Origin: a virus
Virus record (IMG/VR): IMGVR_UViG_3300037168_000018
Span: 1-26,583 of that record
Length of the DNA: 26,583 nt
Strand: one strand, 5' to 3'
Below the pieces are notes generated by a model. It was not told the origin of the DNA, ran no database searches, and worked only from the letters and a program-made list of their open reading frames with translations. How positions within the stretch are numbered: the first letter of the stretch is position 1; every line of letters starts with the position of its first letter. This document shows positions 1 through 26,583 of the stretch, piece by piece. The position numbers were made by a program, and so were the translations under genes.

Positions 1-3000
1 CGCGCGGTCGCGCATCATCGGAGAACTGTCTTGGACGAACTGCCGGATCGTCGTCGGGTCCTTGAGCGTGTCGCCGACCGCGCCGGAGAGGTTCCTGAAG
101 CCGACCTCGCGGATCGCGTTCACGGAGTCTTCGGAGAGCCTGCGCGGCGCGATGGCGAAGCGGTAGCCGAGAGTCGCGAACGTCGTCGCGAACCTGAACC
201 ATCGGACGGTCTGCTCGCCGGGCGTCAGGAATTCAGTCTGCGACGACGCGACGGCCTTCAGGTCCTCGCCTATCTTGCGATAGCCGTCCTGGCCGATGGC
301 GTTTATGATCGCGCTCTTGGCGTCCGGCTGATTCAAGAAGCGAGCCACGTCGATCACGGCGCGGCGGTGCGTGATGTCGTGGATCACGTCGTCCAGGTGA
401 TTGTAGAGCCCGGAGAAGTCCAGGCGCACCGGCCGGGCCAAGCTCTCGACGCGGGACTTCATCGCGCCCTGCTCCGTGTGTGCTGCCGTCGTCGTGAACT
501 GCTTGTAGAGCGCGTTGCGCTGGATCGCGTTCTTGTAGGCGTCGGCCGACTTCGTGAAGTCGTAGGCCAGCGGGAAGTAGCCGCCCGCGAACGTGCCGTG
601 CGCGCTCTCGATGGGCCGGGACGCGACCTTGGACGGCTCGACGCCGTTCACGTCCATTTCGAGAGCCTTGGCCTGCGGCCAGAACTTGTTGACGTAATCG
701 AGGACGCCCTGCGCGAACTGATGGTCTTTATTCGAGAGCCCGTCGGTGATCGCCTTGATCTGCTCTTCAGAGACGTTGAAACCGCGCGTCAGGCGGTCGA
801 GGTTCGTCTCCGATCCTCGGTTCATGAGCAGTATCAGCGCGTTCTCGCGCGTGAGCTTCACGTCCTTCACGCCGTCGGGCGTCTGAATCTTCCAGCGCGC
901 GAACGTGTCTCCGAACTTCTTGAGTTCCTTCGGCGTGTAATACTTCTTGCGAAGATCGTCCAGCTCTTTCGATTTGTCCGCGCGAATCTCGGCCTCGTCG
1001 TTCCAGGCGCGTTCGAGCGGCCGGTAGATGTTGTTCTTCGCCGGGCCATTGGGGTCCATGCGATCCAGGTATTCGCAGAGCGTGAGCAGATTCACCTTGT
1101 CCTGAATCATGCCGTCCGGCCGACCCTTGATCCACTCGACGGCCTTCTGGAGCTTCGACTGATCCAGCTCGCCGAACTGCGGGTTGTTGCCGTAGGGCGT
1201 CCCGATCTCGGCCTCGATCTTGGCCCGGAGCGCCGCCGCGTTCGTCTTCAGGTCGCCTTTATGAAAGCTGTCCAAGAAATGCTCGAACGTGCGCCCGATG
1301 GAGCCGATGGTCTTCATCGTGTCCGTCAGGTCGCGGAAGTCGCCGAGCGTCATCCCCTGCGGGAAGGTCTGACGGTGAACCGGGTCCGTCATCGAATCGG
1401 GGAGCTGCATCGCGTAGTAGTTCTCGTTCACGCGCGCGGCGAACTCCGGCAAGCGCTCCTTGCGCCATTTGCCGTCGGCCCCGATGATGAGCCCGGTCGC
1501 GTTCGCGATCTCGGACGGATCGCCGTTCTTGTCCTTCATGGCCTGCGCGATCTTGACCATCGTCGAGATGTCGCTTGGGCGCGGATCGGAGAGCCCGGTC
1601 GATTCGAGCAGGCCGTCGATCTGTTGCATGAAGCCGAACGGCATCCCCATCAGGTCGTTGCCACGGCCTGCGTACTTGTCCACTACTTTCGAGAGCTTGG
1701 CGACGAGCTTCGAGTTCCTGAACGCCTCGGCGTAGAGCGCATGGTTGAGCATCTGCTCGCCCTTGGCCTGGGCCGCTGCGGCCATGTCGCCGTCGGCGAT
1801 GGCGGCGGTCACGCGCTGAGCGGCCTTGCGCTCGGCCGTGATGTAGGGCCTGAACGCCGACGCCTCTTTGACCGACTTCCCGGCGAGGATATCGGCCGCG
1901 TTCTTCTTGGCGCTGGCGGCGTCTTCGCGCGCTGAGACGGCGTTGCGGCGGCTGACCTCGCCAGCCATCTCTTTCTTGGCGGTCATCTCGCCGAGAATCT
2001 TCTGCTCAAGCGCCAGCAGTTGCGTCGAGTCGTCGTTGTGGACGGCGGCGGTCGCCGCGTCACGGATCTCCTGCGGGTCCTTGAGATTGGAGAACTGCTC
2101 CATGTTCGCGTTGACCTTATCGTTCAGCGCCTTCTCGAACGCGGGCGCGCGCTCAGTGAGCAAGAGCTTCTGAGCCATCTCTTTCGCGTCGGAGAAGCCG
2201 GACATCTCCGCGATGGTGTCGAACTTGGCCGTGTTCTCGTGATCGAGCTTCCCGTTCAGGTAGCCGTGGCACTCCTTCCAGATATCCGGCTGATTGATCC
2301 GCTCGTCGGTGCCCTCGGGATTGAAGAGCGAGTAGGCGCGGAAGACCGGCTCGTTCGCGACCTCGTTGAAGTGCTGCGCGGTCACGCGCTCGCGCTCCTT
2401 GGCGTACTCCTCGCGGTTGCCTTCGGAGATTCCCTGCATCTTCTCGCGGACGAGCTGCTCGAAGGCCTGCTCGTGCGCGCGCTCCTGCAACGTGCGGACG
2501 CGCTTCTGCTGATCGGGTTCGATCCCTTCCATGCCGTGAATGTCGCCCGGGTTGTAGCCGGAGTCATTGGCGGCGCTCTGAATCTCGTCGTTCGTGGCGA
2601 GCAGCCGGTCCATGAATCCGCGCGCGGAGTCGGTCAGGTCAGTCGCCTTGACGCTCCCGCCTCGGATCGAGTTCTTGAGATCGCGGTAGACCTGTGTCAT
2701 CCACTGGGCCATGCGGAAGAAGATCGGCCGGAGGTCGGCGCTCGGGGCCTTCCCTTCCATGATGTACTTCTCGAATCCCTGCGCGAATTTCTCGTGCTGA
2801 TCCTTCGTGAGCTTGTCCTGGTCGTCGCCGACCTTCAGCCAGTCCTTCGCGGCCTGCCAGTGGCGCAGATAGTCTTCGTCGGGAGTTCCGGTCTTGACGA
2901 ACTGGAACGCATCCTCGATCCAGGCGTGAGCCAGCTCGTGCGGGATCGTCGTCACGTCGGCGCTCTTAAAGAACTTGATGGCCTTCTTCGCCGGGTTGAA

Positions 3001-5565
3001 TTCCCCAAGCGTCTCGCCCGCCGTCTGCTTCATCGCGTCAGCGGCCTCGAACTTCTCCGGCGCGAGCCCTTCGCTGGAAACCCACTCTGGCATGATCGCG
3101 GCTTTCTGATCGGCGTAGACGCTGCCGGGCTTCGTCCGGTTTGCCTCGGAGTCGGGATGGAAGTTGACCCACGAGTTCTGACCGCGCGTCTCGGTCGTCA
3201 TGGCGCGCGCGGCGAGCGCGGAGTACATGCGGACGTGCGACTGCCAAGCGTTCTCTTCGCCGTTGGCTCCGAACGTAACGCCCTCTTTGACGTGGCCGAA
3301 GAAGTCGTGGACGACGCGGAAGAGATCGTTCGCCTTGAGCTTCGTCCCGTCGTCGAGCTTCTCGGCGGTGTCGGCGAAGAGCGGGTGATCGTTGAAGCGC
3401 GCGTCGGAGCCGAAGCCCTCGGTCGTCGGGAAGAACCACATGTGTCCCGAACGCACGTCCGCGATCATGGCGGCGGAGTTCTTGTACGGATTCTCCTGAC
3501 CGGCCTTGATGGACTCGATCTTGAGTCCCATCTCTTTCAGGACGTGATACTGGGCGGTCGTCTCGCGGATTAGCGCGTCGTAAGCAGCCTTGACCTCAGG
3601 ATCGGAGGGATCGTGCTTTAGGGCTGCGAAGGCTTCGGCGATCCGTCGCCCTCGTCCGGGCTCGGCGGCGACGTATCCGGTCTGCTCTCGGACGGGGAGT
3701 CCGACGGAGCGGGCGTAGATTCGGGCGGCTTCCCGGACCTCGGGGGAAGGTCCGGGGCTGCTGGCCGGGAGTCCGTCAAGGCGCTCTGCGCCTTGTCGAA
3801 CCGATTCTGCCAGTGAGCTTCGTCCTGCGCTCTCTCCGACAGGCCCCGACGGCTCGGTTTGCTGCTCATGTGCAGATAGTTTAGGGTAGATGACATCGGA
3901 AGTCAAGCCCTGAGTGATCTTGTTCTTCACCTGATCGTAGAGGGCCTGCGGCTCCATGTTTCGGAGCTGAGATTCGACGGCGTAGTGGCGCGCCGCGAGC
4001 GTGGCCGCGTCCTTGAGCTTGGCCTCGTACTGCTTCGAGCCCTTCAGGACGCCGGACGCCTGGAGCTGCTTGTGCAGGTCCGCGAAGATGCCCTGCTCCT
4101 GCGCGCTGGCCTTGATGTCCTTCTCGATCTGCGGTTGGAGAGCGGTCTGCGCCTTCTCGATGTCCTCGCGCGCCTTGGTGTCCTGCTCGTTGAGCTGATT
4201 GAGCGTCATGCCGTCGGCCGAGAACTTCACGTCGCCAGCCAGCTTGTCGTAGTGCGGCGTTCCGACGAGCTTGCTGATCCAGACATCGAGCGGCACCTTC
4301 ACGTCGCCGCCCGTGAGCTTGGCTTCGGGGTACGCCGTCCCGACGCCGATGCGCTGAGCCGCGTCCTTCGGATCGAAGCCGCTCGTCTGGAAGTGCGAGT
4401 CCCACGCCTGAACGGGAACGTAAACGTCGGTCACTGGCGAGCCGTCGGTGAGCCTGCGGATCAGGTCTTGATGGGCCTCGGGCATCAGCTTCATCAGCTT
4501 CGACGCTCCGGCCGTCTGCCCCATGGCCTTATAAAAGTTCTGATCGGCCTCGACTCGCTTGCTCTCGGCCCACTTCTGCATGACGTGATCGCCCGCCGCG
4601 CCCGCGCCGTGCATCGCGCCAATGACGATCCCGTTCTCGATGAACTGCTGGCCCAGCTCGCCGGGCTTGGGCATCTTGCCTTCGACGGCATCGCCGCCGA
4701 CCGTCATCGCGGCGTTCTCGGCCGCGAGCGTGGCGATTGGCCCAAGCCCCGCCAGCTTGCCAGCGCCGCCTGTGCCTGCGGTCAGAGCCCCGATGAAGCC
4801 CTGCTTGCCGGACTCCTTCAGGATGTCGTAGGTGCGCTGAAGAGCGTCCTGAACGCCGGTCAGGTTGCCTTTCTGGATATGCTCCGAGAGCATGGTCTTG
4901 AGTGCGGCCGGGAGAGCCATCGCGCCAGCGCCAGCCCCCAGGACCGCGCCTCCTGCCGTCCCGACGGCTTCTCCGAGAGGTCCGGCCACACTCCCCGCCT
5001 CGAAGCCTGCCGCCGCTCCGGCTACGCCGCCAAGCGTAGAGCCTACGGCCATGGGTACGAAATCTCCTACTAAGCCGCCGATCTGTTTGCCAACACCGAG
5101 CTTCAAGCTGGGCGGCATCGGCTCGGCCGCAGGCGTCCCGAATGCAATCTGAGAAGCCAGCCCGGCCGACGATCCTTCGAGCCCGGACTTGACCGCATCC
5201 AAGAACCCCATCTCGCGCTTCGCGTTCTCGACAAGCTGGGAGTGCTGGGCGACGTTCGGGAGGTCGCCTTGAGCCACGGCCATGTTCGCCGGGTCGCTCA
5301 AGAACTTGGTCGCGGCCGGATGGTTCTTCTCGATCTCGGCGAACAGATCGGGGTGCGGCGTGTCTACGGCCTGCTGAGCCTGCGGGAGATTGGCGGCGAC
5401 GAACGCCGGGTGCTGGCCGGTCTGCGCGGCCAGAGACAGGACCTTCGCCGCCTGCTCCGGCTTCTCGTCCGCTACGGAGTCGTAAATGCCCTTGAGCTTC
5501 GGAGCGTCAGGAATCTTCGAGAGGTCGAGGCCGTCGAACGGCGTGGCGTCGTTAGGGGACGCCAT
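1..5565 (-). CDS. Giant internal virion / ejection protein, C-terminus beyond the window
   Basis: The minus frame is open without a stop from the ATG at 5565 to the left edge, giving 1,855 codons of an incomplete protein. I checked every codon. The start has a purine-rich site (AAGAAGG) and overlaps the previous gene by 14 bases. Visible parts are: a Gly/Ala-rich hydrophobic stretch at about residues 160-215 and another near 245-285, which could insert in membranes; a conserved-looking block at about 750-830 (HDFFGH, GEENAW, ETRGQNSWVNF, ADQKAAIMPEW); a zincin-type HELAH motif at 876-880 followed by AW; long charged helical regions; and a block near 1710-1760 (DDVIHDITHRR). Its position after gp13-, gp14- and gp15-like genes matches the T7 gp16 slot, so I infer a genome-ejection protein. 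I saw no lytic transglycosylase motif in the visible part. It could also be described as a phage polyvalent protein; the enzymatic role is unproven. Confidence 0.88.
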   Translation of the reverse strand, partial: MASPNDATPFDGLDLSKIPDAPKLKGIYDSVADEKPEQAAKVLSLAAQTGQHPAFVAANLPQAQQAVDTPHPDLFAEIEKNHPAATKFLSDPANMAVAQGDLPNVAQHSQLVENAKREMGFLDAVKSGLEGSSAGLASQIAFGTPAAEPMPPSLKLGVGKQIGGLVGDFVPMAVGSTLGGVAGAAAGFEAGSVAGPLGEAVGTAGGAVLGAGAGAMALPAALKTMLSEHIQKGNLTGVQDALQRTYDILKESGKQGFIGALTAGTGGAGKLAGLGPIATLAAENAAMTVGGDAVEGKMPKPGELGQQFIENGIVIGAMHGAGAAGDHVMQKWAESKRVEADQNFYKAMGQTAGASKLMKLMPEAHQDLIRRLTDGSPVTDVYVPVQAWDSHFQTSGFDPKDAAQRIGVGTAYPEAKLTGGDVKVPLDVWISKLVGTPHYDKLAGDVKFSADGMTLNQLNEQDTKAREDIEKAQTALQPQIEKDIKASAQEQGIFADLHKQLQASGVLKGSKQYEAKLKDAATLAARHYAVESQLRNMEPQALYDQVKNKITQGLTSDVIYPKLSAHEQQTEPSGPVGESAGRSSLAESVRQGAERLDGLPASSPGPSPEVREAARIYARSVGLPVREQTGYVAAEPGRGRRIAEAFAALKHDPSDPEVKAAYDALIRETTAQYHVLKEMGLKIESIKAGQENPYKNSAAMIADVRSGHMWFFPTTEGFGSDARFNDHPLFADTAEKLDDGTKLKANDLFRVVHDFFGHVKEGVTFGANGEENAWQSHVRMYSALAARAMTTETRGQNSWVNFHPDSEANRTKPGSVYADQKAAIMPEWVSSEGLAPEKFEAADAMKQTAGETLGEFNPAKKAIKFFKSADVTTIPHELAHAWIEDAFQFVKTGTPDEDYLRHWQAAKDWLKVGDDQDKLTKDQHEKFAQGFEKYIMEGKAPSADLRPIFFRMAQWMTQVYRDLKNSIRGGSVKATDLTDSARGFMDRLLATNDEIQSAANDSGYNPGDIHGMEGIEPDQQKRVRTLQERAHEQAFEQLVREKMQGISEGNREEYAKERERVTAQHFNEVANEPVFRAYSLFNPEGTDERINQPDIWKECHGYLNGKLDHENTAKFDTIAEMSGFSDAKEMAQKLLLTERAPAFEKALNDKVNANMEQFSNLKDPQEIRDAATAAVHNDDSTQLLALEQKILGEMTAKKEMAGEVSRRNAVSAREDAASAKKNAADILAGKSVKEASAFRPYITAERKAAQRVTAAIADGDMAAAAQAKGEQMLNHALYAEAFRNSKLVAKLSKVVDKYAGRGNDLMGMPFGFMQQIDGLLESTGLSDPRPSDISTMVKIAQAMKDKNGDPSEIANATGLIIGADGKWRKERLPEFAARVNENYYAMQLPDSMTDPVHRQTFPQGMTLGDFRDLTDTMKTIGSIGRTFEHFLDSFHKGDLKTNAAALRAKIEAEIGTPYGNNPQFGELDQSKLQKAVEWIKGRPDGMIQDKVNLLTLCEYLDRMDPNGPAKNNIYRPLERAWNDEAEIRADKSKELDDLRKKYYTPKELKKFGDTFARWKIQTPDGVKDVKLTRENALILLMNRGSETNLDRLTRGFNVSEEQIKAITDGLSNKDHQFAQGVLDYVNKFWPQAKALEMDVNGVEPSKVASRPIESAHGTFAGGYFPLAYDFTKSADAYKNAIQRNALYKQFTTTAAHTEQGAMKSRVESLARPVRLDFSGLYNHLDDVIHDITHRRAVIDVARFLNQPDAKSAIINAIGQDGYRKIGEDLKAVASSQTEFLTPGEQTVRWFRFATTFATLGYRFAIAPRRLSEDSVNAIREVGFRNLSGAVGDTLKDPTTIRQFVQDSSPMMRDRA

Positions 5566-7216
5566 TGGCCTTCTTCGCCTGCTCGACAAGAGCCGCGATA
5601 TCCTCGGGGCGAGCCTGCTTGTTGTTCTTCTCCAAGAACGCCTGCGCCGTGTTTACCATCAGATCGCCGTACTTGGACGAGAGCTTCGCGCGCTTGTCGA
5701 GGTCGAGATCGTGCGCGTCTCTCGTGAGCTGCCACTTCGGCTTCTTCGTATCCCACATCCAGCCGGGATCGGTGACGACATCCTTCACGGCGTCCATGAC
5801 GCCAGCGCGAATCTCGGCCGGGCTCTTGCCCATGTACTGACGCTTCATCTCTTCGACGAACGCGCCGCGCAGGTTGGTCTTGACGCCGGAAGCCTCGTCG
5901 CCGGGGAGAACTTCGGAGGCGCTGCTCTTGAACTTCGCGGTCGCGACCTTCTCGACCCAATCCCACGCGAGCTTTTGATCCGGCGTCTGCGTCGTCATGA
6001 TCTTGCTCATCGCCGACGGGTCCTTCGTGTAGACGGCCTGGAACAGTTTCTCTTTCTCGGCGCGGTCGTTGTTGTCGATGAAGCTGCCCTTCTTGATGAG
6101 CGAGTCGTAAGCGTTCTCTGGCGGTACGCCTTGGCGCTGAGCGTCCAGCACGGAGTTCGAGAACTTCTGATCTGCCAGATTCTTGTTCTGCTCGAATGCG
6201 GCGTTGCGCCGCTCGGCCTGCTTGTGAACCTCGTCGAGAATGTGTTCCTGCTGCGGGAGCGGGAGCGTGGAAACCATTTGCTTCGCGGCGGCTTCAACGC
6301 GGCCGAAGTTCGCCACGCCAGCATCGGAGTTCGCGGGATTGTTCAAGACCTGATCCGCGACCTGATACTTCCTCATGTCGAGCCACTTACCGTCCACCTT
6401 TGACTTCAGAACGCCGTAGGTGTCCTCGGAGACTTGGCCCGCTGAGTGCATTTTCTCAAGCGCATCCCGAGCGAGGTCCGGCTTGAGTTCTATATTTCTA
6501 TCCACCATTGCCTTCGCGAATTGATCCCCCACGGCCAATCCGCGAGCGTTTGTCGTGTCGGCGTCTTCGCCTTGCCGACGGGAGAGGTCTGTGCGCGCGT
6601 CCTGCGCCGCTTGCAAGAGCTTCTGTGACGCCGGAGAGCTTGGGTCCGTTGAGAACGTGTTCGCGTTCCCGGCGATGAACGTATCCGTCTTGTCGATGTC
6701 GGAGAGCTTGGCTTGCTGTGCTTCATGCTTCACTACCGCGTTGAACCCGACCGCTCGGTGCGAGTCGAGGCCGCGCAGTACCTCCGTGTATTCTTGAGAG
6801 CCGGGAGACAGTCCCGCGAGCGCCTTCTCGCGCCACTTGGATTCTTGGCCGATGTAGCTGTTCGGATCAAGGTCCGTCGGGCCTTGCTGACCGGGCGGTA
6901 AGTCTTTGCCGTGAGTGATCCCGACGGCGTTGCCGCGTTGCTTCGTGAGAAGACCGCCGTCGCCGTTGAGCGCCTGATCTTGATTGAGAGCGTAGCCGTT
7001 GATCCGGTCGTACCCGTCGGCGCGCGCCGCGTTGCGCTGCTGCCAAACGATGTACTTCGCCATGTCGCCGCCGACGCCTTCGACGGTATTGCCGAGCCCG
7101 GCCTCGGCTTCGGCTATCTGAACGCCGGAAGAACCTGGACCCATGGACTCGACGTGAGCGGCGGGAACGCCGATGTCATCGACGCCAACCTTCTGATCGT
7201 ATTCGGGGACGATCAT
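5552..7216 (-). CDS. Internal virion protein, gp15-like
   Basis: This 554-residue soluble protein is mostly charged, alpha-helical sequence with Gln/Asn/Ala-rich stretches and no signal peptide or membrane span. Its N-terminal part (about residues 60-100) reads as a helix followed by a flexible Gly/Gln segment. The ATG at 7216 overlaps the stop of the gp14-like gene by four bases (ATGA). In T7-like phages the gene in this slot, between gp14 and gp16, encodes an internal core protein that leaves the capsid with the DNA and forms part of the periplasmic tunnel. The assignment here rests on position, length (somewhat shorter than T7 gp15) and helical composition, since I recognise no specific motif. 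It ends with TAA inside the start of the giant gene, which suggests translational coupling. Confidence 0.72.
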   Translation of the reverse strand: MIVPEYDQKVGVDDIGVPAAHVESMGPGSSGVQIAEAEAGLGNTVEGVGGDMAKYIVWQQRNAARADGYDRINGYALNQDQALNGDGGLLTKQRGNAVGITHGKDLPPGQQGPTDLDPNSYIGQESKWREKALAGLSPGSQEYTEVLRGLDSHRAVGFNAVVKHEAQQAKLSDIDKTDTFIAGNANTFSTDPSSPASQKLLQAAQDARTDLSRRQGEDADTTNARGLAVGDQFAKAMVDRNIELKPDLARDALEKMHSAGQVSEDTYGVLKSKVDGKWLDMRKYQVADQVLNNPANSDAGVANFGRVEAAAKQMVSTLPLPQQEHILDEVHKQAERRNAAFEQNKNLADQKFSNSVLDAQRQGVPPENAYDSLIKKGSFIDNNDRAEKEKLFQAVYTKDPSAMSKIMTTQTPDQKLAWDWVEKVATAKFKSSASEVLPGDEASGVKTNLRGAFVEEMKRQYMGKSPAEIRAGVMDAVKDVVTDPGWMWDTKKPKWQLTRDAHDLDLDKRAKLSSKYGDLMVNTAQAFLEKNNKQARPEDIAALVEQAKKANGVP

Positions 7217-7776
7217 GAGTTGCCCAAATTATTGCTCGTCGGCATCTTGTACCAGGAGCTTGCGACTGATCCGGCCGTGCCGAGGATCGTGCTTTCAGCC
7301 TGTATGTTCGACGCCGAGCGGATGTTGCTCCCGGTGAGTTCATCGCCTGCGGCCTGCGTCTCGTAGCCGAACGCCGCCGTCTCGCCGCTGACCGTCGCGG
7401 CCTTGGCCTTCATGTCGGCATTGAGCCGGAGAGCCTGCTCGTCAAGGTTGCCTTGGTTCTCGGTGTTCGCGATCAGGTCTTGGCCGGTGCGCGATCCGAC
7501 TCCCGCGCCGCCAGCGGCCAGAGCGGCCTTCTGCGAGGCCATGGTCGCGTTGACGTTGTTCGTGAGCCTGCGCTGAGCGTCGGCTTCGGCCGTACCGATG
7601 GCTTCGCGATTGGCCGTGATCCCGGCTTCGGCGAGCCCTGCGTTTGCCCTCGCGCCAGAGGCCAGATAGTCGTAGTAGCCCTGCTGAATCTTCCCCTGCT
7701 GGGTTTGCTGATAGGCAGAGAAAAGACCGCCGCCGACTTGCGCGCCTACCGCGATTGGAAGAGCTGCCGCGCCCAC
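7213..7776 (-). CDS. Internal virion protein, gp14-like
   Basis: This is a 187-residue protein. I chose a GTG start at 7776 because AGGAGGGC lies just upstream and the G is shared with the preceding TAG stop; a longer version would run back into the previous gene. The N-terminus (residues 2-20) is hydrophobic and glycine-rich and could form a membrane helix. It is followed by Gln/Ala/Asn-rich helical sequence (FSAYQQTQQGKIQQGYYDY and later NREAIGTAEADAQRR). This layout, a short hydrophobic glycine segment followed by an amphipathic Ala/Gln-rich helix, is typical of small T7 gp14-type ejection proteins, which form the outer-membrane part of the DNA channel. The order gp13-like, gp14-like, gp15-like, giant protein supports the role. 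Confidence 0.72.
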   Translation of the reverse strand: MGAAALPIAVGAQVGGGLFSAYQQTQQGKIQQGYYDYLASGARANAGLAEAGITANREAIGTAEADAQRRLTNNVNATMASQKAALAAGGAGVGSRTGQDLIANTENQGNLDEQALRLNADMKAKAATVSGETAAFGYETQAAGDELTGSNIRSASNIQAESTILGTAGSVASSWYKMPTSNNLGNS

Positions 7777-8225
7777 TATGCCCTCCTGATGCTGAAGCGT
7801 CTGAATCCGGGGATCGCTGATCCCTCGTCGAATACCGCGCCGCACGATTCAAGCCAGCGAATTGCCGAGACGTAGCGCACGTCAACCACGTTCCAGAGTA
7901 TAGGATAGCTTGACAGAAATTTGACGATTACTTGACGGCTCAGCTTCACGAACGTCTTCTTGATCCGGGCCAGCTCGGGAGTGCCGAGGAACCAAATGCA
8001 AGCCTCGTCGCCTAAGAGCGTCTGCGGATGCAGGCCGAAGAGCCCCACCGGAACGCCGTCGATCTCAACCGTTCGACGCACAGTCGAGTTTTTGAAAGAG
8101 TAGACCAACGCGCTCTCAACGCTCGCGTTGCCCGCCGCAAGGAGTTCTTGAGCATCTGCCTCACGAAGCCTCCCGCTGAGTTTGCGGATGTCGCGACTCT
8201 TCGCCTTCCTGATCTTGACGATCAC
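7776..8225 (-). CDS. GNAT-like phage protein in the gp13 slot
   Basis: This is a 149-residue protein with a GTG start whose GTGA overlaps the stop of the nozzle gene; GGGGG lies four bases upstream. The sequence has the pattern of the phage acetyltransferase-like family found beside podovirus tail genes: an N-terminal strand and helix (IRKAKSRDIRKL, then READAQELLAAG), a central region (VGLFGLHP, then ACIWFLGTPEL) and a C-terminal part (LWNVVDVRYVSAIRWLESCGAVF) resembling the GNAT NxxAxxxYxxxGF ending. T7 gp13 and relatives occupy the same position and are needed for virion maturation rather than for proven acetylation. Whether this copy binds acetyl-CoA cannot be judged from sequence, as I see no clear Q/RxxGxG/A loop. 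Confidence 0.75.
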   Translation of the reverse strand: MIVKIRKAKSRDIRKLSGRLREADAQELLAAGNASVESALVYSFKNSTVRRTVEIDGVPVGLFGLHPQTLLGDEACIWFLGTPELARIKKTFVKLSRQVIVKFLSSYPILWNVVDVRYVSAIRWLESCGAVFDEGSAIPGFRRFSIRRA

Positions 8226-11200
8226 TTTTCCCCCGCGACGACAGACGGAAGGAACGCGAGCAGGCATACCGGAAGCGGGTCCACCTGTCTGAAGAAAACA
8301 TGCGCGCCGAAGTCGTAGCCGCCGTTCATCGTGACCTTGTAATCGCGGGTCTTGAGAGCGATGGGCGCGTTGTAGTTGTCGCCCGGCCCGCGCTGGCTCA
8401 GCTCGTCGAAGCCCGCATTGCTCACGCTGTCCGCAGGCTCAACGTCTTCTGAGCAGGCCATGAAGTAACCGCCGCGAGAGTTCCAGAACCGCATGGTGAC
8501 TTCGGGTATCGCCACGCGCCGACCCTGGAGCGTTCCCTGACGATCAGGCGCTTCGATGGTAAGAGTTTCAAGATCGCAGACATAGGGGAGTCCGACGGTA
8601 ACTATGGAAGCCGCTACCGCAAGCGTGATCGTTCCGTTATTCACCACCTGGGCCGGAACCACGTTACCGTCGGCAAGAATGGAAACGGTCATTCCGTTCA
8701 GGTACGAAAGTCCTGAGATGACCGTAGCGGGAGAGCTGTTGTAGGTAAGGCCGCAATCGACGAAGAACTGATTGGCCGGGTTCGTGCCCTGGTCGCGCGG
8801 CATCAGACGCTCGATGAAGCGCGTCGTAACGCCGCCGACGGTACGGTTCACGACGAACCAAGTCTCGTTGATTCCGAGCGTTTGATTCGGGATCGTGACG
8901 ACGCTCTCGAAGAGCCCGTTCGTGTCGTGATGGCTCCATGCGTTCATCTCCTGCTCGCGCATGTATGTGCAGGAAAGAAGCTCGCCGTCTGATCGCACCG
9001 CCCAAACAATCGAGTCCGGCTCCTGCTGATAGGCCATCTGCTTGATCGTGTATCCAGTGAAAAGATGCTGGGAGACGATGCTCAAGTTGTCGCCCATGAA
9101 TCCGTTTACCGCGAGCTGGAATATCATGTTGCGGACCACAGTCCCCATCTGCTGAATCAGGATTAGCTCGACGCCGACGGCGACTGGATCAATCGCCGCG
9201 CTACCGCGATGGCCCTGGAGCTGGACGTTGTAGGTCGAAGGCGTGAACGATCCAGAGCCGGAAGCTGTGTTGATCGCCCATTCTGAATCTGACGTGAGCG
9301 CGATCAAGAACTGCGGCATGACGATGAGGGTCTGGATCGCGTTGAGCTGCCTGCCGGGGAGCAAGGCGCTGATGCTGTCCGTGTCCACGACGGGAGAGCT
9401 GATGCCAAAATCGAGATAGCTCGCCGTCTTGCTGAACCAAATCGTCTGAGGCTCAGAATTTGTAGACGCCCATGCGAGACGGTCCTGATAGAATGTTACT
9501 GCCGTCGGCCAGCCACGATAAGTTGACCAAGACCCTTCGGACCAGTTGTAGGTCGCGCTCGTATTTGCGAGCCCCGTGTTCGATGAGTTTGACTGTTCGA
9601 GAACGGTCGCGGTAACTGATGTTTCGTTGCTGAACGCCGTGATCTGAACCGTACAAATCCAGTCGAACGTGGTCGATGTTAAGTCGATTGTCGCCGTACC
9701 GCTGAATGAGACGGATGGGTCTGCCGATACTCGGAGCAGGCATTGGGACACTCCCGTCGAGCCGGAGGTCTGGAAGTTATCGCTCCCCGCGGATTGCAAT
9801 GTTTGTACGAGTTGCCAATTACTCCCGCCATCAGTCGATATTTCGACGCGCAGTTTTCCTGTCCAGCCCCCCGTCGTGATGATGCTCCAGTTCTGCCCGC
9901 ACAGGATCGCGGATGAAACGCTCGCCGGAGAAACGATGACTGTGAGAGTAGGAGCTGCCCCGGTCGTGCCGTCAACGGTCGCAGCAGGCGAGCCGCCGCC
10001 ATTAACTGTCTTGATCGCTTTGATAAGGCAAGCCGTCTCCCCGGTCGCAACGCTAGTAGATGTCTGGTTCGTGGTGTATGTCGCCAGAGTCGTCCAAGTC
10101 GCGCCATAGTCGGTAGACTTCTGAAGCAGAACGGTGTCACCGCTGCCGGTCAGACTCGTGAGCGTGATTATCGCCGTGTCCCCAGCAGCTACAGGAGTCG
10201 TCGCCGCGTTCAGAACTTGGATGACCGTCGGACCTGTCGAATTACCATTCCCCGAGAGAACGACTGAGGCCGATCCAGAGAACGCGACCGAAGATTGCAT
10301 GATCGCCCGCATGTAGCCGTTCGTAAAGCTCGCCGTTCCGCTGACTGTCCCGTTCGCGACCACTGTTGAGACTGTCGTCCAGGTAATATTGTCGGGAGAA
10401 GTCTGGATTAGGATAGTGCCTGACCATGTGCCTGAAGTCACAGCCTGCCACGTCGATTTCGTTGCTATCTCGTTCTTAACCGATGATGTGATGCTCGGCG
10501 TGATCGTCTGCCCGACGATGGTCGAGATAAGCTGGAAAAGACCGTTGACCTGACCTGCGTTGAAGATCGACTTCGACGACGTGAGCATGATGCTTCCGGC
10601 CAAAGCTGACGGCGTGATCGTCGAGGTGGTGTCCGTGTTCTCGATCATGAACGGGCCGTTGATGAAAGAGTATGCGGCCAGCGCCCAATTCGCGGCGCTG
10701 TTGAAGTTGAGCTGTTGCGGCGCGTAGCTCGGATGCGCGATGTAGAGAACATCAGCAGACTGAGCGAACTTCAGATTGAAGATGTCGGCGGCGGCATAGG
10801 GCGTGACGATCTGATAGGCGGTTTGCGCGCGCCAGTACCCGGACGCAAGATCGGCCGCGAACGAAGAGCCGGAGGCATTGTTGACGATGCAGTAGTAGGT
10901 GTTTCCGCCGTTCGTGACGAAATTACCGACGACGTAGTTCGTGCCGGAGCCTGACCACGCGCCCACGCCTGACGCCTGCACCTGCGCGTCGGCCGTATAG
11001 AAACGCATGTAGTAATTTCCGACTTCGATCACATAGGCTTGGTTCGTCGCGGCGACGAACGGTATCAGACGGACAGCATTTGTAGAATCCCCGGCCGTAG
11101 AAACCATCGTCGTTCCTGCACGATTGCGCGCGCCGCCGTGGGGAAGGATGTTGAAGTTGCGGATCGTCTTCATCCCCGTCAGGTACTTGGCGATGTCAAC

Positions 11201-11272
11201 GCGCGCGTAGAGGCTTGGAGAGAACTCGCCTCCGGCAAACGAACTCTGCGCCGTGAATATCGGGCCGGGCAT
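8222..11272 (-). CDS. Tail nozzle protein, T7 gp12 / tail tubular protein B-like, with added beta modules
   Basis: This is a 1,016-residue protein. The N-terminus (FAGGEFSPSLYARVDIAKY, then NFNILPHGGARNRAGT at 39-54) is the signature opening of podovirus tail tubular protein B, the nozzle closing the short tail. The C-terminal half (about 560-1016) continues the family pattern (WPTAVTFYQDRLAWAST, DSEWAI, ERLMPRD). Between about residues 271 and 536 there are three Ser/Thr/Gly-rich beta-type modules, each with the theme TS/ST-D-x(4)-TW or NW (QTSPDNITWT, KSTDYGATWT, ISTDGGSNWQ). They look like repeated immunoglobulin- or BNR-like strands and make the protein longer than the roughly 800 residues of T7 gp12. 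The ATG shares an A with the adaptor stop (TGATG). The inserted modules may display on the tail surface, which is inference. Confidence 0.9.
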   Translation of the reverse strand: MPGPIFTAQSSFAGGEFSPSLYARVDIAKYLTGMKTIRNFNILPHGGARNRAGTTMVSTAGDSTNAVRLIPFVAATNQAYVIEVGNYYMRFYTADAQVQASGVGAWSGSGTNYVVGNFVTNGGNTYYCIVNNASGSSFAADLASGYWRAQTAYQIVTPYAAADIFNLKFAQSADVLYIAHPSYAPQQLNFNSAANWALAAYSFINGPFMIENTDTTSTITPSALAGSIMLTSSKSIFNAGQVNGLFQLISTIVGQTITPSITSSVKNEIATKSTWQAVTSGTWSGTILIQTSPDNITWTTVSTVVANGTVSGTASFTNGYMRAIMQSSVAFSGSASVVLSGNGNSTGPTVIQVLNAATTPVAAGDTAIITLTSLTGSGDTVLLQKSTDYGATWTTLATYTTNQTSTSVATGETACLIKAIKTVNGGGSPAATVDGTTGAAPTLTVIVSPASVSSAILCGQNWSIITTGGWTGKLRVEISTDGGSNWQLVQTLQSAGSDNFQTSGSTGVSQCLLRVSADPSVSFSGTATIDLTSTTFDWICTVQITAFSNETSVTATVLEQSNSSNTGLANTSATYNWSEGSWSTYRGWPTAVTFYQDRLAWASTNSEPQTIWFSKTASYLDFGISSPVVDTDSISALLPGRQLNAIQTLIVMPQFLIALTSDSEWAINTASGSGSFTPSTYNVQLQGHRGSAAIDPVAVGVELILIQQMGTVVRNMIFQLAVNGFMGDNLSIVSQHLFTGYTIKQMAYQQEPDSIVWAVRSDGELLSCTYMREQEMNAWSHHDTNGLFESVVTIPNQTLGINETWFVVNRTVGGVTTRFIERLMPRDQGTNPANQFFVDCGLTYNSSPATVISGLSYLNGMTVSILADGNVVPAQVVNNGTITLAVAASIVTVGLPYVCDLETLTIEAPDRQGTLQGRRVAIPEVTMRFWNSRGGYFMACSEDVEPADSVSNAGFDELSQRGPGDNYNAPIALKTRDYKVTMNGGYDFGAHVFFRQVDPLPVCLLAFLPSVVAGEK

Positions 11273-11973
11273 CAGTAAGTCCTCGCGTCCTCGTAGCTCG
11301 ATGACTTGGGCAGATGCTCGGTGCCCTCGCCGCCGTTCTTGCGCTTGGCCTCGCCCATGTACTCATCGCGCTCGCTCTTGATGATGCCGAAGAGTTCCTT
11401 GTCGGCCGTGAGCGGGATGCAGAGCATCATCGCCAGTTCGTAGGCGAAGCCCTCCGCGAACATATCGTCGAACTGCGACTCGTCCGTGATGTCGGTCGTG
11501 ATCTCGTAGTACGCGCAATCGAGGTTCGAGGCGATGGCCCTGATCTTCGTGATCGGCGACTGGACGAGCTTCCACTGATCGAACGCTTGCGCGTGAGTGC
11601 GCCTGCGCTCGTCGAGCGTTCTGTCGCCATATGGATCGAAGGCGTCCATGCGCTGCTTCGTGAATACCTTGCGAAACCTAATCGTGTTGGCTGGCTCGGC
11701 GTAGAGAAAGTTGTAGCCCAGGAATACATCCTGATCGGCGGGGACCGTTGGGTTGCTCGTCGCCGTGTCGATGTCGCCGAGCTTCACGAGCTGGCCCTGC
11801 GCTGTGGCGAAGTTCCAGTCGCAAGCACGAAGCGTTGCGCGTCGAGCCTTGTCGTAGAACAATATGCACTTGCGCGCCTGCTCGCTGTTGTCGGCGAAGC
11901 TCATGATCGTGCGCTGCTTGATAAACGTGAGCGCTAGATTCGCAATGCTCGTCTTCGTGTTCTCTGCCGCCAT
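11272..11973 (-). CDS. Head-tail adaptor, T7 gp11 / tail tubular protein A-like
   Basis: This is a 233-residue protein. I start it at the ATG at 11973, which has GGGAGGG just upstream; an in-frame TTG four codons earlier lies inside that ribosome-binding site. The sequence fits the tail tubular protein A family: SIANLALTFIKQ near the N-terminus, then ARRATLRACDWNFATAQ, YNFLYAEPANTIRFRKVF and DDMFAEGFAYELAMMLCIPLT, all characteristic of the gatekeeper ring that links portal to nozzle. Its position directly before the nozzle gene is the usual one. The gene follows a strong hairpin at 11995-12030, so its expression may be set apart from the capsid genes. Confidence 0.88.
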   Translation of the reverse strand: MAAENTKTSIANLALTFIKQRTIMSFADNSEQARKCILFYDKARRATLRACDWNFATAQGQLVKLGDIDTATSNPTVPADQDVFLGYNFLYAEPANTIRFRKVFTKQRMDAFDPYGDRTLDERRRTHAQAFDQWKLVQSPITKIRAIASNLDCAYYEITTDITDESQFDDMFAEGFAYELAMMLCIPLTADKELFGIIKSERDEYMGEAKRKNGGEGTEHLPKSSSYEDARTY

Positions 11974-11994
11974 GTTCCCTCCCAAAGAACATCA

Positions 11995-12030
11995 GGGGAG
12001 CGCGGCCCCCTGAAACCCGCCGCGCTCCCC
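11995..12030 (-). terminator. Perfect 11-bp hairpin between capsid and tail genes
   Basis: Arms 11995-12005 and 12020-12030 are perfectly complementary (GGGGAGCGCGG) with a 14-base loop. On the transcribed minus strand the stem is followed by CTGATGTTCTTT, which is only weakly T-rich. It may act as an attenuator or RNA stability element between the 114-residue gene and the head-tail adaptor rather than a full intrinsic terminator. Confidence 0.45.
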
Positions 12031-12039
12031 CTTGATTGG

Positions 12040-12384
12040 TTATCCCTGCTTGATGAGCTTCAGATCTACGGGAGCCGCGCCCACCTTGGGATCGCCGTCT
12101 TCGAGGTCTTCGATGAAGTCGAGGATGTTCACGTTCTCCGGGCACTCAGGAATATCGCCGGACAGGAGCTTGATGTTCTTGTTCTCCCGCACGTTCCAAG
12201 AGGCGCGCGGGGAAAGCTCGATGGTTTGCTCTGGTCCTTCGAGCAGTATGCCTTCGATCAGGCAACGCCTCTTCGCCTCGAACTTGCACCATCCGACGCG
12301 CTGCTTCTTCTCGCCGGGATTGCGACGAGGCGGCTCTTCCTTGTGCTCGGCTTTCGGACTGACTTCTAGGGGCTTGCGGGGCAT
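12040..12384 (-). CDS. Hypothetical protein downstream of the cement gene
   Basis: This is a 114-residue, strongly charged protein with a Lys/Arg/Glu/Pro-rich N-terminus (about residues 1-30) and an acidic end (NILDFIEDLEDGDPK). There are cysteines at about 33, 41 and 80. I see no membrane span or signal peptide. AAGGAG lies about nine bases upstream of the ATG, so the start is secure. I do not recognise the family. Its position between the cement protein and the head-tail adaptor suggests a minor structural or assembly role; small genes of unknown function are common here in BPP-1-like phages. The central part (GWCKFEAKRRCLIEGILLEG, residues 31-50) looks like a compact beta domain. Confidence 0.8.
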   Translation of the reverse strand: MPRKPLEVSPKAEHKEEPPRRNPGEKKQRVGWCKFEAKRRCLIEGILLEGPEQTIELSPRASWNVRENKNIKLLSGDIPECPENVNILDFIEDLEDGDPKVGAAPVDLKLIKQG

Positions 12385-12421
12385 TGTGTTTCTCCTTGCG
12401 TTTCAGTTCACGACAAATTGC

Positions 12422-12447
12422 GCCGGGGGAATGCTCACCGCCCCGGC
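12422..12447 (-). terminator. GC-rich hairpin after the cement gene
   Basis: Arms GCCGGGG (12422-12428) and CCCCGGC (12441-12447) form a perfect 7-bp stem with a 12-base loop. It lies in the 82-base gap after the Bbp16-like gene. The stem is followed on the minus strand by GCAATTTG, a poor T-tract, so it is at best a partial terminator or pause site. Confidence 0.3.
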
Positions 12448-12466
12448 TCGGCTTACGTCTTACAGA

Positions 12467-12982
12467 TCACGAAGCGGCGATTCCGTTTCCGACACTCATG
12501 TCCGAAGCGCCCGACGGCTTGCTGACGACGCCAGTCGCCTTGCGCTGAGACAGGTCGGAGGCGTCCTCGTCCGGCGTGAGGAACGCCACGCAAGCTCCGG
12601 CCGTCATGACTCCGGTGCCGATCCGGTAGACGACCCGGATGTAGCGCCGCAGTTTCGGAGTAAACGGCAACCGCGCGTTCAGGAGATCGTACCCCTGGAC
12701 CGCCGTAGCCGCCGCCACCGAAGTTCCGAGCAGAACGTCCGCGAACGTCACGTTATCGGCCGAGTCCTGAAGCACCGCCTGAATGGTGCCGCTCGCCGAA
12801 GTCGTGAACGCCGTGATGGCGCGGACTATGCACCACAGTCCCTTTTCCGCGCTCCCGCCTTCCGTGAACAGCCCGCTCGACACTTGTTGGTCGATTACGC
12901 TGCCGCTCGCGTTGTCCGCTATCGCCGTCGGGGCGTCCCCGCTGGCGAGGTTGCTGAATATGTTTAAGCCATCCTGAATCAT
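12467..12982 (-). CDS. Capsid cement protein, Bbp16-like
   Basis: This is a 171-residue, beta-rich protein. The middle section (AITAFTTSASGTIQAVLQDS, then NVTFADVLLGT, then RLPFTPKLRRYIRVVYRIGTG) matches the pattern of the Bbp16 family. In phage BPP-1, Bbp16 is the cement protein that stabilises the capsid shell made of Bbp17. The start has a very strong site (GGGGAGGAGG). The gene sits two genes after the major capsid protein, as expected. The C-terminal tail (SQRKATGVVSKPSGASDMSVGNGIAAS in outline, about residues 145-171) looks disordered. I am fairly confident of the family from the KLRRYIRV core and the context. Confidence 0.8.
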   Translation of the reverse strand: MIQDGLNIFSNLASGDAPTAIADNASGSVIDQQVSSGLFTEGGSAEKGLWCIVRAITAFTTSASGTIQAVLQDSADNVTFADVLLGTSVAAATAVQGYDLLNARLPFTPKLRRYIRVVYRIGTGVMTAGACVAFLTPDEDASDLSQRKATGVVSKPSGASDMSVGNGIAAS

Positions 12983-13003
12983 AATGCCTCCTCCCCTGCG
13001 GGA

Positions 13004-13327
13004 TTACTGCAACGTCGGTCGAAGAACGAGGTAGTTGAAAACTGCCCCGCCCGTTCCCGGATCGGTGTTCACCGTGACGGTGAATCCGGTCCCTGCGACA
13101 ATGGTCGTTGAAGTCACGACGGCGGCATTTGCGCCCTGGGTCGCCAGAGTGCAAATCACGATATCCCCGGCCGCGATCAACGGAATCGCCGCCGCCTTGG
13201 AAGTCGTGCCGCTCGCCACTGTCACCGTGCCGAACCCGACAAGCATCCGCTGGAGATACCCAGCAAGACCCTTGAAGTTATCAGCGCCTTTGATGAGCCG
13301 AATGTTGGAGTTCGTGTTTGCGGCCAT
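13004..13327 (-). CDS. Small beta-rich virion-associated protein
   Basis: This is a 107-residue protein with a short positively charged N-terminus and a long Thr/Val/Ala/Gly beta-type body (VTVASGTTSKAAAIPLIAAG, then FTVTVNTDPGTGGAVFNYLVL). Such small proteins beside capsid genes often act as decoration or head-fibre components; here that is inferred from composition and neighbours. The ribosome-binding site (GGAGGGG) overlaps the TAA stop of the major capsid gene, ten bases upstream, so translation of the two is probably coupled and both products abundant. The gene lies between the major capsid protein and the cement gene. There are no membrane spans. Confidence 0.8.
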   Translation of the reverse strand: MAANTNSNIRLIKGADNFKGLAGYLQRMLVGFGTVTVASGTTSKAAAIPLIAAGDIVICTLATQGANAAVVTSTTIVAGTGFTVTVNTDPGTGGAVFNYLVLRPTLQ

Positions 13328-13337
13328 GATCCCCTCC

Positions 13338-14435
13338 TTACGCGGTCACCTGAGCTTCGGTGTTCAGCAGCGCATCGACGCGCCGGATGGGATAGCCCAT
13401 CAGCTTCGTGATCTTCTTGCCGTCTTCGAGCGTCTCGAAGGAGATCACGTTGTTGCTCTTGTTCACGGCCTTCACTTCCAGGTACGTCTTCAGGTAGCGG
13501 TTGGCGTACCACGCGACCTTGCCTGCCTCGGGGAACTGAAGATAGTTCACCGCCTGGATCGCGTTCTTGATGAGGTTCTGCGACGTGTCCACGTCGTCGC
13601 TCGCCGTCGAGAGAGCGTTCGTGTCGATGTTGCAGATGCGGACGGCCTGCCGCCAGTCGCGGACGCAGAGGCCCATCTCGGCGCGATACTGGTCGATCCA
13701 AGCCCAATACGACGCTCCTAGCCCTCGGCCGTCATCGACGAGCCACTTGCCCTTGTCCTCGTGATAGATTCCGGCCTTCGTGCCCTTGGGATAGAAGCCG
13801 TGGAGCGACTGTTCGCCCCAGCAGATCAGCCAGAGGGAAGTGTTGTTTCCTGACGCCGCGTTGCCGAACGTCTCGCCCGCCGCGTTGGTCGAGGCGTCGA
13901 ACACGTTGCGCCCGGAGTCGGGAGCGGTCGATGACGGATTGACGAGCGTATCGGGGTTCGCCTGATACGAGCTGTTGAGGTTGTTGTAGTACGCCGTCAG
14001 TCCGGTGAAACGATCCGGGTTGACGCGCGTGTCGCCGTAGAACAGCGTCGTCGATAGAGTCTGAGAGAACGACTCCATGAACGGGCTGACTTCGGACAAC
14101 CGAAAAGCCTGACCGTCTTCGGCCAGCTCGACGAGCTTCTCGTCCACTTTCCCCATGCCTTCCAGCATTCCGGCCGCGACCGTGAGCTGCTTGGTGACGC
14201 TCTTGGACGGCTGAACGCCGGTGTTGATGGAGCGCCAAGCGATGCTCGGCAATCCGGTGCGGACGGTCGTGACGTGGCCCGTCGCCGAGTTCGACTCGAT
14301 CATGGTCATGTCTTCCATGATGTTGTTGACGCGGTTTAACATCTCGACGATGCGCGCAATTTTCCCGTCGGGGTCCTTGCGTTTCGCATGATCGAGAAGG
14401 GTGAGCTGAGAATTCCCGATTATTGATGCGGGCAT
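13338..14435 (-). CDS. Major capsid protein, Bbp17-like
   Basis: This 365-residue protein is the likely shell subunit. It opens with SQLTLLDHAKRKDPDGKIA, followed by IVEMLNRVNNIMEDMTMIE, a pattern of the BPP-1-type major capsid proteins (HK97 fold). Also seen are TGHVTTVRTGLPSIAWRSIN, LFYGDTRVNPDRFTGL (the typical FYGD segment) and a C-terminal MGYPIRRVDALLNTEAQV (the usual GIPIRxxDAL ending). The strong site AAGGAGG lies six bases before the ATG. The gene is preceded by the scaffold and followed by the small beta-rich and cement genes, as expected for this group. Full length for the family; I see no defects. Confidence 0.92.
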   Translation of the reverse strand: MPASIIGNSQLTLLDHAKRKDPDGKIARIVEMLNRVNNIMEDMTMIESNSATGHVTTVRTGLPSIAWRSINTGVQPSKSVTKQLTVAAGMLEGMGKVDEKLVELAEDGQAFRLSEVSPFMESFSQTLSTTLFYGDTRVNPDRFTGLTAYYNNLNSSYQANPDTLVNPSSTAPDSGRNVFDASTNAAGETFGNAASGNNTSLWLICWGEQSLHGFYPKGTKAGIYHEDKGKWLVDDGRGLGASYWAWIDQYRAEMGLCVRDWRQAVRICNIDTNALSTASDDVDTSQNLIKNAIQAVNYLQFPEAGKVAWYANRYLKTYLEVKAVNKSNNVISFETLEDGKKITKLMGYPIRRVDALLNTEAQVTA

Positions 14436-14469
14436 ATGTGCCCTCCTTGGTCGATAGAGTTACGTCTGA

Positions 14470-15150
14470 TTATTTCTTCGCGGGCATCTTGTCGAACATC
14501 AGCTCGGCCGTCGTCTTGGCCTCGCCTCCGGCTCTGCGCCCATCCACGGGTTGATCCTCGGACATCAACGCTCCGATCTTGTTGAACGCCTTGATTACGG
14601 CCGGATGATTTCCAAGTCCCGATTCCCGCAGCAGGGTCTTCAGGTCGGCGTCCCCGAAGCGCTCTACCGCCTTGGCGGCGAGCCCGAACTGCTTCTCGAA
14701 GTCGGTCCCGAAGAGTTTCTTGGACGCCTCTCCCCAATCGGAAACCTGCTTGTTGAAGCCGCTCAGCCTCGCGTCGATTTCAGCCTTGACGCTCTGCGCC
14801 TGCAAGTCCACGATCTTCTGCGCGCCTTCCTGCGAGAGTCCCAATCCCTTCGCCGTCTCCGAGAACTTCCCCAGGAGAGCGTCGTCGAACTTGAGTCCTT
14901 CCGGCAGTTTGAAGTCCGTGTACTTTTCCGGTGCGCCTGTTTTCGGTGCATCTTTGGCTGGAGCGGCCGACGACGGCTCTCCCCCCAAAATCGTTTTGCT
15001 CGGAGCCGGAGCGTCAGGCTTCGCGGCCGGTGCGCCTTCTGCGGGCTTTGCGACTGGCGCGACAACGGGCGCGGCAACAACCGGAGCCGCCACGACAGGC
15101 GCGGCGACGACTGGCGCGGGAGCGGCGACGGCGGTGGCTTCAGGGGCCAT
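14470..15150 (-). CDS. Capsid scaffold protein
   Basis: This is a 226-residue protein with two parts. Residues 5-50 are a Pro/Ala/Val tract built from PVVAA-type repeats and are probably disordered. The rest is charged helix (GLSQEGAQKIVDLQAQSVKAE, written here in outline, then FNKQVSDWGEASKKLFG and FGDADLKTLLRESGLGNHPAVIKAFNKIG). The segment with W, then FG, then SGLGNHPAVIKAFNKIG is a recurrent pattern in podovirus scaffold proteins, which guide shell assembly and then leave the prohead. The gene lies directly before the major capsid gene. It has AAGGAG nine bases upstream of the ATG. Whether it also acts as a protease is not indicated. Confidence 0.85.
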   Translation of the reverse strand: MAPEATAVAAPAPVVAAPVVAAPVVAAPVVAPVAKPAEGAPAAKPDAPAPSKTILGGEPSSAAPAKDAPKTGAPEKYTDFKLPEGLKFDDALLGKFSETAKGLGLSQEGAQKIVDLQAQSVKAEIDARLSGFNKQVSDWGEASKKLFGTDFEKQFGLAAKAVERFGDADLKTLLRESGLGNHPAVIKAFNKIGALMSEDQPVDGRRAGGEAKTTAELMFDKMPAKK

Positions 15151-15152
15151 GA

Positions 15153-15614
15153 TTATTTCTCCTTGCGTTGTTCAGCTTCTTTCTCGACGCGCTTGCGTTC
15201 GAGTTCGGACTTCAAATCAGAACTATGGTTTCTCTGCATCCGGTGATAAGCGCCAGCGTCGGCCGCGAGGATGCGCTCAATTACGTCGTTCGCGGCTGAT
15301 CGCTTACCTTCGTTGAACGCGGTCGAGTACGGATCGCCGGGAACGTGAGAGATTCGGTTCGGCCCCATGATCGACAGGATGCGGTAGATCACGCGAAGGC
15401 CGCGCACGTCGGACAAGACCCATTCCCAATCGGAAGTCTCTTTGCCGATCACACGCGCGCGCTCGCGGGCCATCTGCGCGCGGAGCTTCGACGTGTCGTC
15501 GATGGCGTCGGCTTCGCCGCTCTGGACCTGTGACTCGTACTCCATCGCCAAGAGTTCAGCCGCGCGCAGTTCCTTCTCAATGTCGCGAGTCGAGTCGATG
15601 GATTGAGATTTCAT
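15153..15614 (-). CDS. Bbp19-like protein between portal and scaffold
   Basis: This is a 153-residue protein. I start it at the ATG at 15614, which overlaps the previous stop as ATGA. The second half carries the Bbp19-type pattern: DWEWVLSDVRGLRVIYRILS, then YSTAFNEGKRSAANDVIERI, then ADAGAYHRMQ. In BPP-1-like phages this small domain protein is encoded between portal and scaffold or capsid genes; its function is not known to me beyond being part of the structural cluster. The first 60 residues are charged and helical, as is the last 20 (Lys/Glu/Arg). The stop is two bases before the scaffold ATG. Confidence 0.8.
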   Translation of the reverse strand: MKSQSIDSTRDIEKELRAAELLAMEYESQVQSGEADAIDDTSKLRAQMARERARVIGKETSDWEWVLSDVRGLRVIYRILSIMGPNRISHVPGDPYSTAFNEGKRSAANDVIERILAADAGAYHRMQRNHSSDLKSELERKRVEKEAEQRKEK

Positions 15615-15769
15615 TCGGTGATTACCTCTTTCGCAGAGACGCCGTGAAGCTCGACGGAGTGTTGGCAGACTTTCTCCCAGCAGTACATCGGACGATTGTC
15701 CGCGTAATCGGCCACGAAGTTCTTGCAGGCGCAATCAATCGCGAGGCAACGTCTGCTGTCCTTGCTCAT
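15611..15769 (-). CDS. Cysteine-rich 52-residue protein
   Basis: This is a short protein with an ATG at 15769 that overlaps the preceding stop (ATGA) and itself ends in an ATGA overlap with the Bbp19-like gene. Cysteines are arranged as CLAIDCAC near the N-terminus and YCWEKVCQH in the second half, so a metal-binding knuckle is plausible. No membrane span. I do not recognise a family. The exact chain of four-base overlaps with both neighbours makes it very likely to be translated. Confidence 0.72.
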   Translation of the reverse strand: MSKDSRRCLAIDCACKNFVADYADNRPMYCWEKVCQHSVELHGVSAKEVITE

Positions 15770-15912
15770 TTGCCCCTCATCCATCTGTCCTTGCGGCAAA
15801 GAGAGCAACGGCAGTTATTCTCTAGCCTGTAACACTCGAAGACTAGAGCGGCCAATCCGGCGACGAGCAGCACGAGAATAAATATCATCACGCTATCGAG
15901 AATAAATATCAT
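15766..15912 (-). CDS. Single-span membrane protein with duplicated start
   Basis: This is a 48-residue protein that begins at the ATG sharing its A with the portal stop (TGATG). It reads MIFILDSVMIFILVLLVAGL, then a short linker and a cationic cysteine-rich tail (NNCRCSLCRKDRWMRGK). One transmembrane helix covers about residues 9-25. The first eight codons are a tandem copy of the next eight, so the gene has two equivalent ATG starts 24 bases apart (15912 and 15888) with the same upstream bases. Products would be 48 and 40 residues and differ in the hydrophobic N-terminus and one Asp. Dual starts of this sort are known for some phage holins, and this may be a lysis protein, but there is no endolysin next to it. 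It ends with an ATGA overlap to the next gene. Confidence 0.72.
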   Translation of the reverse strand: MIFILDSVMIFILVLLVAGLAALVFECYRLENNCRCSLCRKDRWMRGK

Positions 15913-15918
15913 CACGCT
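15873..15918. repeat. Tandem direct duplication, two 22-base copies, period 24
   Basis: Copies at 15873-15894 and 15897-15918 are identical over 22 bases and separated by two bases. The pair covers the portal stop region and the start of the small membrane gene, so it duplicates both the in-frame MIFIL codons and the start codon. The two-base spacers differ (minus strand AT between copies), which fits a slippage or short-repeat recombination event that preserved the frame. Confidence 0.95.
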
Positions 15919-17717
15919 GTACCTCCTGGAGTTGGCTGTCCCACGCCGGGCTGAGTGCCGCCGACGCCGAGCATGTGCGAGAGTGCATTGCCGCCACCGA
16001 CTGGAATCTTCGCGAGGTTGCCTGCGCCCTGAACTGCGGCCATCGCGTTCGCCTGCTGCTCGATCTCGGCCTGCTTCGCCGCTCGCGCATCACGAATCTT
16101 CTTGACGGCATCCTTGCCGCGAATGAGTTCGGCATCGACGCCGAGCATATCGGCGTACTTGCGAACAGCCGCGTCGTAGTCGATGTTGTCCTTCGCATCC
16201 GGGAACACGCCTGCGACTGATCCCACGAACGCGAACGCCTGCTCGATGGCGGCGGTCTGCGCCATCTTCTGAGCCTGGGCCAGTAGCGAGATGATCTCGA
16301 TTTTTATGTCCATGCCCTGAATCGCTTGCGGGGCTGGCGGGATCAGTCCAGCGCGATATGCGAGAGAGAACACGCGGTTGATCGCCGGGTCGATCATGTC
16401 GTCTTTGACGCGGCCTAGGACCGGGCCGAGCATCAGCAGCTTCTCTTCGTGACGCTCGACGATCTCGCGCGCGGTCTTCTCGCTCGGCTCCGAGTTCAGC
16501 ATCATCATGAACAGGTCGGCGTAGAAGCGAGCCGCGATCTTCTTGTCCGTCTTCTCGATCTTCTCTTCGATGGCGTTGATGTCCGGTTTCACTTCGTAGG
16601 CCGGGCGAACGCCGCCGTTCGGAGTAGTGCTGCTCGTGCGCGTGAGCCCGCCGGGGAGCATGTCGGGAACGCCCTCAACGCTCGCGTCGGCCTGAACGGG
16701 CGGGTCCGCAACCTTGTTGATCGCGAGCAGAGAATCTTTCTGCATCCGCTGGAGCATCTTGATATTGCCGAGCGCTTCCTGGCCGGGACCGTAGCCGTAT
16801 ATGTCGGAAGTCGTCGTCGTGTTCCAACGCGGCCCCATGTACGGAAGCTCGTGATGGCCTGAGACGCGGAGAGCCTGCTTGTAGGTGTTGATCGCTTCCC
16901 AGGTGACAGAGCGCCAAGGCATCCCGTCGAAGTTGGCGAACGATTTGACGCGCGTTGAGTTCTTCTCGCAGAGCGTGTAGACCAAGAAATACTGATCTCG
17001 GTTGCCTGCGTTGTACGTCGCCTGGACCTGACCGCCGACGTTGTTCCAGCCGTATTCTTCAACCATCTGATCGGCCGTCATCCAGAGCTGACGCGCGAAG
17101 CCGTTGATGCGCCCGGCCGCATCACACGAGAGATAGTATTCGCCGATGGTGTACGACTTGAAGCGCGCGACGGTATCGAAGTCCTCAAAGATTCCGAAAG
17201 CTCCGGTGCCGAACAGGCCAAGCTCTTCGTATGTCTGCTGGAACACGTCGTAGGCTTTGGAGCGCGCGAGGATTTCGTAGATCACGTTCTCGGCGATGCC
17301 GAGCCACTTCTTCACAGCGCCGTCATCGTCCATCTTCTTGCTTCCGGTGTTGAGCCGGAACCACCGCATCGACGGAGAGGTGAGTCCGCTGGACATCCCG
17401 GCCGCGAGGACGCGCGCGTAGTACGCGGGATTGTCGTCGATGATGAGGCGATAATCGTACTGCGCGTTGTAGTTCGGGACGTAGCCCTCGAAGAAACCGC
17501 GCTTTGGATTGATGAACCGCGAGAGATCGCGCCAGCGCTGATACCACTTGCTCATCGCTTCGAGCCTCATGAGCTGCCAGCGTTGCTGAAACGGCCCGAG
17601 GTCGATGTCCGGCTGCTTCTCTTTGTCCTTCGGATTCGTGTCCGTCGGCATGAGCAAGCCGCCCGGACCTGTGCCGCCGAAGCGCGCGTCAGTCGTGATC
17701 GTGTTGCCGAGGATCAT
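15912..17717 (-). CDS. Portal protein (podovirus head-tail connector)
   Basis: This 601-residue protein matches the podovirus head-to-tail connecting family (T7 gp8-type). Seen are WYQRWRDLSRFINPKRGFF, then AAGMSSGLTSPSMRWFRL (the typical LAAGM.SGLTSP.RPWF block at about 105-122), LFGTGAFGIFEDFDTVARF, and DIYGYGPGQEALGNIKMLQ. The C-terminus (from about 545) is Gly/Ala/Gln-rich and probably flexible. It forms the dodecameric ring through which terminase pumps DNA. I keep the ATG at 17717, which overlaps the stop of a small membrane-type frame upstream (ATGA). The strict start could be the ATG at about residue 23 (MPTDTNPKDK), since the first 22 residues are poor in features. Confidence 0.93.
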   Translation of the reverse strand: MILGNTITTDARFGGTGPGGLLMPTDTNPKDKEKQPDIDLGPFQQRWQLMRLEAMSKWYQRWRDLSRFINPKRGFFEGYVPNYNAQYDYRLIIDDNPAYYARVLAAGMSSGLTSPSMRWFRLNTGSKKMDDDGAVKKWLGIAENVIYEILARSKAYDVFQQTYEELGLFGTGAFGIFEDFDTVARFKSYTIGEYYLSCDAAGRINGFARQLWMTADQMVEEYGWNNVGGQVQATYNAGNRDQYFLVYTLCEKNSTRVKSFANFDGMPWRSVTWEAINTYKQALRVSGHHELPYMGPRWNTTTTSDIYGYGPGQEALGNIKMLQRMQKDSLLAINKVADPPVQADASVEGVPDMLPGGLTRTSSTTPNGGVRPAYEVKPDINAIEEKIEKTDKKIAARFYADLFMMMLNSEPSEKTAREIVERHEEKLLMLGPVLGRVKDDMIDPAINRVFSLAYRAGLIPPAPQAIQGMDIKIEIISLLAQAQKMAQTAAIEQAFAFVGSVAGVFPDAKDNIDYDAAVRKYADMLGVDAELIRGKDAVKKIRDARAAKQAEIEQQANAMAAVQGAGNLAKIPVGGGNALSHMLGVGGTQPGVGQPTPGGTA

Positions 17718-17845
17718 CGAATCCTCGGAGGCCGCGCGTGTCGGTCAGCGTAATCGCAGGCGAAGAAGAAGACGACCAACGCCAAGAACAGAATGAAGAC
17801 GCCTACGACCGCAGGGGTGACTAAGGCGGGCGCGTCCCCCGCCAG
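17714..17845 (-). CDS. Possible 43-residue membrane protein with a non-ATG start
   Basis: The gap before the portal gene holds a frame that ends in a TGA overlapping the portal ATG by four bases. It encodes a clear transmembrane helix (VVGVFILFLALVVFFFAC) followed by a charged tail (DYADRHARPPRIR). No ATG or GTG begins it. The best start I find is CTG at 17845, with GGAAG about nine bases upstream; the frame stays open further back into the 3-prime end of the previous gene. A sequencing error or an unusual start are both possible. It could be a small holin-like protein or an inner-membrane peptide. The strong hydrophobic segment and ATGA junction argue that it is real. Confidence 0.45.
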   Translation of the reverse strand: MAGDAPALVTPAVVGVFILFLALVVFFFACDYADRHARPPRIR

Positions 17846-17862
17846 TGCTAGTGCTTCCGGCC

Positions 17863-18234
17863 CTATGATCCGAGTTTGTTTTTGCCTGGACCGCTGCCGG
17901 TCAGGGACGGAGCGGACAACACGGCGCTGGGTGCGCCGCCTGCTCCGGTAACGGTTGACGCAAGACCGAGCCGCAGATTCGCGAGAGCGTTCGTCTTGGA
18001 CGCGAGGAAGTTGTCGGGGCTGATCGTCTTCGGCTGCTGGAGCGTCAGCGTCTCAAGAGCTGCGGCCTGCCCCGCCTGCTCGCTCTCGGCGGTCTGCATA
18101 TTGCTCGCCGCGTTCTTCGCGCCGCCGATGTCGTTGAACGCACCTGTCGCCGCGCCGCTTGCTAGAAGTGAAGTCACGCCCGTGAAAGGCGCGAGAGCGA
18201 TACCCGCGTCCTCGATCGGATTCGATCCACCCAT
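17863..18234 (-). CDS. Hypothetical 123-residue protein after a promoter
   Basis: I start it at the ATG at 18234 (MGGSNPIEDAGIALAPFTG). A sigma-70-like promoter lies immediately upstream, its -10 box only seven bases before the ATG, and there is no Shine-Dalgarno sequence, so the message may be leaderless. The N-terminal 45 residues are Gly/Ala-rich and hydrophobic, followed by a helical Gln/Ala stretch (ASNMQTAESEQAGQAAALETL) and a low-complexity Ser/Gly/Pro end. This general layout resembles small virion-internal or membrane-active proteins such as gp14-type, but I do not recognise the family. It lies between the large terminase and portal, where T7-like phages often carry a small virion gene. 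Confidence 0.75.
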   Translation of the reverse strand: MGGSNPIEDAGIALAPFTGVTSLLASGAATGAFNDIGGAKNAASNMQTAESEQAGQAAALETLTLQQPKTISPDNFLASKTNALANLRLGLASTVTGAGGAPSAVLSAPSLTGSGPGKNKLGS

Positions 18235-18241
18235 GTCCAAG

Positions 18242-18270
18242 AGTGTATATCGAGCGTCATGTTTTGTCAA
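18242..18270 (-). promoter_or_regulatory. Sigma-70-like promoter TTGACA-N17-TACACT
   Basis: On the minus strand TTGACA (18270-18265) is followed by a 17-base spacer and TACACT (18247-18242), close to the bacterial consensus. Transcription would begin at or next to the A of the ATG at 18234, so the first gene would have almost no leader. It lies in the 73-base gap after the large terminase and would drive the portal and capsid genes. An inverted repeat AGTTTC-N6-GAAACT at 18283-18300 lies just upstream of the -35 box and could bind a regulator. Confidence 0.65.
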
Positions 18271-18307
18271 TAAGGCGTATACAGTTTCGACGTGGAAACT
18301 TTTTGCC

Positions 18308-19849
18308 CTACTGCATGTCGGCAAACGGGTCATACTCGTGGGAGCGAGCGACCACGGCTTTGTTCGACGTTGCGCCTGGGATGCCTGCGCGCTGAGCATC
18401 CGACTTCATCTTGACCGGCATCGCGAAGCTGAGAGCCCAAGCGTCAGCGCGTCCCGGCGAGAATCCCAAGCGCTCTTTGATGTCGGCCTTGGCTTCGAGC
18501 TGAGTGATTCCGTCATCGCGGAATATTTCCTCGGCCGCGCAAATCTCTTCGATGAGTCTCGGATCATCGACAAGAGCGCCGCCGTCCTTGAGCCACTGAC
18601 GCCCGAGGCCGTACATCTCCGCGCGCTTGTTCAGGTACTTGTCCTTCTTGAGCGCACCGCCGCCGAACTGGATGAGCTGCCAGTTTAGCCGGTTCATGTG
18701 CTTGCCGACGCTCGCGACTCCGGTGCCGAACGCGAAGTCGATGAAGACCGCATCGCCTTTTTCTTCGTCATCTGTTTGGGCCAAGCGGCGAGCGAGCGCT
18801 ACGTCGTCATCGTTCTTCGCCTGAATCCAGAGAATCTTGAAGTTCAAGCCTTGGCGCATCCCGCAGACTATTTCATCGACGCCGGTCCACGCGCTGTCGA
18901 GCGTGATGATCTTCGGCATGGCGTCTTGAGAGCGCGGGTGCATCGAGAGGCCACGGACGCGCGCCTCTTCGGCCAGCTCGGGGCTGATGAACTGACGATC
19001 TCCAACGCGCGGGAACACGCCGCGAACGTGAACGCGCACATAGTCAGAATCCTCGCCATAGTCCTCGATCCACTGTCCGATCTTCTTCTTGTCGGTGATG
19101 AGGACCTTACGGCTGTCGATCTGGCGCGAGCCGGGCCAGCGATGCTTGTACTTGTGAAAGCACTCGTAGAAGCGGCCAGTGTTGCGGGTCGGGTTCCCGA
19201 ATACGATCCAGAGCATTTCGGTGTTCGCGTCCGTGAACGCTCCATCCGTGGTATCCCAAATAACGTCTGGGATGGCCGAGGCTTCGTCGAAAGCCACGAA
19301 GACCCTCCGGCCCCTATTATGCAGCCCTGCGAAGCTCTCAGGGCTCGTCTTACTCCACGGGATAGCGTCCACGCGCCACGTCGCTTGATGGGCTTCCTGC
19401 GCGCTGTAGATGCTCGTGGCCGTGTAGACGAACAGGTGCCGCCCAACGAAGAGGTTGTACCACGTCGCGAGGCGCGGCCACGTCTTCGTCTTGAGCTGGG
19501 TCTGCGTGTTGGCCGTGACGACGCCTTGGGCGTCCTCGAACGTGCTGAGCGCCCACAGGATCAGGATGGCGATGAGAGCGCTCTTTCCGATTCCGTTCCC
19601 GGATGCAACCGCGAGCTGGATCGCCTCGCCCGCGTACTGGATCGCCTCGCCTTCGCCGATCAGCCCTTTGTCCAGGTGTTCGCCAAGGTCCCGCAGTATT
19701 CCTTCCTGCCATTCTCCGAGCTTTTCTTTCTCAAGCGGCCCCGGATCGCCCCACGGGAACATATTCTGAGCGAAGCCGAGTGGGTCGTGTTGGTACTGCG
19801 CCAGCTCGTCAGACAGTTCGTCGTCCTGATTGGCTTGAGTTTCGCTCAA
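18308..19849 (-). CDS. Terminase large subunit
   Basis: This is the ATPase-nuclease that packages DNA. From the TTG start it has 513 residues. A Walker A-like ASGNGIGKS lies at about 82-90, Walker B (VFVAFDEAS) at about 184-192, and the coupling motif GNPTRNTGRF at about 218. The C-terminal RNase H-like nuclease shows IITLDSAWTG with an acidic residue near 318, FIDFAFGTG near 371, and GRADAWALSFA near the end. I chose the TTG at 19849 because TTGA overlaps the stop of the preceding gene; a GTG at 19948 is in frame but would overlap that gene by about 100 bases, and no ATG exists before MFPWGDPG. The N-terminus QHDPLGFAQNMFPWGDPG is typical. Confidence 0.93.
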   Translation of the reverse strand: MSETQANQDDELSDELAQYQHDPLGFAQNMFPWGDPGPLEKEKLGEWQEGILRDLGEHLDKGLIGEGEAIQYAGEAIQLAVASGNGIGKSALIAILILWALSTFEDAQGVVTANTQTQLKTKTWPRLATWYNLFVGRHLFVYTATSIYSAQEAHQATWRVDAIPWSKTSPESFAGLHNRGRRVFVAFDEASAIPDVIWDTTDGAFTDANTEMLWIVFGNPTRNTGRFYECFHKYKHRWPGSRQIDSRKVLITDKKKIGQWIEDYGEDSDYVRVHVRGVFPRVGDRQFISPELAEEARVRGLSMHPRSQDAMPKIITLDSAWTGVDEIVCGMRQGLNFKILWIQAKNDDDVALARRLAQTDDEEKGDAVFIDFAFGTGVASVGKHMNRLNWQLIQFGGGALKKDKYLNKRAEMYGLGRQWLKDGGALVDDPRLIEEICAAEEIFRDDGITQLEAKADIKERLGFSPGRADAWALSFAMPVKMKSDAQRAGIPGATSNKAVVARSHEYDPFADMQ

Positions 19850-20145
19850 GGAATATTGCTCGGGCCAGACTCGGATGGAAAATCGATCTGTTTCCAATCT
19901 GGATGCTGCTTCTGTAACTTCTTGTGATCTCGCGAGCCGATCAACCACTCGCCGAGCCCAGTGATCCAGTATAACTGATGCGTCTCCGGCCGCGCGCAGA
20001 ATTTACACTCGCATTCGTCTTCGGGCCATTCAGTAGCGGAGAGCAGTTCCTCCGCGCGCTTGTTCAGCTTGTACGTCGATGGCATGAGACGCTTGATGTA
20101 GTCCAGCATCGTCAGTCCGCTAAAGTCCGGCTTATGTTCAGGCAT
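19846..20145 (-). CDS. Hypothetical protein with a CxCxxC metal-binding motif
   Basis: This is a 99-residue protein. The ATG at 20145 shares its A with the preceding stop (TGATG) and GGAGGAG lies just before it. A cysteine cluster ECECKFCARPETH at about residues 46-58 could bind zinc. The segment DFSGLTMLDYIKRLMPSTYKL near the N-terminus is helical, and the C-terminal part is charged. It is placed between two terminase genes and is coupled to both by overlaps, so a packaging accessory role is possible. I do not recognise a family. Confidence 0.8.
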   Translation of the reverse strand: MPEHKPDFSGLTMLDYIKRLMPSTYKLNKRAEELLSATEWPEDECECKFCARPETHQLYWITGLGEWLIGSRDHKKLQKQHPDWKQIDFPSESGPSNIP

Positions 20146-20336
20146 CACTCCTCCAATCGAATCACGCGCCGAGGCTGAATGCCTTGGTCGATGAGCTTCC
20201 ACTCTGCTTTCTCTTTGACGACGAAGTTCACTTGCGACGGCACACAGCCGGGCTCGATCACGGACGCAGGGCCAAGCGGCTCGATCAGCCGCGCCTCGTA
20301 GCGTTCTGGGAATAACTGCTCGGGGGTCCAGCTCAT
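20145..20336 (-). CDS. Hypothetical 63-residue protein
   Basis: This short protein (MSWTPEQLFPERYEARLI at the start) has a compact alternating pattern that suggests a small beta domain (QVNFVVKEKAEWKLIDQG, then RRVIRLEE). The ATG at 20336 overlaps the small terminase stop (ATGA), and its own stop shares a base with the next ATG. No cysteine cluster or membrane span. I do not recognise it; its position between terminase subunits is shared by unrelated small genes in many phages. Confidence 0.78.
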   Translation of the reverse strand: MSWTPEQLFPERYEARLIEPLGPASVIEPGCVPSQVNFVVKEKAEWKLIDQGIQPRRVIRLEE

Positions 20337-20893
20337 CGCTTGAGTCCCTTGAGACGCTTCTCTCGGGCAGCGCGCAGTTTTTCTGCGAATCCTACCTGGA
20401 CGTTTACGTCAACGCTCTCATTGAGAAGTTTCAAGTGCTTGCCGATGTTCGTGAGCGCTGAGTCCTTGCTCCAGAAAGTAAACTCTGGCCTGCCGAGGAG
20501 GTCCCACTTGAGCGACTTGATGCACATGCGGACGCGCTCGGGCATGTCGAAGAGAGCTTTGACCGTGCCGGGGTCAGTCGGCTGTCCGGCTGAGTTTAAC
20601 TCGCCGGGCTTCCAGACGAGATCGCCGATGTCCGAGCGCGCGATCCGCGCCATCTGCGCCAGCGTCTCGGCCGTCGTCATATGCTCGCGCGTCAGCAACT
20701 CTTCGGTGAGACGGTCGATCTCGGCAACTATATCTGGACGGTGCGTCCAGGCGTAGCCCTGCTGCCGCGCGTTCCTGTCTGAAGCAGCCGGGAACGTCTC
20801 TCGGTAAGCGGCGCTCGCATTGCGTCCGTTGCCGACGTAGGCGATGCAGAAGCGGCGTTCGTTCGGAGTGAGTTTGCGCGGTTTCACAGGCAT
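20333..20893 (-). CDS. Terminase small subunit
   Basis: This 186-residue protein has the start pattern of the small terminase family: LTPNERRFCIAYVGNGRNASAAYRETFP in outline at about 8-35, followed by NARQQGYAWTHRPDIVAEI, a helix-turn-helix DNA-binding domain that recognises the packaging site. The middle section (AETLAQMARIARSDIGDLV) is the usual linker before the oligomerisation core. It ends in a Lys/Arg-rich tail (EKLRAAREKRLKGLKR). No Shine-Dalgarno sequence is visible before the ATG at 20893; instead a hairpin (20904-20922) spans the previous stop. The start is supported by family alignment. Confidence 0.9.
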   Translation of the reverse strand: MPVKPRKLTPNERRFCIAYVGNGRNASAAYRETFPAASDRNARQQGYAWTHRPDIVAEIDRLTEELLTREHMTTAETLAQMARIARSDIGDLVWKPGELNSAGQPTDPGTVKALFDMPERVRMCIKSLKWDLLGRPEFTFWSKDSALTNIGKHLKLLNESVDVNVQVGFAEKLRAAREKRLKGLKR

Positions 20894-20903
20894 AAGTATA
20901 GCT

Positions 20904-20922
20904 GGCGAACGGTCAGTTCGCC
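20904..20922 (-). promoter_or_regulatory. Hairpin over the stop codon before the small terminase gene
   Basis: GGCGAAC and GTTCGCC form a perfect 7-bp stem with a 5-base loop, and the TGA of the preceding gene lies across the loop and stem. On the minus strand it is 11 bases before the small terminase ATG, which lacks a Shine-Dalgarno sequence. It may influence translation re-initiation or be a protein-binding site. TATACT just before the ATG resembles a -10 box but has no matching -35. Confidence 0.35.
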
Positions 20923-21548
20923 ACCGCCCTCGATCTAGGCGGCATAGACATCGAAGCCTTTGGCTCAGCGGCCATGGCTTTACACTTGAGGCATTCGTAG
21001 AGCCCTCTGGCTACGCGCTTGTGATCGGTGATCTCGCCGCGACAAGTCGGGCTCCCGCAAACGAACACCTGCTCGCCGCCGTCGCTCTCAGCAGCCTTCG
21101 CCGCTTCCTTGGCCTCATGCCGCACTTTCGCCATCGCCAAGTGGTAGCAGACGGGCTTGCAGTACGCGGCTTTGAAGCTCTTGACGTGCGCGGCGCGGCG
21201 CAGGACCTTCTTGCCGCACCATCCGCACGGCACCGAGACGCGGGTGTCGCGGACAGCGTTTTGAGAAGATAAATTACAAGAACGTCCACAAAATAAGACC
21301 GCGCTCCTGGAAAGTTTATTCTTGTTTTGGGCGATGCTTCGCCAGAATCTGGCACCACATCCGACTCGACCGCATTCTATTTGTATGCAACATGAGCATT
21401 CGGCTGTCTTCAACACTTTGGGCCATCCGAATACTTCTACCATCCTTGGCTCTCTGTCTGGATGCTTGAGGCATTTGAGGCATTTCTGCGCCAACAAATC
21501 CCCGCACTGAGAACAGCTCCTTATCTTTTGAACGCGGAATGTTGACAC
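20913..21548 (-). CDS. Multi-zinc-ribbon protein upstream of terminase
   Basis: This 211-residue protein has about 20 cysteines in paired knuckles: C12-xx-C15 and C23-xx-C26; a cluster at 51-64; C87 and C91; C108-xx-C111 with C130 and C134; and C164, C169 with C186-xx-C189. These could form four or five zinc-binding units. The third (PCGWCGKK, then YCKPVC) resembles the Cys clusters that precede phage HNH nucleases, but I see no HNH catalytic pattern. The start is GTG at 21548 with GGAGG upstream. The first half of the gene is AT-richer than its surroundings (about 48 percent GC over 21241-21600 by count), suggesting acquisition. It could be a nucleic-acid-binding regulator or packaging partner. 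Confidence 0.78.
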   Translation of the reverse strand: MSTFRVQKIRSCSQCGDLLAQKCLKCLKHPDREPRMVEVFGWPKVLKTAECSCCIQIECGRVGCGARFWRSIAQNKNKLSRSAVLFCGRSCNLSSQNAVRDTRVSVPCGWCGKKVLRRAAHVKSFKAAYCKPVCYHLAMAKVRHEAKEAAKAAESDGGEQVFVCGSPTCRGEITDHKRVARGLYECLKCKAMAAEPKASMSMPPRSRAVAN

Positions 21549-21553
21549 GGTTG

Positions 21554-21730
21554 CTATCCTCCACCGCTTATATTTTTTTGTAACGTCGGCCCGTCGTTCA
21601 ATCCGAATCTACCAAGAGGAACCATGACAACCGCCGAATACACGCCGAGACGCGAGAAGCACATGACGGGCAAGTCAGCGGAGCCGCCCGGCTCGGGATG
21701 CGGGCGGCTCATCGCCAATCTCATGCTCAC
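21554..21730 (-). CDS. Possible 58-residue protein, low confidence
   Basis: A GTG at 21730 overlaps the stop of the preceding 26-residue gene (GTGA), the junction style common in this genome, and the frame ends six bases before the zinc-ribbon gene. The translation (VSMRLAMSRPHPEPGGSADL, then GVYSAVVMVPLGRFGLN) is not recognised and contains a strong hairpin in its coding sequence. The region could equally be a non-coding spacer, or the opposite-strand frame at 21624-21803 could be used. Confidence 0.35.
   Translation of the reverse strand: MSMRLAMSRPHPEPGGSADLPVMCFSRLGVYSAVVMVPLGRFGLNDGPTLQKNISGGG
21681..21710. other. Strong 10-bp perfect hairpin
   Basis: GAGCCGCCCG (21681-21690) and CGGGCGGCTC (21701-21710) pair perfectly around a 10-base loop. 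The stem is symmetric in both strands, and neither side has a T-run. It lies in the gap between the 26-residue membrane gene and the zinc-ribbon gene, so it may be a rho-type or pause terminator, an RNA end protector or a protein site. Confidence 0.5.
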
Positions 21731-21807
21731 CGGACAACGCATAGCACCATCCCTAGCAGCACACCAATCACAAGACCGACGATGCCCCATAAGAAATCCC
21801 TAGCCAC
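21727..21807 (-). CDS. 26-residue single-span membrane peptide
   Basis: A GTG at 21807 shares its G with the TAG of the previous gene, and GGAGG lies seven bases upstream, a strong site. The product is almost entirely one transmembrane helix: MARDFLWGIVGLVIGVLLGM followed by VLCVVR. The glycine spacing (G8, G11, G15, G19) resembles a helix-packing glycine zipper. Too short for routine gene finding. Function unknown; small phage membrane peptides may act in lysis or superinfection control. Confidence 0.6.
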   Translation of the reverse strand: MARDFLWGIVGLVIGVLLGMVLCVVR

Positions 21808-22118
21808 TACTCGACCTCCACAGCTTTCTCCTCAACCCGGTACGTCGTCGAGGACGTGCGGGTGAGTTCGGAGACGTTGAAGAAGCCGCGCTTGCAGTAC
21901 CCGACGTACCTGTCCGCAATCTGAATCTCCGGGCACAGCGCGATACCCCAAACCCTCGCCCCATCCTCCAGCGCCTTCTTTGCCTTGGCGCGGTTGGTCG
22001 TGAAGGATATTCTGGCGTCACAGGCAGGGTCTAGAGATAAATACGACGGGCCTTTTGCGGGCGTTGTTTTGATCGACGCACACATCACCGCCGCCGTCAT
22101 CATCACAAACAGGTTCAT
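21807..22118 (-). CDS. Probable exported or membrane-anchored hypothetical protein
   Basis: This is a 103-residue protein. The ATG at 22118 is preceded by AGGAGG. The N-terminus (MNLFVMMTAAVMCASIKTTP) is hydrophobic and could be a signal peptide or anchor, although it lacks the usual positive charge; the Cys at 13 is not in a convincing lipobox. The body (DARISFTTNRAKAKKALEDG, then CPEIQIADRYVGYCKRGFFN) contains three more cysteines (37, 70, 82) that could form a disulfide in the periplasm, which supports export. I do not recognise a family. It follows a 177-base region that carries the hexamer repeat. Confidence 0.75.
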   Translation of the reverse strand: MNLFVMMTAAVMCASIKTTPAKGPSYLSLDPACDARISFTTNRAKAKKALEDGARVWGIALCPEIQIADRYVGYCKRGFFNVSELTRTSSTTYRVEEKAVEVE

Positions 22119-22172
22119 GGTTTCCTCCTGCAAATCTTGCGCGTTGGCCCCGACGCGCGGCGGGTGTGGATA

Positions 22173-22292
22173 TCAGCTCCCGCTCCCGCTCCAGCTCCTG
22201 CTCCCGCTCCTGCTCCCGCTCCCGCTCCCGCTCCCGCTCCCGCTCCTGCTCCTGCGCCAGCTCCACTTATTTTTTCGGCTTCGGATAGCCAT
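22173..22292 (-). CDS. Possible Ser/Gly/Arg repeat peptide, low confidence
   Basis: An ATG at 22292, three bases after the previous stop and with GAGG six bases upstream, opens a 39-residue frame: MAIRSRKNKWSWRR followed by Ser-Gly and Ser-Arg dipeptides and a stop at 22173. The frame runs through the hexamer repeat, which is open in all three minus frames, so openness is not evidence. A GTG-started Glu/Arg frame (22018-22266) also exists but overlaps the next gene by 100 bases. If translated, the peptide would be a basic, disordered RS-like sequence. Confidence 0.3.
   Translation of the reverse strand: MAIRSRKNKWSWRRSRSGSGSGSGSGSRSGSRSWSGSGS
22176..22256. repeat. GAGCGG-type hexamer tandem repeat
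   Basis: About 13 copies of a 6-base unit (minus strand GAGCGG, with GAGCAG and GAGCTG variants) occupy 22176-22256. All three minus frames stay open, giving Ser-Gly/Arg, Glu-Arg/Gln or Gly-Ala dipeptides. The unit length is a multiple of three, so changes in copy number would keep any reading frame. It lies between two well-supported genes. Confidence 0.9.
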
Positions 22293-22295
22293 GGC

Positions 22296-22565
22296 CTACC
22301 TCTTGTCTGTCTTGCCGAAGCTCTCCAGAGCGGATAACTGGACGTAAAGCTGGAAAGGCAGCGGCTGTTTGTCCTTAAATGACTTGTCGCTGAATGCCCC
22401 CGTTTCGTAGACGATGGCCGGATTCTCCAGTAGGACACAGGTGTCGTTTACGCCTGCGAGAGTGCCGGTGTAAATGTAGTTTAAGCAGAACAGCATCACG
22501 GTTTCGCCCATTAGCCCGACAAGCCCTTCGCCGTCCACTTCGGTAACGCTGACGATCTTCTTCAT
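22296..22565 (-). CDS. Conserved-type small phage protein
   Basis: This is an 89-residue protein starting two bases after the previous stop with GGAG nine bases upstream. It begins with charged strands (MKKIVSVTEVDGEGLVGLMG), then a hydrophobic core (MLFCLNYIYTGTLAGVNDTCVLL), then AIVYETGAFSDKSFKD and ALESFGK. The pattern YIYTGxLxGVN followed by VYETG and a final (A/I)ESFG is one I recall from many uncharacterised phage proteins, so it is probably an old phage family with a small beta-barrel-like fold. Function unknown. Confidence 0.82.
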   Translation of the reverse strand: MKKIVSVTEVDGEGLVGLMGETVMLFCLNYIYTGTLAGVNDTCVLLENPAIVYETGAFSDKSFKDKQPLPFQLYVQLSALESFGKTDKR

Positions 22566-22566
22566 T

Positions 22567-23055
22567 TCATTTTCTCCTTTGCGTCTCAGACTTCGCCAAC
22601 ACGGCGTTCTCCGAGAATAAAATGAACTTCCCGTTAACGACCCCTATCGGCCAGAAACCAAGTTTCCACACCGCCCAAATAGCGGTGAATGGATTCTTTT
22701 GCGGCATCTTATCTGCGACGACTCCCCAGGCGGCGTCCCTGGCGGCGTCCCTGGCGGCGGCCCTGGCGGCGTCCCTGGCGGCGTCCCAGGCGGCGTCACT
22801 GGCGGCGTCCCTGGCGGCGTCCCTGGCGGCGGCCCTGGCGGCGTCCCTGGCGGCGGCCCAGTTCGTAACGACTTCGATTTCAAACCCCGCCTTTAATCCA
22901 AACGGGGACAATAAGGCAAAATGTGCTTCGATATTCAGCTTCGCCTGAACCGTATCCGTCCCCCTGAACCAAGGGATCGTTTTGCAATCCTCTTTGATTT
23001 CCGCGACTTTCGCATCAGCATTTTTCTGCCAATCCGGCACTATCACTTTTTCCAT
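22567..23055 (-). CDS. Ala-rich RDAA-repeat protein
   Basis: This 162-residue protein has a normal start site (AAGGAG). Residues 1-66 are ordinary ([20 protein letters not shown], then [18 protein letters not shown]). Residues about 67-110 are eleven tetrapeptide repeats of the type R-D-A-A with R, S, W or A in the first position. The C-terminus ([26 protein letters not shown]) is a compact hydrophobic unit that I recall ending related repeat proteins of phages and plasmids. The repeat should form a long charged helix, perhaps a spacer or coiled scaffold. Repeat number is likely to vary between relatives. No known enzyme motif. Confidence 0.8.
22728..22860. repeat. 12-base tandem repeat coding RDAA
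   Basis: About eleven units of 12 bases (minus strand AGGGACGCCGCC and variants) run from 22728 to 22860. Variation is confined to the first codon (R, S, W or A) and the second (D or A). The unit is a multiple of three, so copy-number changes keep the frame of the Ala-rich protein. Confidence 0.95.
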
Positions 23056-23067
23056 GATTTTTTCTCC

Positions 23068-23289
23068 TTACTTATTTCTCGTCTTTGACTTCGCTTCGGC
23101 GCGGATCGCTTGGTCGATGGCTCCCCCCTTCCTTCCCGCCCCGCTGAATCTCCTGACGTGACGGCGAGCGGAGGCGCGGGCGTATTCATGCGATTCAAAC
23201 CATCTCCCCGATATGACACCACAGGTGCATTCCCAGCGCCATCCAATCGCCGAGGACAGTATCGTCGTGTCGTGCCTCTCTTTAGTCAT
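23068..23289 (-). CDS. Small protein with a W-x-C-x-C-G motif
   Basis: This 73-residue protein starts at the ATG at 23289 with GGAGA upstream. The first 30 residues (MTKERHDTTILSSAIGWRWE, then CTCGVISG) carry a CxCG turn with a following WFESHEYARASARRHVR in which two histidines could join the two cysteines in binding zinc. The remainder is Lys/Arg-rich and likely to contact nucleic acid. Its neighbours are the Ala-rich protein and the RNA ligase. I do not recognise a specific family. Confidence 0.75.
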   Translation of the reverse strand: MTKERHDTTILSSAIGWRWECTCGVISGRWFESHEYARASARRHVRRFSGAGRKGGAIDQAIRAEAKSKTRNK

Positions 23290-23325
23290 GTGGGTTCTCC
23301 GGGACGGCGTGGGGCGCGAAAAAAC

Positions 23326-24192
23326 TTACGACTGGGGATCGGCCGTCTCATCTTTCACCGCGAGCATCGCTTCGATCATCTCGACGGCCTTGGCGTAGAA
23401 CTTCCGTCGAGTTTCCGGAAGACTGAATTTCGCACGGAGTTCGGCATAGACCTTGTTGTAGACCTCGCTCCATTTCGCCGAGTAGCGGGCGGCGTCGGCG
23501 GCGGCGGCGTCGGCGGCGGCGTCGGCGGCGGCGGCGTCGGCGGCGGCGTCGGCGAAGTAATACCACCGGCCGTAGATGTTCTCGCACCCTATTCGGACGG
23601 CGTTCTTCACCTCAGCGTCCTTGGCCTCGACGACGCGATGGGCTATTTCCAGGTCACGCGACTCCTCGTCTTTGTCGAGCGTCTTTTTGAAGCAGAGATT
23701 CGCCGCCGCATGGAATATGACGATGCCTTCGGGCTTCATGAATCCGGGGGCGGCATAGCTTCCATCTAAGCGCAGGCGATTGACCCAGTTCTCGGCCATG
23801 ACCGTATCGAACATCCCGCTGGCGAGTACCGGAACCACGTGACAGCACTTAGGGCGCACGGCTTCATCGCCCCATCGCGAAGTATTGAATAGCGAGAACC
23901 GCTTCTCAGTTAGCCCGTAGTTGCGCTGAATCCCATGGCCCCACCACTCCCCGAAATGGGAGCCAACGCCGAGGCGCATCAATTCCTCGCGGTTCGCGTG
24001 AGCCCACTTGGCGAAACCGTAGTTGTCATCCTCAGGCGTGATCCATCTCGTCCGACTCCCGACAAGGAATTGACCGTCCTCGGTGATAGTGATGGAGGCA
24101 TTGGTCCCGTCGATCTTCTCGGTGATGAAGCACTCGCGGGTAAGGCGGGCGATCTTGGCGAAAGCGGCGAACTCAGGCTTTACGATTTCCAT
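23326..24192 (-). CDS. ATP-dependent RNA ligase, Rnl2-like, with an Ala/Asp repeat
   Basis: This is a 288-residue nucleotidyltransferase. Motif I is ITEKIDGTN with the predicted AMP-accepting Lys at 26; GSRTRW at 45-50 fits the next motif; FGEWWGHG at 80-87 with Glu82 fits motif IIIa; EGIVIF at 155-160 with Glu155 fits motif IV; and CFKK at 167-170 fits motif V. These are the RNA-ligase-type motifs, so I read it as an enzyme that seals RNA nicks, for instance tRNAs cut by host defence nucleases. Residues about 213-236 are an insert of Ala and Asp repeats. The final 45 residues are helical. It is preceded by a 35-residue gene, and GGGAG lies 8 bases upstream. Confidence 0.85.
   Translation of the reverse strand: MEIVKPEFAAFAKIARLTRECFITEKIDGTNASITITEDGQFLVGSRTRWITPEDDNYGFAKWAHANREELMRLGVGSHFGEWWGHGIQRNYGLTEKRFSLFNTSRWGDEAVRPKCCHVVPVLASGMFDTVMAENWVNRLRLDGSYAAPGFMKPEGIVIFHAAANLCFKKTLDKDEESRDLEIAHRVVEAKDAEVKNAVRIGCENIYGRWYYFADAAADAAAADAAADAAAADAARYSAKWSEVYNKVYAELRAKFSLPETRRKFYAKAVEMIEAMLAVKDETADPQS
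23488..23554. repeat. GCC/GAC codon repeat inside the RNA ligase gene
   Basis: The minus strand carries GCC codons with regularly spaced GAC (A-D-A-A-A-D-A-A-A, a 27-base period repeated about two and a half times) at 23488-23554. It encodes residues 213-236 of the RNA ligase, after its catalytic domain. Frame is kept for copy-number changes of three bases. Confidence 0.93.
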
Positions 24193-24300
24193 TTAGTCTC
24201 CCTGCTTCTGTGCGGGTTGAGCGGCCCATTGCGACCCGTCGCCGTGGGCAAAGCATTTCGGATTGTCGCCCGTCTCGTCACACTGGCATGTTGCGCTCAT
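24193..24300 (-). CDS. 35-residue cysteine/histidine mini-protein
   Basis: The ATG at 24300 overlaps the previous stop (ATGA), and the TAA abuts the ATG of the RNA ligase. The product begins MSATCQCDETGDNPKCFAHG, with C5, C7, C16 and H19 as possible metal ligands. It ends with AAQPAQKQGD, which is the same C-terminal tail as the 50-residue membrane protein at 25257-25409, encoded by a 29-base exact repeat. The C-terminal part may therefore be a transferred end rather than a functional domain. Confidence 0.68.
   Translation of the reverse strand: MSATCQCDETGDNPKCFAHGDGSQWAAQPAQKQGD
24197..24225. repeat. 29-base dispersed direct repeat, copy 1
   Basis: Identical to 25267-25295. It encodes the shared C-terminal AAQPAQKQG tail of two otherwise unrelated small genes, in the same frame both times. 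Confidence 0.95.
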
Positions 24301-24536
24301 ATTTTATTCCTCTCGCCCGCTCGGATGGCGGCGTCGATCCCACGGCGCGTGAACACCTTTCCAGCGAGCCCGTAGACCGACACCTTGTTCAAGAATAAGA
24401 GAACGCGGTCCAGCCGCTCGGTGTCCGTAAACTTCGGGCGGCATCCCTGCGGTGCTTCGTAGTCCCATAGGCCGCAGTTCTGGCAAGACCTCGGTCCATC
24501 GGTGCGAACGGACCTGACTCTGAAATCGTGCTTCAT
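24297..24536 (-). CDS. Small zinc-knuckle-like hypothetical protein
   Basis: This 79-residue protein starts immediately after the methyltransferase stop (TAAATG), with GAGAGG upstream. Cysteines at 18, 21 and 32 are in SCQNCGLWDYEAPQGCRP, a pattern of small phage zinc knuckles, followed by a charged helical end. The last codons overlap the next ATG (ATGA). The final 19 bases including the start region are repeated at 24536-24554. No family recognised. Confidence 0.76.
   Translation of the reverse strand: MKHDFRVRSVRTDGPRSCQNCGLWDYEAPQGCRPKFTDTERLDRVLLFLNKVSVYGLAGKVFTRRGIDAAIRAGERNKI
24303..24321. repeat. 19-base dispersed repeat, copy 1
   Basis: The same 19 bases occur at 24536-24554. Minus-strand sequence is AGCGGGCGAGAGGAATAAA. 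It covers the end of one gene and the ribosome-binding site of the next in both places, but is read in different frames (AGERNK versus SGREE-stop), so it is conserved as DNA, not as protein. Confidence 0.95.
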
Positions 24537-24554
24537 TTATTCCTCTCGCCCGCT
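24536..24554. repeat. 19-base dispersed repeat, copy 2
   Basis: Identical to 24303-24321. Here it forms the last codons and stop of the methyltransferase gene and the GAGAGG site of the following gene. Confidence 0.95.
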
Positions 24555-25010
24555 GCGCTGGGTGGGGCGACCGTCAAGAACGAAACAGGCGATATGTCGC
24601 CCAGTTCCTTTGCCCTGGGATCCGTCCTCGGTGGCGCACCATCGAACGTCACCAAGATTGCGAACCTCCGCTCCAGCCGCCAGCATCATCAGTACCCACT
24701 TGTCGATGGGGTAGACCATGACCGTTCGCTTTCCCTTCTGGCTCTCCGCGATGCACTTCCTGGCCCAGGCGGTCGGCCCCTTCTTTTTCCCGTCAACCAT
24801 GACTGATCCAAACGGGGGATTGACATAAGAGCTTTGCCCCCATTCCTTGTTGGGCGCGAGGTTGTTTATCGTCTCACCCTTCGGATACGGGCAAGCATCG
24901 AAGTCGAACGCGAACTCGTCCTGCAACTTCTCCATCAGGTCGGGCGGCGTGAGCCAGTAGTGCTTGCCGTCCGGTGCGCCTTTGTGGAACTTGTTGTCTT
25001 TCGGGTCCAT
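24537..25010 (-). CDS. dam: DNA N6-adenine methyltransferase, phage Dam type
   Basis: This is a 157-residue enzyme. The ATG at 25010 has GAGAGG just upstream. It shows the short phage DNA N6-adenine methyltransferase pattern: HYWLTPPDLMEKLQDEFAFD in outline at 18-36, then FDACPYPKG, and the catalytic NPPF at 64-67 in SYVNPPFGSV. Further on come AWARKCIAESQKG and RTVMVYPIDKW. Phages use such enzymes to protect their DNA from host restriction or to replace host Dam; target specificity cannot be read from the sequence. It is a compact version, at the size usual for this phage family. Confidence 0.88.
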   Translation of the reverse strand: MDPKDNKFHKGAPDGKHYWLTPPDLMEKLQDEFAFDFDACPYPKGETINNLAPNKEWGQSSYVNPPFGSVMVDGKKKGPTAWARKCIAESQKGKRTVMVYPIDKWVLMMLAAGAEVRNLGDVRWCATEDGSQGKGTGRHIACFVLDGRPTQRSGREE

Positions 25011-25018
25011 GAATCCTC

Positions 25019-25123
25019 TCAGTGAAAACGACGGCACGCGCATCTTCCGACTTGCCCATTGAACCCATGAAGGCGAGCGTGGCTTTTCCGCCAGCATCCG
25101 CACTTGCACCGCCTGTTCTTCAC
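25019..25123 (-). CDS. 34-residue CxCG-H-CxC mini-protein
   Basis: A GTG at 25123 overlaps the previous TGA (GTGA). The product reads VKNRRCKCGCWRKSH, followed by ten residues and then GRCACRRFH. The ligand pattern C-x-C-G-x(6)-H-x(10)-C-x-C-x(2)-F is a compact zinc-binding signature I associate with small phage and actinobacterial proteins (usual ending CxxFxP). Highly basic (about a third Arg/Lys/His), so nucleic-acid binding is likely. Too short for routine gene finding. It stops eight bases before the methyltransferase ATG. Confidence 0.65.
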   Translation of the reverse strand: MKNRRCKCGCWRKSHARLHGFNGQVGRCACRRFH

Positions 25124-25260
25124 GCCCCCTTCCCCCTGGTCGTAGAGCGGCGTTTCTTGGGCGTAAACGCAGGGCACGGCTTCCCGTCGTGGCATCCGCA
25201 CCCGCCACATGAGGCGCAGACCCATCCGCAACCGGGGTTATACTTCGGGCACTTGCTCAT
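25120..25260 (-). CDS. 46-residue cysteine-rich mini-protein
   Basis: The ATG at 25260 overlaps the preceding stop (ATGA), and its own TGA overlaps the next GTG. Within 29 residues there are seven cysteines: KCPKYNPGC, WVCASCGGCGC and PC. A Lys/Arg/Thr-rich tail follows. The spacing is dense enough for two zinc-binding knuckles or disulfides, and the basic tail suggests binding to nucleic acid. No family recognised. It and the next gene form a pair of adjoining cysteine mini-proteins. Confidence 0.65.
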   Translation of the reverse strand: MSKCPKYNPGCGWVCASCGGCGCHDGKPCPAFTPKKRRSTTRGKGA

Positions 25261-25409
25261 TTCGGTTCTCCCTGCTTCTGTGCGGGTTGAGCGGCGAGGT
25301 AGTAGTGTCGTGCGGCAATATATCCGAGGGAGAGCCCCAGCACGAAGAACATCGTCGCGACGGTGTAGAGTGCGCGGGCTATCTGCCTGTCGTCCTCGTC
25401 AGTAATCAC
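25257..25409 (-). CDS. 50-residue single-span membrane protein
   Basis: A GTG at 25409 overlaps the stop of the preceding gene (GTGA). After an acidic N-terminus (TDEDDRQIARALY) comes a hydrophobic helix (VATMFFVLGLSLGYIAA, about residues 17-33), then RHYYLAAQPAQKQGEPK. Topology is probably N-in by the negative N-terminus rule being weak; not determinable. The last part shares a 29-base exact repeat with the 35-residue gene at 24193-24300. Confidence 0.72.
   Translation of the reverse strand: MITDEDDRQIARALYTVATMFFVLGLSLGYIAARHYYLAAQPAQKQGEPK
25267..25295. repeat. 29-base dispersed direct repeat, copy 2
   Basis: Identical to 24197-24225, about 1.07 kb away, and again at the 3-prime end of a gene in the same frame (AAQPAQKQG). 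Confidence 0.95.
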
Positions 25410-25636
25410 GGTTTCTCCGGTGCGGGTTGGGTGAGGGCGGCGGCAATCGAGAGCCCGTAATCCATGATCCACTTCGGAACGTCCGACCCATCAAGGCCGT
25501 CCTCGCTTGTAACGGCGGCAAGGACTAGGCAAGCGGCCTCGTGGACCTTCCCCCTCATCGCCTCCAATTCCTGAGACTGGCGGCGGAGTTCGGAGCGCAA
25601 GCCGTCGATCAGCATGGCCGTCTCGGTGTCGGTCAT
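25406..25636 (-). CDS. Helical hypothetical protein
   Basis: This 76-residue protein starts at the ATG at 25636, which overlaps the previous stop (ATGA). Residues 5-40 are a charged amphipathic helix (TAMLIDGLRSELRRQSQELE, then AMRGKVHEA) that looks like a short coiled coil. The rest (TSEDGLDGSDVPKWIMDYGL) is ordinary, and it ends TQPAPEKP, a tail that resembles the AAQPAQKQGEPK end of the next gene. No family recognised. Confidence 0.74.
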   Translation of the reverse strand: MTDTETAMLIDGLRSELRRQSQELEAMRGKVHEAACLVLAAVTSEDGLDGSDVPKWIMDYGLSIAAALTQPAPEKP

Positions 25637-25992
25637 CGGTCCTCCCGAGCTTCCGCCCTCGCTTCGGCTCGGTCGGCTTTTATTTCCTCGGGGCTTGGAC
25701 AGTCGCACTCGGTCACCGCGGCCGGCGTCTTGGATGGGCCGCGGAATCCTTTAACCCACTCCATCCGGCGCAGCACGTTGCACAGCCGCCATCCCCAGGT
25801 CGCCCAGAATCCGATTCCGTAGCAGGCCCAGGTTCCGTAAATCCAGCAGACGCACTCCTCCATAAGCTCCTCGCACTCGCCGCATTCCGTCGGCTCCTGC
25901 ATGGAGGCGCAGGAGTCGGGGCAACCCGGCGGAAACGCGCGGTCGAAGTCGGCCTCGCTCACGTTGTCGGGCATCCGGCCGTCGCGGCTCAC
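25633..25992 (-). CDS. Cysteine-rich hypothetical protein
   Basis: I choose the GTG at 25992, which overlaps the previous stop (GTGA); an ATG six codons on is an alternative. The 119-residue product has ten or more cysteines: PGCPDSCASM, ECGECEELMEECVCW, WACYG, LCN and ECDC. It also has a Trp-rich hydrophobic middle (WIYGTWACYGIGFWATWGW) that could be a membrane-associated helix. The C-terminus is a charged Glu/Ala/Arg helix. No family recognised. Confidence 0.7.
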   Translation of the reverse strand: MSRDGRMPDNVSEADFDRAFPPGCPDSCASMQEPTECGECEELMEECVCWIYGTWACYGIGFWATWGWRLCNVLRRMEWVKGFRGPSKTPAAVTECDCPSPEEIKADRAEARAEAREDR

Positions 25993-26177
25993 GGTTTCTG
26001 TCCCGACACCGCGGCGCGGGGAGTCTTTAGCATCCACGGCGGTTCCGCGACCATCCCAATCCTGATAAGCCGCTCTATCTGCGCCTTAATCGTCCGCCCC
26101 TCGCGCTTGGCGATGGGCCGAACGGCGTCGATGATCTTCTTTTCCAGACGGATCGGGTAGCTTGTAACGGTTGACAT
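25989..26177 (-). CDS. Ribbon-helix-helix regulator, Arc/CopG type
   Basis: This is a 62-residue protein with a perfect site (AAGGAG, seven bases before the ATG). The first 40 residues fit an Arc/CopG-like ribbon-helix-helix fold: a strand (TSYPIRLEK), helix (KKIIDAVRPIAKREG) and second helix (TIKAQIERLIRIGM). Such proteins bind operators as dimers, often repressing their own promoter. A sigma-70-like promoter lies just upstream (26197-26225), consistent with autoregulation. The C-terminal 20 residues are Pro-rich. Confidence 0.82.
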   Translation of the reverse strand: MSTVTSYPIRLEKKIIDAVRPIAKREGRTIKAQIERLIRIGMVAEPPWMLKTPRAAVSGQKP

Positions 26178-26196
26178 TATATCTCCTTGATGTGAT

Positions 26197-26225
26197 AGTG
26201 TAGTGGATTTATAGCGATGCGTCAA
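26197..26225 (-). promoter_or_regulatory. Sigma-70-like promoter TTGACG-N17-TACACT
   Basis: On the minus strand TTGACG (26225-26220) is followed by a 17-base spacer and TACACT (26202-26197). The same -10 box and spacing are found in the promoter at 18242-18270. The -35 box overlaps the stop of the upstream gene. Transcription would start at about 26190 and give a short leader holding the AAGGAG site of the regulator gene. Confidence 0.65.
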
Positions 26226-26425
26226 CTCAGCTTCGGGAATTTCACCATCACAAACGGCGGTCCATTAAATTTATACGGGTACGGCTCGTAATGCTCGTCT
26301 ACAATAAATATCGATCCGTCAACCATGCGTTTGTAAATCACAGTGGCCATTCCCTCTGGACCGCAATCGATAGCGCGAAATATCTGCGCCTTTTTAATCA
26401 GCTTCTTGCGCTGACGACTGTTCAT
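26222..26425 (-). CDS. Small hypothetical protein
   Basis: This 67-residue protein starts at the ATG at 26425, in an ATGA overlap with the preceding mini-gene and after GGAG. It opens with a basic stretch (MNSRQRKKLIKKAQIFRAI), then a compact domain (VIYKRMVDGSIFIVDEHYEP) and a hydrophobic ending (FNGPPFVMVKFPKLS). The end of the gene contains the -35 box of the next promoter. No family recognised. Confidence 0.72.
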   Translation of the reverse strand: MNSRQRKKLIKKAQIFRAIDCGPEGMATVIYKRMVDGSIFIVDEHYEPYPYKFNGPPFVMVKFPKLS

Positions 26426-26508
26426 CGCTCCCACCCCATTTCCCTCAACAGCTTCGCCTCCACCGCATCCGCCAGCCGCGCGCGAATCTCGTCGATGCGG
26501 TTGCTCAT
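26422..26508 (-). CDS. 28-residue helical mini-protein
   Basis: The frame starts at the ATG at 26508 and overlaps the next gene as ATGA. It reads MSNRIDEIRARLADAVEAKL then LREMGWER, one amphipathic helix. An in-frame ATG at 26523 could add five residues, and the frame is open upstream. Too short for a firm call, but the overlap junction is the same as for all its neighbours. Confidence 0.45.
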   Translation of the reverse strand: MSNRIDEIRARLADAVEAKLLREMGWER

Positions 26509-26550
26509 GGTAGAAGCCCCCATGCCGCGACCCCAATTAAAAGGGCTAAC

Positions 26551-26575
26551 ACAAAAACCCGTATCGGTTTTTTGT
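26551..26575. repeat. AT-rich inverted repeat near the window end
   Basis: AAAAACC and GGTTTTT pair around the loop CGTATC, with the A- and T-runs within the arms. It lies upstream of the first gene of the block and could be a bidirectional terminator or operator. Confidence 0.35.
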
Positions 26576-26583
26576 CGCCGTTC

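Follow-up and report, generated by a model that had tools for sequence, protein, structure and literature searches.

A predicted zincin and a second candidate metalloenzyme domain in a Bbp10-type giant protein of a podovirus

The very large open frame that closes the structural block of this viral contig raises the question of whether a phage protein delivered with the genome carries a metallopeptidase, and whether the conserved block found upstream of its HELAH motif belongs to the same enzyme. The window, that is, the whole stretch analysed (26,583 nucleotides; IMG/VR record IMGVR_UViG_3300037168_000018), is a virus record and evidently a fragment. Its minus strand holds a podovirus structural block in which a portal (PF12236), a GP7-type major capsid protein and a phrog_376 tail protein are followed by internal virion proteins, then by a 554-aa protein and last by the giant frame.

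The giant frame and its place in the phage

The giant frame starts with an ATG at 5565 on the minus strand and meets no stop up to base 1, which agrees with the incomplete frame of 1,855 residues given in the initial annotation. AAGAAGG is the likely Shine-Dalgarno sequence ahead of this ATG, and the start overlaps the 3' end of the upstream gene.

8222..11272, minus strand: tail protein (phrog_376)
7776..8267, minus strand: T7 gp13-like internal virion protein (phrog_308, PF11090)
7213..7845, minus strand: internal virion protein (phrog_418)
5552..7216, minus strand: 554-aa protein without detectable relatives, at the place that the 'structural lysozyme' has in relatives of the giant protein's phage
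1..5565, minus strand: giant polyvalent/ejection protein of the Bbp10 (BPP-1) family (phrog_9880), 1,855 residues up to the contig end, where the C-terminus is cut off
5218..5472, minus strand: LPD22 (large polyvalent protein associated domain), residues 32-116 (Pfam PF18834)
4891..5088, minus strand: residues ~160-225, hydrophobic and Gly/Ala-rich, with a mean hydropathy that reaches 1.49 in a span of 19 residues

In a PHROG profile search phrog_9880 matched residues 856-1855 with E=1e-166, and since the match reaches only position 1929 of the 2231 in the profile, about 300 C-terminal residues appear to be missing. Matches by tblastn were obtained in 240 phage records, and those to the C-terminal half are podovirus giants, for example BPP-1 Bbp10 and its counterparts in Pseudomonas AF and UFJF_PfDIW6, Caulobacter Jess A, Cobetia Carin1 and Xanthomonas CP2. 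The PF18834 match near the N-terminus (E=7e-10) scored 39.4 bits against a cut-off of 28.6, and the Gly/Ala-rich stretch that follows is possibly membrane-interacting. With LPD22 and the FFGH and zincin domains described below joined in one chain, the protein has the large multidomain build of polyvalent proteins and is a further member of that class.

Around several relatives the tail tube gene comes first, followed by those for internal virion proteins A and B, the structural lysozyme, the giant protein and a tail spike or fibre. This supports the placing of the giant protein in the internal-virion-protein position of an epsilon15/BPP-1-like podovirus, and both its gene position and its relatives suggest that it would be packaged and carried into the host with the DNA. 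The initial annotation had placed the frame in the position of T7 gp16, and in so far as the block of internal virion proteins ends with its largest gene the likeness stands; the homology, on the other hand, is to Bbp10/phrog_9880, and unlike T7 gp16 the protein gave no transglycosylase match within its visible 1,855 residues in Pfam and PHROG searches, the lack of such a signature having been noticed from the outset. The 554-aa protein gave no PHROG match, no Pfam match above cut-off and no phage tblastn match, so that no wall hydrolase is visible in the structural block of the window.

Among the relatives, only gp205 of Rhodococcus phage E3 bears the annotation 'structural protein'. In databases, giant proteins with the HELAH zincin go by 'lysin', 'lysis protein' or 'crystallin motif' protein; the names met among relatives ('lysin', 'lysis protein', 'crystallin beta/gamma motif', 'coil containing' and 'RelA/SpoT') found no support in the matched parts. 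One further record deserves mention, that of Limnohabitans phage DC33 (PQ492659.1), which is filed under Inoviridae and yet has, in a genome of 39 kb, the gene for a podovirus giant protein of Bbp10 type.

The zincin-like domain

2566..3003, minus strand: zincin-like metallopeptidase domain, residues ~855-1000 (AlphaFold2 core pLDDT 95-97, 77-row alignment)
2926..2940, minus strand: HELAH, residues 876-880, with H876 and H880 as predicted zinc ligands and E877 as predicted general base (conservation; model helix 38-57)
2791..2793, minus strand: E925, predicted third zinc ligand, in QHEKFA, 45 residues past H880 (model helix 86-102)

HELAH lies at residues 876-880, preceded by Ile-Pro and followed by Ala-Trp, as first described. 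An HExxH motif is by itself weak evidence, since 5.9% of shuffles of the giant protein hold some HExxH (the exact HELAH occurred in 0.07%), and it is conservation that decides. A scan of viral contigs with the single zincin sequence found no relatives, and these were gathered by an alignment-based scan instead. All 111 aligned relatives, a set partly chosen on the HExxH motif, keep H876, E877, H880 and E925 without change; HExxH is likewise kept in 31 of 31 HExxH-containing rows that were gathered prior to any HExxH pattern scan. As the three motif residues and E925 are this strictly conserved across relatives only about 17-42% identical to the window, the idea that a helical structural protein happens to contain HELAH by chance, for which the shuffle frequency speaks, is hardly credible and in effect refuted.

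The AlphaFold2 model built from the 77-row alignment comprises two strands, a helix (38-57 in model numbering) with HELAH and a second helix (86-102) with E925. It agrees with the zincin core of three strands, HExxH helix and Glu helix described by Iyer et al. 2017 (PMC5512222), with one strand fewer. No PDB match with E<=0.001 was obtained for the model in a Foldseek search, in which lethal-factor zincin chains recur between ranks 6 and 23, none of them at that threshold; the weak Pfam matches of members of the family are scattered over DUF4344, Tox-MPTase4, M78, M3, ATLF and DUF6782. We consider that residues ~855-1000 very probably adopt a gluzincin-like peptidase fold and that they probably form an active peptidase, with a site predicted from conservation and model to hold zinc on H876, H880 and E925 and to use E877 as base. 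The zincin-like reading of the initial annotation, which had left a third ligand to be sought and had allowed for homologues lacking the His or Glu residues, is thereby strengthened, both by the invariance of these residues and by a candidate ligand on the downstream helix.

That a phage-encoded metalloprotease of this sort would be unusual, as was initially supposed, does not hold, and the domain is of a known kind and not new. Residues 700-1000 of Bbp10 from BPP-1 served in 2013 as a seed of the predicted zincin family CLCA_X (PMC3650047), whose members are mostly phage, prophage and plasmid proteins and share HExxH with the window. The published CLCA_X consensus is HExxHxxxD with the Asp suggested as ligand (PMC3650047), whereas the window reads HELAHAWIE with a Glu (E884) at the Asp position; Glu is usual there in relatives too, the seed Bbp10 included, and the invariant E925 downstream is the better candidate for the third ligand. 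According to the 2017 survey (PMC5512222), zincins are the commonest domain of phage polyvalent proteins, about 36% of which carry one, and fall into 12 clades. The polyvalent metallopeptidases described there, such as those of the N4 virion RNA polymerase and P1 DdrB, resemble the window in being multidomain, in the presence of LPD domains and in the pairing of an HExxH helix with a Glu helix.

The FFGH domain and its bacterial relatives

3052..3783, minus strand: FFGH domain, residues ~595-838, predicted metalloenzyme, phrog_3170 of unknown function (AlphaFold2 pLDDT 96.1, 84-row alignment)
3292..3309, minus strand: HDFFGH, residues 753-758, predicted metal-site motif (H753, D754 and H758 invariant in four groups)
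3235..3261, minus strand: GEENAW, residues 769-774, and H777 (E770 in 127 of 128 rows, H777 in 128 of 128)
3175..3192, minus strand: ETRGQN, residues 792-797, with E792 as candidate third metal ligand (E792 and Q796 invariant in four groups)
3103..3114, minus strand: ADQK, residues 818-821 (K821 invariant)

The dense block that had been noted upstream of HELAH, at a distance that comes to 123 residues, is present with all four of its motifs, and its attribution to the same enzyme gives way to that of a separate domain. Of 176 open frames with FFGH in the loci collected, 22 also hold a zincin (the window and a few repeats of the same contig included), and the spacing between the two ranges from about 15 residues in the window and two further loci (L013, L016) to several hundred or more, with the order reversed in L026. 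FFGH is found alone in mycobacteriophages, in a 188-aa Streptomyces phage protein, in phage genes just after the portal gene and in bacterial chromosomes, and because it occurs either alone or far from the zincin it is regarded as an independent domain.

Comparison of 128 rows from four groups (phage, SAH-operon, HMT-operon and Micromonosporaceae/mycobacteriophage) showed H753, D754, H758, H777, E792, Q796 and K821 to be invariant. In the model the key elements are placed on three consecutive helices, HDxxxH on 155-169, GEE and the following His on 177-188 and E792 on 193-212 (model numbering). FFGH is a previously unmodelled domain with a candidate His/His/Glu site formed by H753, H758 and E792. 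The domain is enzyme-like and occurs in at least 593 viral contigs by pattern scan, and a relative is encoded in 132 bacterial-genome stretches, yet it is without a Pfam or NCBIfam model: no convincing sequence match to Pfam, NCBIfam or PDB was obtained, no PDB fold matched the model with E<=0.001, and FFGH was found neither in the available part of Iyer et al. 2017 (PMC5512222) nor among the LPD models of Pfam. As far as these libraries and open-access papers show, FFGH is undescribed as an enzyme family with a metabolic context, although it may have been mentioned under another name.

The cellular FFGH operons offer a concrete functional lead. Twelve bacterial loci, belonging to Bacteroidota, Alpha- and Gammaproteobacteria and one actinomycete, have a gene for a SAH-hydrolase-like protein of about 351 aa no further than about 530 bases from FFGH; this protein matched a PDB adenosylhomocysteinase with E=9e-22. 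DUF3293 is also present in 11 of these 12 loci; all three are joined in one 812-residue frame in Actinophytocola (L118), and FFGH is fused to DUF3293 in the BD1-7 clade bacterium (L123, L124). A second clade, represented by Paraburkholderia (L139, L145), Nocardia (L157, L162) and Micromonospora (L163), associates FFGH with a homocysteine S-methyltransferase and a Cys/Met PLP enzyme, only the latter being present in L164. Paraburkholderia L145 adds a methyltransferase, an SAH hydrolase and a class V aminotransferase-fold enzyme; frames resembling its methyltransferase and class V genes occur in Nocardia L157, and an adenosine deaminase is found in both Nocardia loci. Each operon type forms one clade in the FFGH tree (supports 99/96 and 100/99), whose bootstrap had not fully settled. 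These gene neighbourhoods make a good case that cellular FFGH is tied to SAM/SAH/homocysteine chemistry.

The phage clade of the window is separate from the cellular clades (support 100/98), and among the neighbours of FFGH in phage loci there was no SAM-cycle gene. The SAM-cycle context comes from the cellular clades; the phage domain has the same invariant site, and we infer by analogy that phage FFGH may act in the same chemistry. Solo copies look patchy in their distribution, as FFGH was found only in the starting genome among 297 genomes sampled around Aquimarina.

A different neighbourhood was seen in 22 actinomycete loci (e.g. L131:7403-9496), where solo FFGH adjoins an N-6 DNA methylase, usually together with a Ser/Thr kinase-like protein, and in 16 of the 22 lies about 1.3-3.8 kb from a Cas3-like helicase-type gene. 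These loci are of Micromonosporaceae type and represent one syntenic block in related genomes, and the methylase is therefore given little weight.

A kinship of DUF3293 with SAM lyases was also considered and rejected. Among the DUF3293 genes that adjoin FFGH (L119:10703-11104 and relatives), weak matches to PF23780, the S-adenosylmethionine lyase family, were seen in 3 of 10 members, the best (E=0.0022) being below the cut-off. When DUF3293 was compared by hhalign with the T3 0.3 protein the score was 20.7, where shuffles gave 18.9 at most, yet a different region was aligned and the result is not taken as evidence.

Possible roles of the two domains

The explanation proposed is that a Bbp10-type polyvalent protein would be expressed from the late operon, enter the virion and leave it together with the DNA, and that it has at least two predicted metalloenzyme domains which are independent of each other and adjacent in the chain. 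The likeliest use of the zincin would be to cut the polyvalent chain itself, freeing domains before or after ejection, and FFGH may act on a SAM/SAH/homocysteine-related substrate in the host. Taken as a whole, the chances for and against this explanation are about equal. We know of no identified substrate for the zincin family of such giant proteins. Autoprocessing as the main use of the zincin is a tentative proposal, to which we give slightly less than an even chance. Both autoprocessing and effector roles have been proposed for polyvalent-protein zincins in the survey (PMC5512222), which also describes the N4 virion RNA polymerase as carrying a zincin and yet being packaged uncut, an argument against autoprocessing.

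Alternatively, the zincin could be a host-directed effector that cleaves envelope, transcription or defence proteins after ejection, as the initial annotation had in part envisaged. The intact and strictly conserved catalytic site speaks for such a role, and the targeting of host proteins is listed as an alternative by Iyer et al. (PMC5512222). The zincin is, however, common to many phages of different hosts, which favours a general phage role over one narrow host target, and the effector role is judged rather unlikely. Autoprocessing is at least as likely as cleavage of the envelope or of host defence proteins.

For FFGH, the occurrence of bacterial solo homologues in SAH-hydrolase, homocysteine-methyltransferase and Cys/Met clusters points to a SAM-cycle compound as substrate, a suggestion that we advance cautiously and with the balance leaning against it. 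FFGH might in that case shift host methylation at entry, for instance by blunting SAM-dependent restriction or BREX, a purpose that is less likely than the chemistry itself. It is doubtful that the full proposition applies, in which FFGH would be a new SAM/SAH/homocysteine metalloenzyme family fused into injected proteins by many tailed phages and altering host methylation from DNA entry onwards, ahead of all phage gene expression. Should phages indeed bring a SAM-cycle enzyme into the host, they would have, as a protein active before transcription, a counterpart of the early-expressed T3 enzyme, which is described as a SAM lyase (PMC7877911, PMC8406200). The T3 gene itself (gene 0.3, L286:901-1359) is annotated in NC_003298 as 'SAM-dependent methyltransferase' as against the SAM lyase of these two papers.

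Another kinship for FFGH is with the biopterin-dependent aromatic amino acid hydroxylases (PF00351), which would make it a non-heme-iron oxygenase with a 2-His-1-Glu iron site. Bacterial phenylalanine hydroxylases have, like FFGH, HDxFGH and a Glu downstream, and the order of helices in the FFGH model fits that of the hydroxylase core. A profile built from the aromatic hydroxylase genes present in 13 of 22 FFGH-bearing genomes matched FFGH on the motif with a score of 31.4, while the highest of 100 column-shuffled controls reached 22.1, but this match spans 14 columns only and its P of 0.0016 belongs to a comparison picked after the motif had been seen. Phenylalanine and tryptophan hydroxylase chains likewise appear at ranks 6, 19 and 27 of 350,542 in the fold search, but with structural alignments that are not significant (E>=1.4, rmsd 18-19 A). 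There is no family-wide sequence match either, PF00351 being absent among the 25 of 32 families listed for 84 FFGH members and absent for the window domain. The motif match being real yet short and chosen after the fact, the resemblance is treated as a lead, and the kinship as unlikely. It is compatible with SAM-cycle chemistry, as an oxygenase could act on a SAM-cycle compound.

Improbable is the reading of FFGH as a second metallopeptidase with an HDxxxH site. Its HxxxxH followed by Glu resembles the HEXXXH zincin variants of some polyvalent proteins (PMC5512222), and two FFGH members match MATCAP weakly (E=0.011); against this, the position of the catalytic Glu is an Asp in 128 of 128 rows, no zincin is among the best 50 PDB fold matches and the cellular context is metabolic. 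MATCAP, an HEXXXH peptidase, was rejected as a relative of FFGH after a profile comparison gave P=0.43 with a MATCAP profile of two sequences.

A distant sister family of FFGH, with HDxGH in place of HDxxGH, is suggested by LKA1 ORF7 (L191:3662-4228) and other phage proteins of 160-190 aa (phrog_7806, phrog_33646). The phrog_7806 relatives were found by structure search, LKA1 ORF7 itself having E=0.22. In these early proteins FRAFHDLGH, EEE and FDTVGQ parallel FRVVHDFFGH, GEE and TETRGQ of FFGH; unlike FFGH, LKA1 ORF7 has one residue fewer between the histidines and is a small early-region protein, not a polyvalent one.

Elsewhere in the window, at 22115-23055 and 23326-24192 on the minus strand, Ala-rich low-complexity repeats ([29 protein letters not shown]) occur in three neighbouring frames, the third of which is an RNA ligase (PF09414).
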